In this document: positions 1-54,326 of the stretch, one piece after another
How the letters are laid out: the number at the start of each line of letters is the position of its first letter
Numbering within the stretch: position 1 is the stretch's first letter
From: Eubacteriales bacterium
GTDB taxonomy: Bacteria; Bacillota; Clostridia; Oscillospirales; Oscillospiraceae
Length of the DNA stretch: 54,326 nt
Reading direction: 5' to 3'
Assembly (NCBI GenBank): GCA_030533415.1
Contig: JAUNJE010000013.1
Coordinates: 1 to 54,326 of the forward strand
Translations under genes and position numbers: made by a program
Notes under the pieces: model-generated
The model's input: only the letters and a program-made list of their open reading frames with translations
The model's database searches: none
What the model was told of the DNA's origin: nothing

Positions 1-2
1 AG

Positions 3-344
3 CAGGTTAAGGAACTGACCGTTCTGGAGCTGTCCGAACTGGTCCACACCCTGGAGGAAGTTTTCGGTGTTTCCGCCGCTGCCGCCGCTGTTGCCGCTCC
101 CGCTGCTGCCGCCGTTGAAGAGGTCGAGGAGAAGACCGAGTTCGACGTCATCCTGAAGGCTGCCGGCGCTTCCAAGCTGGGCGTTATCAAGGTCGTCCGT
201 GCCGCTACCGGCCTGGGCCTGAAGGACGCCAAGGAGCTGGTCGACAACTGCCCCAAGACCCTGAAGGAAGCCATCTCCAAGGAAGACGCGGAGAAGCTGG
301 TCGCCGAGCTGAAGGAAGCTGGCGCCGACGCCGAGATCAAGTAA
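3..344 (+). CDS. rplL: 50S ribosomal protein L7/L12, 5' end missing
   Basis: The frame is open from the first complete codon and ends with TAA; 113 codons are present, so only about ten N-terminal residues are lost at the window edge. The visible part shows the dimerisation helices ([10 protein letters not shown]), the Ala/Pro-rich flexible hinge, and the C-terminal factor-binding domain with the hallmark [20 protein letters not shown]. In the family this protein forms the ribosomal stalk that recruits elongation factors to the 50S subunit. It normally follows rplJ, which would lie outside the window. A strong hairpin follows 24 bases after the stop. Identification is secure. Confidence 0.97.
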
Positions 345-367
345 GTTTCTCTCAACGCCAAAGCTGT

Positions 368-391
368 GCCGCCGCCAGAAATGGCGGCGGC
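368..391 (+). terminator. rplL terminator hairpin (proximal copy)
   Basis: A 10-bp GC stem (368-377 with 382-391) closes a GAAA loop just after rplL. It is not followed by a T run. A nearly identical hairpin (22 of 24 bases) recurs at 937-960, where a T-rich tract does follow. This looks like a duplicated terminator with the U-tract left at the distal copy. Confidence 0.75.
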
Positions 392-523
392 TCTGATTGG
401 CAAGATTCAGAGCGGTTCATCAATTTCAGCTATCGAGTCTCTATTTGACATTGTCAGAAAAACAACTGTGTTTGCAAAGGTTTTGTTTACTCTCACACCA
501 TGGTGAAGGAGAAAATGAAAGAG

Positions 524-844
524 ATGAAGAAGCGTACAGTTTATAATAAACTTGTCCGTGACAAAATCCCTGAAATCGTCGAAGCCTCAGGCAACACTTG
601 TGTAACAGAGATTCTGTCTTATGATGCTTACATCCGGGCACTAGACAACAAGTTAAATGAGGAGCTGGCCGAGTACCTGCAGAGTAAATCCCTGGAGGAA
701 CTGGCAGACCTTCTGGAAGTCATGGACGCTGTTGTCAAAGCTAGGGGCTATACTTGGGATGATTTGACCCGTGTTCGCAAAGAAAAACGTGTTCACCGAG
801 GTGGATTCGACAAACGAATCTTCCTTAAGGAAGTAATTGAATAG
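524..844 (+). CDS. MazG-like all-alpha NTP pyrophosphohydrolase
   Basis: The protein has about 106 residues, starts MKKRTVYNKLVRDKIPEIVE and carries the acidic pairs of the all-alpha NTP-PPase fold (NEELAEYL, then EELADLLEVMDAV), consistent with Mg-dependent removal of pyrophosphate from non-canonical nucleotides. It resembles the small stand-alone house-cleaning group (COG4997-like). ATG 524 is preferred because homologues start close to NKLVRDKIP and the AAGGAG at 506-511 serves it; ATG 515 or 500 would add a few residues. The gene is more AT-rich than rplL and sits alone between two near-identical terminator hairpins, together with a remnant of the dispersed element, so it may be an acquired gene. 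The substrate is unknown. Confidence 0.8.
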   Translation: MKKRTVYNKLVRDKIPEIVEASGNTCVTEILSYDAYIRALDNKLNEELAEYLQSKSLEELADLLEVMDAVVKARGYTWDDLTRVRKEKRVHRGGFDKRIFLKEVIE

Positions 845-860
845 CAACCACCAACTGCGA

Positions 861-935
861 TCCATTTGGACGCAGTTCATTGCACCAAAGCTTCCCTTGT
901 GCGCTATAAGCACCAGTGGATTTATCGACTGTCTG
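861..935. mobile_element. Internally deleted remnant of the dispersed terminator-associated element
   Basis: The stretch 875-901 (CATTGCACCAAAGCTTCCC onward) matches the same interval of the copy at 40165-40426 almost base for base. Bases 901-935 then match the end of that copy, finishing in TTTATCGACTGTCTG, the terminal repeat. The middle of the element is missing and the other end is not recognisable. The remnant abuts the second rplL-type terminator hairpin. Confidence 0.75.
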
Positions 936-936
936 C

Positions 937-969
937 GCCGCCGCCAAAAATAGCGGCGGCTTTCTCTTT
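937..969 (+). terminator. Distal copy of the rplL terminator
   Basis: The stem GCCGCCGC (937-944) pairs with 953-960, followed by a T-rich tract (TTTCTCTTT, 961-969). It matches the hairpin at 368-391 at 22 of 24 positions. Bases 970-1181 up to the next start codon show nothing further that I can name. Confidence 0.75.
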
Positions 970-1181
970 CCCCTGCGGACCAACACAGAGATTTGCGCAG
1001 GAATGGGGAAATCTCTATGCCGGCCTAATCCTTCTTTCCGATAAGCATATTTCATTTTACCGGAAAGACATCGACCAATGGCGCCGCCCTTTTGCCCCTT
1101 CGGAGCGCAAAAGCCGTCTCATACGATCTTCCTATCAAAACCTTCTTTTTGGTGGAGTATCGGTATCAGAAAGGACATCCT

Positions 1182-2096
1182 ATGGACCTGGAAAACACCC
1201 TCTCAACGATTGCCTCTTACATACCCGAGGATCTGGGGCAGGCTGTCTCAGACGCTGTGTCTTACATTCCCGATGATTGGGAACAGGTAATCAAGCATGC
1301 GGCCTCCTATATCCCCACGGAAATCGACCTGATGACTGCGGCCCAGTTTATGATGTACTTTGCCGTTGCCTCCTTGATTCTCGGCGTCATCAGCCGGGTG
1401 GTGCTGGGAAAACGCTCCAGTCTGAACCACTCCCTGTCCTCGGTGGTGGGCATTCTGTTCATCTATGCCGTGACCATTGGGGTCTATACCTTCAAGCCAT
1501 GGAATCTGGAGGCGCTCCTCTCCCCTCTTCCCTTTGTCACCTTCTCCGGGGAATATCTGATCATCTTCCCCATTGCCGATGCCCAGTTCCCGGCCCTTTG
1601 CTCGGAGGTGCTTTCCTTGGTGATTTTGGCCTTCCTGGTGAATCTGCTGGATACCCTGATCCCCAAGGGTAAGACTATGGTGGGCTGGTATCTGCTGCGG
1701 TTTTTAAGTGTCATTGCGGCCATGGTACTGCATCTTCTTGTGCGGTGGGCCTTCCGGACCTACCTGCCCGGCTTGCTGGTCACCTATGCTCCCAGCATTC
1801 TGCTGGTGCTTCTCATTTTTATGATGCTTTCCGGCGCGCTGAATCTGATCCTCGGGCTGGTCATTACCATGGCAAACCCCTTCATGGGCGCCATGTATAC
1901 CTTCTTCTTCTCCAATCTCGTCGGCAAACAGCTGAGCAAGGCCATGTTCTCCAGTGCGATCCTGTGCGCTGTGGTTTACCTGCTGGAATACTTTGGCTAT
2001 ACCGTAATCTGCATCACCTCGGCGGCTTTGATTGCCTATATTCCGTTGGTACTTTTGCTGCTGATTCTGTGGTATCTGATCGGCCACGTTCTGTAA
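1182..2096 (+). CDS. Polytopic membrane protein with triple SYIP repeat, function unknown
   Basis: This 304-residue protein has a hydrophilic N-terminus built of three tandem 15-residue units: ASYIPEDLGQAVSDA, VSYIPDDWEQVIKHA and a shorter ASYIPTEIDLM (residues about 11-51). About seven hydrophobic segments follow up to the C-terminus, so it should be an integral membrane protein. ATG 1182 is chosen because GAAAGGA lies seven bases upstream; an in-frame start at 1092 would add a poorly supported 30 residues. I recognise no enzymatic motif. It stands alone and is followed by a duplicated terminator and a dispersed element. Confidence 0.8.
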   Translation: MDLENTLSTIASYIPEDLGQAVSDAVSYIPDDWEQVIKHAASYIPTEIDLMTAAQFMMYFAVASLILGVISRVVLGKRSSLNHSLSSVVGILFIYAVTIGVYTFKPWNLEALLSPLPFVTFSGEYLIIFPIADAQFPALCSEVLSLVILAFLVNLLDTLIPKGKTMVGWYLLRFLSVIAAMVLHLLVRWAFRTYLPGLLVTYAPSILLVLLIFMMLSGALNLILGLVITMANPFMGAMYTFFFSNLVGKQLSKAMFSSAILCAVVYLLEYFGYTVICITSAALIAYIPLVLLLLILWYLIGHVL

Positions 2097-2104
2097 TACC
2101 AATT

Positions 2105-2127
2105 GTCCTCCGCAAATGCGGAGGGCT
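2105..2127 (+). terminator. Terminator hairpin, left copy of a 23-bp direct repeat
   Basis: CCTCCGCAAATGCGGAGG forms an 8-bp stem nine bases after the membrane-protein gene. The 23 bases 2105-2127 recur exactly at 2383-2405, on the other side of the element. This left copy is followed by the element end CAGATTGTCG instead of a T run. Confidence 0.8.
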
Positions 2128-2382
2128 CAGATTGTCGATAACCCCTCTGGCGCGGGAGCGCCCAAGGCTCCCTTGTGCAAAGGGAGCTGTCACGCGAGCA
2201 GCGTGACTGAGGGATTGACGCGGTAAAATGTTTCCTTTTCGCCGAAGTCCAATGCGAATTCGTAACATTCAGCTGCACAATCCCTCCGAGGCGGCTTGCG
2301 CCGCCCCACCTCCCTTTGCACAAGGGAGGCTTTGGTGCAGTGCAAATTGGTTACGTTTGAAATTACTTTTTCGACACTCTGC
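2128..2382. mobile_element. Dispersed terminator-associated element, copy A (intact)
   Basis: This is a 255-bp non-coding repeat. Its ends are imperfect inverted repeats: left CAGATTGTCGATAA, right (reverse complement) CAGAGTGTCGAAAA. Inside are two arms that are themselves inverted copies: CTCCCTTGTGCAAAGGGAG near 2168-2186 against CTCCCTTTGCACAAGGGAG near 2311-2329, and GAGGGATTG against CAATCCCTC. The single strand could fold into a long branched hairpin. Related copies lie at 22145, 37815 and 40165, with a remnant at 861. The element is bracketed by an exact 23-bp direct repeat that is the local terminator stem. No transposase is present, so it would have to be mobilised in trans if it is mobile. 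Confidence 0.85.
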
Positions 2383-2405
2383 GTCCTCCGCAAATGCGGA
2401 GGGCT
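2383..2405 (+). terminator. Terminator hairpin, right copy of the 23-bp direct repeat
   Basis: Identical to 2105-2127. It is followed by a T-containing tract (TTCCATTTTT), so it looks like the functional end of the original terminator. Confidence 0.8.
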
Positions 2406-2424
2406 TTCCATTTTTCGACACGAA

Positions 2425-2453
2425 TTGACATCCCGGAGATGCTGTGGTAGAAT
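2425..2453 (+). promoter_or_regulatory. Promoter of the NagZ-like gene
   Basis: TTGACA (2425-2430) and TAGAAT (2448-2453) are separated by 17 bases, placing a start site a few bases before the ribosome binding site GGGAGG of the gene at 2472. Confidence 0.75.
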
Positions 2454-2471
2454 TTCCGGGAGGTGAAAAGC

Positions 2472-3626
2472 ATGAAAATTCTGCTCGTTTTGCTGTGCTT
2501 TCTGATGTTTACCGGATGCGCCTCCGCCCTGCCTGAGGAGACCTCCGGGACCTTTTCCACTGAGGAAACCGCCGCACCGGAGCCTGTTGATACGGAGCCT
2601 GTCTCCATAGAGACCCAGCCTGCCGATCCCATTCGGGAACTGCTGAATCAGATGTCGCTGGAGGAGCGGGTGGGGCAGCTGTTTCTGGCCCGCTGTGATG
2701 CAAGGACTGCCCTGAATGACATCGCGCAATATCATTTGGGCGGCTTTGTGCTGTTCGTCCAGGATTTTGACGGGCAGACGCCGGATTCCATCCGGGAAAC
2801 CCTTGCCGCTTATCAGAATACCGCCAAACTCCCCCTGCTCATCGCAGTGGACGAGGAGGGCGGCACCGTCACCCGAATCAGCCGGTATCCCGCCTTCCGG
2901 GACAGCCCGTTTCCCTCTGCGCGGGATGCCTTTGCCTGGGGTGGGCTGGCCCAGGTGCTTTCCTATGAGGAGGAAAAGTGTATGCTGCTGTCCTCCCTTC
3001 AAATCAATGTGAATTTGGGACCGGTTTGCGATATTGCCACCGATCCGGAAGCCTTCCTGTACCAGCGCTCCCTTGGACAGAACGCTCAGGTGACCTCCGG
3101 TTTCGTCTCCGAAACCGTACAGATTATGGACCGCTACGGCATCGGCAGCGTGCTGAAGCATTTCCCCGGCTATGGCAACAATTCGGACACCCATACCGGG
3201 ACTGCCGTGGACAGCCGATCTATGGAGGTGCTTGCGGAAAATGACCTCATTCCCTTTGCCGCCGGCATTGAGGCTGGCTGCGGCGCGGTCATGGTCAGCC
3301 ACACCATTGTACAGGCGCTGGACGCGGAGCTTCCCGCCTCCCTCTCCCCTGCCGTGCACCAATACCTTCGGAAGGATATGGGGTTTGACGGGGTCATCGT
3401 CACCGACGATCTGGTCATGGAGGCCATTTCCGGTCAGTACGGCGCCGGAGAAGCGGCTGTACTGGCGGTTTTGGCGGGAAATGACCTGCTGTGCTCTACG
3501 GACTATCCCACCCAATATGATGCGGTACTGGACGCCGTGCTGGAGGGAAGAATTGATATCGATGTTCTGAACGACCGCGCCACCCATGTATTGAAATGGA
3601 AAATGGCGCTTGGTTTGTTGGGTTAA
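2472..3626 (+). CDS. nagZ: Glycoside hydrolase family 3 lipoprotein, NagZ-like beta-N-acetylhexosaminidase
   Basis: The 384-residue protein begins with a lipoprotein signal peptide (hydrophobic stretch then FTGC lipobox), so it should be anchored outside the membrane. The catalytic domain has the NagZ signature KHFPGYGNNSDTHTG (general acid/base Asp-His loop) and GFDGVIVTDDLVMEAIS, which carries the nucleophile Asp. Family members remove terminal N-acetylglucosamine from muropeptides and related glycosides. An acidic Thr/Glu-rich linker (about residues 25-60) separates the lipid anchor from the barrel. ATG 2472 follows GGGAGG with good spacing. It has its own promoter and terminator, so it appears monocistronic. 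The symbol is by family resemblance. Confidence 0.88.
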   Translation: MKILLVLLCFLMFTGCASALPEETSGTFSTEETAAPEPVDTEPVSIETQPADPIRELLNQMSLEERVGQLFLARCDARTALNDIAQYHLGGFVLFVQDFDGQTPDSIRETLAAYQNTAKLPLLIAVDEEGGTVTRISRYPAFRDSPFPSARDAFAWGGLAQVLSYEEEKCMLLSSLQINVNLGPVCDIATDPEAFLYQRSLGQNAQVTSGFVSETVQIMDRYGIGSVLKHFPGYGNNSDTHTGTAVDSRSMEVLAENDLIPFAAGIEAGCGAVMVSHTIVQALDAELPASLSPAVHQYLRKDMGFDGVIVTDDLVMEAISGQYGAGEAAVLAVLAGNDLLCSTDYPTQYDAVLDAVLEGRIDIDVLNDRATHVLKWKMALGLLG

Positions 3627-3724
3627 TGTTCTCATTTTATGGGACCCCCGAAGGAACTTTCGCCTTTGGCCCTTCGCAAGAAGGGTACCCTAAGATAGCT
3701 TTGACATCCTAACGAAATAAGGAA

Positions 3725-3756
3725 GCGGTGCAGCCATATCGGCTGCACCGCTTTTT
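3725..3756 (+). terminator. Strong rho-independent terminator after nagZ
   Basis: An 11-bp perfect stem (3725-3735 with 3741-3751) is followed by TTTTT. It lies about 100 bases beyond the gene. Bases 3757-3860 show no gene. Confidence 0.85.
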
Positions 3757-3860
3757 ATGCTCATTTTCGGGCATACACTAATCTTTTGCTTTTTCAAAGT
3801 ACCGGTGGGCACGGCGGTTCGATTTCCGCTGATATTTCTCCTTGTTCGATAAATAGCCAT

Positions 3861-4352
3861 TTACAGATGTTCTTTGCTATATTCAAGAATCTGCTTCTTC
3901 ACGGAATTGAACTTTGCTTCGTCATATACATATTCTTTTCTAGGCTTTACAAAGTTCTTACTGCCCCGCTTTTCATAGCTATATCTGGGAATGAGTTGGA
4001 TGTGGTAATGGTTGTTGGGTCCGTCACACATGGTGCACATATATACACGCTCACATTGATAGACGTCCTTTATAATGTTCATAAAGCATTTGGCATAACG
4101 GATGATTTTTTCATTGACCGAATCGGGCGCTTCACTCATGTCATGATAATGCTCTATTGTCGCAATGCACATATGACCGTCGGCTCTCGGATTCCCGACA
4201 AAAAAGCATTCTATGTCTTCGTCTTCATATAGAAGCTTATCACGGTTGTCGCCGTATACAGCGCCGTTATGCTTCCTGTTAAAACAGGTAGGGCAAATTC
4301 CCAAATCCGTTAATTCGCCCGGTGTTAGCTTCATTAGTTCCTGTTCCGTCAT
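3861..4352 (-). CDS. HIT-superfamily protein with HxHxQ motif
   Basis: The 163-residue protein carries NNHYHIQLIPRY near its C-terminal third. This is the histidine-triad segment in the HxHxQ form seen in the GalT-like branch rather than the HxHxH form of Hint/Fhit. HIT proteins cleave or transfer nucleotidyl groups through the middle histidine. An N-terminal CPTCFNRKH may bind metal. ATG 4352 is chosen because GGGGAGGTG lies directly upstream; an upstream in-frame start at 4367 has no ribosome binding site. The gene is visibly more AT-rich than neighbouring mrp. The substrate cannot be read from the sequence. Confidence 0.82.
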   Translation of the reverse strand: MTEQELMKLTPGELTDLGICPTCFNRKHNGAVYGDNRDKLLYEDEDIECFFVGNPRADGHMCIATIEHYHDMSEAPDSVNEKIIRYAKCFMNIIKDVYQCERVYMCTMCDGPNNHYHIQLIPRYSYEKRGSKNFVKPRKEYVYDEAKFNSVKKQILEYSKEHL

Positions 4353-4385
4353 AGTGCACCTCCCCAAATTCTTTTTTTTCGTTTT

Positions 4386-5213
4386 TTATGACTCCGCCCT
4401 TTCGATGGCTTCTACCACGTCCGCCAGGGCATCCGTGGGAACCGTCTCCATCAGGCCGCTGTCGAAGGCCTCCGCCACAGCCGGATCGATGGGCAGCCGC
4501 GCCAGCACAGGCAGACCGAACTGTGCCGCCACCTCGTCCAAGTGGCTCTTGCCAAAGACGCTGATCTTCCTGCCGCAGTCAGGGCACTGGAGATACGCAT
4601 AATTCTCCACAAAGCCCAGCACAGGAATGTGCATCATGTTTGCCATCTTGACCGCCTTGGAAACGATCAGGCTCACCAGATCCTGAGGGCTGGTGACAAT
4701 GACGATCCCGTCCACAGGCAGGCTCTGGAACACCGTCAGAGGGACATCCCCCGTTCCGGGAGGCATGTCCACAAACAGGTAATCCACATCCTCCCAGACC
4801 ACATCGGTCCAGAACTGCTTCACCGCGCCGGCAATGACCGGGCCACGCCATACCACAGGATCGGCGGGATTGTCCAGCAGCAGGTTGATGGACATGACCT
4901 GAATGCCGCCCCGGGTCAGGGCGGGATACAACCCGTCCTCATTGGCGCCCTGGCACTCGGTGACGCCGAAGGCCGTGGGCGCGGAGGGGCCGGTGATATC
5001 GGCATCCAGAATACCCACGCGCTTGCCCTGCCGGGCCATGGCCACCGCCAGCAGGGAGGTGACGGTGGACTTGCCTACGCCGCCCTTGCCGGATACCACG
5101 GCGATGACCTTTTTGACATTGGACTTGGGATTCAGCGCAGCCAGCAGGCTTTCCGCCGTGCGGTCAGCGCAGTCGGAACCGCAGCTGGAACAGTTGCCGT
5201 TGCAAGAACTCAT
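4386..5213 (-). CDS. mrp: Mrp/NBP35-type P-loop ATPase, iron-sulfur cluster carrier
   Basis: 275 residues. The N-terminus is cysteine-rich (CNGNCSSCGSDC), the type of motif that binds a cluster in NBP35-like proteins. The Walker A is the deviant GKGGVGKST, with DADITGPSAPTAFG and the DYLFVDMPPGTGD switch typical of Mrp. A C-terminal CPDC pair (near residue 208) is the expected second cluster ligand set. The family shuttles Fe-S clusters to apo-proteins in the cytosol. AGGAG precedes the ATG. A consensus promoter lies directly upstream (5246-5274), so the gene is probably transcribed on its own. Confidence 0.93.
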   Translation of the reverse strand: MSSCNGNCSSCGSDCADRTAESLLAALNPKSNVKKVIAVVSGKGGVGKSTVTSLLAVAMARQGKRVGILDADITGPSAPTAFGVTECQGANEDGLYPALTRGGIQVMSINLLLDNPADPVVWRGPVIAGAVKQFWTDVVWEDVDYLFVDMPPGTGDVPLTVFQSLPVDGIVIVTSPQDLVSLIVSKAVKMANMMHIPVLGFVENYAYLQCPDCGRKISVFGKSHLDEVAAQFGLPVLARLPIDPAVAEAFDSGLMETVPTDALADVVEAIERAES

Positions 5214-5245
5214 TGTGATTCTCTCCTTTGCATTTGTCTTTCTGC

Positions 5246-5274
5246 ATTATAGGACTTTGTTTGGATAGTGTCAA
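5246..5274 (-). promoter_or_regulatory. Promoter of mrp
   Basis: On the minus strand TTGACA (5274-5269), a 17-base spacer and TATAAT (5251-5246) form a full consensus sigma-A promoter about 35 bases ahead of the mrp start. Confidence 0.85.
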
Positions 5275-5363
5275 CCTCTGATACTGTTTCTTTATAAAAT
5301 GTTTTATTTTTATAAAGAAGGCACCGCCTGCCGGCGTTGCCGTTTTTGTGATTTTCCTCTGTA

Positions 5364-5912
5364 TTATCTCTCGGAAGCCAGCACCGCATACCAGCTTGCG
5401 TCACAAATGCCCTGGTTATTCCAATCGGACTGGCGCTGGGTTCCCTCATATTTCATCCCGCATTTTCGCATCACGGCGCCGGAATTGGGATTTCGAATAT
5501 CATGCCGGGCTTCGATGCGCCGCACACCAACCTCACAGAACAGATAATTTATGACCGCGTTCAGCGCTTCCGGCATGATTCCCATGTGCCACCAGCGCCT
5601 GCCAATACAGTAGCCGATTTCAGCCTTCTCCACCCGGTCGTCATGAGAAACCACGCCGATGCTGCCAATGGGCTGCGCAAGTTCCTTCAGAACGATTGCC
5701 CAATGATAGTTATCCGTTTTCCCATATCCTTCCGTCCAGCTTTGCAATACCATCCTGCTGACTTCCGGGCTGCTGTGCGGCGGCCATGTCAGATATTGGG
5801 TGACCGCTTCATCCCTGGCCCAGTTCACATACATCGCCTGGGCGTCGTCCAGGGTAAACCGCCGCAAACACAGGCGGGGTGTTTCGATTTCTTTTGTTCC
5901 CAAGTGTTTCAT
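5364..5912 (-). CDS. GNAT-family N-acetyltransferase, RimJ/RimL type
   Basis: 182 residues beginning MKHLGTKEIETPRLCLRRF, the usual opening of RimJ/RimL-like enzymes. The acetyl-CoA-binding region is IGYCIGRRWWHMGIMPEALNAV, followed by RIEARHDIRNPNSGAVMRKCGM. Relatives acetylate amino groups of proteins or small molecules; the substrate is not predictable. ATG 5912 has AAAGGAGG upstream; a longer frame to 6011 has no such support and would overlap the NUDIX gene. It lies 43 bases downstream of the NUDIX gene on the same strand and may be co-transcribed with it. Confidence 0.88.
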   Translation of the reverse strand: MKHLGTKEIETPRLCLRRFTLDDAQAMYVNWARDEAVTQYLTWPPHSSPEVSRMVLQSWTEGYGKTDNYHWAIVLKELAQPIGSIGVVSHDDRVEKAEIGYCIGRRWWHMGIMPEALNAVINYLFCEVGVRRIEARHDIRNPNSGAVMRKCGMKYEGTQRQSDWNNQGICDASWYAVLASER

Positions 5913-5955
5913 GGCTGCCCTCCTTTTTTCATGCTTTTGCAAAAGTCCGGTTTTG

Positions 5956-6441
5956 TCAGAATTCACGCAGAACCGCAAATTCTGTTCCACCCTCTTGGAC
6001 AATTCCTCCATAGAGCCGGTCCGTAAACTGCCCCTCCCGGAGATAGTGCAGCATCACATGCTTGGCAGTAACCGGCATATCCAGCCCGGGAAGATCGCTA
6101 TAAGAGATCCAGCGCAGGATTCCCTCGGTGCTCTTTAACTCCCGCTTCTCTTTTAACCGGGCAAAGAAATAATAATTCTGCCTGATCTCCCCATTTTTAA
6201 GGCGCAGCGTTACATAGCGAAGGCGCAGCCCCTCTATGTCCGCCTCGGACAGGCCAAGCTCTTCTCCCATCTCCCGAACCGCGCACCGCTTCGGGTCATT
6301 CCATTCTTCGGGTTCAAAGTGACCGCCCGCAGAACCGATATATTGATTGTTCACCACCCGGGAACCGATACGGTACAGGCACAAAATGCCGGTGTCATTG
6401 ACCAGGCAGATCGAGGTCATACTGCGTAATTTCTTTTCCAC
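5956..6441 (-). CDS. NUDIX hydrolase with a two-residue-longer Nudix box
   Basis: 161 residues. The Nudix segment is GHFEPEEWNDPKRCAVREMGEELGL. The REMGEE helix and the leading glycine are in place, but nine residues instead of seven separate the first Glu from REMGEE. NUDIX enzymes hydrolyse nucleoside diphosphate derivatives. The start is GTG 6441, with a perfect AGGAGG five bases upstream. It lies between an unknown gene at 6492 and the GNAT gene; the stem-loop at 6460-6485 separates it from the former. The substrate is unknown. Confidence 0.85.
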   Translation of the reverse strand: MEKKLRSMTSICLVNDTGILCLYRIGSRVVNNQYIGSAGGHFEPEEWNDPKRCAVREMGEELGLSEADIEGLRLRYVTLRLKNGEIRQNYYFFARLKEKRELKSTEGILRWISYSDLPGLDMPVTAKHVMLHYLREGQFTDRLYGGIVQEGGTEFAVLREF

Positions 6442-6459
6442 TGGGTCCTCCTGGAAATT

Positions 6460-6485
6460 CCGGGAGGGGGAATTTCCCCTCCCGG
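6460..6485 (-). terminator. Intergenic stem-loop between the 6492 gene and the NUDIX gene
   Basis: A perfect 10-bp GC stem (6460-6469 with 6476-6485) with a six-base AT loop. On the minus strand it lies between the stop of the upstream gene and the NUDIX ribosome binding site. It lacks a long U-tract, so it may only attenuate. Confidence 0.6.
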
Positions 6486-6491
6486 CTGCTG

Positions 6492-7100
6492 TTATTCCTC
6501 TTCCGGTGCGGGCGCATCCAGCGCTTCCGGTTCCTTTTGTTCCGGCTTTTTCTCTCTGGCCGCCGCTTTTTCCGCGGCTTCCTCTTCGGCCGCTTCCTTC
6601 AGGGCATTCAGCTCATTGCGCAGGCGCACCATGCGCATAATGGCGCTGGTAAAGCAAAACACGCCAAACACATTCAGCATCCACCATTCTCCCACCTCGC
6701 CCGTAACCAGCTTCTTGCCGACCGCAACGGCAAAGAAGGCGACGCCGACAATGGCCTCCATTTTAGAGCGTCTCTGATGGATGTGCACGGCTTCCTCAAT
6801 CCGGTCGTCATGGGTGGTATCGGACATCTTCCAGTGCCCGTCAATTTTAATATAGGGAATGCCGTTCTCCAGCTGGAAGGGCGTCTGCTGTCCATAGACC
6901 ACGGTGACGGTATCGATCTGCAGAACCTTTTCCTTGCGGACGGGGTTCATGATTTTCAGGTGCTTGCGCTCCACATCCGCCTCAAAAGTAACGCACTCCG
7001 TCTCCGTCACCAGACATTTCCAGACCTTCTCCTCACCGTCAATATCCAGTGTCCAGACAAATTCCTTTGGCTCTACCGGCTGATTTTTGCTCTTGCTCAT
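6492..7100 (-). CDS. Unknown membrane-associated protein with charged C-terminal tail
   Basis: 202 residues, not recognised. The N-terminal 100 residues look like a soluble beta-rich domain (alternating VWTLDIDGEEKVWKC and VLQIDTVTVVYG strands). Two hydrophobic segments follow at about residues 114-131 and 139-156. The last 45 residues are almost entirely Ala, Glu, Lys and Pro and probably form an exposed helix or disordered tail. AAGGAG precedes the ATG. It follows the ABC-F gene by 15 bases and is probably in the same operon. Confidence 0.75.
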   Translation of the reverse strand: MSKSKNQPVEPKEFVWTLDIDGEEKVWKCLVTETECVTFEADVERKHLKIMNPVRKEKVLQIDTVTVVYGQQTPFQLENGIPYIKIDGHWKMSDTTHDDRIEEAVHIHQRRSKMEAIVGVAFFAVAVGKKLVTGEVGEWWMLNVFGVFCFTSAIMRMVRLRNELNALKEAAEEEAAEKAAAREKKPEQKEPEALDAPAPEEE

Positions 7101-7115
7101 GTTTTCGCTCCTTTG

Positions 7116-8978
7116 CTATTCCTGAGCAGCTTCCCACTGCTCCATAAGTTCCATCAGCGTCATCTCTGCGGTTTCCTTCTCCTCCAGCAGACGGGTCAGC
7201 TCCTGATAGTCGGCAGAAGCAGCTTCGATTTTCCCATCCAGGTCCGCAATGGCCTTTTCCTGCTTTTCGATCTCCCGCTCCAGCCTGCGGACCAGCTTTT
7301 CCGTATCCTTGGTGCCGCCCTTCGGGCGCTCCTTTTTGGGCTTTGGCGCAGCGGCAGCGGTAGGCTTGGCGGCAGCCTCATGCTCCAAAATGGAACGGTA
7401 TTTCTGATAGCCGCAGGGAAAATCCCGGATATGTCCGTCTTCCAGCAGCCAGATACGCTCGGCGAATTTCTCGATGAAATAGCGGTCATGGGAGACAAAC
7501 AGCAGCACGCCCTCAAATTCCTCAATGGCGGCCTCCACCCACTCCCGGGAGGCAATGTCCAGGTGGTTTGTCGGCTCGTCCAGGATCAGCAGGTTGATTT
7601 TCTCATCCATCAGCATGCACAGCCGCAGCCGGGACTGCTCCCCGCCGGAGAGGTTGCCCACAGTCTTAAACACATCCTCCCCCTGAAACAAGAAAGCGCC
7701 TAAGCGGTCCCTTGCCACCTGGGGGGTGCAATTTTTCTCATAGAGCATGGTGTCGTAGAGGCTGCGCTCCGGGTGGGCAAAGTGGATGATCTGGGGAAGA
7801 TAGCCCCATTTGACGGTGGGGCCAAACTGGATCTTTCCCTGGCAATCCTCATCACCCAACAGGCAGCGGATAAAGGTGGTCTTTCCCGTTCCGTTGTCCC
7901 CCAGCAGGGCAATCCGCTCGCCGCCCTCCACGTTCAGATTGACATCGGAGAAAAGGACGCGTTCCCCAAAGGCCTTGCTCACATTCTTCATTTTGAAAAC
8001 CACATCCCCGGAGAAGTCCTTTTCCCCGAAGGATGCCTTCATGGTCCGCTCCTTTTTGGGCTTCTCCGTCTTTCGGATGCGCTCCATCCGGTGCTGGATG
8101 GACATGGCCCGGCGGTAGAGGGTGCGGTTATTGATGCCCCAGCCCTTCATCCGCTCCACGGTATAGCCCAGCTGCTTTAATTTCGCCTGCTCCTGCTCGT
8201 ATTGCTTCAGCTGCAGGTCGAAACGGGCCTGCTTTTCATCCATATAGAAGGAGTAGTTGCCGGAATAAAACTCGGCGTGGCCCTCAGAAATCTCAATAAC
8301 CCTGTCCGCCACCTGGTCAATAAAGTAGCGGTCATGGGAGATGGCAAGGACGGTGCCCTTAAAGGCATTGATATATTGCTCCAGCCATTCCACACTGTTT
8401 AGGTCCAGGTGGTTGGTCGGCTCGTCCAGCAGCAAAATGTCCGTCTTTTCCAGCAGCAGCCGCGCCAGGTTCACCCGGGTCTTTTCGCCGCCGGACAGGC
8501 TGGAAAATTCCTGGGTGCGCTGTTCGGCGGTTATGCCCAGGCCGTTGCAGATCTTGTCCACGTCCACGTCCATGCCGTAGCCGCCGCCGGACTGGAACCG
8601 GTTTGCCAGGGCATCATATTCGCGCAGCTGCTCCGCGGTAGCGCCCCTGGCCATTTCCCCTTCCAGCAGCTCCATTTTCCGCTTGACCTTCATCAGATCC
8701 GCATAGGCGGAGCGAAGCACATCCTCCACGGTGTAACCCTGGGGGAATTTGGGGATCTGGGAAATCAGGCCCAAGCGTTTGTTGGGATTTACATAGACCT
8801 CTCCGTCGTCATAGTCCATCTGCCCGGTGAGGATATTGAACAGCGTGGTCTTGCCGCAGCCGTTTCGGCCCAGGATGGCGACACACTCCCCTTCCTGGAT
8901 CTCAAAACTCAATCCCTCCAGCAGATTTTCGCCGATGACAAAGAATTTTGTCAGATTTTTTACTTGTATATCAACCAT
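7116..8978 (-). CDS. ABC-F family ATPase, ribosome-associated
   Basis: 620 residues with two ABC domains and no membrane segment. First domain: Walker A GRNGCGKTT, signature LSGGEKTR, Walker B LLLDEPTNHLD. Second: Walker A GDNGTGKTT, signature LSGGEQSR, Walker B LILDEPTNHLD. The interdomain linker (about residues 240-330) is rich in Lys/Arg/Glu, as in the P-site tRNA interaction motif, and the C-terminus is a coiled coil (about 540-615). ABC-F proteins act on the ribosome in translation or antibiotic protection; which role applies cannot be told here. The start overlaps the end of rnmV by eight bases, with GGAGA inside rnmV serving as ribosome binding site. Confidence 0.92.
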   Translation of the reverse strand: MVDIQVKNLTKFFVIGENLLEGLSFEIQEGECVAILGRNGCGKTTLFNILTGQMDYDDGEVYVNPNKRLGLISQIPKFPQGYTVEDVLRSAYADLMKVKRKMELLEGEMARGATAEQLREYDALANRFQSGGGYGMDVDVDKICNGLGITAEQRTQEFSSLSGGEKTRVNLARLLLEKTDILLLDEPTNHLDLNSVEWLEQYINAFKGTVLAISHDRYFIDQVADRVIEISEGHAEFYSGNYSFYMDEKQARFDLQLKQYEQEQAKLKQLGYTVERMKGWGINNRTLYRRAMSIQHRMERIRKTEKPKKERTMKASFGEKDFSGDVVFKMKNVSKAFGERVLFSDVNLNVEGGERIALLGDNGTGKTTFIRCLLGDEDCQGKIQFGPTVKWGYLPQIIHFAHPERSLYDTMLYEKNCTPQVARDRLGAFLFQGEDVFKTVGNLSGGEQSRLRLCMLMDEKINLLILDEPTNHLDIASREWVEAAIEEFEGVLLFVSHDRYFIEKFAERIWLLEDGHIRDFPCGYQKYRSILEHEAAAKPTAAAAPKPKKERPKGGTKDTEKLVRRLEREIEKQEKAIADLDGKIEAASADYQELTRLLEEKETAEMTLMELMEQWEAAQE

Positions 8979-9570
8979 TGCGGTTCTCCATTGCTTTTAC
9001 GGTGGTGGTCAGTTCTTCCAGGGAATACAGTAAATTCAGCGCCTGGAGCAGGGCATTCGCGCTCATATGCTCCGGCAGGTTCAGTTTTTTCAATAGGGCC
9101 AGACGTCTTGCACCGACACCGGGGCCACCGGAAAGCCCCAGCTCCATCAGGTCCTGCTTGGTGATTCCGCAGGCCGGGGGCGCTTCCTCCCCCTCTATGG
9201 TGGCACCCGCGCGCCGCAGGGCCTCCAGGATGATTTCCCGGGACATGCCCTCGACCCCCAGCTTCCCTTCCTTCCCGGGGGCGGACTTCCGTTTTTCCTT
9301 GCCCGGGATGTCGGGAATATAGGCGTGCTTCAAAAATTTGCCCGGAATGGCGCTTTTGAGGTGGTTGCGGATCACAAAGCCCGCACCGTCGGAATCGGTA
9401 AAGACGATCAAGCCCCGCTTTTCCGCGACCCGGCGCAGCAGCGCCATCTGCTGCTTGTCCTTAAAAATCCCGAATCCGGAGGTTTCCAGAATGGGCGCGT
9501 CCACAATCTGGCTCAGAGTATTTTTGTCGTAACGGCCTTCCACCACAATGGCTTCCCTGATCTTAACCAT
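8971..9570 (-). CDS. rnmV: Ribonuclease M5, TOPRIM domain
   Basis: 199 residues. The TOPRIM core is clear: IREAIVVEGRYDKNTL carries the catalytic Glu and IVFTDSDGAGFVIRNHL the DxD pair. The C-terminal part (about 110-199) matches the RnmV-specific region that binds the 5S rRNA precursor with ribosomal protein L18. The enzyme trims 5S rRNA in Firmicutes. ATG 9570 has GGGGAGG upstream and sits inside the last codons of holA (8-base overlap); a longer frame to 9630 is less likely. Overlaps on both sides indicate a translationally coupled block holA-rnmV-ABC-F. Confidence 0.9.
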   Translation of the reverse strand: MVKIREAIVVEGRYDKNTLSQIVDAPILETSGFGIFKDKQQMALLRRVAEKRGLIVFTDSDGAGFVIRNHLKSAIPGKFLKHAYIPDIPGKEKRKSAPGKEGKLGVEGMSREIILEALRRAGATIEGEEAPPACGITKQDLMELGLSGGPGVGARRLALLKKLNLPEHMSANALLQALNLLYSLEELTTTVKAMENRNG

Positions 9571-10609
9571 TGCGTGCCTCCCCGGCAAGCCGCAGCAGCA
9601 GCATTTCCAGCAGCCGTTCACTGTCGTCAAAGGAGGTCTTCATCTGATAGTCCGTTTCCAGCACCAGTTCCGCCGCTTTTCGGCAAAATTCCGGGCGGAA
9701 CCGGCGGGCAGCCTCCATGGTCTTGCGGGCAGGATAGTCCGGTAGGCCGCAGAGCTTTTGCAGGTCCGAAGCGGTTTTCCCGTTGTCCAGAAGGGTCCGG
9801 GCCGCGCCAATGCGGCGGAAATGGCTCCCCACCGCTCCCAAAATGGCCAGCGGCTCCTGCTGCATTTTCAGCAGCTGCTGCAGCTTGCCCAGGGCCTCCC
9901 CATAACGGCCGGCGCTGAGCAGGTCCGTCATCTGAAAAACCACCGCGTCCAGCACCGGTTCGGTTACGGCGTCAATGTCCGTTTTGCGAATTTCCTCCGC
10001 ACCGGAGTAGGCGCAGATCTTTTCAATTTCCCCACTGAGGGCCGTCATGGTCCCCCCGGTGATGTCGATCAAATAAATACACAGGTCCGTAGAAATCCGC
10101 TTCCTGCGGGCGGCAAAATGCCGGGTCACCCAGGCCACCAGATCCCGCTGGTCCTGCCTGGCAAATTCCACCACGGTGCCGCTGCCCTCCACCGCCTCCC
10201 AAAGCTTTTTCAGTCTTTTGTCCGGCTTCCAGGGGGTGGTGAGGTAGGTAAACACCACCGTGCAGTATTCGGGAATGTCAGAAAGGATCTCCACCATTTT
10301 ATTCCGGTCGCCCTCATTCATTTTGAACAGGTCGATCTCATCCACCTGGACGAAGGTGTTTTCCGCCATCATCGGCAGGTTTTCCACCGCGTCGGCAAAG
10401 CCGCGAATATCAAAGGTCTCATTGTTGAGCCGGTGAAAATTAAACGATTCCGTCAAGGGGTCCAAAAGCTGCTTTTTCATCTGTCCCAAATAATGGTTCA
10501 GCAGGAAAGTCTCCTCCCCATGGAAAAAATACAGCCTGCCCAGGTTTTTGTTTTTCAGCGCCGTTTTCAGTTCCTGCAAAGCATTGCCGGGAGCGGCTTT
10601 TTTCGCCAT
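9563..10609 (-). CDS. holA: DNA polymerase III delta subunit
   Basis: 348 residues beginning with the HolA hallmark LGRLYFFHGEETFLLNHYL. An AAA+-like core lacking a normal Walker A, a lid region (RKRISTDLCIYLIDITGGTMTALSGEIEKI) and a C-terminal helical collar follow. The delta subunit opens the beta sliding clamp within the clamp-loader complex, which also contains the DnaX protein encoded at 24526 in this window. GGAGGTG precedes the ATG, and the gene begins five bases after the comEC stop. The comEC-holA order is common in Firmicutes. Confidence 0.92.
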   Translation of the reverse strand: MAKKAAPGNALQELKTALKNKNLGRLYFFHGEETFLLNHYLGQMKKQLLDPLTESFNFHRLNNETFDIRGFADAVENLPMMAENTFVQVDEIDLFKMNEGDRNKMVEILSDIPEYCTVVFTYLTTPWKPDKRLKKLWEAVEGSGTVVEFARQDQRDLVAWVTRHFAARRKRISTDLCIYLIDITGGTMTALSGEIEKICAYSGAEEIRKTDIDAVTEPVLDAVVFQMTDLLSAGRYGEALGKLQQLLKMQQEPLAILGAVGSHFRRIGAARTLLDNGKTASDLQKLCGLPDYPARKTMEAARRFRPEFCRKAAELVLETDYQMKTSFDDSERLLEMLLLRLAGEARNG

Positions 10610-10613
10610 AGGT

Positions 10614-12824
10614 TCACCTCCTGATCAGAATATCTCCGTTTTCATCCGTGCGGTATACGGTGCATCCAAAGTCACGTAAGCGCTGCAGCACCTCCGGGGC
10701 CGGATGGCCATAGGAATTCCCTTCGCCCACGGAAATGCACACGGTTTCCGGGCGGACCGCCTGAAGCAGCTCTTCACATGTGGCATTTTTGGAACCGTGA
10801 TGCCCCGCGATGAGAATGTCCACATCCGGGACAGCGGCATTGCGCAGAAGCATCCGCTCTCCAAAACCGCTGCGGTCCCCGGTTATGAGTATATCACATT
10901 TTTCCGTTTCAAACAAGACGCACAGGCTGTTTTCATTGCTGTTTCCGGGAAAAGTTGGGGCAAAAATGGTGATCGTGGTATCCCCATAGGTCAGGCACAG
11001 GTCGCTTCCAGCATATACCACTTCGCCGCCGGTGCATTCCGCCAGCCCGGCGGCCGGGGGCGGAAGAATCAGAAGATCGGTGTCCACACGGGTCAGCAGA
11101 TTTTCCACCGCTCCGGCATGGTCCCGGTCGCCGTGGGTTAAGATCAGGCCGTCCAGCCTGGCAATTCCCTGGCTCAGCAGGGCTTCGGCGGCAATATCGG
11201 CGGTTGTCCTGTCGCTGTCTCCGCCGCAGTCCACCATGTAGGTCCTGCCCCCGCTCTGGAGCAAAAGGCACTGGCCCTGTCCCACATCCAGTACCGTCAG
11301 ACGGGTGCTGTCCAGCATCGGCTCCGCCCAGGATGCCAGCAGGGCAGCGCACAGTCCCATCACGGCACAGCACGCCAGCAGCGCCGGTTTTCTCCTTTTG
11401 CCCAGGAAAAATACTCCCACAAGAAGGTACATAAAAACCAGCCACGCCACAATATAAGGACTGCGGGTGTACACTGCCGCCAGCGGAATACCCGCAAGCA
11501 TCTTTGCGGCCAGAAGCACGTACCGGATTGGAAAAGACACGATTCCGGCCAGCAGCACCGCCCCGGCGGGCCAAAGCAAATGCACCAGGCATACCGCTAT
11601 CAGACCGTAAAAGACAAAGCCGGTGACCCACAGTGTCAGAAGATTCGTCACTGCCCCCACCAGACTGACGGTCCCAAAGTACCAGGCACACAGGGGCGTT
11701 GTAAAAACCATAGCGCTTAAGCTAATGGATATCGGGCCTGCGAACCAGCCCATCCAAAAGGCCTGCTTTTCCCCGGCTTCTCCGCCCAGGGACAGCAGCC
11801 ACTTCCGGATACCGGGACCGAACAGCAGAATCCCCGCCACACTGGCCACGGAAAGCTGGAAACTGACCGAGGTGATGACCAGCGGATTCACCGCCAGCAT
11901 TACCAACGCGGCAAAGGCCAGAGCCGTCCCAGCGTCATACTCCCTGTCAAACAGCATGGCCAGCAGCATCAGTCCCGACATGATACAGGCCCTGGTGACG
12001 GAGGGCGTAAACCCAGCAACCGCCGCAAACAGCAAAAGCGCCGGGAATCCCAAAAGTGCCGTCAAAACCCGCTTTCGCAGTGTGACCGCGCCGAGCAGCG
12101 TGAACAGAATCGAAACATGCAGCCCGGAAACCGCCACCACATGGCGGATGCCGCTGAGCTTCAAAGCCGTATCTGTTTCATACCCCAAGTCGTTGGTATC
12201 CCCCAACAGCAGAGCCTTGGCAAAAGAATAGGTATCCGCCGGAAAACAGGACTCAAGGATTTTTTTGATTTCCCGCCGCAGTTTTGCGGGAATGTCCCGC
12301 CATGTGGCGGGGGTATGGGACACCGTTATTCCGTCGGTTTGGTAGGCCAAAAGGAAAATGCCCTTGCCCTGGTGGTAGGTCGCCTCCTCCGCGCCGTCCG
12401 GGGTGGTGATGCGGAAGCGGAAATTCCCCTGAACCACATCCCCCGGCTCCAGGGCATCGTTGCCATCCAGATAGGCACGCACCTGGAAGCTTTTTCCATC
12501 CAGGATAACCGTACCGTCCACGCCTGTCCCATAGGCCGTCTCATAGCTGTAATCCGTCACCCGGATGGACACATTCCGCGTCAGGGCATCCATGTCCACC
12601 GCCGTATTGAGAGAAAGGACATAATACAGGAAAAACCAGCCAAAACCCATGGCAAAGCCAAAAAAGACCGCGGCGGCCCTTGGTTTTCGGGCAAAAAGCG
12701 CCGCTCCGGTCCCCAGAACGGCTGCACACAGGGCCGCAAGCAGCAGCATTTCCTTTGGCAGCACATAGGCGCACAGCCCGCAGGCCGCGCCAAAGCCGAG
12801 GGTGAACCACATGAGTTTTCGCAT
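10614..12824 (-). CDS. comEC: ComEC/Rec2 competence DNA-channel protein
   Basis: 736 residues. Three N-terminal membrane helices are followed by a periplasmic domain (about 90-200), the Competence membrane domain (GIRHVVAVSGLHVSILF, about 225-480), and a C-terminal metallo-beta-lactamase domain starting LTVLDVGQGQCLLLQSG with the metal motif THGDRDHAG and AGHHGSKNA. Length and domain order are those of full-length ComEC. The family forms the inner-membrane channel for transforming single-stranded DNA. GGAGG precedes the ATG. No other competence gene is in the window. Confidence 0.93.
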   Translation of the reverse strand: MRKLMWFTLGFGAACGLCAYVLPKEMLLLAALCAAVLGTGAALFARKPRAAAVFFGFAMGFGWFFLYYVLSLNTAVDMDALTRNVSIRVTDYSYETAYGTGVDGTVILDGKSFQVRAYLDGNDALEPGDVVQGNFRFRITTPDGAEEATYHQGKGIFLLAYQTDGITVSHTPATWRDIPAKLRREIKKILESCFPADTYSFAKALLLGDTNDLGYETDTALKLSGIRHVVAVSGLHVSILFTLLGAVTLRKRVLTALLGFPALLLFAAVAGFTPSVTRACIMSGLMLLAMLFDREYDAGTALAFAALVMLAVNPLVITSVSFQLSVASVAGILLFGPGIRKWLLSLGGEAGEKQAFWMGWFAGPISISLSAMVFTTPLCAWYFGTVSLVGAVTNLLTLWVTGFVFYGLIAVCLVHLLWPAGAVLLAGIVSFPIRYVLLAAKMLAGIPLAAVYTRSPYIVAWLVFMYLLVGVFFLGKRRKPALLACCAVMGLCAALLASWAEPMLDSTRLTVLDVGQGQCLLLQSGGRTYMVDCGGDSDRTTADIAAEALLSQGIARLDGLILTHGDRDHAGAVENLLTRVDTDLLILPPPAAGLAECTGGEVVYAGSDLCLTYGDTTITIFAPTFPGNSNENSLCVLFETEKCDILITGDRSGFGERMLLRNAAVPDVDILIAGHHGSKNATCEELLQAVRPETVCISVGEGNSYGHPAPEVLQRLRDFGCTVYRTDENGDILIRR

Positions 12825-12864
12825 TGCCGCAGCCTCCTTTCATGGGACAAGCTTCAAATGCGCA

Positions 12865-12894
12865 AAGGGCGCCGCCTATTGCAGCAGCGCCCTT
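12865..12894 (-). terminator. Probable alaS terminator
   Basis: AAGGGCGC (12865-12872) pairs with GCGCCCTT (12887-12894) a few bases past the alaS stop. The run after the stem is not very T-rich, so efficiency is uncertain. Confidence 0.6.
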
Positions 12895-12899
12895 CCCTA

Positions 12900-15539
12900 T
12901 TAGCGAATTTTGGATGCCACGAAATCATCCACCATGGCCAGTGCATTGTCAATCTTATTGACATCCTTGCCGCCGCCCATGGCGGAATCGGGCTTGCCGC
13001 CGCCGCTGCCGCCGCAGGTGGTGCACACCAGCTTCACCAGCTCGCCGGCCTTGATGCCGCCGGCAACGGCATCCTTGCCGCAGACCGCCAGGAAGGTGGG
13101 CTTGTCGCCGTTGACGGCAGCCAGAACCGCCACGACCTTGGGGTCCTTCTCCCGCAGCATGTCGCCCATCTGGCGCAGTTTCCCCGCGTCGGCGTTGGGA
13201 ATGGTGACGGTCAGCACCTTCAAGCCGCCCACGTTGTGAGACGCGAACAAGAAACGCTCCACCTCGCCGGAGGCTTCCTTGGCCTGATAACGCTCAATGG
13301 CCCGCTTCAGTTCCTTCACCTCGTCCAGCTGCATTTGGATCCGGGCCGCCAGTTCCGCAGGCTTGGCCTTCAGCTTTACAGCCGCGTCAAACAGCATCTG
13401 CTGGCTCTTTTCCATTTTCTTCAGGCATTCCTTGCCGGTGATGGCCTCAATGCGGCGGACGCCGGAGGCAACGGAGCCTTCTCCCACCAGCTCAAAGGGG
13501 CCGACCTTGGCGGTATTGTCCAAGTGAGTGCCACCGCAAAGCTCGATGGAGTAATTGCCCATGTTGACCACACGGACGGTATCCCCGTACTTTTCGCTGA
13601 ACAAGGCAGTGGCGCCCATAGCCTTGGCCTCATCAATGCCCATTTCCTTCGTCTCAATGGGATAGCCCTCCAGAACGGCATTCTGGACAATGGAATTGAC
13701 CTTCGCCAGCTCCTCGGCGGTCATGGCGGAATAGTGGGTGAAGTCAAAGCGCAGATGGTCAGGCTCCACATAAGAACCGGCCTGGTGTACATGGTCGCCC
13801 AGAACACTTCTCAGGGCCTTCTGCAGCAGGTGGGTGGCGGAGTGGGCACGCATGATGGCCTTGCGGCGGTCCACATCGATGGCGGCACAGACCGTATCGT
13901 CCACCTTGATGGAGCCGCTGACCATCTTGCCATAGTGCAGGTACTTGCCGCCCTTATCCTTCTGGACATTGGTGACCTGGAAGCGGCTGTTGCCAACCAA
14001 AATCACACCGTGATCCGCAACCTGGCCGCCCATTTCCGCATAGAAGGGGGTCTGATCCAGCACGATAATGCCGCTCTCACCGCCGGCGATGGTGCCGGCA
14101 ACCTCTTCCCCAACGCAGACCGCCAGGACCCTGGCCTCACAATTGTTCTGGGTATAGCCGACAAAGGTGGTGGGCGTGTTGTCCAGTCCCAGATCGATAC
14201 CCGCCCAGGCCAGGTCCCCCAGGGCCTTGCGGGCTTCCCGGGCGCGGGCCTTCTGCTCCTGCATCAGCTTGGCAAACGCCACCTGATCCAGGGTCATATC
14301 CTCATCGGCCACCATTTCCAACGTCAGGTCAATGGGGAAACCGTAGGTATCGTAAAGCTTAAAGGCGTCGGCCCCGGAGAATTCGGTCTCCCCCTTGGCC
14401 TTGTGCTCCGCCAACATATTGGCGAAGATGCTCATGCCGCCATCAATGGTGCGGGCAAAGTTCTCTTCCTCCACCTTGACCACCTTGGTGATATAGCCGC
14501 AGCGCTCCCGCAGGTAGGTATAGTGCACCTCATTTTCCTGGACGACGGTCTCCACAACCTTATACAGGAAGGGGGTGTTGACGCCCAAGAGCTTGCCGTG
14601 ACGGGCGGCCCGGCGCAGCAGGCGGCGCAGCACATAGCCCCGTCCCTCATTGCTGGGCAGGACGCCGTCGGCAATCATGAAGGTGGATGCCCGGATATGG
14701 TCGGTGATGACCCGAAGGCTGACATCCATTTTCACGCTCTGGCCATAGGAGGCACCGGTCAGCTCCGTGACCTTGTTGGTGATGTTCATGACAGTGTCCA
14801 CATCAAACAGGGAGTTGACGTCCTGGCACACCACGGCCAGACGCTCCAGACCCATACCGGTGTCGATATTCTTCTGTGCCAGTTCAGTATAGTTGCCGTT
14901 GCCATCATTGTCAAACTGGGAGAAAACGTTGTTCCAGACCTCCATATAGCGGTCGCAGTCACAGCCCACGGTGCAGCCGGGCTTGCCGCAGCCGTACTTT
15001 TCCCCCCGGTCATAATAGATCTCGGAGCAGGGGCCGCAGGGACCGGAGCCATGCTCCCAGAAGTTGTCGGATTTGCCGAAGCGGAAGATCCGGTCCGCGG
15101 GAACGCCAACTTCTTTGTTCCAGATTTCAAAGGCCTCGTCGTCATTTTCATAGATGGAGGGGTACAGCCGGTTCTCATCCAGCCCCACCACCTTGGTCAG
15201 AAATTCCCAGCTCCAGCAAATCGCCTCGTGCTTGAAGTAATCGCCAAAGGAGAAGTTGCCCAGCATCTCAAAATAGGTGCCATGGCGGGCGGTTTTGCCG
15301 ATGTTTTCAATATCGCCGGTGCGGATGCACTTCTGGCAGGTGCAGACCCGGTGGCGGGGCGGCTCCACCTCGCCTTTGAAATAGGGCTTCATGGGCGCCA
15401 TGCCGGAGTTGATCAGAAGCAGCGACGCGTCATTTTGGGGAATCAGGGAAAAGCTGGGCAGGCGCAGATGGCCCTTGCTCTCAAAAAAGGACAGGAACAT
15501 CTCCCGCAGTTCGTTTACACCATAGGGCTTGGGATTCAT
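12900..15539 (-). CDS. alaS: Alanyl-tRNA synthetase
   Basis: 879 residues, full length for the family. The catalytic domain begins NELREMFLSFFESKGHLRLPS. The editing domain carries HSATHLLQKALR (HxxxH) and IELCGGTHLDNT, the zinc ligands that clear mischarged Ser/Gly. The C-terminal C-Ala domain has the Gly-rich GGSGGGKPDSAMGGG loop. ATG 15539 follows GGAGGTA; a longer frame to 15596 would run into the leader terminator. Expression is controlled by a T-box leader directly upstream, so the gene responds to uncharged tRNA-Ala. Confidence 0.97.
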   Translation of the reverse strand: MNPKPYGVNELREMFLSFFESKGHLRLPSFSLIPQNDASLLLINSGMAPMKPYFKGEVEPPRHRVCTCQKCIRTGDIENIGKTARHGTYFEMLGNFSFGDYFKHEAICWSWEFLTKVVGLDENRLYPSIYENDDEAFEIWNKEVGVPADRIFRFGKSDNFWEHGSGPCGPCSEIYYDRGEKYGCGKPGCTVGCDCDRYMEVWNNVFSQFDNDGNGNYTELAQKNIDTGMGLERLAVVCQDVNSLFDVDTVMNITNKVTELTGASYGQSVKMDVSLRVITDHIRASTFMIADGVLPSNEGRGYVLRRLLRRAARHGKLLGVNTPFLYKVVETVVQENEVHYTYLRERCGYITKVVKVEEENFARTIDGGMSIFANMLAEHKAKGETEFSGADAFKLYDTYGFPIDLTLEMVADEDMTLDQVAFAKLMQEQKARAREARKALGDLAWAGIDLGLDNTPTTFVGYTQNNCEARVLAVCVGEEVAGTIAGGESGIIVLDQTPFYAEMGGQVADHGVILVGNSRFQVTNVQKDKGGKYLHYGKMVSGSIKVDDTVCAAIDVDRRKAIMRAHSATHLLQKALRSVLGDHVHQAGSYVEPDHLRFDFTHYSAMTAEELAKVNSIVQNAVLEGYPIETKEMGIDEAKAMGATALFSEKYGDTVRVVNMGNYSIELCGGTHLDNTAKVGPFELVGEGSVASGVRRIEAITGKECLKKMEKSQQMLFDAAVKLKAKPAELAARIQMQLDEVKELKRAIERYQAKEASGEVERFLFASHNVGGLKVLTVTIPNADAGKLRQMGDMLREKDPKVVAVLAAVNGDKPTFLAVCGKDAVAGGIKAGELVKLVCTTCGGSGGGKPDSAMGGGKDVNKIDNALAMVDDFVASKIR

Positions 15540-15569
15540 TGGACTATACCTCCATTTATTGTTTACAAA

Positions 15570-15802
15570 GCAGAAAATAAACCCCGCCCCCGGCAATAGG
15601 GGCGAGGTGAATATACTCGCGGTACCACCCTAATTCGCCTGCATGGCAGGCATCTTAGATGCCCTGTAACGGGAGCACCCGTCCCGGTCCTCCCGGGCGA
15701 CGCAGGAAGTGGCTTGCAGGCAGAAAGTCAAGGGCTTACACCATTTCCCTCTCGCTGAAGAAATTCATGCTCTGCTTGGTTTCCGCAAGGTCTTTGCATA
15801 TC
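15570..15802 (-). promoter_or_regulatory. T-box riboswitch leader of alaS
   Basis: Read on the minus strand, the leader contains the invariant T-box AGGGTGGTACCGCG (15631-15618), which in the family pairs with the tRNA acceptor end. The Stem I landmarks GCGAGAGGG and GGTGTAAGCCC lie upstream, around 15730-15760. After the T-box a terminator is visible: CCTCGCCCC (15607-15599) pairs with GGGGCGGGG (15590-15582), followed by a T-rich tract. Binding of uncharged tRNA-Ala should favour the antiterminator. I did not assign the specifier codon with confidence. Confidence 0.93.
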
Positions 15803-15808
15803 CACTGT

Positions 15809-15836
15809 ATTTTACCACAAACGGGGAAATTGTCAA
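15809..15836 (-). promoter_or_regulatory. Promoter of the alaS T-box transcript
   Basis: TTGACA (15836-15831), a 16-base spacer and TAAAAT (15814-15809) on the minus strand. The -35 box overlaps the final codons of the phosphatase gene. Confidence 0.8.
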
Positions 15837-16963
15837 TGGCTTTTCCCGGAAAAACCGCAAAAACTTCCGTCATTCACAAACACATATCTGCCGCTGTATT
15901 TTCCGACGATGCCCCCGCGCTTGACCAGGATGCCGTCCTGCGCTGTTTCGCAGTAGGATAAGATCTCCCCTTCCTCCACCGGCAAGCCATATGTGGTAAA
16001 ATCCCGGCTATATTTTTTCCCTTTATAGGGATATATGGCTTCATTCGCAATTTCCATCTCCCGGTTCAGAGAGGGAAAATAGCATTTACTTGCCGTTTCC
16101 CCTTCTTCCACCACTTCAAGAAGCGTATCCGGAAAAATCAGCGACAACGGCTCCCGGGTTTCCTTTTGCGCATCCAGTGCCTTTATCTGCGGCAAATCAT
16201 CATAATACCCCGCCTGTATCCCGCCGTCTTTCAGAATCAGGTAGTTGATCTGCCCCCAGTCCTTCATGCTGTTGCCGCCGTCAATGCTGATGACTTTGGT
16301 AGCGCTGTTAAAATACGCATTGACATTGATGACCGCACCGCTGTAATTGCTGGCTGGCCAGTGGCCTACAATGACCATTTTCTCAAAAGGAACTGTCTGC
16401 TTTCCGAAGGACGGAGCGGTCAGGCAGTAATCCCGGTCCTGCTCCTCCAGGCTTCCAGGCTTGATTCCCGCATGTACAAAGGTTGCCAGCCCGCTGTCCA
16501 GGATGTGGGGCAGCCGGTCTAAAAACCGGATTTCCTCTGCAAAACGCTCCCTGATCTCCGCTTTCAGTGCTTTCACATCCTCCAAAGTGTCATACGGCAT
16601 ATGGAGCTGCCCGGCCATTTCCATAATGACACTGCTGTGCCTGGAATGGAGATACCAATGCACATCCTCGTCAGAAACCTCGCCGGAATACCACTCCGAA
16701 AAAATCACGTCATTGTTTCCGGCGACCATATACAAATTGCCCGCCCTGCTGCAGTTCATTACGGCTTTCAGCAGTTCCAGGGAATGCTCCCCCTTTTCCA
16801 GAATATCTCCGACAATGACAAGCGCATCCTTTTGTGTAAAGCCGACTTTGTTCAAAACTCCATAAAATCCACAGCAGTCTCCATGTAAGTCACTGATCAC
16901 GATTACCCTGTCATACCGGTTCAGCTCAGCATATTGAACAACGGCCTTCTGCCCAGGCGCCAT
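15833..16963 (-). CDS. PPP-type metallophosphoesterase
   Basis: 376 residues. The calcineurin-like core shows the metal motifs in order: ISDLHGD (about residue 25), VIVGDILEKG, MVAGNND (an unusual GNND in place of the GNHE of classical PPP phosphatases), TFVHAGI and MVIVGHWPASN. The C-terminal 100 residues are not recognised; a short beta-rich KOW-like end (GGIVGKYSGRYVFVND) is visible. ATG 16963 is supported by GGAGG; an upstream TTG at 17020 is possible. The substrate may be protein phosphate or a nucleotide. It lies 60 bases after the PaaK-like gene on the same strand. Confidence 0.82.
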   Translation of the reverse strand: MAPGQKAVVQYAELNRYDRVIVISDLHGDCCGFYGVLNKVGFTQKDALVIVGDILEKGEHSLELLKAVMNCSRAGNLYMVAGNNDVIFSEWYSGEVSDEDVHWYLHSRHSSVIMEMAGQLHMPYDTLEDVKALKAEIRERFAEEIRFLDRLPHILDSGLATFVHAGIKPGSLEEQDRDYCLTAPSFGKQTVPFEKMVIVGHWPASNYSGAVINVNAYFNSATKVISIDGGNSMKDWGQINYLILKDGGIQAGYYDDLPQIKALDAQKETREPLSLIFPDTLLEVVEEGETASKCYFPSLNREMEIANEAIYPYKGKKYSRDFTTYGLPVEEGEILSYCETAQDGILVKRGGIVGKYSGRYVFVNDGSFCGFSGKSH

Positions 16964-17023
16964 CGGCTTGTACCTCCACTTTTTCGCATCTTTCCCCGGC
17001 GCGGGTTGGAAAACGGCCAACCA

Positions 17024-17962
17024 TCAATCGTCCTCCCCACCCGTTTCAGGGATCTTGCCCCTGGGAACATACCAGAACGGTTCGTCATGCTCCGGATCCC
17101 AGGGACGTATGACCAGCTTGGCCGCAGTAGGCAGCTTTGGGAGCTTCTCCCCCGGGAAAACAACAATTTCCATTTCCAGCCCGCACTCTCCTTTGTTCAG
17201 GCGGCAGTCCAGAATGCTGGTCCAGCTTTGCAAGTACTGCCCCAGCGCCGCCAGATCCGGGTCTGTAGCCCTTCCCGGGGCAAAATCCATCAGCCTTGGC
17301 GCGCTGCAGCCGCAGGCACAGGGCGCTGTTTCCAGCCTTGCGTTTTCTCCCATGGGACAGCGGAGCGTGGGGCGATCCTTGGGATAGAGCACAACCTCTC
17401 CCACTTCTCCCGCCGGCAGAATGCTTCCGTTCCCGTCCACAATGTCAGCGCCATACGCTTCATCCCATAGGTGGACGCCCCAGCTGTGGCCACAGGCAAA
17501 GCCCGCAACGACGCCCTCCAAGCCAAGGCTGAAGCAGCCTCCCACCTCACAGTCTAAGCCTTTGACGATCCCATCGATCATCCAGTCCACGCAGGGATAC
17601 CCGGCCGTGACCACCCTGCGAATATACAAGGGCGTCGCATAGGCCTTTTTCAGCTTTGTCAGGCCCAAAACGATCAGGGGCGCGCCGATGATGGCACTGG
17701 CTTTTGTGGAGAACGCCATCCGCAATAGGGTCTTCCAGCGGAAATCCGGCCCCCAGACCACGGGCAGCGCCCCACAGCGAAGCACCGCTTGTTCCATGAG
17801 CCAGCTTAGTCCGCCCTTTTTATATTCCGGGAAGCAGATCAGCACCCGCTCCCGTTTTCTCAGAAAGCGTCCCAAATGGTCCGCCAGATAGGCAATGCTG
17901 CGCTCCTGCACCGGCGCTTCCATGCTTCTTCTCACGATTTCCCTGTATGCACTGCGATCCAT
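17024..17962 (-). CDS. Short PaaK-like adenylate-forming enzyme homologue
   Basis: 312 residues, clearly shorter than the roughly 430 of phenylacetate-CoA ligases. Recognisable elements are the central GAPLIVLGLTKLKK, a GCFSLGLEG block, and GEVGEVVLYPKDRPTLRCP leading to ENARLETAPCACGCSAPRL. The last matches the GELV...TGD...CxCGR segment of PaaK-type adenylating enzymes, although the conserved TGD has become GEN. The lysine-bearing small C-terminal domain appears reduced. It may be a diverged or non-adenylating relative. It sits directly upstream of the phosphatase gene. The substrate is unknown. Confidence 0.65.
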   Translation of the reverse strand: MDRSAYREIVRRSMEAPVQERSIAYLADHLGRFLRKRERVLICFPEYKKGGLSWLMEQAVLRCGALPVVWGPDFRWKTLLRMAFSTKASAIIGAPLIVLGLTKLKKAYATPLYIRRVVTAGYPCVDWMIDGIVKGLDCEVGGCFSLGLEGVVAGFACGHSWGVHLWDEAYGADIVDGNGSILPAGEVGEVVLYPKDRPTLRCPMGENARLETAPCACGCSAPRLMDFAPGRATDPDLAALGQYLQSWTSILDCRLNKGECGLEMEIVVFPGEKLPKLPTAAKLVIRPWDPEHDEPFWYVPRGKIPETGGEDD

Positions 17963-18074
17963 TGGCCATCACTTCCCATTTCCCAATTTATGGATATTAT
18001 ACACAACAATCTCTGAAGATTGCAACAGTTATTTTTCGTTTTTTCACAAATTTTTTCCCGCTTATCAAGGAAGC

Positions 18075-18096
18075 GGCCGCAGCTTACGCTGCGGCC
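18075..18096 (-). terminator. Hairpin after the pepF operon
   Basis: A perfect 9-bp stem (18075-18083 with 18088-18096), four-base loop, just beyond the stop of the small gene at 18101. The following minus-strand sequence (GCTTCCTTG) is only moderately T-rich. Confidence 0.6.
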
Positions 18097-18100
18097 CGAA

Positions 18101-18367
18101 TCACACTTTGCTTTTCAGCCATTCGATCATGGCGCTTCTGCCTTCTTCGGTCATAGGAAAGGTTTCCTCCCCCTCCATGGTGCTTTTTTCGTAGCAGTAC
18201 AGGCCGTGCCAGTACTCCACAAAAATCGTACTCTGCCCGAAATCCACCTCTTTCGCCGTAGCCATCACCACATTGGGCTTTGCCCGGAAGCGGAATAGGC
18301 CCAAGGAGCCGGTAAAAATATTGTTCATGGCAAAGGTGTGCAGCGTCGGAATAAACAGTTCTGCCAT
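18101..18367 (-). CDS. Small protein of unknown function downstream of pepF
   Basis: 88 residues, not recognised. The sequence contains NNIFTGSLGLFRFRAKPNVV and STIFVEYWHGLYCYE, suggesting a compact beta-rich fold without membrane segments. GGGAG inside the end of pepF precedes the ATG, and only three bases separate the two genes, so it is translated from the pepF transcript. Confidence 0.7.
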   Translation of the reverse strand: MAELFIPTLHTFAMNNIFTGSLGLFRFRAKPNVVMATAKEVDFGQSTIFVEYWHGLYCYEKSTMEGEETFPMTEEGRSAMIEWLKSKV

Positions 18368-18370
18368 GGC

Positions 18371-20176
18371 TTACTCCCTGGTCAGCGCTTCCATCTCGTC
18401 CAGCAGCTCTCCGAAAAGCTGCAGGGCATTGTTCACAGGCTCGGGGCTGGTCATGTCCACACCGGCGCCCTTCAGCAGGTCGATGGGAGACTTGGAGCAG
18501 CCGCCGGACAGGAAGCCCAGGTAATCCTTCACGGCCGGCTCCCCTTCCTTCAAAATCCGGCGGGACAGGGCAATGGCTGCGGAATAGCCGGTGGCGTATT
18601 GGAACACATAATAGTTGTAATAGAAATGGGGAATCCGTGCCCACTCCATGGCGATACGGTCATCCACCACCATGTCGGGGCCAAAGTACATCTCGTTCAG
18701 CCGCTTATATTCGGCGCAAAGGACATCGGCGGTAAGCGTCTGCCCCCCAGCTACCATCTGACCGATATTCAGCTCAAATTCCGCAAACATAGTCTGCCGG
18801 TACAGCGTTCCTTTGAACTGCTCCAGGAAGTGGTTGATAAAATATGCCCGTTCCCGCTTGTCCGTCGTCTTGCCCAGCAGGTATTCCATCAGCAGGGCTT
18901 CATTACAGGTGGAGGCCACCTCGGCCACAAAAAGCACATAGTCCGCGTCAATGGGGTTCTGATGCTTGTTGGACAGATAGGAGTGGAGGGCGTGGCCCAT
19001 TTCATGGGCCAGGGTAAACTGGCTGTCAAGAGACCCATTGTAATTCATCAGCACAAAGGGATGAACCGCGGCACCAGCGGAATAGGCACCGCTTCTCTTG
19101 CCCAGATTCTGATAAACGTCCACCCAACGGTTTTCAAAGCCCTCCTTTAAAATCGCGCGGTAGTCCTCTCCCAAAGGATACAGGGCGTCGTAAACCGTCT
19201 GTTTTGCTTCGGCATAGGGAATATCCCTGTTCACATCCGCCAGCAGCGGGGTGTAGATATCGTAGAAATGCAGTTCCTCCACGCCCAGCAGCTTTTTTCG
19301 CAGGCGGACGTAGCGGTGCATCTTATCCAGATTCTGGTGGACCGCTTCTATCAGGTTTCGATAAACGGAAACAGGAACATTGCTGCCATCCAAAGAGGCC
19401 TCCAAGGCATTCTCATATTTCCGGGCCTCGGCAAAAAATTTCAGCTGCTTGTTTTGCGCGTTCAATATGGCGGCGGTGGTGTTCTTGAAGCTTGCAAATC
19501 CGTCATAGAAGTTTTCGTAGGCACTGCGGCGCAGATCCCGGTCGGGGCTTTCTTCCAGGCTGACAAAGGTGCCCTGGGTCAGGGGATGTTTCTTCCCTGC
19601 CCCATCTACGGCATCGGGGAATGTCATGTCCGCATCGACAAAAGAGCCGAAAATGGTATCCGGCGCCTGGGACATTTCCCCCGCCGCAGCCAGCAGCTTT
19701 TCCTCGGCGGCAGACAGGGTATGTGCCTTGCGGCGGCGCAGATTGGTCAGATACCGGCGGTAACGCTCCAGGCCGGGACAGGCAGCGTAAAAGCCCTCCA
19801 GGACCTCGTCGGGAATCGCCATGATCTCCGGTGTGTCAAAGCTGCACGCGGCCCCCAGGGCCACGACCACGCTCATGAATTTTCCGGTCATGGCCTGATA
19901 GGCGGCATTGCGGGTATCCTCATCGGCCCTGCGCATGCAGTAGTTGCCTAGCAGCTCCGCTTTTGCATTGACCTGCTCCATTTTTTCCAGATACGCCCGC
20001 AATGTCTGACCGTCCTGCCCGAGCCTGCCTGCAAAAGAGGCCAAAGCGCTCTGGTCCTCCGCCAGCGTCGCCAGCTCCTGTTCCCAGGCTTCATCGGTGG
20101 CATACAGGTCCTCAATGGCCCATTTATCTTCCGCAGGGATTTCCTCGCGGCTGCGGATTTTCTTGGTTTCGTTCAT
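18371..20176 (-). CDS. pepF: Oligoendopeptidase F, M3B zinc peptidase
   Basis: 601 residues, normal PepF length. The zinc site is LAHEMGHALHSYLS (HExxH) at about residue 385, with EVASTCNEALLMEYLL providing the third ligand. The N-terminal helical region (EDKWAIEDLYATDEAWEQEL) matches the family opening. The enzyme cleaves short peptides in the cytosol. ATG 20176 has AGGAGG upstream; the longer frame to 20194 is not needed. A consensus promoter lies at 20245-20272, and a perfect GC hairpin sits in the leader at about 20205-20228. Confidence 0.94.
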   Translation of the reverse strand: MNETKKIRSREEIPAEDKWAIEDLYATDEAWEQELATLAEDQSALASFAGRLGQDGQTLRAYLEKMEQVNAKAELLGNYCMRRADEDTRNAAYQAMTGKFMSVVVALGAACSFDTPEIMAIPDEVLEGFYAACPGLERYRRYLTNLRRRKAHTLSAAEEKLLAAAGEMSQAPDTIFGSFVDADMTFPDAVDGAGKKHPLTQGTFVSLEESPDRDLRRSAYENFYDGFASFKNTTAAILNAQNKQLKFFAEARKYENALEASLDGSNVPVSVYRNLIEAVHQNLDKMHRYVRLRKKLLGVEELHFYDIYTPLLADVNRDIPYAEAKQTVYDALYPLGEDYRAILKEGFENRWVDVYQNLGKRSGAYSAGAAVHPFVLMNYNGSLDSQFTLAHEMGHALHSYLSNKHQNPIDADYVLFVAEVASTCNEALLMEYLLGKTTDKRERAYFINHFLEQFKGTLYRQTMFAEFELNIGQMVAGGQTLTADVLCAEYKRLNEMYFGPDMVVDDRIAMEWARIPHFYYNYYVFQYATGYSAAIALSRRILKEGEPAVKDYLGFLSGGCSKSPIDLLKGAGVDMTSPEPVNNALQLFGELLDEMEALTRE

Positions 20177-20244
20177 ATGATCCCTCCTGGTCAATCTTCG
20201 TCAACACAGGGCGGAAGCCTCCGCCCTGCATGATGCTTTTCTTT

Positions 20245-20272
20245 ATTATACCACGGGAATGAAAAAAAGCAA
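20245..20272 (-). promoter_or_regulatory. Promoter of pepF
   Basis: TTGCTT (20272-20267), a 16-base spacer and TATAAT (20250-20245) on the minus strand. The transcript would begin with a leader containing the stem CAGGGCGGA/TCCGCCCTG before the ribosome binding site. Confidence 0.7.
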
Positions 20273-20325
20273 CGGCCCTTGCAATTATTGGAAAATTATG
20301 ATACAGTAAGCGCCGGTGATAAAAT

Positions 20326-21222
20326 ATGAAGAAACAACTCCGCGGCAGTCTCAGCCTGCTGCTGGCAACCGTCATTTGGGGCTTTGCCTTTATCGCCCAG
20401 AGCGTGGGCATGGACCTCATCGGCCCCTTTACCTTTCAGGCCGTGCGCTGCTTTTTGGCCGTGCTGTTTCTGATCCCCTGCGCTTTCGTATTGGACGCCG
20501 GAAAGTGCGGCTTCCGGGAATCCTTGGAAAAATGGAAAAATCCCACGCTGTGGAAGGTCGGCGCCATCTGCGGCTGCGCCCTGTTCGTGGCGGCCAGCCT
20601 GCAGCAGATCGGCCTGGTATATACGGACGCAGGCAAGGCAGGCTTTATCACTGCCATGTATATCGTGCTGGTTCCGGTACTGGGGCTGTTTCTGAAACGC
20701 AAACCCCCAAAAACCGCGGCGGTCAGCGTGGCGCTGGCTGTGGTGGGGCTGTATCTGCTCAGCTGTATGGGCGTTTCGCAGATCAACAAGGGAGACCTGT
20801 GCCTGATGGGCTGCGCCCTGGCCTTTGCGGTTCAGATCAACTGCATCGACCGTCTTGCGGGAGACCTTGACGGCCTGCGCCTAAACTGCGTACAGAGCCT
20901 GGTGGTGGCCCTGCTTTCCGTCCCCTTCCTGGCCATGACGGAAACGGTGAACGTCCAGAACATCCTGAGCTGCTGGCTGCCCCTGTGCTTTGCGGGAATT
21001 CTCTCCATGGGCGTTGCCTATACCCTGCAGATTGTCGGCCAGAAGGAACTGGAACCTACCACCGCCGCGTTGATCATGAGCCTGGAATCCGTCTTTGCCG
21101 CATTGGGCGGCTGGCTGGTCCTGAACGAAACCATGACAGCCTGGGAGCTGGCCGGCTGCGTGCTGGTATTCGCGGGGGTGATTCTGTCACAGGTGCCGGT
21201 AAAGGCAAACCGCGAAAAATAA
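20326..21222 (+). CDS. EamA/DMT-family transporter
   Basis: 298 residues with ten predicted membrane helices in two EamA repeats (about 5-140 and 150-290). Motifs such as ATVIWGFAFIAQSVGMDLIGPFTF and TAALIMSLESVFAALGGWLVLNE are typical of the drug/metabolite transporter superfamily. Members export or exchange metabolites; the substrate cannot be inferred. The gene is divergent from pepF and appears to stand alone. Confidence 0.9.
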   Translation: MKKQLRGSLSLLLATVIWGFAFIAQSVGMDLIGPFTFQAVRCFLAVLFLIPCAFVLDAGKCGFRESLEKWKNPTLWKVGAICGCALFVAASLQQIGLVYTDAGKAGFITAMYIVLVPVLGLFLKRKPPKTAAVSVALAVVGLYLLSCMGVSQINKGDLCLMGCALAFAVQINCIDRLAGDLDGLRLNCVQSLVVALLSVPFLAMTETVNVQNILSCWLPLCFAGILSMGVAYTLQIVGQKELEPTTAALIMSLESVFAALGGWLVLNETMTAWELAGCVLVFAGVILSQVPVKANREK

Positions 21223-21284
21223 TGTTCTAAAATAATGTATATGCCGCAGGAATCAATAACGCGGAAATTATAGGTGTAATAAGT

Positions 21285-22097
21285 ATGAAAACTTTATATG
21301 TATCCGATTTGGACGGAACATTATTAAGAAACAATGAGAGAACTTCAGACTTTACAAACAGTGTGATAAATAATCTGACGGAACGAGGGATGATTTTTTC
21401 CTATGCAACCGCTCGGTCTTTGATAACCGCTAAAAAAGCAACGAAGGGAATCGCTGCCAAAATTCCACTGATTGTATACAACGGAGCGTTTATAATGGAT
21501 AATGCAACGGAAAATATCCTGATTGCAAACTATTTTGACGCTTCGGTGTATGAGATGTTAGATGATCTGTTTGAAAATAACGTTTATCCCATAGTGTATG
21601 CATATATTGACGGAAAAGAGAAATTTTCATTTGTGCCTGAATTGTGTGCAGCGGGAATGCAGAAATTTCTTGACAGCAGAAAAGGGGATGTTCGTACCAA
21701 TGCAGTAAACTCAGCCGCTGATTTGAAATCAGGGAACCTTTTCTATATCACTTGCATAGATGCGCCTCAAAAACTTAGACCATTGTATGAGAAATATAAG
21801 AGCGTATTTCATTGTGTCTATCAGACAGATATATATACAAACGAACAATGGCTGGAGATTATGCCCTTAAATGCCTCCAAAGCAAATGCAATTAGGCAAT
21901 TAAAGTCATTATTGGGATGTGAAAAAATAGTTGCCTTTGGCGACGGGAAAAATGATATTGATATGTTCGAATTGGCTGATGAAAGCTATGCAGTTGAAAA
22001 CGCTCATGAAGATTTAAGGAAATACGCTACTGATATTATTTTATCTAACGAGGAAGATGGCGTTGCGCAGTGGCTTGCCCGTAATTTTATAATATAA
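21285..22097 (+). CDS. HAD-superfamily Cof-type phosphatase
   Basis: 270 residues. Motif I is DLDGTLLRN (nucleophile Asp near residue 9), motif II SYATAR, motif III the lysine in LNASKANAIRQL, and motif IV AFGDGKNDIDMFE, the full Cof/IIB layout with a cap domain between. These enzymes dephosphorylate sugar phosphates or flavin-type substrates. The gene is strikingly AT-rich compared with both neighbours, suggesting recent acquisition. A hairpin and a copy of the dispersed element follow its stop. Confidence 0.9.
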   Translation: MKTLYVSDLDGTLLRNNERTSDFTNSVINNLTERGMIFSYATARSLITAKKATKGIAAKIPLIVYNGAFIMDNATENILIANYFDASVYEMLDDLFENNVYPIVYAYIDGKEKFSFVPELCAAGMQKFLDSRKGDVRTNAVNSAADLKSGNLFYITCIDAPQKLRPLYEKYKSVFHCVYQTDIYTNEQWLEIMPLNASKANAIRQLKSLLGCEKIVAFGDGKNDIDMFELADESYAVENAHEDLRKYATDIILSNEEDGVAQWLARNFII

Positions 22098-22122
22098 ACA
22101 CATCTATTTTGTGATGCAAAAA

Positions 22123-22143
22123 CAGGAGGCTGCAAGCCTCCTG
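22123..22143 (+). terminator. Hairpin between the HAD gene and element copy B
   Basis: CAGGAGGC and GCCTCCTG pair around TGCAA. No T run follows; the element end begins two bases later. The hairpin at 22436-22454 is related (GGCTGCA and AGCCTC shared) but not identical, so this pair looks like an aged duplication. Confidence 0.6.
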
Positions 22144-22144
22144 T

Positions 22145-22429
22145 CAGGCTGTCGATAAACCCTCTGGCGCGGGAGCGCCCAAGGCTCCCTTGTGCAAAGG
22201 GAGCTGTCACGCGAGCAGCGTGACTGAGGGATTGACGCGGTAAAATGTTTCCTTTTCGCCGAAGTCTAATGCAAATTCGTAACATTCCACTGCACAATCC
22301 CTCCGAGGCGGCTTGCGCCGCCCCACCTCAGCGCAAGGCACTCCCTTCGGTCGCCTTTGCACAAGGGAGGCTTTGGTGCAATGCAAATTGGTAAACTTCT
22401 ACGTTTGAAATTACTCTTTCGACACTCTG
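22145..22429. mobile_element. Dispersed terminator-associated element, copy B
   Basis: A 285-bp copy in the same orientation as copy A. Ends: CAGGCTGTCGATAAAC on the left and TTTCGACACTCTG on the right. It carries about 25 extra bases in the right arm (around 22330-22355), which copy C carries inverted in its left arm. It is non-coding. Confidence 0.85.
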
Positions 22430-22435
22430 AAAAAA

Positions 22436-22460
22436 GGGGCTGCACTGCAGCCTCTTTTTT
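22436..22460 (+). terminator. Terminator with T run right of element copy B
   Basis: The stem (22436-22442 with 22448-22454, one G-U pair) is preceded by AAAAAA and followed by TTTTTT, so it could act in both directions: for the HAD gene from the left and the broken radical SAM gene from the right. Confidence 0.75.
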
Positions 22461-22489
22461 GATATCAGTGTCCGATTAAATCCACTGCA

Positions 22490-23491
22490 TCAGAATCTTC
22501 TGCTGCTGCACTGGCGTTCATCGTTGATGTCGTAAATTTCGATTTTGTTCCCAACAATATAGCGGTGCTGGTATTTCAGATACAGGTCCCGTTCGCTGTA
22601 GTATTCCGTGTTATCCGGTTCTCCGTATCTTTCCGCCAGCTCCCCGAGAGAAGGGACTGTTCGGTAATAAGCATCGTCCAGTTCTTCCAGATAGGCAATC
22701 GTTTCCGCAAAGGGAAGCTGCTCAAAAAAGGCCATATTCTCCCCGGTCAGGGACAAATATAAGGCCCGCTCCTGTGGGACGGAGAACTGATTCTCCGCCA
22801 GCCACTGCCCTTCCGGCCGAAACCGGGCGGTGTTCAGATGCCGCTTTCCCCGTTGTCCGAGCGCGGTATAATCCTCGTGACGGAATCTGACTCTGTTCAG
22901 GCTGATTCCTCTTCCCTCCTGGTGAGGGATAAAGCAGAAAAGCCTGCTTAATGAAAAGTGCTCCAATTCCTCTATCAAGCCATCCGCTTGTCCCGCGTTT
23001 TCCCGGGTCAGCGGGATGCCAACCTCCACGGCCAGCCCAAGGGCGTTGGCCTGGCAGAGGATATCCAGCAGGAAGTCAAAATCCCCCGGACGGGCCGCAA
23101 AGCGGTCATGATATTCCCGCGTTCCGTAAAACGTCAGGTCGATCAGTTCCACGCCATGGGCCTGGACACCGGACAGAAAGCTTCGTATCTGCGCAGGGTC
23201 ACGGAATTTCATTCCGTCAAGCTGCAGGAACCTCCCCGTGGGAGAACCGATTTCGTTCATAAAATCAATGGCCTCCAGCAGCCTGGGGTGCTCCATGGAG
23301 TAACCAAAGCCGAATGTCAGCATAAGTTCAGGCCTGTTCTCCCGCACCTAGCGGTAAAACCGCCGCGCATAGCTTACGCTCCGCGCATACTCCACCCCAG
23401 ACAATTTCCCATTCCAGGACAGAAGGCAATAGCGGCAGCGGTTTTCACAGGGGACACACAGGTTCATGATGTTGACGGATGTGGTTTTCAC
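22490..23491 (-). pseudogene. Radical SAM protein gene interrupted by one in-frame TAG
   Basis: The reading frame opens at GTG 23491 with GGGAGG upstream, runs through the radical SAM cluster motif MNLCVPCENRCRYC (CxxxCxxC), reaches TAG at 23350-23348, and continues without any shift for 285 more codons to 22490. The downstream part has SAM-barrel-like sequence (ELMLTFGFGYSMEHPRLLEAIDFMNE, then VELIDLTFYGTREYHDRFAA). One change of TGG to TAG would account for this. TAG is used as a normal stop elsewhere in the window (for example 47029-47031), so recoding is unlikely. A restart at GTG 23347 would lack the iron-sulfur cluster. The original function is unknown. Confidence 0.8.
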
Positions 23492-23514
23492 GGTTTTCCT
23501 CCCTTCACAGACAG

Positions 23515-23544
23515 CACGCCATCCGGATCCCACCGGATGGCGTG
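23515..23544. repeat. Perfect 12-bp hairpin between recR and the radical SAM gene
   Basis: Bases 23515-23526 pair with 23533-23544 around a six-base loop. On the minus strand six T's precede the stem rather than follow it, so it is not a standard terminator for recR. It may be an RNA-stabilising or attenuating structure. Confidence 0.6.
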
Positions 23545-23552
23545 AAAAAATT

Positions 23553-24152
23553 TCAAATTTCCTGCCGGCCCTCCAGCGCCCGGGACAGGGTAACCTCGTC
23601 GGCGTATTCCAGCTGGCTTCCCACCGGAACCCCGTAGGCCAGACGGGTGACCTTGACTTCCATGGGCCTGAGCAGCCGGGAAATGTACATGGCCGTGGCC
23701 TCTCCTTCGGTGTCGGGGTTGGTGGCCATGATGACCTCACTGACCTCCCCGGTGCCCACGCGCTTCAAAAGCTCCTTGATTTTGATGTCGTCCTGGGTCA
23801 CATGGTTCAGCGGGGAGATAACGCCGTGGAGCACATGGTAGACCCCCCGGAACTCCCGGGAGCGCTCCATGGCAATGACATCCTTCGGCTCGGCCACCAC
23901 GCAGATAAGGCTCCTGTCACGGCTCTCATCGTCGCAGATGGGGCACAGCTCCCGGTCCGTCAAATTCTGGCACATCGGACAGGTGTGAACGGCCTTCTTC
24001 GCTTCCAGAATGGCTGCGGCGAATTCCTCCGCCTCCTCAAGGGGCAGGCTCAGCACATGGAAGGCAAGCCTCTGGGCGGTCTTGCCGCCGATGCCGGGAA
24101 GCCGGGCAAACTGGTCCGTCAGATTCTGCAATGCAGCGGGAAAAAACTGCAT
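23553..24152 (-). CDS. recR: Recombination mediator RecR
   Basis: 199 residues: helix-hairpin-helix (FARLPGIGGKTAQRLAFHVL), four-cysteine zinc finger (CPMCQNLTDRELCPIC), and a TOPRIM domain (LICVVAEPKDVIAMERS) with the C-terminal ATNPDTEGEATAMYI Walker-B-like block. RecR acts with RecO/RecF to load RecA at gaps. It is last of the dnaX-ybaB-recR series, nine bases after ybaB. Confidence 0.96.
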   Translation of the reverse strand: MQFFPAALQNLTDQFARLPGIGGKTAQRLAFHVLSLPLEEAEEFAAAILEAKKAVHTCPMCQNLTDRELCPICDDESRDRSLICVVAEPKDVIAMERSREFRGVYHVLHGVISPLNHVTQDDIKIKELLKRVGTGEVSEVIMATNPDTEGEATAMYISRLLRPMEVKVTRLAYGVPVGSQLEYADEVTLSRALEGRQEI

Positions 24153-24161
24153 GACGCCTCC

Positions 24162-24509
24162 TTAGAACAGGCCGCCCAGGTTCAGGCCGCCGGTGAGACG
24201 GGACATGTTGTTGGCGGCCTCGGCATCCGCCGCCCGCATGGCTTCGTTGACAGCGGCGATCACCATATCCTGCAGCATTTCCACATCCTCGGGGTCCACC
24301 GCCTCGGGGTTGATCTCCATACTGACCAGCTCATGCTTGCCGTTGACCGTGGCAGCCACCATGCCGCCGCCTGCCTTGGCCGTGAAGGTCTTGGCCTCCT
24401 GCTCCTGCTGCATGCGCAGCATCTCCTGCTGCATCTTCTGGGCCTGCTTCAGCATCGCAGACTGATTCATTCCACCGCCGGGCATACCCCGGAATCCGCC
24501 TTTTGCCAT
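24162..24509 (-). CDS. ybaB: YbaB/EbfC nucleoid-associated protein
   Basis: 115 residues. After a Gly/Met-rich N-terminus, a long helix (LKQAQKMQQEMLRMQQEQEAKTF) leads to the beta sheet GGGMVAATVNGKHELVSMEINPEAVDPEDVEMLQDMVIAAVNEAMR, the YbaB signature. The family binds DNA as a dimer. It is located between dnaX and recR, the conserved order. Confidence 0.95.
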   Translation of the reverse strand: MAKGGFRGMPGGGMNQSAMLKQAQKMQQEMLRMQQEQEAKTFTAKAGGGMVAATVNGKHELVSMEINPEAVDPEDVEMLQDMVIAAVNEAMRAADAEAANNMSRLTGGLNLGGLF

Positions 24510-24525
24510 TGTTCATTCTCCTATC

Positions 24526-26157
24526 TTAATTGTTTTTTATTTTTACAATATCCCTGTGCGCCCTGCCGAAGTTCATCAGCTGCTCCATCCGGGGATTTCC
24601 CGCGGGCCGCGCGGACAAGTCCACTGCCACGGCCTGAACCGGCTTTCCCAGTATGGCGCCGGCCTTCCGGGAAACCACTTCCAGGATGTCCGCCTTGTCG
24701 ATGGTCTCGGCAATGAAGGTATTGCTGCACCGCAATTCCAGTCTGCCCCCTGTCAGCACCCCCTGGACGGGGGCATTGGGAGACGCCGTGAAGAAGCCGA
24801 ACGCGGGAGGCTTCAATTCCTTCCGAACCGCGCCGCACAGGTCCGACCAGAAGCCCATGGGGGCTTCGCTCTGCGCAGGTGCGGGAGGCTCCTCCGCCAG
24901 GGGCGGCGCGTCCTCGTCCGCCGGAAGCGGCGGACGGTCATCGTCATAATCCTCCTCCGCCGGGGCAGGCGCCGCTTTGGCAGGCTTGGCCGCCACAAAG
25001 CTGCCGCTTTTCAGCTGTTCTTCCAACCGGGTCAGGCGGGCATTCAATGCTTTGGCATCCAGGCTTAGCTCCGGTTGACATAATTCAAGGATGCACAGCT
25101 CCGCATCCATCCGCCGGCTGGCGCTGCGGGTAAATCCGGCAAGGGTCGCCTGAATCAAATTCATCATGCGCACCAGTTCGGCGCTGGAAAGCTGCTTCGT
25201 CAGCTCCAACGCCTCCTTATCGGAAGCCACGCCGGACAGCATGGCGATCCCCCCATTGCCCGCCGTTTTTATCACCAGCAGGTCCCGGGTCAGGCAGGCC
25301 ATTTCATCCAGCATGGCGCTTAAATCCTTGCCCTCGGTATAGAGCCGGTTGAACAGCTCCAGGGCACTTTTGGTATCATGATTGGCAATGTAGCCCATCA
25401 TCTCGCCGCATTTCTGCTCCCCGGCAATGCCCAGGCAGGCGTATACCCGCTCCGCCGTCAGCTCCCCGGTGGAAGCGGAGGCGCACTGGTCCAGCAGGCT
25501 CAGACCGTCGCGCATGCCGCCGTCGGCCAGCCGGGCCAGAACCCGGGCTGCTCCGTCATCCAGATCGATATTCTCCTGATAGGCCACATACTGCAGCCTC
25601 GCGGCGATGTCCTCCTGGCTGATGCGCCGAAAGGAAAACCGCTGGCACCGGGAAAGAATGGTCGCCGGAACCTTGTGCAGCTCCGTGGTCGCCAGAATGA
25701 ACAGCAGATGCTCCGGCGGCTCCTCGATGATTTTCAGCAGCGCGTTGAAGGCGGAAATGGACAGCATGTGAACCTCGTCGATGATATACACACGCATTTT
25801 CACCTGGGACGGCGTATAAATGGCGTCGTCCCGCAGGTCACGGACGTTGTCCACGCCGTTGTTGGAGGCGGCGTCGATTTCCAGCACGTCCATGCAGGAA
25901 CCGGAGTCAATGGCCCTGCAGGCTTCACAGCAGTTGCAGGGATTGCCGTTGTCCGGGTTCAGGCAGTTCACCGCCTTCGCCAGGATCTTGGCGCAGCTGG
26001 TTTTGCCCGTTCCCCGGGAACCGGTGAACAGGTAGGCATGGCTCATTTTTCCGGTGATGAGCTGGGTTTTCAGCGTCTGGGTAACCGCCGCCTGTCCCGA
26101 GACGTCGTCAAAGGTCTGGGGGCGGTATTTCCGGTATAGAGCTTGGTAAGCGGACAT
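24526..26157 (-). CDS. dnaX: DNA polymerase III gamma/tau subunit
   Basis: 543 residues. AAA+ motor with Walker A GSRGTGKTSCAK, the four-cysteine zinc module (CLNPDNGNPCNCCEAC), DEVHMLS Walker B and sensor ATTELHKVPATILSRCQRF. After the clamp-loader core (about 1-360) comes an Ala/Pro/acid-rich linker (about 390-450) and a tau-like C-terminal domain. The protein assembles the clamp loader with HolA. Directly upstream lies the S23 cassette and then SRP RNA, whereas in relatives SRP RNA is usually next to dnaX. Confidence 0.95.
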   Translation of the reverse strand: MSAYQALYRKYRPQTFDDVSGQAAVTQTLKTQLITGKMSHAYLFTGSRGTGKTSCAKILAKAVNCLNPDNGNPCNCCEACRAIDSGSCMDVLEIDAASNNGVDNVRDLRDDAIYTPSQVKMRVYIIDEVHMLSISAFNALLKIIEEPPEHLLFILATTELHKVPATILSRCQRFSFRRISQEDIAARLQYVAYQENIDLDDGAARVLARLADGGMRDGLSLLDQCASASTGELTAERVYACLGIAGEQKCGEMMGYIANHDTKSALELFNRLYTEGKDLSAMLDEMACLTRDLLVIKTAGNGGIAMLSGVASDKEALELTKQLSSAELVRMMNLIQATLAGFTRSASRRMDAELCILELCQPELSLDAKALNARLTRLEEQLKSGSFVAAKPAKAAPAPAEEDYDDDRPPLPADEDAPPLAEEPPAPAQSEAPMGFWSDLCGAVRKELKPPAFGFFTASPNAPVQGVLTGGRLELRCSNTFIAETIDKADILEVVSRKAGAILGKPVQAVAVDLSARPAGNPRMEQLMNFGRAHRDIVKIKNN

Positions 26158-26177
26158 AACACCCCTCCTTTCCCGGG

Positions 26178-26578
26178 AATTGAAAATGGAAAGTTGAAAA
26201 TGGAAAATTACTGCTTCATGGTCTTGATGATTGCTACCAGTATCTTTTCCAGTTCAACACAGTCATAATAGATGGACGCAAACTCAGGTGCCGTAAGGTA
26301 GTCTGATTCTTTCAGCAAACGGATCCAATACTTGGTTTCTGCGGTTTCCTTCAAGGCAATACTCAATTTTGAAAGAAAATCTGCCCGGCTTTGTGCCTGC
26401 TGGGACTCCGCAACGTTTGCGCCAATGCTGGTACCTGAACGAAGCAGCTGCTTAGACAAAACAAATTCCCGTTTCTGCGAATACAAATGCTTATACAGTC
26501 TCACAAGCCGTATTGCAAATTGAAAACTTTTCTCCTCAATAGCATTGTCCATAAATTTTCAACTTTCCATTTTCAATT
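26178..26578. mobile_element. IVS-like cassette: S23 gene inside a perfect 24-bp inverted repeat
   Basis: Bases 26178-26201 are the exact reverse complement of 26555-26578 (24 bp, AT-rich, TTGAAAATGGAAAG core). The arms enclose only the S23-type gene, ending seven bases from its stop and three bases from its start. In rRNA intervening sequences, S23 genes lie in a similar stem-loop that is cut out by RNase III. Here the cassette sits between SRP RNA and dnaX, just after the T run that follows SRP RNA. Confidence 0.85.
26208..26552 (-). CDS. Four-helix-bundle protein, S23/IVS type
   Basis: 114 residues with the S23 features FQFAIRLVRLYKHLYSQKREFVLSKQLLRSGTSIGANVAES and ADFLSKLSIALKETAETKYWIRLLKES, predicting four amphipathic helices. 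Such proteins are encoded by intervening sequences of 23S rRNA genes and by free-standing cassettes; their biochemical role is not settled. No ribosome binding site is evident: the sequence before the ATG is the arm of the inverted repeat, so translation could be limited by the stem. The gene is AT-rich compared with dnaX. Confidence 0.88.
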   Translation of the reverse strand: MDNAIEEKSFQFAIRLVRLYKHLYSQKREFVLSKQLLRSGTSIGANVAESQQAQSRADFLSKLSIALKETAETKYWIRLLKESDYLTAPEFASIYYDCVELEKILVAIIKTMKQ

Positions 26579-26590
26579 TTCAATTGAAAA

Positions 26591-26897
26591 ACGACCGGCT
26601 CATAACAAGATCGCACACCCACATTTGAACGGGCTGCGCATCCGAACCTTAGCAGTTAGCTCAAGAACGGCAACCTCGCGGCACACGGGAAGGTCCGCTT
26701 AATGCTGCTTGGTTCCCCACCTGACATGGTTCACGGGATCCCGTTGCGCAAGACCAATCTCTCAACACCACTTACGCAGGTCAGACAATACGCAAGACTC
26801 GTCCGGGTGTGGGAATTCATCCCTGCTGTAGCGGATTGCAGGTACAGGGCACCGCTATCTCCCCGACTAGTGCGACCTTGTTATAAGCCGGTCGGCC
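26591..26897 (-). ncRNA. ffs: Signal recognition particle RNA, large bacterial type
   Basis: Read on the minus strand, the Alu domain motif GGGGAGATAGCGGTGCCCTG and its partner region CCTGCAATCCGC are followed by the S domain ACCATGTCAGGTGG-GGAA-CCAAGCAGC. The apical stem is TGG/CCA where most bacteria have TCC/GGA, a compensated change keeping the GGAA loop. The ends pair over 24 continuous base pairs (26870-26893 with 26593-26616, two G-U). T's follow at 26590-26586. Exact mature ends are uncertain; the end helix may be trimmed by RNase III. The RNA assembles with Ffh to target membrane proteins. Confidence 0.93.
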
Positions 26898-26920
26898 TTA
26901 TACAAGGTTTCTTTATTTAC

Positions 26921-27142
26921 TTAGGCCAGCTTGGCTTCAATAAAATCCGCCAATTCCTGGAAGGTGGTGATCTTCTGATTTTCCACATCCAGTTCCACGC
27001 CCAGCTCCGTCTCCAGGTCCATGATCATTTCGACAACATCCAAAGAATCGATGCCCAAACTCTCAAAGGTGGAATCGGGGCTGATATCGGCCGCATCCAG
27101 TTCCAGCTGCCTTGCGGCGTAACTCACAAGTTTCTCGTACAT
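26921..27142 (-). CDS. acpP: Acyl carrier protein
   Basis: 73 residues with the phosphopantetheine attachment motif LGIDSLDVVEM (serine about residue 35). The protein is acidic and of normal ACP length. ATG 27142 (MYEKLVSYAARQLEL) has AGGAGG eight bases upstream; a start at 27175 would add an unlikely extension. It carries acyl chains in fatty acid synthesis. No fab genes are adjacent. It lies 24 bases before the SRP RNA and probably shares its transcript. Confidence 0.95.
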   Translation of the reverse strand: MYEKLVSYAARQLELDAADISPDSTFESLGIDSLDVVEMIMDLETELGVELDVENQKITTFQELADFIEAKLA

Positions 27143-27187
27143 AGATAAGTCCTCCTTAAATAGTCTCTCAAGCACTATCCATGGATT

Positions 27188-27216
27188 ATTTTAGTACAGG
27201 TTGGCAGTTTTGTCAA
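27188..27216 (-). promoter_or_regulatory. Promoter of acpP (and probably SRP RNA)
   Basis: TTGACA (27216-27211), a 17-base spacer and TAAAAT (27193-27188) on the minus strand. It overlaps the end of the flavoprotein gene. Confidence 0.8.
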
Positions 27217-28447
27217 TGCTTGATTTCACAGCTGCGGAGCTTCCCGCCGCGTATCCCGTTGCCCAGGCGATTTGAAGGTTAAATCCGCCGGTGTAGGCGT
27301 CGCAGTCGATGATCTCCCCCGCAAAATACAGCTTTTCCACTTTTTTCGACTCCATGGTTTTGGGATCGATCTCGGATACCTTCACACCGCCGCTGGTGAT
27401 GATGGCCTCGGCCACCGGACGTTTGCCGGTGATCTCCAGAGGAAACGCTTTCAGCAGCTCCACCAGGCTCCGCCGTTTCTGCTTCGTCAGGGAATTGGCC
27501 TGCATACCTGGATCAATCTCCAGCCGCCGCAGTACGATGGGGATCATAGAGCGGGGCAGAAGATCGGTCAGGGCATTTTCCATAGTCCGGTTCTGGTACA
27601 TATCCAGGTCCCGCAAGATCCGGCCGTCCAGCTTTCCTTCCTCCAGGGCCGGTTTCAGGTCGATGACCAGGCGGCACCCTTCTCCCTTCAGATGGCAGCT
27701 TGCACTCAGCACCGTGGGACCGGAGACACCGAAATGGGTAAACAGCAGCTCCCCAAAATCCTTATACAACACCTTTCCCTTGGCATTCAGGAGCCTGACC
27801 CCCACATTGCGCAGAGAAAGGCCCTGCATATCAGGGCAGTCGCTTCCCGCGATTTCCAGGGGAACAAGACTTCCTTCGGTGGGCACAATGGTGTGCCCCA
27901 ACTCTGCCGCCATGGCATAACCGTCGCCAGTGGAGCCGGTGGCCGGGTAGGATACGCCGCCTGTGGCAAGAACCACCCAGCCGGCAAAGCAGCTGCCCTC
28001 CTGGGTTTCTACCCCGGTAACATGCCCGTCTTTTGTCAAAATATGCTTGACCCTGGCGGTCTTTACCGTCACATGCCGGCGGCGAAGCTCCTCCGTCAGG
28101 CACTCCAGGACGGACCGGGACTTGTCCGTTACGGGAAAGACCCGGTTGCCGCGCTCCGTTTTCAGACCGCAGCCCCGCTGCTCGAAAAACGCCTTCGTTT
28201 TTTCCGGGGGAAAGGCTGTCATGGCGCTGTATAGGAAGCGGCCGTTCCGGGGTACGTTTTGCAAGACCTCCTGGGCAGAGCAGTCATTTGTCACATTGCA
28301 GCGGCCTTTTCCGGTGATGAGCAATTTTCTGCCCAAACGTTCATTGCGTTCCAGCAGAAGCACCCGGTCTCCCTTCTCCGCCGCCGCGATGGCAGCAAAC
28401 ATTCCCGCCGGACCGCCGCCAATTACGATGCCGTCAAATCCGCTCAT
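27191..28447 (-). CDS. HI0933/BaiN-family FAD-dependent oxidoreductase
   Basis: 418 residues. N-terminal Rossmann dinucleotide fold IVIGGGPAGMFAAIAAAEKGDRVLLLER, then the family-specific LGRKLLITGKGRCNVTN, central VVLATGGVSYPATGSTGDGY, and the C-terminal GGVKVSEIDPKTMESKKVEKLYFAGEIID with GGFNLQIAWATGYAAG. The group includes flavoproteins of uncertain substrate, some annotated as bile acid dehydrogenase-like (BaiN); that role cannot be concluded here. Its ATG overlaps the stop of the RpiR gene by four bases. Confidence 0.92.
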   Translation of the reverse strand: MSGFDGIVIGGGPAGMFAAIAAAEKGDRVLLLERNERLGRKLLITGKGRCNVTNDCSAQEVLQNVPRNGRFLYSAMTAFPPEKTKAFFEQRGCGLKTERGNRVFPVTDKSRSVLECLTEELRRRHVTVKTARVKHILTKDGHVTGVETQEGSCFAGWVVLATGGVSYPATGSTGDGYAMAAELGHTIVPTEGSLVPLEIAGSDCPDMQGLSLRNVGVRLLNAKGKVLYKDFGELLFTHFGVSGPTVLSASCHLKGEGCRLVIDLKPALEEGKLDGRILRDLDMYQNRTMENALTDLLPRSMIPIVLRRLEIDPGMQANSLTKQKRRSLVELLKAFPLEITGKRPVAEAIITSGGVKVSEIDPKTMESKKVEKLYFAGEIIDCDAYTGGFNLQIAWATGYAAGSSAAVKSSIDKTANLY

Positions 28448-29310
28448 TTTTCAGCCTGCTTTTCGTAGACATCATACTCATCCCAGATACGCTCCAGATT
28501 GGCAAAGGTCTGAGACAGTTCCTTTTCCCGCTTGGAAGCCACTGCCACGATCAGGGCATTGACAATGCTCAGCGGTGCCACCAGGGAATCCACCAGGGAC
28601 ACCATATCGCTTTTGGCTACCAGTACATGGTCACTGTTGCTGCCCAGGGGGGACAGCCTGTTGTCGGTGATGCCGATGACGGTAGCACCGGCGGAGCGGC
28701 AATACTGGGCACCCTTGGTGGTGGAGGAGGAATAGCGGGGGAAGGAAAAGGCAATAACCACATCCCCGGAATTCACCCCGACGATCTTTTCAAACATCTC
28801 TACGGTGCTGAAACCGGAGATCACATGGACATTATTGAACATATAGTTCAGATAATACCCCAAAAAGTTGGCCAGCGGCGCAACGGAGCGGACCCCCAGA
28901 ATATACACCCGCTTGGCCTTCAAAATGGCGTTCACCGCGGCCCGGAATTCGTCGCGGTTCAGAATTTCCCCGGTCTGCCGCAGCTTTTCCATGTCGGAAT
29001 GGAGCACCATGGATACCACATCCTGGTCGCCAAAGCGGTTGTTCGCCACCTCGATCCGCTGGACGGAGGTCAGGCGGTTGAGCACCGTTTCCTGCATGGC
29101 CTTCTGCATACTGGGGTATCCATCGAAGCCTAGTTCCACGGCAAACCGGACAACGGTGGATTCGGAGACGCCGACCGTCTTTCCCAAACGGTTGGCAGTC
29201 ATAAAAGCCGCCTTGTCATAGGCCTCGGTAATATAACGCGCAATGCGTCTCTGTCCTTTGGAAAAGGTCGGTTCCTTTTCCTGTAAAATCGACAAAATAT
29301 CGTAACTCAT
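28444..29310 (-). CDS. MurR/RpiR-family transcriptional regulator
   Basis: 288 residues. The N-terminal helix-turn-helix domain (about 1-77) contains RIARYITEAYDKAAFMTANRLGKTVGVSESTVVRFAVELGFDGYPSMQKAM, and the SIS sugar-phosphate-binding domain (about 120-250) has VYILGVRSVAPLANFLGYYL and DVVIAFSFPRYSS. Family members sense phosphosugars. No sugar-catabolic gene is adjacent, so the regulon is unknown. The downstream flavoprotein overlaps by four bases and should be co-transcribed. Confidence 0.93.
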   Translation of the reverse strand: MSYDILSILQEKEPTFSKGQRRIARYITEAYDKAAFMTANRLGKTVGVSESTVVRFAVELGFDGYPSMQKAMQETVLNRLTSVQRIEVANNRFGDQDVVSMVLHSDMEKLRQTGEILNRDEFRAAVNAILKAKRVYILGVRSVAPLANFLGYYLNYMFNNVHVISGFSTVEMFEKIVGVNSGDVVIAFSFPRYSSSTTKGAQYCRSAGATVIGITDNRLSPLGSNSDHVLVAKSDMVSLVDSLVAPLSIVNALIVAVASKREKELSQTFANLERIWDEYDVYEKQAEK

Positions 29311-29355
29311 AGCTGCCTCCCTGCATGATGCAGTCTTTCATTCATAGCAACACCT

Positions 29356-29384
29356 ATAGTAGCAAAAGACGCCGTATTTTGCAA
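29356..29384 (-). promoter_or_regulatory. Promoter of the RpiR gene
   Basis: TTGCAA (29384-29379), a 17-base spacer and TACTAT (29361-29356) on the minus strand. A short palindrome CTGCATGATGCAG lies close to the start codon (29321-29333). Confidence 0.6.
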
Positions 29385-29450
29385 GGGAAACCTTTTGTTC
29401 ATGCAGAATTTTTTCCGCAGACATAATTCAGGACGCCGGACTTTTTGAAT

Positions 29451-30164
29451 TTACCCTTTCTCTTCGCACAGGTTTTTTACTTCTTCCTCCGTTAAATACC
29501 GCCATTTCCCCAGGGGAAGGCTGCCCAGAATAAGGCTTCCCTCACGGATGCGGCGCAGGCGGGTGCAGCGCATCCCTGCGGCATCGCACATACGCCTCAC
29601 CTGGCGGTTGCGGCCCTCGTAGATGGTGACCCGGAATTTTGCCTTTTCCCCCTCCGCTTTCAGAATCTCCACCTCCGGCGGACGGATGGTATAGCCGTCC
29701 AGCGCAATGGGCTTTGCCAGCAGGGTTTCCGCGCCGGGGACATAGCCCGCCACCCAGACATCATAGGTTTTCTTCACCTCATGCTTCGGGTGCATTAGGG
29801 CATTGGCAAAGGCCCCGTCGTTGGTAAACAGCAGCAGGCCCTCGGAGTCCATATCCAGCCGGCCCACGGGATAGACCCGGGTGCCGCAGTCCTCCACCAG
29901 CCGGGCAGCGTTTGGGCGGCCCTTTTCATCAGAGAGGGTGGTGACATAGCCCCGGGGCTTATTCAATAAGATGTACACATGCTTTTCCCGGCCGGGCAGG
30001 GGCCGGCCGTTTATGCGGATCTCCTCCGTATCCGGGTCGGCGGAATCCCCTAAGGAAGCGGGGATTCCCCCTACCGTGACCAGACCCTTTTGAATCATCT
30101 CTTCCGCCTTGCGCCGGGAGGCGACCCCCCGGGCAGAGAGAATTTTTTGCAGACGTTCCCGCAT
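29451..30164 (-). CDS. rluB: Pseudouridine synthase, RluB/RsuA family
   Basis: 237 residues. An S4 RNA-binding domain (RLQKILSARGVASRRKAEEMI) is followed by the catalytic domain, whose active-site block is GRLDMDSEGLLLFTNDG with the nucleophile Asp in RLDMDSEG. The C-terminal GRNRQVRRMCDAAGMRCTRLRR completes the family pattern. These enzymes modify one uridine of 23S or 16S rRNA. ATG 30164 follows AGGAGG. In spore formers rluB often lies near scpA-scpB, as here. Confidence 0.93.
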   Translation of the reverse strand: MRERLQKILSARGVASRRKAEEMIQKGLVTVGGIPASLGDSADPDTEEIRINGRPLPGREKHVYILLNKPRGYVTTLSDEKGRPNAARLVEDCGTRVYPVGRLDMDSEGLLLFTNDGAFANALMHPKHEVKKTYDVWVAGYVPGAETLLAKPIALDGYTIRPPEVEILKAEGEKAKFRVTIYEGRNRQVRRMCDAAGMRCTRLRRIREGSLILGSLPLGKWRYLTEEEVKNLCEEKG

Positions 30165-30234
30165 GGGGTGCCTCCTTTCCCGCCGCAGTGCATATACGGC
30201 GGTTCTTCTCCATTTTACGGCGTCCGGAATCCCA

Positions 30235-31326
30235 CTATCGGGTCCGGCCGCACAGTTTCTGCCAAAAGCTCTTTTCTTCCGTGGGCGTCTGCTCGATGGT
30301 GGCGCCATAAACCACGGGTACTTTTCCCACGGCCTTGCCCTCAATCAACACATAGGCAACGCCTGCGTCGGCGCCCTCTACCGCCGGAGCGTAGACGAAG
30401 CCCGGGCCGGGCAGCGCCAGCTGGGGATGCTCCTCCGGGGCGGTGGCATAGTCAAAATTCTGGGCCGCCAGCACCCGCACCCGGCAATTTTCGCCCCCCG
30501 CCACTTCCAGCGTACCAACGAACTCCCCTTCCGAGACGACCCTTTGGATGGAATAACGGGAAAACCCCTCCTCCAGCAGGGTCTGATGGTCCTGCCAGTC
30601 ATCGGGGTCGTCGATGGTGACGGCAATCAGCCGGCGGCCATCCCGGGTGGCGCTGGATACCAAAATCCGCCCCGCAGCCTTGGTATAGCCGGTTTTCACA
30701 CCGTCGGCGCCCTCCACCCGCCACAGCAGCTTATTGTGGTTGGTCAGGTAGCGCTCCCCTGTCTTTACGTTTTTGGCGGAAACGGTTTTGTAGAAAATCG
30801 GATTTTCCATAGCATAGGCCGCAAGCCTGGCCAAATCCTTTGCCGTGGAGTAGTGCCCGGGGCTGTCCAGGCCGTTGGGGTTTTCAAAGTGGGTTCCCGT
30901 CAGCCCGAGGACCCGGGCCTTGTCGTTCATAAGCTCCGCAAAGCCCTCCACCGTACCGCCGCAATAGATTGCCAGCGCCACGGCGGCATCGTTTCCCGAC
31001 GAGAGCATCAGGCCGTAAAGCAGTTCCTGCAAGGTCAGCACTTCCCCTTCCTTCAGATACATGGAGGAGCCTTCGATGCCCACCGCTTCCTTGGGAATGC
31101 GCATACGGTCCAGCACATTGCACCGCTCACAGATAATCAGCGCCGTCATGATTTTCGTGGTACTGGCAATCAGGCTTCGCTGGTCCGCGTTTTTTTCATA
31201 GAGAACCCGTCCGCTGACCGCGTCCAGGACATAGGCCTTCTGCGCAGAAATTGCGTTTGCCCGCAGCGGTAAAAACAGAACGGCGGCCAGCAATGCAGCC
31301 GCCGTTCCGGCGATCATTCGTTTCAT
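30235..31326 (-). CDS. dacF: D-alanyl-D-alanine carboxypeptidase, DacF type
   Basis: 363 residues. A signal peptide (MIAGTAAALLAAVLFLPLRANA) is followed by the penicillin-binding fold: SxxK as ASTTKIM, SxN as SSGNDAA and KTG as GVKTGYT. A C-terminal beta domain (about 270-340) and VYALLIEGK-type end are typical of class C low-mass PBPs. These enzymes trim peptidoglycan side chains, and DacF-like members act in sporulating cells. Several starts are possible (GTG 31335, ATG 31326, ATG 31317). It lies next to gerW and scpAB in the usual spore-former arrangement. Confidence 0.9.
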   Translation of the reverse strand: MKRMIAGTAAALLAAVLFLPLRANAISAQKAYVLDAVSGRVLYEKNADQRSLIASTTKIMTALIICERCNVLDRMRIPKEAVGIEGSSMYLKEGEVLTLQELLYGLMLSSGNDAAVALAIYCGGTVEGFAELMNDKARVLGLTGTHFENPNGLDSPGHYSTAKDLARLAAYAMENPIFYKTVSAKNVKTGERYLTNHNKLLWRVEGADGVKTGYTKAAGRILVSSATRDGRRLIAVTIDDPDDWQDHQTLLEEGFSRYSIQRVVSEGEFVGTLEVAGGENCRVRVLAAQNFDYATAPEEHPQLALPGPGFVYAPAVEGADAGVAYVLIEGKAVGKVPVVYGATIEQTPTEEKSFWQKLCGRTR

Positions 31327-31365
31327 CTTCCTCACCCAAGGCTATTCTGCCCAGGTTTGGAAAGG

Positions 31366-31584
31366 TTATTCCGCCTTTCGGTTCTTTTCCCCGCGCCGCT
31401 CCCAGATCACCAAAAGGCCCCCGAAAATCCCGGCGGCAATGCCAATCAGGCAGGCGGCCAGCACCAGCGCGCCGATCACCGTATCAAAGGCCCCATTACC
31501 CAGAATCCAATCCACGGCCAAAACCGCAAGGCAAACCAAAATCAGAAACATGGCCTTCAGGAGCCGCCAGACCGGTTCCATCAT
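31366..31584 (-). CDS. Small two-helix membrane protein
   Basis: 72 residues, with two hydrophobic segments (about 8-27 and 35-60) and a basic C-terminus (WERRGEKNRKAE). Not recognised. GGAGG precedes the start, which overlaps the gerW stop by four bases (ATGA), so translation is coupled. Confidence 0.75.
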   Translation of the reverse strand: MMEPVWRLLKAMFLILVCLAVLAVDWILGNGAFDTVIGALVLAACLIGIAAGIFGGLLVIWERRGEKNRKAE

Positions 31585-31967
31585 TTTGCCTCCTTCTTGG
31601 CGTCCAGATAAGAGGTCAGCTTTTCCAAAGTATCCGGCACCATTTCCACAATGCGGTCGGCCGTGGTGCTGGCAGGCTCCGCCACGGGCATCATGCGGAC
31701 ATTTCCGTCCTTGATGATCAAAAAGCAGATGGGCGACACCTTCACGCCGCCGCCGACACCGCCGCCGAAGGGCATCTCTCCGCCGGTGGCCTTACTGCTG
31801 GCGAAGTCGGACCCGCCGCCGCCAAAGCCCACACTGACACGGCTGACAGGGATGATGGTCACGCCGTCGGGGGTGGTAATGGGGTCGCCGATGACGGAAT
31901 TTACATCCACCATCTCGCGAATTTTCTGAATGGTATTTTCCAGCATGTTGGGAAGTTTCTGGCTCAT
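31581..31967 (-). CDS. gerW: GerW/YtfJ-family sporulation protein
   Basis: 128 residues. Diagnostic pieces are IREMVDVNSVIGDPITTPDGVTIIPVSRVSVGFGGGGSDF, GGGVGGGVKVSPICFLII and the end DTLEKLTSYL. The family is expressed in sporulating cells and needed for proper germination in Bacillus. The start overlaps the stop of the DUF2953 gene (ATGA). A longer frame reaching 32120 is not credible because it lies inside that gene. Confidence 0.92.
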   Translation of the reverse strand: MSQKLPNMLENTIQKIREMVDVNSVIGDPITTPDGVTIIPVSRVSVGFGGGGSDFASSKATGGEMPFGGGVGGGVKVSPICFLIIKDGNVRMMPVAEPASTTADRIVEMVPDTLEKLTSYLDAKKEAK

Positions 31968-32611
31968 TTTGCAGCACCGCCTTTTCTTTTCTTCTGAATG
32001 GTTAAAAATTCCTTTCCCGCCCGGAAGCCATGCCGGATGGCCAGGACCAGGAGCCTGCCCAGGGTGATGGTCATATCCACCCGGGCAAATACACGGGTCT
32101 CGGAGGAAGCGAAGTCGCACTCCACCTCCATATCCCGTTTTTTGATAATGAACAGCCGTTCCAGCTGGGGAATCAGGTTTCCCAAAGCCGCCCAGGCCCG
32201 TCCGTAATTCACGGCAAGGTCACAGGGATCCCCGCCTGCCAGGATCAGCTTCAATTCCAGGTTGTTTAGCCGGAGCTTCCGGCGGAAATCCCCCAAAAAA
32301 TCCAGGGCCACCTTCACAAGGGGAAAAAAATCCGTCACACTGCCACCCTTTTGCTCCGGCTTTGGGGCCTCTTCCTTGGGCGGCTGGGGCAGCTGCGGCA
32401 GGGAGGATTCCGCTTTCTGCGCTTCCGCCTTTTCGGCGGGAGCGTCCTGCTTTTTTTCTTTCTTTTCCTTCTTCGGGCGCGGAAATACCGTGTACCGGAC
32501 AGGGCCAAGGAGAATCCTCACCAGCGGCCCATCCGCGCCGTAGCTGGCCCTGACACCCAGCGGCAGAAGTGCCAGCACAGTAACCACACCCAAAGCAATC
32601 AGCCAGCCCAT
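31964..32611 (-). CDS. DUF2953-family protein
   Basis: 215 residues. One N-terminal membrane helix (about 2-20) and the opening ASYGADGPLVRILLGPVRYTVFP are typical. A low-complexity Lys/Glu/Pro/Ala segment spans about 47-88. The C-terminal domain contains LELKLILAGGDPCDLAVNYGRAWAALGNL, the family core. The function is unknown, but the gene usually travels with gerW in spore formers, as here. Its start directly follows scpB. Confidence 0.88.
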   Translation of the reverse strand: MGWLIALGVVTVLALLPLGVRASYGADGPLVRILLGPVRYTVFPRPKKEKKEKKQDAPAEKAEAQKAESSLPQLPQPPKEEAPKPEQKGGSVTDFFPLVKVALDFLGDFRRKLRLNNLELKLILAGGDPCDLAVNYGRAWAALGNLIPQLERLFIIKKRDMEVECDFASSETRVFARVDMTITLGRLLVLAIRHGFRAGKEFLTIQKKRKGGAAK

Positions 32612-33174
32612 CAGCTTTCCTCCACTTGCTGCTCCTGCGGCAGCTCCACAGGCTCTCCGAACGAGATTTTGTCAATGGAGGGCAGCTCTTCCAGAGAACT
32701 GAGTCCGAAGGTCCGCAAAAAATCCGGTGTGGTTTTATACTGAATGGGACGGCCGGGAACATTCAGCCGTCCCGCCTCCTCGATCAGCTTCTTGTTCAGC
32801 AGCGCGGCAACCGAATAGGCGCTGTCCACGCCCCGGATCTGCTCCACCATGGCCTTGGTAGCTGGCTGGTAATAGGCGATGATGGTTAGCGTCTCCAACT
32901 GAGAGGCGGAAAGCTTGGGCGGCTTTCTCGTCTCCAGAGCCTTGGTTACATAATCCGCCATTTCGCCGGAGGATACCATCTGATATCCCTTTTCCAGCTT
33001 CAGGATCCGGATGCCCCGGCGCTGGAACGCATACTGGTCCGCCAAATGATTGGCGGCCGCTTCGATTTCCGGCGGATCGGCTTCCAGGACGGCGGCAAGC
33101 CGCTGAATTTCCATGCGCTCGCCGGCGGCAAAGAGAATCGCCTCTATAGCGCGCTGCAGCTGCTCCTCTTCCAT
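32611..33174 (-). CDS. scpB: Segregation and condensation protein B
   Basis: 187 residues with two winged-helix domains: LQRAIEAILFAAGERMEIQRLA at the start and LSASQLETLTIIAYYQPATKAMVEQIRGVDS in the second, ending YKTTPDFLRTFGLSSLEELP. ScpB dimers bind ScpA and Smc to form the condensin complex. It starts one base after the scpA stop. Confidence 0.95.
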   Translation of the reverse strand: MEEEQLQRAIEAILFAAGERMEIQRLAAVLEADPPEIEAAANHLADQYAFQRRGIRILKLEKGYQMVSSGEMADYVTKALETRKPPKLSASQLETLTIIAYYQPATKAMVEQIRGVDSAYSVAALLNKKLIEEAGRLNVPGRPIQYKTTPDFLRTFGLSSLEELPSIDKISFGEPVELPQEQQVEES

Positions 33175-33175
33175 A

Positions 33176-33967
33176 TCAGGTCATCTCCTTCCCCCGGGAA
33201 TCGTCCAGCAACCGGACATTGGGGTTTTCTCCATTTACATCGTCTTCCAGCGTCACGGAGTTGGTTTTGCACAGGTCCAGAATGGCCAGGAACGTGGCCA
33301 CCACCTCAGAGCGGCTCCTGTTGCCCCTAAAAAGGTTTTTCAGCCGCTCTACGCCCCGCAGAAGCAACTGGCGCAAAACCTCCGCGGCTTTTCTTCCCAC
33401 AGGATACGGCTCCTTGCCCACGATCCCCTGAAAGTTCGCGGTAGGCGGAGGCAACTGGCGCTGGCTGCGCTCGGCAATGGTATCCAAAGCCCGCAGAAGG
33501 TCAACCACATCATGCTTATACCGGTAGCCCTGTTCCCGGCGGAGCGGCTCGGGGTCTTTGGTAAACAGGCAGCGGCCGATCTCATTGCGCGGCTCCAGAA
33601 CGGCTACGGCCAAACGGATCTGCTCCATGGCTTCCTTCCGCTTGCGCTCCACCAGAGACTGGCGCAGCAGGTCAAGCTCGCTTTCCGCTTCCGCCTGCTC
33701 CGCCGCGGAAAGGAGCATCTTTGTCTTGATCAGCATCAGGTGGGAGGCCATAGTGATAAATTCACTGGCGATCTCCATGTCCAGACGCTTCATTTCCTCC
33801 AAATAGGCCAGGTACTGCTCCAAAATCGCGGTGATGGACACATCCTGGATCTCGATTTTATTCTTGCTCAACAGCTCAAAAATAACATCCAGAGGGCCTT
33901 CAAAATCCTCCATGACCTCACTGCGGGTATGGACGATCCCCTCCAAACGGTATTGCGGTTCTCCCAT
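33176..33967 (-). CDS. scpA: Segregation and condensation protein A (kleisin)
   Basis: 263 residues. N-terminal kleisin motif MEDFEGPLDVIFELLSKNKIEIQDVSITAILEQYLAYLE and a C-terminal winged helix (RSEVVATFLAILDLCKTNSVTLE). ScpA bridges the Smc heads. It heads the operon scpA-scpB-DUF2953-gerW-(small protein)-dacF on the minus strand and has its own promoter at 34011-34039. Confidence 0.95.
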   Translation of the reverse strand: MGEPQYRLEGIVHTRSEVMEDFEGPLDVIFELLSKNKIEIQDVSITAILEQYLAYLEEMKRLDMEIASEFITMASHLMLIKTKMLLSAAEQAEAESELDLLRQSLVERKRKEAMEQIRLAVAVLEPRNEIGRCLFTKDPEPLRREQGYRYKHDVVDLLRALDTIAERSQRQLPPPTANFQGIVGKEPYPVGRKAAEVLRQLLLRGVERLKNLFRGNRSRSEVVATFLAILDLCKTNSVTLEDDVNGENPNVRLLDDSRGKEMT

Positions 33968-34010
33968 ATTGGTTTCCTTTTCCTATAGCGGCAGCAACAG
34001 ATTATTTAGC

Positions 34011-34039
34011 ATTATACCATTGTTTTTGATGCGGCGCAA
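34011..34039 (-). promoter_or_regulatory. Promoter of the scpA operon
   Basis: TTGCGC (34039-34034), a 17-base spacer and TATAAT (34016-34011) on the minus strand, about 44 bases before the scpA start. Confidence 0.7.
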
Positions 34040-34075
34040 GTGGTTCGAAAAATTTTACCTTTCTTTCAGAAAATA

Positions 34076-34104
34076 TTGCATTTTTCGATTTGGTGTGCTA
34101 TGAT
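34076..34104 (+). promoter_or_regulatory. Promoter of the small membrane protein at 34138
   Basis: TTGCAT (34076-34081), a 17-base spacer and TATGAT (34099-34104), with the extended TGC directly before the -10. It is divergent from the scpA promoter. Confidence 0.65.
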
Positions 34105-34137
34105 AACCATAAAAGAAATCTTCTGGAGGGATGAAAA

Positions 34138-34443
34138 GTGGCAAAGCGTAACCGTTACCGTGAGATGGAAAGTCTGATGACCAAGATCATTTTGGGAGAC
34201 GCCCTTGTATTCGTGCTATATCTGGTCTGCGCCGGACTTGGCGGAGACATCCTCAGCGTTTTGAAAGTCGTTACCGCCATTATCGCCATTTTTGGTTCCC
34301 TTTTATGCGTAGGCTGGCTGTATCTGACCGGGGAATTCTCCCGCCGGCGGAGCCTGTGGATGGTGACCGCTTTTATTTCCATCGTGATCTGCGTTGTGAT
34401 ATCCATCCTTCTGAATTATCCCTGTCCCGCTCCCACCGCGTAA
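34138..34443 (+). CDS. Small three-helix membrane protein
   Basis: 101 residues, not recognised. A basic N-terminus (MAKRNRYREMESLMTK) is followed by three hydrophobic segments (about 18-35, 38-62 and 73-92). The start is GTG 34138 with GGAGGG seven bases upstream; the ATG at 34131 is in another frame and stops after six codons. The gene has its own promoter and terminator. Confidence 0.8.
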   Translation: MAKRNRYREMESLMTKIILGDALVFVLYLVCAGLGGDILSVLKVVTAIIAIFGSLLCVGWLYLTGEFSRRRSLWMVTAFISIVICVVISILLNYPCPAPTA

Positions 34444-34458
34444 CTTAAAAATTTTAAG

Positions 34459-34488
34459 AGGCAACGGCTTTGGCCGCTGCCTTTTTTT
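34459..34488 (+). terminator. Terminator of the 34138 gene
   Basis: AGGCAACGGC (34459-34468) pairs with GCCGCTGCCT (34473-34482) apart from one mismatch, and seven T's follow. Confidence 0.85.
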
Positions 34489-34499
34489 CAACCGTCTCA

Positions 34500-34528
34500 T
34501 TGCAGGGTATGCCGCAATGCAGTATAAT
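34500..34528 (+). promoter_or_regulatory. Promoter of the MGMT-like gene
   Basis: TTGCAG (34500-34505), a 17-base spacer and TATAAT (34523-34528), with AGGAGG following at 34535-34540. The transcript leader would be very short. Confidence 0.7.
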
Positions 34529-34548
34529 GAGCGCAGGAGGTGTCAAAT

Positions 34549-35040
34549 ATGGCAAACGAACAGCACAAAGACTTCAACGCGATGCTCCACGACAGCAAGG
34601 ACATGCCCAAATTCCAAATCATCACAGACACGAAAAGCATCGAAAAGTACGGCGGAAGCAAAATGTACTTCGCTCCGCCCCTGGACTACGACGCCGTTAT
34701 GAAGCGGATCCCCTGGGGGAAGCTGACAACTGTAGGAGAGATCCGGGCCTATTTCGCATCCCAAAGCGGAGCGGACTTCACCGAGCCTATCACTGCCGGG
34801 ATTTTCGTCTCCATAGCGGCCTGGGCCAGCTTCCAGCGGGAGGACAGCGAAACGCCCTATTGGCGGACACTGAAGGCGGGCGGAGAGCTGAACGAAAAAT
34901 ACCCCGGCGGAATCGCGGCGCAAAGGGAAAAGCTGGAGGCCGAGGGGCATACGGTCATACAAAAGGGGCGGAAAAATTTCCGTTTCTATGTAAAGGACTA
35001 CGAAAAAGCCCTTTTTCCCCTTGCAGAAAACGGGGGCTGA
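34549..35040 (+). CDS. MGMT-family alkyltransferase-like protein lacking any cysteine
   Basis: 163 residues. The middle section AVMKRIPWGKLTTVGEIRAYFASQ corresponds to the helix-turn-helix of O6-alkylguanine-DNA methyltransferases (PxGKVxTYGxIA). The region that should hold the acceptor PCHR reads ETPYWRTLKAGGEL, and the whole protein contains no cysteine. It therefore cannot act by the classical suicide transfer and is better viewed as an alkyltransferase-like relative, possibly a binder of damaged or other DNA. ATG 34549 follows AGGAGG. It ends in a hairpin shared with the convergent kinase gene. Confidence 0.8.
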   Translation: MANEQHKDFNAMLHDSKDMPKFQIITDTKSIEKYGGSKMYFAPPLDYDAVMKRIPWGKLTTVGEIRAYFASQSGADFTEPITAGIFVSIAAWASFQREDSETPYWRTLKAGGELNEKYPGGIAAQREKLEAEGHTVIQKGRKNFRFYVKDYEKALFPLAENGG

Positions 35041-35056
35041 GTTTCAGCCCCCGTTT
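35028..35056. terminator. Bidirectional terminator between convergent genes
   Basis: A perfect 13-bp stem (35028-35040 with 35044-35056) with a three-base loop. Its left arm contains the stop codon of the MGMT-like gene, and the right arm ends one base from the stop of the kinase gene. AAA/TTT flanks serve both directions. Confidence 0.85.
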
Positions 35057-35057
35057 C

Positions 35058-36758
35058 TCAGCGGTAGAAGGAGTTTCCGCCGATGAATTCCCGCACCAGG
35101 CTGGTGGGAGGAATCTCATCGTCCACATCGGCCTCCTGAACATAATTGAGCACCTTGACAATGCCGCACACTTCATCATACCATTCGTCCTCCGGCTGCA
35201 CCGCCTTGAGCAGGGGGAAAATATGCTTTTTCAGCACCGCCAGCTCGTAGAGGGTGGAGCTGTTGAAGATCACATCCGCGTTCTCCTGATAAGGGAAAAT
35301 CCAACGGGTTTCCCCACGGCGGACAGACTCCCACATGGAGATGGTTCTCTGTACGGAGGAACCCCGGGTCTCATAATCCCGGACAATGCGCCGCAGCAGC
35401 CGCAGATAGCTGGTGGGGATGCGGTTGTGGTCATCCAGGTTCAGCGGCAGCAGGGGGCTGACATAGAGCCTGAAAATCAGGCTCCCATCCACATTTTCAG
35501 GAAGCATGGCAGGATTCAGGCCATGCAGGCCCTCCACGATAATGACGGAATCCGGGTACAGCCGCAGCTTGTGTCCCCGCCACTCCCGGCGGCCCGTCAG
35601 GAAATTGAAGCTGGGCAGCTCCACCTCTTTTCCCGCCAGAAGGTCCGCCATATCCTGCCGGAACTGCGCGCAGTCAATGGTATTGATGTGCTCCAAATCC
35701 AGCTTTCCATCCGGGCCGGGGGCAATTTTGTCCCGGTCAATGTAGTAATCGTCCAGACTCATCAGCACGGGCTTTTTTCCGTGGACACGAAGCTGGGTGG
35801 CCAGGCGGTTGGCAGAGGTGGTCTTTCCCGAGGAACTGGGTCCCGCCAGCATCACGGCCTTTGCCCCCCGCTGGCACACCAGGTCGGCAACCTGGGAATA
35901 GCGCTTTTCATGGAGGGCCTCATTGACCCGGATCAGCTCCCGGATGCGGCCGGATGTGGTCAGGCCGTTCAGGTCCGCCACCGTCTCGCATTCCATCAGG
36001 CTGCACCAGCGCTCCCCCTCGGTAAACACGGAGAAGAAATTGGGCATGGCGGGAACCTTTGCGCAGATCTCGGGATTTTGATCGTCGGGGTAGACGAAGA
36101 TGAAGCCCCCGTCCGCAGGCAGGATATTCCACACCGTCAGGTAGCCGGTGGAGGGCATCATCTCTCCATAATAGTAATCGGCGAAATCCCCGTAGGCATA
36201 TTCGTCAAAATAGTCCAGCTTCCGCCAGGAAAGAAGCCTTGCTTTGTCCAGCTGGCCGTCCTTTGTAAAGTGGTCAATGGCGCTTTCCAGGGAAACCCGG
36301 CTGCGGATCAGTGGAATGTCCTCCGCCACCAGCCGGGCGACCCGTTCTCTCAGGACCCCGGCGGAAAAGTCCGCCGCGCCGCTGACGCTGATATAGACAC
36401 TGTCGCCCAACGTGCAGTTCATTTTGGCCCTTGCCTCTGGCCACAGCTGGCGGATCGCCAGGAAAATGACAAACTGGGCGGTACGGCTGTAGCACTCCTT
36501 CCCCGCCGGGTCCACATAGCGCAGCAGGCGCACTTCCCCGTTGGATGCGGCCATGGCACGGCGCATGGAAGGACGGTCAGTTCCATTATCCTTCCGGCGC
36601 AGGGGGATATAATTCAAGGTAAAGACCTCGCCCGCGATTTTGGCGGCCAGAGGGCGGTCGGACAGGGTATTCCCCGCCAGATCAAGCTGCTTCACCAAAT
36701 CCAGCAGGCTCTGTTCCGGTTGTGTCTCAATTCGACGCCCATCGATAAATAAATACAC
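35058..36758 (-). CDS. TGS-domain nucleoside (uridine) kinase
   Basis: 566 residues. The first 60 residues form a TGS-like beta-grasp, and the next section (about 60-260) resembles the second additional domain of threonyl-tRNA synthetase. From about residue 300 there is a P-loop kinase: AVMLAGPSSSGKTTSANRLA, MSLDDYYIDRDKI, NTIDCAQF and SVIIVEGLHGLNPAML, characteristic of the uridine kinase/phosphoribulokinase group. The fusion is a known family in Clostridia; the substrate is inferred. The start is GTG 36758 with AGGAGG seven bases upstream. The promoter is overlaid by a perfect 29-bp palindrome, implying regulation. Confidence 0.9.
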   Translation of the reverse strand: MYLFIDGRRIETQPEQSLLDLVKQLDLAGNTLSDRPLAAKIAGEVFTLNYIPLRRKDNGTDRPSMRRAMAASNGEVRLLRYVDPAGKECYSRTAQFVIFLAIRQLWPEARAKMNCTLGDSVYISVSGAADFSAGVLRERVARLVAEDIPLIRSRVSLESAIDHFTKDGQLDKARLLSWRKLDYFDEYAYGDFADYYYGEMMPSTGYLTVWNILPADGGFIFVYPDDQNPEICAKVPAMPNFFSVFTEGERWCSLMECETVADLNGLTTSGRIRELIRVNEALHEKRYSQVADLVCQRGAKAVMLAGPSSSGKTTSANRLATQLRVHGKKPVLMSLDDYYIDRDKIAPGPDGKLDLEHINTIDCAQFRQDMADLLAGKEVELPSFNFLTGRREWRGHKLRLYPDSVIIVEGLHGLNPAMLPENVDGSLIFRLYVSPLLPLNLDDHNRIPTSYLRLLRRIVRDYETRGSSVQRTISMWESVRRGETRWIFPYQENADVIFNSSTLYELAVLKKHIFPLLKAVQPEDEWYDEVCGIVKVLNYVQEADVDDEIPPTSLVREFIGGNSFYR

Positions 36759-36786
36759 AAAAGCACCTCCTTAGGGGAATTGCACA

Positions 36787-36828
36787 AAACGTGTGCTATA
36801 TTATAGCACACGTTTATACTTTTTGCAA
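36787..36828 (-). promoter_or_regulatory. Kinase promoter overlaid by a perfect 29-bp palindrome
   Basis: On the minus strand TTGCAA (36828-36823), a 17-base spacer with an extended TGC, and TATAAT (36805-36800). The -10 lies at the centre of a perfect palindrome 36787-36815 (14-bp arms, one central base, AAACGTGTGCTATA arm). This position fits a repressor operator. Alternatively the stem could terminate the upstream PadR operon, since TTTTG follows it on that strand. Confidence 0.75.
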
Positions 36829-36835
36829 GCCAAAT

Positions 36836-37327
36836 TTACTTTGCCTTGCAGTGCCGCAGCAGAAGATACCCCGCGATGCCAACGATCAGCAGTGCTGCTG
36901 TTACCACCGACACCATCCAGGAAGGAGTGGTGACAAAAAACGCCGTAGGGCCGTCCGCGCCGCCGATAATGCCGATCGCAGCAGAAAGGTCCGCCGATGC
37001 CCGGTACAGAATGTACCTGCCAACCAGCGCTATGATACCGTCATACAAAATCTGGGCGGCCGCAACCACCGCCAGTCCGAGGAACAAGAACCGCCAGGGG
37101 CTTTTCCGGTAGGCAAATTCCTTCATCTGCTCGTTGAGGTCCGCCGCCGCCTTTCGGGCATCTCCCAATTCCGCGTAAATCTCCTCATCCGTACGGCCGG
37201 CTTCCCGGCGGGCGGCAATGGAACTGAGGAAGTCGCTCATGACCCTGGCCTTCACCGCCCGGGGCAGGTTCAGACGCCGCTCAACGGCATTGGTGTATTT
37301 CTTCATTTTCTTTTCCGCATCCGTCAT
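36836..37327 (-). CDS. HAAS-type membrane protein carrying an IIGGADGPT motif
   Basis: 163 residues. The N-terminal 70 residues (KYTNAVERRLNLPRAVKARVMSDFLSSIAAR, then DEEIYAELGDARKAAADLNEQM) match the helical HAAS/DUF1700 segment that commonly pairs with PadR regulators. Two or three hydrophobic segments follow. Between them lies IGIIGGADGPTAFFVT, a motif I know from the beta subunits of sodium-translocating decarboxylases, here in a far shorter protein. The start overlaps the padR stop by four bases. It probably acts as a membrane signalling or anti-regulator partner of PadR. Confidence 0.8.
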   Translation of the reverse strand: MTDAEKKMKKYTNAVERRLNLPRAVKARVMSDFLSSIAARREAGRTDEEIYAELGDARKAAADLNEQMKEFAYRKSPWRFLFLGLAVVAAAQILYDGIIALVGRYILYRASADLSAAIGIIGGADGPTAFFVTTPSWMVSVVTAALLIVGIAGYLLLRHCKAK

Positions 37328-37671
37328 TGGTCCCTGTCTCCCTTCAAAAATATGTTGACGGTTTCCTCAAATTCCCGCCAGACAAGCTGCCGGCGGAGAT
37401 TTTCCTCCCGGCCTGCCTGGGTGGCCTCATAGATTTTCTTCGGTGCTGTCCTCCCCTGTCCCTGGGACCATTTCGCCAGGATCATGCCGTCGTCCTCCAG
37501 CCGGTAGAGGATGGGATAGAGGGTCCCCTCCTTCAGGGAGAAGCGCCCTCCGGACGTCTCCTTCAGCCTGGACAGCAGCTCATAGCCATAAGTGGCCTGG
37601 GCACAGACCAGCTTCAGCACCAGCATTTCCAGCACGCCTTTTTTCAGCTGCTGGGCAAATCGGTCTTCCAT
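37324..37671 (-). CDS. PadR-family transcriptional regulator
   Basis: 115 residues: winged helix LKKGVLEMLVLKLVCAQATYGYELLSRL, then EGTLYPILYRLEDDGMILAKW and the C-terminal helix. PadR proteins repress transporter or stress genes. It is first gene of a two-gene operon with the HAAS protein. A dyad TTGTA-N6-TACAA overlaps its own -10 box, suggesting autoregulation. Confidence 0.92.
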   Translation of the reverse strand: MEDRFAQQLKKGVLEMLVLKLVCAQATYGYELLSRLKETSGGRFSLKEGTLYPILYRLEDDGMILAKWSQGQGRTAPKKIYEATQAGREENLRRQLVWREFEETVNIFLKGDRDQ

Positions 37672-37712
37672 CAGTCCTTCTCCTTTGCTTTGTACTTTGC
37701 ATTGCTAAGTAT

Positions 37713-37745
37713 TTGTAGTATAGTACAACCATTCCGTTTTGTCAA
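37713..37745 (-). promoter_or_regulatory. padR promoter with overlapping dyad
   Basis: TTGACA (37745-37740), a 17-base spacer and TATACT (37722-37717) on the minus strand. The inverted repeat TTGTA (37713-37717)/TACAA (37724-37728) covers the -10, a likely PadR site. Confidence 0.8.
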
Positions 37746-37814
37746 GCGTGAAATCCATAAAACCGCTAAATTCTGAAATTGGCTTATTGGCTTAACGCAG
37801 CAAGACCGGCTTGC

Positions 37815-38072
37815 AGCGCGCCAAAGGCTCCCTTGTGCAAAGGCGACCGAAGAGAGTGCCTTGCGCTGAGCTGTCACGCGAGCAGCGTGACTGAGGGATT
37901 GTCGCGGTAAAATGTTGCCTTTTTGCCGAAGTCCAATGCGAATTCGTAACGTTTCACTGCACAATCCCTCCGAGGCGGCTTGCGCCGCCCCACCTCCCTT
38001 TGCACAAGGGAGGCTTTGGTGCGGTGCAAATTGGTAAACTTCTACGTTTGAACTTACTTTTTCGACACTCTG
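37815..38072. mobile_element. Dispersed terminator-associated element, copy C (left end lost)
   Basis: The right end TTTTTCGACACTCTG is intact and abuts a terminator hairpin, but the left terminal repeat and first about 20 bases are absent, and no matching hairpin is seen on the left. The left arm holds about 25 extra bases (near 37842-37867), the inverted counterpart of the insert in the right arm of copy B. The wider gap 37672-38120 contains only this element, the padR promoter and the hairpin. Confidence 0.8.
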
Positions 38073-38073
38073 C

Positions 38074-38098
38074 GGCGGCAGCATATTCTGCTACCGCC
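38074..38098 (-). terminator. Terminator of the GntR-ABC operon
   Basis: On the minus strand GGCGGTAGCA (38098-38089) pairs with TGCTGCCGCC (38083-38074), loop GAATA. The element end CAGAGTGTCG follows directly, so there is no adjacent T run. Confidence 0.65.
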
Positions 38099-38120
38099 TT
38101 CGGCTGGGCCTGTGACTGGC

Positions 38121-38765
38121 TCAATATTCTTTTCGTTTGAATATGCCCACCGTGACCGGGTAGGACAGGGCAAACGCCAACAGCGGGCATACCAGCAAAA
38201 CAAGGTTTCCAAGCAAAATTCCGATGACTCCCGGATCAAACAGTTCATTGCATACACTGATGATCACAAAATCAAACCCAAACGCGCAGAGCAGGGCGAT
38301 TACCAAAAGCACCTCGCACCGTTCCTCCCCGCCCAAATAAAACAGTGGAAGGAAAAGCGCGCCCAAGAAAAGGCTGATGCTGATTCCCATCGTAAACAGG
38401 GACAGAATATCAATGGGAAAATCAAATGCACATCCATGCAGAAGCGTCGATAACCCAATTTCTATTCCGCCGAAGGCCGTTCCCGCCAGCATCCAGATGA
38501 TCTGATTCCAAAACAGGCTTTTTACGATGTCCGCCCGTTTTACAGGCAGCGTCAGCTTGTATTTCCCCCATTTGGAACCGAATCCGTTTTTCGCGACGAA
38601 AATCCCATTCACGGAAAATCCAATGATTCCGATCAGCACATAGCCGATCTGCAGACTTTGGCTGACAACGGCAACCGAAAAGATTCCAAATACCAGCATG
38701 AAAATGGAAAACACCTTTGCGTTCGCGCACACAGCAAAGAAATTGTTCCTCATAAGCCCTTTCAT
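38121..38765 (-). CDS. ABC-2 type transporter permease
   Basis: 214 residues with six hydrophobic segments and a short N-terminal cytoplasmic stretch (MKGLMRNNFFAVCANAKVFS). The pattern and position (start overlaps the ATPase stop by four bases) indicate the membrane partner of the ATPase at 38762. Substrate unknown; YtrA-type GntR operons with such permeases often respond to cell-envelope stress. Confidence 0.85.
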   Translation of the reverse strand: MKGLMRNNFFAVCANAKVFSIFMLVFGIFSVAVVSQSLQIGYVLIGIIGFSVNGIFVAKNGFGSKWGKYKLTLPVKRADIVKSLFWNQIIWMLAGTAFGGIEIGLSTLLHGCAFDFPIDILSLFTMGISISLFLGALFLPLFYLGGEERCEVLLVIALLCAFGFDFVIISVCNELFDPGVIGILLGNLVLLVCPLLAFALSYPVTVGIFKRKEY

Positions 38766-39628
38766 ACCCGTTCCCCCTTTACCAGCAGCAGCATGATCTC
38801 ATCCACGGAAACATGGTCCACAACCGCATCCTTATATTTTCTCTGGGCCTCTTTCCCGTCGCGGACCAGCACATCGGTCTGAAAATCCCGCTTCCGGTAG
38901 GCGATCATATCCTGTGGCTCCAGGGCCAGGAACTGGCTTTCCCTGCAGCGCATAACGGCATAGCGGTATGCCAGGTCATTTTTGGACGCGGTCAAAATCA
39001 GTTTTCCGTCATGGATGAACGCAATATAATCCGCGACCTTTTCCAAATCGCTTGTGATATGGGAGGACAGCAAAATGGAGTGGTTTTCCTCCTGCACGAA
39101 ATCGAGAAACACATCCAGTATCTCGTCGCGCATAATCGGATCCAGTCCACTGGTGGCCTCGTCCAAAATCAGCAGTTGCGGATGGTGGGCCAGGGCGGCC
39201 GCCATGGCCAGTTTCATGGTCATTCCTCTGGAATAGTGCTTGATCTTCTGGCCGGAAGGCAGATGAAATTCCCGCAGATAGCGTTCAAAAAGCGGCTGGT
39301 CCCATTGGGAATAGACCCCTTCCAGGATTTTCGCCAATTGCTTTGCCGTCAGATAGGCGGGAAAATTATCCCCGTCATAGACGACACCGATTTTTTCCCG
39401 CATGTCCGTGTCCGCATCCCGCATTTCCCTGCCAAACAATTTTACCGTGCCGCTATCCTTCGCGACCGTATTCAGGATACAGCCTATGGTCGTGGTTTTG
39501 CCCGCGCCATTCTCTCCCACAAACCCCAAAATCGCCCCATAGGGCAGGGAAAAAGACACATTGTCCAGACGAAAGCCCGATTTGGGAAACGCCTTGGAAA
39601 CCTGCTCCAATTGTAAAATATGCTCCAT
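38762..39628 (-). CDS. ABC transporter ATP-binding protein
   Basis: 288 residues. Walker A GENGAGKTTT, Q-loop region GVVYDGDNFPAYLTAKQL, signature YSRGMTMKLAMAAALAHHP (a divergent SRGM in place of SGGQ), Walker B LLILDEATSGLDP. Note DEAT rather than DEPT. It lies one base after the GntR gene and before the permease in one operon. Confidence 0.93.
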   Translation of the reverse strand: MEHILQLEQVSKAFPKSGFRLDNVSFSLPYGAILGFVGENGAGKTTTIGCILNTVAKDSGTVKLFGREMRDADTDMREKIGVVYDGDNFPAYLTAKQLAKILEGVYSQWDQPLFERYLREFHLPSGQKIKHYSRGMTMKLAMAAALAHHPQLLILDEATSGLDPIMRDEILDVFLDFVQEENHSILLSSHITSDLEKVADYIAFIHDGKLILTASKNDLAYRYAVMRCRESQFLALEPQDMIAYRKRDFQTDVLVRDGKEAQRKYKDAVVDHVSVDEIMLLLVKGERV

Positions 39629-39629
39629 G

Positions 39630-40007
39630 CTATTCGTCCTCCTGGTAAAATAAGGCCAGCAGCTCCGTCAGCTTTTCAAGGGGAATGCTGCTCACCCGTC
39701 CGATTTCCGCCGCCGCCTGCAAATGCGCCTCCGCAATGCGCTGCTGCTCCTCCTGATAGAATTCCTTGTTCCGGGCCGATACAAAGCTCCCCCGTCCAAC
39801 GGTAGTTTCAATAAAACCGTCCCGCTGCAGATCCTCGTAGGCTTTCTGCACTGTAATGACGCTGACATGAATGGATTTGGCCAGGGCGCGCATGGAGGGG
39901 ATGGACTCCCCTGCCTGCAGCTCTCCGCTCATGATCATTGCCTTTATCTGAGAGGTGATTTGCTCATAGATCGGCTTGTTGGCATTGTTGCTGATAATGA
40001 TCTCCAT
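39630..40007 (-). CDS. GntR-family regulator, YtrA type
   Basis: 125 residues. The winged-helix domain PIYEQITSQIKAMIMSGELQAGESIPSMRALAKSIHVSVITVQKAYEDLQRDGFIETTVGRGSFV is textbook GntR; the short C-terminal part (about 45 residues) is the YtrA type. ATG 40007 is chosen since the domain starts there and a consensus promoter lies upstream; a longer frame would run through the promoter and the dispersed element. It likely represses its own operon with the two ABC genes. Confidence 0.93.
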   Translation of the reverse strand: MEIIISNNANKPIYEQITSQIKAMIMSGELQAGESIPSMRALAKSIHVSVITVQKAYEDLQRDGFIETTVGRGSFVSARNKEFYQEEQQRIAEAHLQAAAEIGRVSSIPLEKLTELLALFYQEDE

Positions 40008-40026
40008 AGCCCACCGCCTTTTCAAA

Positions 40027-40075
40027 TTGTACTTAATGTACAAGTACATTATAACACCGCTTCTGCTGTTGTCAA
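40027..40075 (-). promoter_or_regulatory. Promoter and operator of the GntR-ABC operon
   Basis: TTGACA (40075-40070), a 16-base spacer and TATAAT (40053-40048) on the minus strand. A perfect dyad TTGTAC-N5-GTACAA (40027-40043) lies just downstream of the -10, over the expected transcription start. Confidence 0.85.
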
Positions 40076-40143
40076 CCCCCGACGCAAAAAAAGAAGGCCG
40101 TTCCCAGCCAACTGGGGAACAACCATTTGCCTTGACGGCAGGA

Positions 40144-40164
40144 AGGCGGAGGCACGCCTCCGCC
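40144..40164. terminator. Hairpin, distal copy of a 21-bp direct repeat
   Basis: GGCGGAGGC and GCCTCCGCC form a 9-bp stem. Bases 40144-40164 recur exactly at 40427-40447 on the other side of element copy D. Confidence 0.8.
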
Positions 40165-40426
40165 GCAGAGTGTCGAAAAAGTAAGTTGAAACGTAGAAGT
40201 TTACCAATTTGCATTGCACCAAAGCCTCCCTTGTGCAAAGGGAGGTGGGGCGGCGTAAGCCGCCTCGGAGGGATTGTGCAGTGGAATGTTACGAATTCGC
40301 ATTGGACTTCGGCGAAAAGGAAACATTTTACCGCGACAATCCCTCAGTCACGCTGCTCGCGTGACAGCTCCCTTTGCACAAGGGAGCCTTGGGCGCTCCC
40401 GCGCCAGAGGGTTTATCGACAGTCTG
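40165..40426. mobile_element. Dispersed terminator-associated element, copy D (intact)
   Basis: 262 bp, inverted relative to copies A and B on the plus strand. Ends: CAGAGTGTCGAAAAAG at the left and TTTATCGACAGTCTG at the right, mutual imperfect inverted repeats. Internal arms CTCCCTTGTGCAAAGGGAG and CTCCCTTTGCACAAGGGAG are both present. It is enclosed by an exact 21-bp direct repeat that is the terminator stem of the XRE operon. Relative to the upstream gene its orientation equals that of copies A and B. Confidence 0.87.
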
Positions 40427-40447
40427 AGGCGGAGGCACGCCTCCGCC
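40427..40447 (-). terminator. Terminator hairpin of the XRE operon, proximal copy
   Basis: Identical to 40144-40164. It lies 14 bases past the stop of the small gene at 40462 on the minus strand and is followed there by the element end CAGACTGTCG. Confidence 0.75.
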
Positions 40448-40461
40448 CCGTTTCCAGTGCG

Positions 40462-40704
40462 TTATAGTGTAATTTTTACATGCTCTCCATCGGCGCTTTG
40501 TACCTCCACCAGATCCCAGTGCCCGTACTTCCGCTTCACCCGGTTTACTTCCGCCACGATTTTTTTCACGGCTCCCGGCGGCAGTTTCCTGCCCTCCGGA
40601 CCGGCGCATTGCAGCGCCATGCGGATCACGAATCCGTTGCATACCAACCTTGTGGGAAGTGCCAGGCCGAAGTCATGGCCGCCCTCCGTTATCCGGATTT
40701 TCAT
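40462..40704 (-). CDS. Small protein encoded with the XRE regulator
   Basis: 80 residues, not recognised by name. It reads as an alternating beta/alpha fold (MKIRITEGGHDFGLALPTRLVCNGF, then AVKKIVAEVNRVKRKYGHWDLVEVQSADGEHVKITL). Its C-terminal VEVQSADGEHVKITL resembles the end of the neighbouring XRE protein (VEVESSDGDTVEVVVE), so the two may share a domain. Its start overlaps the XRE stop by four bases. Confidence 0.75.
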   Translation of the reverse strand: MKIRITEGGHDFGLALPTRLVCNGFVIRMALQCAGPEGRKLPPGAVKKIVAEVNRVKRKYGHWDLVEVQSADGEHVKITL

Positions 40705-41195
40705 TCCACCACCACTTCCACGGTATCGCCGTCGCTGGACTCCACCTCTACCAGCTTGCCGATGGCGCCCTGCTCCACCAATTCGATGATCTTCCCAAAA
40801 TCCAGATTTTTCGCCGTCTCCTTGCCGCCTATGCTGGGTGCCACGTCCACCCCCAGTTCCAGACAGACCTTTACCAGGGACATGGGAATGTTTACCCTTA
40901 CCCGGTCCCCGTCGGCACTGTTGACATACACCCGCAGTGTCAACTCGTCCAGGCTCCTTCGCTCGGAGACCGGCAGCATTTTCACCTCATTGGTCTTGCC
41001 GGTCAGCAGTTCGTCGGAGGTAATGCCCAATATCCTGCACAGCTGGGGTAGCAGGGAGATGTCGGGGCAGGAAATGTCGTTTTCCCATTTGCTGACAGCT
41101 TGGGAGGATACCCCCAGCCCGGAGGCCAGCTCCTCCTGGGTCATGCCCTTGTCCTTGCGGTATTTGGAGATACGGTTTCCAATGGATTCATTCAT
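40701..41195 (-). CDS. XRE-family regulator with C-terminal SHOCT-like/beta domain
   Basis: 164 residues. The helix-turn-helix ISKYRKDKGMTQEELASGLGVSSQAVSKWENDISCPDI is typical of XRE repressors (about 7-65). The C-terminal half contains RVYVNSADGDRVRVNIPMSLVKVCLELGVDVAPSIGG and LVEVESSDGDTVEVVVE, a form found with DUF-type membrane-stress modules; I do not claim a family. AGGAG precedes the ATG. Tandem GGTTG/CAACC dyads lie about 75-135 bases upstream. It is the first gene of a two-gene operon. Confidence 0.85.
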   Translation of the reverse strand: MNESIGNRISKYRKDKGMTQEELASGLGVSSQAVSKWENDISCPDISLLPQLCRILGITSDELLTGKTNEVKMLPVSERRSLDELTLRVYVNSADGDRVRVNIPMSLVKVCLELGVDVAPSIGGKETAKNLDFGKIIELVEQGAIGKLVEVESSDGDTVEVVVE

Positions 41196-41268
41196 ATCGG
41201 TTCGCTCCTTTTCTGTGTGTTGATGGCTTTATTGTAAGCCCTTCGGGAAGAAAAAGCCAGCAAGCAGC

Positions 41269-41328
41269 GGTTGAAATTTCCCAACCAAACGTAGGATTCG
41301 GTTGAAATGCCGCCCAACCGGCGGTTGG
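41269..41328. promoter_or_regulatory. Tandem GGTTG/CAACC dyads upstream of the XRE gene
   Basis: Three related inverted repeats: GGTTG-N8-CAACC at 41269-41286, GGTTG-N10-CAACC at 41300-41319, and CCAACC-N3-GGTTGG at 41314-41328. They lie between spoIID and the XRE start and could be its operator. No convincing -35/-10 pair was assigned. Confidence 0.5.
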
Positions 41329-41360
41329 AAAGCCAAAATACAGGCAAAATCTCCGGCCTG

Positions 41361-42344
41361 TCAGCACAGACGGGTAAGCTCCGTTCCCTGATAATAATAG
41401 GCCAGAATTTCTTCAAACGTGCTCCCCGACACGGCCATGGCATCGGCTCCGTACTGGCTCATGCCCACCCGGTGGCCATAGCCGTGGGTGGTGATGGTGA
41501 TCTCCGTATCCGTTGCCGACACGGTAAAGGCCGTGGAACGCAGGCCAAACAGGGCCCGCAGCTGGGTCCCCGTGTAGGTCCCGCCGCCAATGGTGATGGT
41601 TGCAACGCCGCCCCCACTGGTATAGGTGGCACTGCCAAACCAGGACCGGGGGGAGCCGCTTAGCCGGGTACCCAAAACATCCTGGAACACCTGGGGCGTG
41701 AAGGTCACAGTATCCATAAAGTGGGCCGCATTCTCCTCGCCGGGACTGGCCACCGCCTGCAAGTAGGGAAAATCCGTTCCCCACACCGCTGCGGCATCCT
41801 CCGTACTGCCGCCGGAGCAGGAAAAGTAAGTGGCTTCGATCAGCTCTCCCCCATAGGTCAGCACATAACCCGAGGTCGCTGTCACGGCATCACGGATTTT
41901 CGCCAATCCCTCCTGGGTCCCGCCCTGGGACAGGTAATCCGCCTCTGTCACATAGGCCTGGCAGCAGTAGGAGGACGTGCAAACACTGCCGTCGCCATGC
42001 TTTCCGCCGGTTTCATAGGCCTTTTGGGTATAGGTGCGGGCCACCACGGCCTGGGCCTTCAGAGCCTCCGGCTCGAAAGAAGCGGGCATCTCCGCCAATA
42101 CCACCCCCACAAGATAGGTGTCCATATCCATTTCCTCCACACTGCCGTCGGATTTCCGCAGGCGCATGGAAAGCCCCACGGTTTCCGGAACTGTCTCCGG
42201 CACCGTCTCCTGGGCGGCGGTCTGCGCCGGAACGGGGCTTTCCGGGTTTCTGTCCAGCAACGCCACCGTGACATTCAGCAGGCTCCCCGGTACGACCATT
42301 CCCATCAACAGCGCCGTCAGAATATCCTTCCAGATCGTTTTCAT
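41361..42344 (-). CDS. spoIID: Stage II sporulation protein D, lytic transglycosylase
   Basis: 327 residues. An N-terminal membrane helix (about 5-28) anchors the protein; a Thr/Glu/Val-rich linker follows. The SpoIID domain contains MDTYLVGVVLAEMPASFEPEALKAQAVVARTYTQK, with the catalytic Glu in AEMP, then GGSTEDAAAVWG and the C-terminal GYGHRVGMSQYGADAMA. The enzyme degrades glycan during engulfment of the forespore. spoIIQ or spoIIM partners are not in the window. Confidence 0.94.
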   Translation of the reverse strand: MKTIWKDILTALLMGMVVPGSLLNVTVALLDRNPESPVPAQTAAQETVPETVPETVGLSMRLRKSDGSVEEMDMDTYLVGVVLAEMPASFEPEALKAQAVVARTYTQKAYETGGKHGDGSVCTSSYCCQAYVTEADYLSQGGTQEGLAKIRDAVTATSGYVLTYGGELIEATYFSCSGGSTEDAAAVWGTDFPYLQAVASPGEENAAHFMDTVTFTPQVFQDVLGTRLSGSPRSWFGSATYTSGGGVATITIGGGTYTGTQLRALFGLRSTAFTVSATDTEITITTHGYGHRVGMSQYGADAMAVSGSTFEEILAYYYQGTELTRLC

Positions 42345-42596
42345 TAGTAATCCCCTCCTGGAAAAATAGTAGCACGCCGGGACAGAGAAAAGCTGTCAGA
42401 TTTCCGTTTCGGTAATTCCGCACAATTTTTCTTGCAAAAAACATTGGATTTCCGCCAAAATGTTTGCAAAGGCTTGACTTCATTATGGATTTATGGTACG
42501 CTTAGTAAATAATTGGCTAAGATTTGGCAATATTGGGATTGAGACGAATTTTTTGGGCGGTCCATCCCGTCCATAAGAAATAAGGAGAGAAACAAA

Positions 42597-43571
42597 ATGC
42601 TTTTATCTGTTCTGCTGTTTGCTGTCGGCCTGGTGCTGCTCATCAAGGGCGGCGACTGGTTCGTCGACGGCGCTACGGGCATTGCCCGCCGGTTCAACCT
42701 GCCTGACATCGTTGTCGGCGCCACCGTGGTTTCCATCGGCACCACCCTGCCAGAGGTCATGGTCTCCGCTACCGGCGCCATGCTGGGACAGGGCGCTATG
42801 GCCTATGGCAACGCCATCGGCTCCATCATCTGCAACACCGCCCTGATCGCGGCCATCTCCGTAGCCGTCAATCCCGGCCCCGTGAACACCAAGTCCATGA
42901 AAATGCCCGTTATTTTCTTCTTCTGCAGCGCCGCCATCTACTGCGTGGCCGCTTACATTATGGGCGAATTCACCCGTCCCATGGGATTGATCATGCTGGT
43001 CATCTTCTTCGTCTATCTGGTCATCACTGTCCGTCAGGGCATGAAGAACCCCGACTCCGTGGAAACCGAGGAAGCGGAAGAATCCGACGGCAAGCCCAAG
43101 ACCCTGGCCCAGGACCTGTTCTGGCTGATTGTGGGCGCCGCCCTGATCGCCGTAGGCGCTGACCTGCTGGTAGAGCACGGCACCAACATCGCCATTGGCC
43201 TGGGTGTTCCCGAAACCGTTATTGCCCTGACCTTCGTCGCCCTGGGCACCTCCCTGCCCGAGCTGGTCACCACCATCACCTCTCTGAAAAAAGGCCACGC
43301 CTCTCTGGGCATCGGCAACGTGATCGGCGCCAATGTCTTCAACCTGGTGCTGGTTTCCGGCGTCTCCGTCACCCTGGCTCCCTTCAAGGTGCCTGTGGGC
43401 AACCTGCTCTTCGGCCACAACGCCTCCCTGGTCATGGACATCCCCCTGATGGTGGCCGTTATGCTGCTGCTGACCGTTCCCGCCCTGGCCACCAAGAAGC
43501 TGCACCGCTGGCAGGGCATCCTGCTGCTGTGCATCTACGCGGCCTTCTGCATCTGCCAGTTTGCCCTGTGA
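42597..43571 (+). CDS. Calcium/sodium antiporter, CaCA family
   Basis: 324 residues, about ten membrane helices in two inverted repeats. The alpha motifs are VVGATVVSIGTTLPEVMVSATGAMLGQG and VIALTFVALGTSLPELVTTITSLKKG, both with the ion-binding acidic residue and G[TS][ST]LPE core, and IGNVIGANVFNLVLVSG. Members exchange cations across the membrane. AAGGAG precedes ATG 42597. The 250-bp upstream gap has a TTGACT near 42474 without a clear -10 partner. Confidence 0.94.
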   Translation: MLLSVLLFAVGLVLLIKGGDWFVDGATGIARRFNLPDIVVGATVVSIGTTLPEVMVSATGAMLGQGAMAYGNAIGSIICNTALIAAISVAVNPGPVNTKSMKMPVIFFFCSAAIYCVAAYIMGEFTRPMGLIMLVIFFVYLVITVRQGMKNPDSVETEEAEESDGKPKTLAQDLFWLIVGAALIAVGADLLVEHGTNIAIGLGVPETVIALTFVALGTSLPELVTTITSLKKGHASLGIGNVIGANVFNLVLVSGVSVTLAPFKVPVGNLLFGHNASLVMDIPLMVAVMLLLTVPALATKKLHRWQGILLLCIYAAFCICQFAL

Positions 43572-43586
43572 TACCCTTGCAATTGG

Positions 43587-43621
43587 TACGGCATAGCCTT
43601 CGGGCTGTGCCGTATTTTTTT
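43587..43621 (+). terminator. Terminator of the antiporter gene
   Basis: A 12-bp stem (43587-43598 with 43603-43614, one G-U) with a TTCG loop and seven T's. Confidence 0.9.
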
Positions 43622-43702
43622 CGTTCCGACTATCTTTTTCGGCCCCAATACCGTTATACTATTTGAAAGCGCTTTTACATGAAACAGAGAGGGGGAAAAG
43701 CC

Positions 43703-44209
43703 GTGGATGAGGATGCTTTCCTGATCCGCCGAATGAAAAACGGCGACGATGAAGCCATCGGGATTTTCGTGCGGAAATATTATCCCCTGATTCTCCGGTA
43801 TTGCCGGGTGCATATCCGGGATTTCGGATATGCCGAGGATATGACCCAGGAAACCTTCGCCCGGTTTTTCCGTACCCTAACCCAATATCAGCATTATGGA
43901 AAGGCGGCGAACTACCTGTATGTCATCGCGGGCAACTGCTGCAAGGATTTCTACAAAAAGCACAGCGAGATTTCCCTGGAGGACCTTCCGGAGCTGGCGG
44001 ATGCCGGCATGGAGGACCAGATCAGCGTCCGCTTTGCCCTGTCCCGGCTGCCGGAGGAATTCCGGGAGGTGGCGGTTTTGTTCTTCGTCCAGGGACTCCG
44101 GCAGCGGGAAATCGCGAAAATCCTGGGAATCGGCCTGCCGCTGGTAAAATACCGGGTGAAACGGGCGAAAGAAATGCTCGCCGCTTTTCTGGGAAAGGAG
44201 GAACTGTAA
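43703..44209 (+). CDS. ECF-type RNA polymerase sigma factor
   Basis: 168 residues. Region 2: AIGIFVRKYYPLILRYCRVHIRDFGYAEDMTQETFARFFRTL; region 4: RFALSRLPEEFREVAVLFFVQGLRQREIAKILGIGLPLVKYRVKRAKEML. No region 3 or 1.1, so it belongs to the extracytoplasmic-function group. GTG 43703 has GAGGGGG seven bases upstream; ATG 43679 upstream in frame is an alternative. Its stop overlaps the next start (TAATG), so the membrane protein at 44209 is a likely regulator of the sigma factor. Confidence 0.93.
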   Translation: MDEDAFLIRRMKNGDDEAIGIFVRKYYPLILRYCRVHIRDFGYAEDMTQETFARFFRTLTQYQHYGKAANYLYVIAGNCCKDFYKKHSEISLEDLPELADAGMEDQISVRFALSRLPEEFREVAVLFFVQGLRQREIAKILGIGLPLVKYRVKRAKEMLAAFLGKEEL

Positions 44210-44937
44210 TGGACTGGAAACAAACAATCCCCTGCAAGGAAGAAAAAATCGTGAAAACCATAGAAGCATCCAAGGCCGCCTTTTACGAAAGCGAGGCGGA
44301 AGGGCGCCTGTCCTGGCCGGAATTTCTGATGCAGCAGAGCCGCTACCTCAAAAAGCGGTGGTGGGCGCTGCAGGGAGGACTGCTCGGATTTGTGCTGTTC
44401 CTTATGCACGCCTCGGAAAGCGACTATTATATCCAGCGGAGCCTGGGTGTCGCCGCGCCCCTGTTCGTGGTCCTGATTCTTCCGGAGCTGTGGAAAAACC
44501 GCAGCTGCGGTGCCATGGAGGTGGAGTGCACCACCTTCTTTTCCCTGCGGCAGATCTACGCCGCCCGGATGGCCCTGTTTGCCGGGGTGGACCTGGTGCT
44601 TCTGAGCCTGTTTTTCTGCGGCGCTTCTTTTGTGGTCCGTATCACCTTTTGGGAAATGCTGGTGCAGTTCGTGCTGCCCTTAAATGTAGCCTGCTGCATC
44701 TGCTTCCGCTGCCTTTACAGTAAGAAAAACGGGTCGGAGGCCTTTTCCCTTCTGCTGTGCGCTGTCGGTACGGGGCTTTGGATGCAGGTCCTTCTCCATG
44801 ATGCTGTGTATAACGCGGTTTCCGTTCCCATGTGGTGCCTGATGCTGGTGCTGTCCTTTGGATACCTGGCTTACTGCATCCTCCATGGCTCCAGGGAATG
44901 GGAGCAAACCTGGGAGGTTAAAGCTGTATGGAATTGA
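44209..44937 (+). CDS. Membrane protein, candidate anti-sigma factor or ABC partner
   Basis: 242 residues. The first 50 residues are soluble and Lys/Glu-rich (EEKIVKTIEASKAAFYESEAEGRLSWPEFLMQQSRYLKKRWW); six hydrophobic helices follow. No zinc-binding HxxxCxxC anti-sigma motif is seen. A role as anti-sigma factor rests only on its coupled position after the sigma gene; it could instead be a permease-like subunit working with the ABC proteins downstream. AAAGGAGG precedes the ATG, which shares one base with the sigma stop. Confidence 0.7.
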   Translation: MDWKQTIPCKEEKIVKTIEASKAAFYESEAEGRLSWPEFLMQQSRYLKKRWWALQGGLLGFVLFLMHASESDYYIQRSLGVAAPLFVVLILPELWKNRSCGAMEVECTTFFSLRQIYAARMALFAGVDLVLLSLFFCGASFVVRITFWEMLVQFVLPLNVACCICFRCLYSKKNGSEAFSLLLCAVGTGLWMQVLLHDAVYNAVSVPMWCLMLVLSFGYLAYCILHGSREWEQTWEVKAVWN

Positions 44938-45815
44938 AAATAACCAAATTAACAAAAACATTTCAGGACGTAACGGCGGTAAACGGCGTGAGCTACGCCA
45001 TGGGCTGCGGAGTCTACGGCCTGCTGGGGGTCAACGGCGCGGGCAAAACCACCCTGATGCGGATGCTGGCCACCCTGATCCGGCCTACCGAAGGCGCCAT
45101 CACCTGGAACGGGCGGGACATTTTTGAGATGGACGGGGAATACCGGCGGCTGCTGGGATATCTGCCCCAGGATTTTGGATACTACCCGGATTTCACCGTC
45201 CAGGACTACCTGATGTATATCGCCTCCATCAAGGGCATCCGCCCGGGGGTCGCGAAGCAGCGGGTAAAGGCGCTTCTGCACCAGGTGGGGCTGGGAAAGG
45301 CCCGGAACAAGAAAATGAAGACCCTGTCCGGCGGCATGAAGCGCCGGGCGGGCATCGCCCAGGCCATGCTGAACGACCCGAAAATCCTGATCCTGGACGA
45401 GCCGACAGCGGGACTTGACCCCAGCGAGCGGATCCGCTTCCGCAATCTGATCAGCGAGCTGTCGGAGGACCGGATCGTGCTGCTGTCCACCCACATTGTT
45501 TCCGATGTGGAGTATATCGCCGGGGAGATTCTGCTGATGAAAAACGGCGAAATCACCGTCTCCGGCACATCCGGGGAACTGATTTCCTCCATGCCCCAGA
45601 AGGTCTGGCGCTGTACGGTGCCCAAGGAGAAAATCGAAGCCTGTCTCAAATCTTTCAAGGTTTCCAATGTAAAGACCGTTCCCGGCGGTGCGGAGCTGCG
45701 GATTCTCTCTCCCACCCCGCCCAGGGCAAACGCGGTACAGGAAACCGCCACATTGGAGGATGTATTCCTTCACTACTTCGGAGAAAGGGCGGGTGAAGAT
45801 GATGGTGAGATTTGA
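44928..45815 (+). CDS. ABC transporter ATP-binding protein
   Basis: 295 residues. Walker A GVNGAGKTTLM, Q-loop LGYLPQDFGYYPDFTVQDYL, signature TLSGGMKRRAGIAQAM, Walker B ILILDEPTAGLDP, H-loop STHIVSDVEY. A C-terminal accessory domain of about 75 residues is present. It overlaps the preceding membrane gene by ten bases and the permease by 17, so all four genes form one operon. Confidence 0.94.
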   Translation: MELKITKLTKTFQDVTAVNGVSYAMGCGVYGLLGVNGAGKTTLMRMLATLIRPTEGAITWNGRDIFEMDGEYRRLLGYLPQDFGYYPDFTVQDYLMYIASIKGIRPGVAKQRVKALLHQVGLGKARNKKMKTLSGGMKRRAGIAQAMLNDPKILILDEPTAGLDPSERIRFRNLISELSEDRIVLLSTHIVSDVEYIAGEILLMKNGEITVSGTSGELISSMPQKVWRCTVPKEKIEACLKSFKVSNVKTVPGGAELRILSPTPPRANAVQETATLEDVFLHYFGERAGEDDGEI

Positions 45816-47031
45816 ACTGAAAAAGGTGCTGGGAAAGACCAGCAGCAAAATTACCCTGCTGATTTGGGCGGGACTCATCCTGATTGGGTCTCTGTTGGCC
45901 ATTAACGGTGTGGAATGGACCGATGAACAGGGACAACAGCAGCAGGGCCACGCCGCTGTCATGAAGCTTCGGGAAGCCCAAAAACAGTGGTCCGGCCCCT
46001 TGGATGAGGAGACACTGACCCAGGTCATCCTGGAAAACCAGCGGATTGAGGCAACCCCGGAGGCAAACTCCCAGGATACTCAGCAACGAAACATCGCCTT
46101 TGGCTGGAAACAGGGTATCTATGAGATTTGGTGGCTGATGAACTATGCCTATGCCGATGGCTTTCAAAGCATGGACGCATACGTTGCAGACCGGGTTACG
46201 GTGGATATGGTGTCCCAGTTTTATCTCAACCGCGTAAAACTGCTGAGAGATTGGCTGTATGATGAAAGTAACGAGGCATACAGCCTGTTCAGCGAGCAGG
46301 AAAAGCAGTTTCTGCTGCAGCAGTATGAGCAAATTGAGACTCCTTTTCAATATGACTATTGGGGAGGCTGGAATCAGGCCATGTATCAATCCTTCCTGCC
46401 CATTGCCATGGGTGCGTTGGTTCTGACCTTTCTGGTAGTCGGATTTTTCTCCGACGAATTCCGTTGGAAGGCAGACGCGATCTATTTTTCCAGCCAGTAC
46501 GGAAGGACAAAGGCAACTGCCGCCAAAATCAAAGCGGCGCTCCTGCTGATTACCGGACTGTACTGGCTTGGGATTGGAGTCTACACCGCCGTTATTCTTG
46601 GCTATCTGGGGGCCGACGGCGGCGGATGCCCCATCCAGATTTCTATCTGGAAGTGCTTCTATAACTGGAAAATCTGGCAGGTCTATCTGATTGCAGTGGT
46701 TCTGGGTTATATCGGCACGCTGTTCTTTGTCCTTCTGACCATGTGGGTCTCTGCAAAGACCAAATCCGCCGTATTTTCCGTAACTATCCCCTTTATTCTG
46801 ATCCTGCTGCCCAGCATGCTGGAGAACCTGAGCACCTCCGTCGATAAGGTCATTGGTTTGCTCCCTGACCGGCTGCTGCAAGTTACCCAGTGCATCCGCT
46901 ACTTCGATGTATATTCCATCGGCCAGAAATCCTTTGGCGCGCTTCATCTTCTCCCTTGGATCTATTTGGCGCTCATCGCCCTGTTGATTCCGGCGCTGTA
47001 TCTGGAATTCCGCCGCAAGCAAATTACATAG
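45799..47031 (+). CDS. ABC-2 type permease
   Basis: 410 residues. One N-terminal helix (about 15-33), a large extracytoplasmic domain (about 34-190, Gln/Glu-rich), then five or six helices to the C-terminus, the usual layout of ABC-2 permeases with a big loop. Starts are ATG 45799 or 45802, inside the ATPase gene. It ends in TAG. It pairs with the ATPase at 44928; the substrate may be an envelope-active compound, by analogy only. Confidence 0.85.
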   Translation: MMVRFELKKVLGKTSSKITLLIWAGLILIGSLLAINGVEWTDEQGQQQQGHAAVMKLREAQKQWSGPLDEETLTQVILENQRIEATPEANSQDTQQRNIAFGWKQGIYEIWWLMNYAYADGFQSMDAYVADRVTVDMVSQFYLNRVKLLRDWLYDESNEAYSLFSEQEKQFLLQQYEQIETPFQYDYWGGWNQAMYQSFLPIAMGALVLTFLVVGFFSDEFRWKADAIYFSSQYGRTKATAAKIKAALLLITGLYWLGIGVYTAVILGYLGADGGGCPIQISIWKCFYNWKIWQVYLIAVVLGYIGTLFFVLLTMWVSAKTKSAVFSVTIPFILILLPSMLENLSTSVDKVIGLLPDRLLQVTQCIRYFDVYSIGQKSFGALHLLPWIYLALIALLIPALYLEFRRKQIT

Positions 47032-47033
47032 AG

Positions 47034-47642
47034 ATGCCGATGAAAAAAATCGTTTTATTTACCGTATTTGTCCTTCTGCTGGCGCTGCTGGGAAATCTTC
47101 TGGTGGGCAATCTGCTGCCCCGCTGGACGGTGCTGAAATTGGCAGGCATTCCCATGCCGGACTGGGTGGATGTACAGCTCATCGGTGTGGACGGCGGCTC
47201 CCGGCGGGGCGTGCCGCTGGAGGGCGTCCGGGACATCGTCATCCACTATGTGGGCAATCCCGGCACCACGGCCCAGCAAAACCGGGACTATTTTAACAGC
47301 GCCGCCTCGGAGGTCAGCGCCCACTTTGTCATCGGATTGGAGGGGGAAATCATCCAGTGTATTCCCCTGACGGAAAAAAGCTCCGCCAGCAACGACCGGA
47401 ACCGGGACACCATCTCCATCGAGGTCTGCCACCCGGATGAAACCGGCAAATTTACGGACCAATCCTACGCCGCCTTAGTGAAGCTGACCGCCTGGCTGTG
47501 CGGGATTTGTTCCCTGGACAGCAGCCATGTGATTCGGCACTATGACATCACACAAAAGCAATGCCCCCTGTATTTCGTAACAGACAAGGACGCCTGGCAG
47601 CAGTTCCGCCAGGATGTGCAGGCGGCGGTCTCCGGCTCATAA
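47034..47642 (+). CDS. N-acetylmuramoyl-L-alanine amidase (Amidase_2) with N-terminal anchor
   Basis: 202 residues. One hydrophobic N-terminal helix (about 5-25) is followed by a zinc amidase domain: IVIHYVGNPGTTAQQN carries the first zinc His, VSAHFVIGLEGEIIQCIP, then TISIEVCHPDETGKF and VIRHYDITQKQCPLYF with the second His and the catalytic Lys-Cys/Pro end. It should cleave the amide bond between MurNAc and the stem peptide outside the membrane. ATG 47034 or 47040 lies two to eight bases after the permease stop without a good ribosome binding site, so translation may be coupled. Confidence 0.9.
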   Translation: MPMKKIVLFTVFVLLLALLGNLLVGNLLPRWTVLKLAGIPMPDWVDVQLIGVDGGSRRGVPLEGVRDIVIHYVGNPGTTAQQNRDYFNSAASEVSAHFVIGLEGEIIQCIPLTEKSSASNDRNRDTISIEVCHPDETGKFTDQSYAALVKLTAWLCGICSLDSSHVIRHYDITQKQCPLYFVTDKDAWQQFRQDVQAAVSGS

Positions 47643-47650
47643 CCCAAAAT

Positions 47651-47682
47651 CAGCGCCATGGAGCACAATTTCCATGGCGCTG
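47651..47682. terminator. Bidirectional terminator between amidase and phoU
   Basis: A perfect 12-bp stem (47651-47662 with 47671-47682) with an eight-base AT-rich loop, nine bases after the amidase stop and sixteen before the phoU stop of the convergent operon. Confidence 0.8.
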
Positions 47683-47697
47683 TTCCAATTTGCGGGG

Positions 47698-48333
47698 TCA
47701 TTCCTTATGGATGCCCGTAACGGAGAACTCCACCCATTCGGCAACATTTGTGGCATGGTCGCCGATGCGTTCAAAGTATTTCGCGATCATCAGAAGATCC
47801 AGCGTGTATCCCCCTTCCGCAGGGTTCCTGGCGATCATCCCAATCAGGCTGTCCTTGATCCGGGCGAAATAGCCGTCCACCACATCGTCGTGCAGCTGGA
47901 CCGCCTTCGCCAAATCCACGTCCTGCCTGACATAGGCATCCACGCTGTCTGTGACCATGGCAATGGTTTCCTTCGCCATTTCCCGGAGCTTTGCGGATTC
48001 CCCATGGGCTTTCATATGGGGCACGATCTCCACAATATCCTCCGCCTGGTCGCCGATACGCTCCAAATCCGTGATCATTTTCAGCGCCGCCGAAATGGCC
48101 CGCAGGTCCTTCGCCACGGGCTGCTGCCGCAGCAGCAGCTTCATGCACAGATTCTCAATGGTGCGCTCTTTTTCATCGATTTCGGCGCCAACCGTGCGGA
48201 CCTGCCTGTCCAGCTCCTTGTCCCATCCGGACAAGGCCTGGGCCGCCAGGGAAATGACCGTTTCGCACAAGCTTCCCATTTCGGTCAGCTCCTGATGCAG
48301 CAGCGCAAGCTGCCCCTCAAACCGCTCTCTCAT
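47698..48333 (-). CDS. phoU: Phosphate transport system regulator PhoU
   Basis: 211 residues, two three-helix PhoU repeats. Metal-binding motifs appear as EKERTIENLCMKLLL...DLRAISAALKMITDLERIGDQAEDIVE and DLLMIAKYFERIGDHATNVAEW. PhoU links the Pst transporter to PhoR signalling. Its start shares one base with the pstB stop (TGATG), so it ends a fully coupled pst operon. Confidence 0.95.
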   Translation of the reverse strand: MRERFEGQLALLHQELTEMGSLCETVISLAAQALSGWDKELDRQVRTVGAEIDEKERTIENLCMKLLLRQQPVAKDLRAISAALKMITDLERIGDQAEDIVEIVPHMKAHGESAKLREMAKETIAMVTDSVDAYVRQDVDLAKAVQLHDDVVDGYFARIKDSLIGMIARNPAEGGYTLDLLMIAKYFERIGDHATNVAEWVEFSVTGIHKE

Positions 48334-49082
48334 CAGCCGAACCTCCCCGTCACATAGTCCTCCGTCCGCCGGTCCACCGGCCGGGAGAATACCTGCTCCG
48401 TTTCTCCATATTCCACCAGCTCTCCCAGCAGGAAAAAAGCGGTGCGGTCCGAAATCCGCAGGGCCTGCTGCATATTGTGGGTGACAATGACAATGGTATA
48501 TTTTTCCTTCAGCTTCACCGCCAGCTCTTCAATTTTCAGGGTGGAGATGGGGTCCAGCGCGGAGGTTGGCTCGTCCATCAGCAGCACCGACGGTTTTACC
48601 GCCAAGGCTCTGGCAATGCACAGCCGCTGCTGCTGGCCGCCGGACAGGCCAAGGGCGTTCTTTTTCAGCCGGTCCTTGACCTCCTCCCAGATCGCCGCGT
48701 CCCGCAGGGACTCCTCCACGATTCCGTCAAGCTGCTGCCTGCCGCGCACGCCATGGGTCCTCGGGCCATAGGCCACGTTATCATAGATGCTCATGGGGAA
48801 GGGATTGGGCTTCTGAAACACCATGCCAACCTCCCGGCGCAGGCGGCTGACCTCCGCTTCAAAAATATTCTGCCCGGCATATTCCGCCCGGCCCGTGATT
48901 TTGACCCCCGGAATCAGGTCGTTCATCCGGTTCAGGGTTTTCAGAAAGGTGGATTTTCCGCAGCCCGAAGGGCCGATCAGCGCGGTGATGCTGTGCTCCG
49001 GAATGGACATGCTGATGTGCTTCAGCGCCTGGGTCTGCCCGTACCACAGGCACAGGTCGCGGACCGTTATGATTTCGTTCAT
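48333..49082 (-). CDS. pstB: Phosphate ABC transporter ATP-binding protein PstB
   Basis: 249 residues. Walker [13 protein letters not shown], PstB-specific [19 protein letters not shown], signature [16 protein letters not shown], Walker [15 protein letters not shown]. It couples ATP hydrolysis to phosphate import. ATG overlaps the pstA stop by four bases. Confidence 0.97.
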
Positions 49083-49921
49083 TTCTTACTCCTTTGGAAT
49101 TTGTTCGTGACCATCCCGGCGGCCATATTGATGGCAAATGCCAGAACCATCAATATCGCCGCAATGGCAAAAGCGGCGCCGAATTCCCCCTGCTCCTTGG
49201 CATAGACATACAGCGCAACGGTCAATGTGGCGCCGGCACTGCGCAGGCCTTCCCAAAATCCGTTGGCCGCATGGGCAAACCCGGCTGTAAACAGCAGTGC
49301 GGCGGATTCTCCCAGAATGCGCCCCACGGACAAGATGCAGCCGGTGACCACGCCGTCCACACAGCCGGGCAGAACCACGGTGCGGATGACACGCCACTTC
49401 CCTGCCCCCAAACCAAACGCGCCCTCCCGGTAGGACTGGGGCACGGTTTTCAGGCTCTCCTGGGTATTGCGCATGACGGTGGGCAGATTCATGATCACCA
49501 GGGTCAGTGCGCCTGCCAGCAGGCTTGTCCCCATGTTGTTGGAAAACACCAGCATCCCCACCAGTCCATAGATGATGGACGGAATACCGGACAACGCCTC
49601 AGCCGCATATTCGATCACGCCCACCAAGCGCTTATTGGAGGCGTATTCCGTCAGATAGACCGCCGCTCCCACCCCCAGGGGAATGACCACCACCAGGGCC
49701 GCGATGATGATATAAACGGTGTTCAAAATATCCGGCAGAATCCCGATCCGTCCCGAAAGATAACTGGGGCTTGTGCTGAGCAGCTCCCAGGTGATGTTGG
49801 GGACGCCCCGGAACAGCACATAGCCCATGAGAAAAAGCGCCAGGGCGCCGGTGATGGCCGTGGCCAGCCACATTCCACCCCGGACCGTCCACAAAAACAG
49901 CTTTCTGCGATTGGAAATCAT
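49079..49921 (-). CDS. pstA: Phosphate ABC transporter permease PstA
   Basis: 280 residues with six membrane helices and the permease loop [21 protein letters not shown], then [31 protein letters not shown] (EAA-like loop). Start overlaps the pstC stop by four bases. Confidence 0.95.
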
Positions 49922-50790
49922 TCCGCTTTCTCTCCTTTCAGAAACAAATTCAGTATCCCGTTGACCAGCATGATAAACAGGTACAGCACCAGCGCGATGG
50001 AGAACAGCGCCTGCCGCTGCAGCCCGCTGGAATAGGACATTTCGCTGGCAACCGCAGTGGTAAGGAACCGGACGCTCTGAAAAAGGGAGTCCGGCATATT
50101 CGGCGCGTTGCCCGCAACCATCATCACCGCCATGGCCTCTCCAATGGCGCGGCCCACTCCCAGCACGACGGACGCCGCGATGCCGCTTTTGGCAGCAGGC
50201 AGGCTGACCCGGAAATAGGTCTCCTCCGGCGTGGCCCCCAGCGCCAAAGACCCATCCTCATATTCCTTTGGCACCGCCTCCAGGGCGGTAACGGACATCT
50301 TAATGATGGCAGGCAGAATCATCACCGCCAGTACGATTATGGCGGCCAGCAGGCTGGCCCCGTCGGGAATGCAGAACACTCTGCGAAGACCCGGCACCAG
50401 CACCATCATGCCCACCAGGCCATAGACAACGGAGGGGATGCCCGCCAGCATGCTGACCGCCTGTCCCATGGCGGATTTGATTTTCGGGGGCGCCAGCTTG
50501 GCCAGGTATACCGCCGTCAGAACGCCAACGGGAACACCGAGGAAAACGGCGCCTGCGGTACCGTATATGCTGGTCAGAATGAATGGCAGGATGCCATACT
50601 GGGGCTGGGCCGCCGTAGAGGCCCACTTGCTTCCAAACAGGAACCGGACCAGTCCGATCTCCCGAATGGCGGGGATCCCCGATACCACCAGATACACCGT
50701 GATCAGCAGTACACAGCCGATGGTAACAAGGCCCAGGATCAGGAAAATACCGTGAACAAGGGTTTCAAACAGATTGCTTTTCTTTTTCAT
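49918..50790 (-). CDS. pstC: Phosphate ABC transporter permease PstC
   Basis: 290 residues, six membrane helices. VSMLAGIPSVVYGLVGMMVLVPGL and MSVTALEAVPKEYEDGSLALGATPEETYFRVSLP are the PstC counterparts of the conserved permease loops; FGSKWASTAAQPQYGILPFILTS is PstC-specific. AAAAGG precedes the ATG. A strong hairpin separates it from pstS. Confidence 0.95.
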   Translation of the reverse strand: MKKKSNLFETLVHGIFLILGLVTIGCVLLITVYLVVSGIPAIREIGLVRFLFGSKWASTAAQPQYGILPFILTSIYGTAGAVFLGVPVGVLTAVYLAKLAPPKIKSAMGQAVSMLAGIPSVVYGLVGMMVLVPGLRRVFCIPDGASLLAAIIVLAVMILPAIIKMSVTALEAVPKEYEDGSLALGATPEETYFRVSLPAAKSGIAASVVLGVGRAIGEAMAVMMVAGNAPNMPDSLFQSVRFLTTAVASEMSYSSGLQRQALFSIALVLYLFIMLVNGILNLFLKGEKAE

Positions 50791-50853
50791 TGTGTCAGCC
50801 TTTTGCCGGCCCGCGCCCGGACAGGCGGGGTATTTGCGGAAACGGAATGCTTC

Positions 50854-50883
50854 GCCCCGGCTTCCCGGTAAGGGAGCCGGGGC
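50854..50883 (-). terminator. Stem-loop between pstS and pstC
   Basis: GCCCCGGCTTCCC (50854-50866) pairs with GGGAGCCGGGGC (50872-50883) with one bulge, eleven bases after the pstS stop. There is no T run. Such a structure can partly terminate or protect the pstS mRNA, giving more binding protein than permease. Confidence 0.7.
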
Positions 50884-50893
50884 CGTGGTTTCT

Positions 50894-51757
50894 TCAGTTC
50901 ACGGGAACAACACCGGCGGCGGCAATGACCTCGTTTGCCTCAGCGGAGGTAACGTAGCCGAAGAAGGCCTGGGCTGCCGGAGCCAGTTCGGTCCCCTCCC
51001 TGGTCACCAGCACAAAGGGACGCTGGATCAGGTAAGTACCGTCCTTTACGGTCTCCTCGCTGGGGGCCACTCCCGCGACCTTCAGCGCCTTTACGGTATC
51101 CTTGACGGAGGCCAGGGACGCATAGCCGATGGCACCGGGGTTCTGGGCAACCGCGGTGATAACATCACCGGTGGAGGTCAGCTCCTGGCGGTATTGGCAT
51201 TTGTCCACGGTTTCGGTGATCTCCTCGAAGCCGCCCCGGGTGCCGGAGCCTGCCTCACGGCCGATGAGGACGATCTCTCCGCCGTTTCCGCCAACCTCGG
51301 ACCAGCCGGTGATCTCCCCGGTGTAGATTTTGGCAATGGTCTCTACGTCCAGATCTTCCACGGTGTTGGCGGGGTTGACGATGACCGCGATGCCATCGAT
51401 GGCGAGAGTGGTGCCCACCAGGCCCTGGGCCTCTTCCTCCGCCTTCAGCGCCCGGCTGGACAGTCCGATGTCGCAGCGCCCTTCCAGAACGGCCTTGATG
51501 CCGCTGCCGGAACCGGTGGGGTTGTAAGTAAAGGTAACGCCGTCGTTGGCGGCCATGAAGCTCTCTCCCAAAGCGCCGATGACCTTTTCCATGGATGTGG
51601 AGCCGTCGGTGGAAACGGTGCCGGTGTACTTTTCGGCGGCAGGCGCGGCATCTGGCGCCGCTGCGGTTACGGCAGGCGCCGCAGCGCCTCTTTCTGCGCA
51701 GCCGGCCATGGCCAACACCATGAGCACGGCAAGGACAATGCTGATCATGCTTTTCAT
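50894..51757 (-). CDS. pstS: Phosphate-binding lipoprotein PstS
   Basis: 287 residues. Lipoprotein signal MKSMISIVLAVLMVLAMAGC (LAMAGC lipobox), Ala-rich linker, then the phosphate site motifs TVSTDGSTSMEKVIGAL, YNPTGSGSGIKAVLEGRCDIGLSSR and IVLIGREAGSGTRGGFEE. It delivers phosphate to PstCA. AAGGAG precedes the ATG. It is first gene of the operon; possible Pho-box motifs lie upstream. Confidence 0.95.
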   Translation of the reverse strand: MKSMISIVLAVLMVLAMAGCAERGAAAPAVTAAAPDAAPAAEKYTGTVSTDGSTSMEKVIGALGESFMAANDGVTFTYNPTGSGSGIKAVLEGRCDIGLSSRALKAEEEAQGLVGTTLAIDGIAVIVNPANTVEDLDVETIAKIYTGEITGWSEVGGNGGEIVLIGREAGSGTRGGFEEITETVDKCQYRQELTSTGDVITAVAQNPGAIGYASLASVKDTVKALKVAGVAPSEETVKDGTYLIQRPFVLVTREGTELAPAAQAFFGYVTSAEANEVIAAAGVVPVN

Positions 51758-51829
51758 AATCTTATTTCTCCTTATTGTTGTATTGGGATACTTTGGATGT
51801 ATCCTACGGGTTTCATGATAGCCGTTCCA

Positions 51830-51889
51830 TGTAAAATCAGAAATCCGGTTTCTGTAAAAACAGCATCAAAAATCCAGGGCATTTGTAAA
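51830..51889 (-). promoter_or_regulatory. Possible PhoP-type motifs upstream of pstS
   Basis: Three TTTACA hexamers on the minus strand at 51889-51884, 51858-51853 and 51835-51830, spaced 31 and 23 bases apart. PhoP in Firmicutes binds repeated TT[ACT]ACA, but the usual period is about 11 and this fit is loose. Confidence 0.3.
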
Positions 51890-51948
51890 ATTTATGTATA
51901 AAACCCGCTCTTCCCCATGGCAATTTTATGCGTTAAAACGGAAAATGC

Positions 51949-51977
51949 TTGACATAAGGCCGCTCTTCTTCTAAAAT
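51949..51977 (+). promoter_or_regulatory. Promoter of the branching enzyme gene
   Basis: TTGACA (51949-51954), a 17-base spacer and TAAAAT (51972-51977). The leader to the ATG is about 80 bases. The 305-bp gap 51758-52062 otherwise holds only the pstS upstream region. Confidence 0.85.
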
Positions 51978-52062
51978 GTAGGATAAGAGGTTATAGGCTC
52001 TATACAGATATTGGAAAAGCCTCTGCTGTTTCTCCCGCAAAATAAAACCAGAAGGTGACTTT

Positions 52063-54183
52063 ATGTATCGTATTTTAGAACTGAATCCCCAGCTGCTTCC
52101 CTTCGCCGGGGACATTGACCTGCGCATGTTCCTGTACCGTTCTACCAAAAACCGCCTGCTGAGCGGAACACAAACCTTGAATGACTTCGCCAATGCCCAC
52201 AACTATTTTGGCTTTCACCATGTGGACGGTGGCTGGTACTACCGGGAATGGGCGCCCAGCGCTTACCAGCTGTATCTGGAGGGTGAGTTCAACGGCTGGA
52301 ACCAAACCAGCCACCCCATGAAAAACATCGGCAACGGGAACTGGGAGCTTTACCTGGAGGGCGATGACGCCCTGTGGGAGGGCTGCAAGGTCAAAACCGT
52401 GGTGGATGCCAATATGACCCGCACCGAGCACATTCCCCTTTACGCCCGCCGGGTGGTCCAGGACCCCAAAACCATCACTTTTACCTGTGAGATCGTGGAT
52501 GACCGGAAGCCCTTTTCCTGGACGGACAAGGACTTTACCGGTGAGGACAACCTATATATTTACGAGGCCCATGTCGGCATGGCCCAGGAGGAAGGCAAGG
52601 TTGGCACCTACCGGGAGTTTGCCGACAACACCCTGCCCCATGTAAAAAAAGCGGGGTACAACACCATCCAGCTGATGGCCATTATGGAGCATCCCTATTA
52701 CGGCTCCTTCGGCTATCAGGTTTCCAGCTTCTTCGCCGCCTCCTCCTGGTTCGGCAAGCCCGAGGACCTGAAATATCTGGTGAACAAGGCCCATGAAATG
52801 GGCATCCGGGTACTGCTGGATGTGGTGCATTCCCACGCTGTCAAAAATACCGCCGAGGGCATCAACATGTTCGACGGCACGACCTGGCAGTTCTTCCACG
52901 ACGGCGCCAAGGGCGACCATCCCGCCTGGGGCACCAAGTGCTTTGACTACGGCAAAACCGGGGTCATCCACTTCCTGCTGAGCAACCTGAAATTCTGGAT
53001 GACCGAATACCATTTCGACGGCTTCCGCTTTGACGGTGTCACCTCCATGCTGTATCACGACCACGGCCTTGGCACCGACTTCAATACCAACGACAAATAC
53101 TTCTCCTACAATACCCACACCGAGGCCATCACCTATTTGCAGCTGGCCAACGAGCTAATCCGCCAGGTGAATCCCAAGGCCGTCACCATTGCCGAGGACA
53201 TGTCCGGCATGCCCGGCATGTGCCTTCCCATCGAGGACGGGGGCATCGGCTTCGACTACCGGCTGGGCATGGGCCTGCCGGATATGTGGATCAAGACCGT
53301 CAAAGAACAGTCGGACGAGCAGTGGGACATCTTCCAGATGTGGTGCAGCATGTGCCTGCGCCGCCCCGGCGAAAAAACCATTGCCTATGTGGAATCCCAT
53401 GACCAGGCGCTGGTGGGCGACAAAACCATGATCTTCCGGCTGGCGGACGCCGCCATGTACACGGATATGGACAAGGCCACCCACAATCCCGTCATCGACC
53501 GCGCCATTGCCCTGCACAAGATGATCCGGCTCTTTACCCTGGGCGGCGGCGGTGAGGGCTACCTGAACTTCATGGGCAACGAATTCGGCCATCCGGAATG
53601 GATCGACTTCCCCCGGGAGGGCAACGGCTGGAGCTTCCACTACTGCCGCCGCCAGTGGAGCCTGAAGGAGAACGGATTCCTGAAATACCAGTGGCTGAAC
53701 GATTTCGACCAGGACATGGTGGCCCTGACCAAGGAAAACCGGATATTCGACCAGCATATGGGGGACCTGCTGCTGAACAAGCAGCCAGAAAAGGTACTGG
53801 TATTCTACCGCCACGGTCTGCTGTTCGCCTTCAACTTCCATCCGTCCAAGTCCCTGGCAAACATGCTGGTGCCCGTCCATCAGCCCGGAGAATACACCGT
53901 TTCCCTGTCCACCGACGACGAAAAGTATGGCGGCTGGAACCAGATTCAGCACATCACCTACCCCACCAAGCAGTTTGACGGCAAGCACTATGTGGAATTG
54001 TACCTCCCCGCCCGCACCGCCGTGGTGCTGAAAGAGCGGGTTATTCTGCCCGGAGATGTGGAAAAAGCAGCTAGCAAGAAGGCCCGTAACTGTACCAAAA
54101 AAGCTGATAAAACGGAAACCCCAGCGCAGAAGAAAACCACCACCCGAAAATCGGCGGCAATGACATCCACTGCAGAAAAATGA
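52063..54183 (+). CDS. glgB: 1,4-alpha-glucan branching enzyme, eukaryote-type (GH13_8-like)
   Basis: 706 residues. An N-terminal CBM48 (GWYYREWAPSAYQLYLEGEFNGW, about 55-150) precedes the GH13 barrel. Catalytic residues are seen at DGFRFDGVTSMLY (nucleophile Asp 324), VTIAEDMSGMPG (acid/base Glu 378) and VESHDQALVGDK (Asp 447). Spacing and motifs resemble the eukaryotic branching enzymes more than classical bacterial GlgB. After the normal C-terminal beta domain, about 40 residues rich in Lys, Thr and Ala form an unusual basic tail (from about residue 666). No other glg gene is nearby. AGAAGGTGA precedes the ATG. Confidence 0.9.
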   Translation: MYRILELNPQLLPFAGDIDLRMFLYRSTKNRLLSGTQTLNDFANAHNYFGFHHVDGGWYYREWAPSAYQLYLEGEFNGWNQTSHPMKNIGNGNWELYLEGDDALWEGCKVKTVVDANMTRTEHIPLYARRVVQDPKTITFTCEIVDDRKPFSWTDKDFTGEDNLYIYEAHVGMAQEEGKVGTYREFADNTLPHVKKAGYNTIQLMAIMEHPYYGSFGYQVSSFFAASSWFGKPEDLKYLVNKAHEMGIRVLLDVVHSHAVKNTAEGINMFDGTTWQFFHDGAKGDHPAWGTKCFDYGKTGVIHFLLSNLKFWMTEYHFDGFRFDGVTSMLYHDHGLGTDFNTNDKYFSYNTHTEAITYLQLANELIRQVNPKAVTIAEDMSGMPGMCLPIEDGGIGFDYRLGMGLPDMWIKTVKEQSDEQWDIFQMWCSMCLRRPGEKTIAYVESHDQALVGDKTMIFRLADAAMYTDMDKATHNPVIDRAIALHKMIRLFTLGGGGEGYLNFMGNEFGHPEWIDFPREGNGWSFHYCRRQWSLKENGFLKYQWLNDFDQDMVALTKENRIFDQHMGDLLLNKQPEKVLVFYRHGLLFAFNFHPSKSLANMLVPVHQPGEYTVSLSTDDEKYGGWNQIQHITYPTKQFDGKHYVELYLPARTAVVLKERVILPGDVEKAASKKARNCTKKADKTETPAQKKTTTRKSAAMTSTAEK

Positions 54184-54198
54184 TTTTATAATATGTAA

Positions 54199-54228
54199 AA
54201 CCCGGAAATCCGCTTGGATTTCCGGGTT
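54199..54228 (+). terminator. Terminator of the branching enzyme gene
   Basis: A perfect 13-bp stem (54199-54211 with 54216-54228), GCTT loop. It is followed by CTTCGACAATCT, which contains the terminal-repeat core of the dispersed element. Bases 54241-54326 contain nothing I can name. Confidence 0.75.
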
Positions 54229-54326
54229 CTTCGACAATCTAAAGAAGGCCAACGCACTTCCTAAATGTTTGTCAATAGAACAGCAAATCTGAATAAGTTG
54301 GATAAGGCCAATAGGCTTTATCCGTC

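Follow-up and report, generated by a model that had tools for sequence, protein, structure and literature searches.

The window, meaning the whole 54,326-nucleotide stretch of DNA analyzed here, is contig C10 of a 2.72-Mb genome of 80 contigs that is 88% complete. The repeats within it were found to be copies of a non-coding element of 254-310 bp, a MITE with the terminal inverted repeats CAGACTGTCGATAAACCC and CAGAGTGTCGAAAAAGTA, and its end motif occurs eight times in the window at up to two mismatches, against 0.21 occurrences expected. Because copies of this length are too short for a transposase, the element is a derivative and not an IS in its own right. The copies in the window and the hairpins beside them are presented in Table 1.

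Table 1. Element copies and adjoining hairpins in the window.
Feature	Position	Strand	Observation
rplL locus, proximal hairpin, directly after rplL	368..391	+	inside a 29-nt, 90% repeat
545-bp element at rplL	392..936	+	right end recognizable (921-935), left end decayed
rplL locus, distal hairpin, then T-rich tract	937..960	+	inside the 29-nt, 90% repeat
Copy A, proximal hairpin	2105..2127	+	exact 23-bp direct repeat with 2383-2405; 22-nt hairpin
MITE copy A	2128..2382	+	terminal inverted repeats; aligns to about 30 genome copies
Copy A, distal hairpin, then T-rich tract	2383..2405	+	exact 23-bp repeat
Hairpin left of copy B	22122..22144	+	match with the hairpin on the right does not exceed the null
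MITE copy B, long form (L017)	22145..22429	+	86% identity to copy A; length 285
Hairpin and T-tract to the right of copy B	22430..22460	+	differs from the left hairpin
MITE copy, left-truncated	37868..38073	+	right end 38058-38072
Imperfect hairpin directly right of the left-truncated copy	38073..38098	+	sequence, by eye
Hairpin left of copy D	40144..40164	+	exact 21-bp direct repeat, sequence unlike that of copy A
MITE copy D	40165..40426	-	94% identity to copy A over 255 nt
Hairpin right of copy D	40427..40447	+	exact 21-bp direct repeat

The exact and mutually different repeats described for copies A and D in the original prediction were confirmed, as was the match of 22 of 24 bases at rplL, where the 24 bases sit in a longer repeat of 29 nt at 90% identity (364-392 versus 933-961). 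The last base of copy A (2382) is ambiguous and could be assigned to either element or repeat. A T-rich tract had been described after the distal stem in three cases, and this holds for the rplL locus and for copies A and B; beyond the distal stem of copy D no clear T-tract is seen. The related, decayed pair proposed for copy B could not be established, as its two hairpins are different and their flank match of 9 does not exceed what mismatched pairs reach (scores of up to 10), so that copy B is not countable as a duplication. The left-truncated copy has a hairpin on its right side only. The 545-bp element at rplL contains an open reading frame of 114 aa (500-844), possibly a passenger gene, which gave no match in Pfam or the PDB and two sub-threshold matches in NCBIfam (14 and 12.7 bits against cut-offs of 40 and 271.5). 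That the MITE is a known RNA family was rejected, the Rfam analysis of the window having found SRP RNA only. This bacterial large SRP RNA lies at 26611-26875 on the minus strand (198 bits).

A search of the genome with copy A identified approximately 30 substantial copies of the MITE, shorter matches being tested at contig ends only. From 32 loci examined, five lacking one end were dropped, and for each of the 27 closed copies with both ends the 40 nt to the left were aligned with the 40 nt to the right, using 702 mismatched left/right pairs as the null. A locus-specific hairpin of 21-32 bp was common to both flanks in 21 of the 27 closed copies, with flank scores of 12-32, while the best of the 702 mismatched pairs scored 10. 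These hairpins vary from copy to copy of the element in a single genome. Copies lacking locus-matched stems, which would count against the original prediction, were the other six (L007, L009, L015, L017, which is copy B, L020 and L026); some of these have two different hairpins, an arrangement that recombination between copies would produce. Contig ends gave a second view of the same pattern: among 15 ends lying inside the element, 14 formed seven reciprocal best pairs by hairpin alone, each pairing one left end with one right end, with scores of 20-27 compared to a next best score of at most 8 among the ends and at most 11 against closed loci. The start of contig C9 was without partner. A chance origin of the flank repeats was ruled out by the flank swapping (702 pairs) together with the random-segment control described below. 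With respect to empty sites of the MITE itself, the gene lying downstream of copy A was used as query against 136 genus genomes, and the best congener was only 74% identical at this one flanking gene and so too diverged for an empty-site comparison.

To find candidate autonomous relatives, 61 genus genomes were searched for the DUF772 transposase domain. Full-length elements in congeners were flanked by a perfect 25-bp hairpin repeat (L080) and by a perfect 64-bp hairpin repeat that is itself a perfect palindrome (L076); a third element, with ends closest to those of the MITE (L069), has a hairpin repeat of 25 bp containing a single mismatch. All four congener transposases tested scored above the cut-off of NF033551, the NCBIfam IS1182 model (307.8-388.6 bits versus 270); no related solved structure was found in the PDB at E 0.01. 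The genome of the window also carries an IS1182 relic, a C-terminal transposase fragment (G000:C48:13648-13848) within an internally deleted element which has the ends CAGACCGTCGAGGAACCCC and CAGAGTGTCGAAAAGTCC and lies between the two copies of a 34-bp hairpin repeat (one mismatch). The end type of the MITE and the IS1182 family are therefore found together in one genome, and CAGnnTGTCGA-like ends are common to the MITE, this relic and L069. The link to IS1182, originally a guess, thus holds: the element is short, lacks a transposase, is present in about 30 copies and has its ends in common with an IS. No intact autonomous IS1182 partner was found in the 88% complete genome, and the MITE was presumably mobilized in trans by an IS1182-family transposase with CAGnnTGTnnAnAA-type ends, judging from the terminal sequences.

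Relatives were then collected from a database in which 84,980 species are represented by one genome each. Of 497 relatives the best 80 were taken, a sample leaning to close relatives, and these came from Oscillospiraceae and other Clostridia, including Claveliimonas, Acetobacterium and Chakrabartyella, and from a Chloroflexota MAG. Usable ends and flanks were present in 62 of these 80 loci, with flanks too short in five and no end pair in 13; 55 loci passed a stricter end filter and 41 of the 55 had repeats of 19-64 bp. The combined samples comprised 106 entries, which were reduced to 95 distinct CAG-type sites after dropping identical flank pairs, tolerating at most one substitution in the end motif and counting a direct repeat at a score of at least 12. 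Direct repeats were observed at 65 of the 95 distinct sites and spanned 17-64 bp in 23 different lengths. The repeat abuts the element on both sides in 64 of the 65, and the outermost pair of the hairpin lies 0 or 1 nt from the repeat ends in 62. When stem starts up to 4 nt inside the repeat were tolerated, 62 of the 65 repeats folded end to end as one hairpin (at least six net pairs), compared to 19 of 650 random segments of the same length. In six multi-copy genomes, with two or three sampled copies each, all 17 copies (14 with CAG ends and three in genome G472 with GAG ends) were seen by eye to have their own hairpin duplicated. No hairpin duplication was seen by eye in the flanks from 13 other multi-copy genomes, which apart from G680 have other end types.

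Most of these sites lie just beyond genes. A frame of at least 100 aa stops within 150 nt of the hairpin at 54 of 60 sites (the 62 loci with usable ends and flanks, minus two whose flanks were short for this analysis), with a median distance of 19.5 nt; the control, taken in one direction only, gave 47 of 300. At 10 of the 60 some frame is open for more than 300 nt on both sides. The orientation of T and A tracts was scored at 41 sites, with T only at 12, A only at 7, both at 14 and neither at 8 (P 0.36, a weak test).

Empty sites were available for full-length elements on plasmids. ISEfa7, an IS1182-family element of Enterococcus, has CAG-type ends like the elements above and, unlike the MITE of the window, is full-length with a transposase. 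Hairpin repeats of 20, 25 and 20 bp flank it at the E. faecium sites L269, L275 and L304, where L275 is annotated only as a transposase and has the same length and ends as L269. Other ISEfa7 records were found on measurement to have no repeat (L270, L271, L274 and L305), and the right end was not found in L303 and L307; L274, L303, L305 and L307 represent one site, and L270 and L304 share a right flank. The copy with the 25-bp repeat (L275) is carried by the Enterococcus plasmid pELF_AA94, and 34 other records match its left flank through the hairpin and then stop. Three of the 34 were inspected. For an empty site with a single hairpin a sequence of 400 bp was predicted, and pELF_AA55 contains it without any difference, whereas the version with two hairpins is absent, and the other two inspected records fit one hairpin better than two (390 versus 362 and 336 versus 308). 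In E. raffinosus, an element related to ISEfa7 (L306) has a 21-bp hairpin repeat in the filled plasmid and a single hairpin is found in the empty plasmid pF162_2_1. The hairpin was therefore duplicated upon insertion at these two IS sites. Empty sites already carrying two stems would have spoken against the original prediction, in which the hairpins were duplicated target and not part of the element; the IS-free plasmids carry one, and with the locus-matched hairpins of the 21 closed MITE copies this part of the prediction stands. Searches for empty sites of L269 and L273 returned their own record only, and L309 and L310, examined as possible empty sites of L304, both still contain an IS end.

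The target duplication of a DDE transposase is usually a fixed short stagger between the two points of strand transfer and serves as a fingerprint of the enzyme. In the present elements the repeat coincides with the hairpin across many different lengths and sequences, and its ends are symmetric about the stem, so that the simplest account is a folded-out hairpin as target. The transposase would bind an extruded hairpin or cruciform, in which the two 5' feet of the stem are close together, and would join the two 3' ends of the element to these feet on both strands; gap repair would then copy the whole stem-loop on each side of the element. The target and not a fixed stagger would thereby set the length of the duplication, over the range of 17-64 bp. 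We consider it likely that the MITE is mobilized by an IS1182 DDE transposase acting on CAGnnTGTnnAnAA-type ends, and that a whole terminator-like hairpin, most probably read as an extruded hairpin or cruciform, is duplicated as the target. The repeats, their agreement with single hairpins, the empty sites with one hairpin at two IS insertions and the IS1182 identity of the autonomous relatives are direct observations; within this account we infer cruciform recognition and attack at the 5' feet, the points of attack being deduced from the positions of the repeat ends. The U-tract remains with the distal hairpin, so termination should survive the insertion. The original prediction had placed insertion between stem and U-tract; this fits the layout but simply follows from the stem being duplicated, which leaves the original copy indistinguishable. 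It had also proposed a targeting system specific for terminators. Terminator-like hairpins are indeed the target, but the feature read is probably the hairpin itself, because the duplicated sequences vary by site and the ends of the repeat are the ends of the hairpin.

A DNA cruciform and a hairpin on one strand are not separated by the present data. It is possible, if rather unlikely, that the target is a single-strand hairpin exposed at a replication fork or behind RNA polymerase: the targets are terminator-like, where transcription pauses, and 54 of the 60 sites lie just after a reading frame, but the repeat ends are symmetric about the stem and the tracts show no significant bias in orientation (12 versus 7 of 41), which in so weak a test fits a symmetric target. 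We regard as improbable an attachment of the transposase to the termination machinery, such as paused RNA polymerase or NusA, with the hairpin as a by-product. The majority of sites are terminator-like, as this would require, yet it fails to explain why the duplication is the whole hairpin over a wide range of lengths, including the perfect 64-bp palindrome, and IS1272, another IS1182-family element, is reported in the available portions of two papers to insert also into inverted repeats within coding regions (PMC5678879, PMC4923244). If the hairpins were part of the element, or if gene conversion kept them alike, the presence of one at both ends of most copies would be accounted for; this reading is very improbable, since the hairpins vary among copies in the same genome and the one-hairpin empty sites at two insertions rule it out. 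Least credible of all is an ordinary staggered cut with a long fixed duplication beside terminators and coincidental hairpins. Long duplications are known from some other IS families (27 bp in IS1202), but here 23 repeat lengths were observed and the outermost pair keeps to within 1 nt of the repeat ends in 62 of 65 sites.

The preferred reading, duplication of a folded-out hairpin, can be set against what is published for IS1272. According to the parts available of Furi et al. 2016 (PMC4923244) and Wan et al. 2017 (PMC5678879), IS1272/TnSha1 shows no sequence preference, inserts at stem-loops that in many cases are terminators, often just after genes, and deletes the stem-loop wholly or in part with no target duplication. 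IS1272 and the CAG-type elements thus belong to the same family and share a stem-loop target, but IS1272 removes the hairpin whereas CAG-type elements duplicate the whole of it. Replacement of the IS1272 kind, with the hairpin lost and nothing duplicated, does not describe our elements: 21 of 27 MITE copies and 65 of 95 IS sites have the hairpin at each flank, and the two empty sites have one. Duplication of a whole stem-loop at both ends, as found here for the MITE and the CAG-type IS, was drawn by Wan et al. as a hypothetical pathway b (Fig 13), and not for IS1272, in the part of that paper available (PMC5678879).

In a tree of 101 transposases, L298, which lies beside fabI as in TnSha1, was taken as IS1272; it has GAGTCTGGGACATAAA-type ends and fell together with the other long elements having GGGGCTGT/GAGTCTG-type ends in a clade of 13 (support 0.995). 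Hairpin duplication was found at none of the 13 tips of this clade, compared to 63 of 85 in the clade containing the CAG-type elements (support 0.985); the tips include some repeats of the same site, and L096, for which an odd reading frame was used, lies outside both clades. For GGGG-type elements 26 copies, several per genome, were given and the ends of 25 were found. A predominates in their left flanks (5.8 of 8) and T in their right flanks (5.2 of 8), and the two flanks of one copy resemble each other in inverted form more than flanks taken from different copies do, a result matched by 2 of 2000 permutations. These flanks and the published behavior of IS1272 suggest that the stem may have been removed from G-type sites and the A and T tracts left behind. 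A bolder reading is evenly balanced in our judgment: one entire clade within the IS1182 transposases would consist of cruciform-reading integrases that cut the 5' feet of a hairpin of any sequence, so that the target dictates the length of the duplication, while the sister IS1272 clade would attack the 3' feet and delete the structure.

No locus-matched repeat was observed at 30 of the 95 IS sites and in 6 of the 27 MITE copies. Among the 30 IS sites, L258 and L304 have misplaced element boundaries and do possess a repeat, L067 and L081 resemble chance matches to the ends, and L226 comes from another clade. At other sites the hairpins on the two sides are not the same, and in genome AP018533 the right hairpin of L120 is the left hairpin of L133. 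Such an arrangement is what recombination between copies would leave. One MITE copy (L009) has a decayed end. Another MITE copy (L007) and one IS (L151) have an 8-bp repeat and no hairpin, from which it follows that a hairpin is not strictly required; this repeat may be the plain stagger of the enzyme on ordinary DNA. The elements of genome G680 have CAG ends yet no hairpin repeat, and their tip in the tree pairs weakly (support 0.339) with L302. Conversely, the GAG-type ends of G472 are accompanied by hairpin repeats in three of three copies, and L190-L192, which have GGGGCTGTTGACAA ends, lie inside the CAG clade and are without hairpin repeats. The end sequence alone consequently does not predict the outcome. 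L302 is an alphaproteobacterial IS1182 element on a Komagataeibacter plasmid with CAGCCTGTCGGG ends, and its flanks show an apparent 4-bp CTAG duplication within a short palindrome.

Targeting of stem-loops by the IS1182 family is already known from IS1272, and the available parts of the two IS1272 papers cite Siguier et al., in a review, as stating that some IS1182 members target palindromes (PMC4923244, PMC5678879). MITEs attributed to an IS1182-family IS, like the element of the window, are described for ISMac2 of Methanosarcina (PMC3852290); the portion of that report available tabulates repeat lengths of 26 and 4 bp and of 25 and 0 bp, inverted and direct in an uncertain column order, and mentions no hairpin target, unlike what is seen for the MITE here. 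The IS1202 family also consists of site-directed DDE IS, but from the available text these are directed to Xer (pdif/dif) sites and not to hairpins of any sequence (PMC10132070). No report of whole-hairpin target duplication in nature was found in the literature searched, the scope of which lay outside ISfinder, TnPedia and most subscription papers. The new part is therefore whole-hairpin duplication in genomes, and with it a pathway drawn as a hypothesis in 2017 has now been seen. The duplication is the target structure itself, at 17-64 bp, in Clostridia, in plasmids of Enterococcus and Sutcliffiella and in a Chloroflexota MAG, and one family offers a clean contrast between hairpins duplicated and hairpins deleted. 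Insertion at hairpins suggests how such elements can become numerous while doing genes little harm, and the CAG-type transposases are natural enzymes that may read DNA shape.

Further observations concern the MITE copies themselves. In L014 and L029 the paired hairpins differ by eye through an inversion of the loop (GGAA/TTCC and CATAG/CTATG, respectively) with the stem kept, which suggests that the loop was inverted during or after insertion. Another repeat, whose hairpins are TTTATAAAGAAAC and GGCACCGCCTGACGGC-like, adjoins the MITE copies L015, L020, L022 and L023 and the end of contig C16, and may serve as a target for them. DNA similar to the MITE is held by 42 of the 61 genus genomes, that of the window included. 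Many of these matches cover only a core (copy A positions approximately 31-92 and 150-211), a distribution consistent with the MITE having perhaps captured an older repeat.
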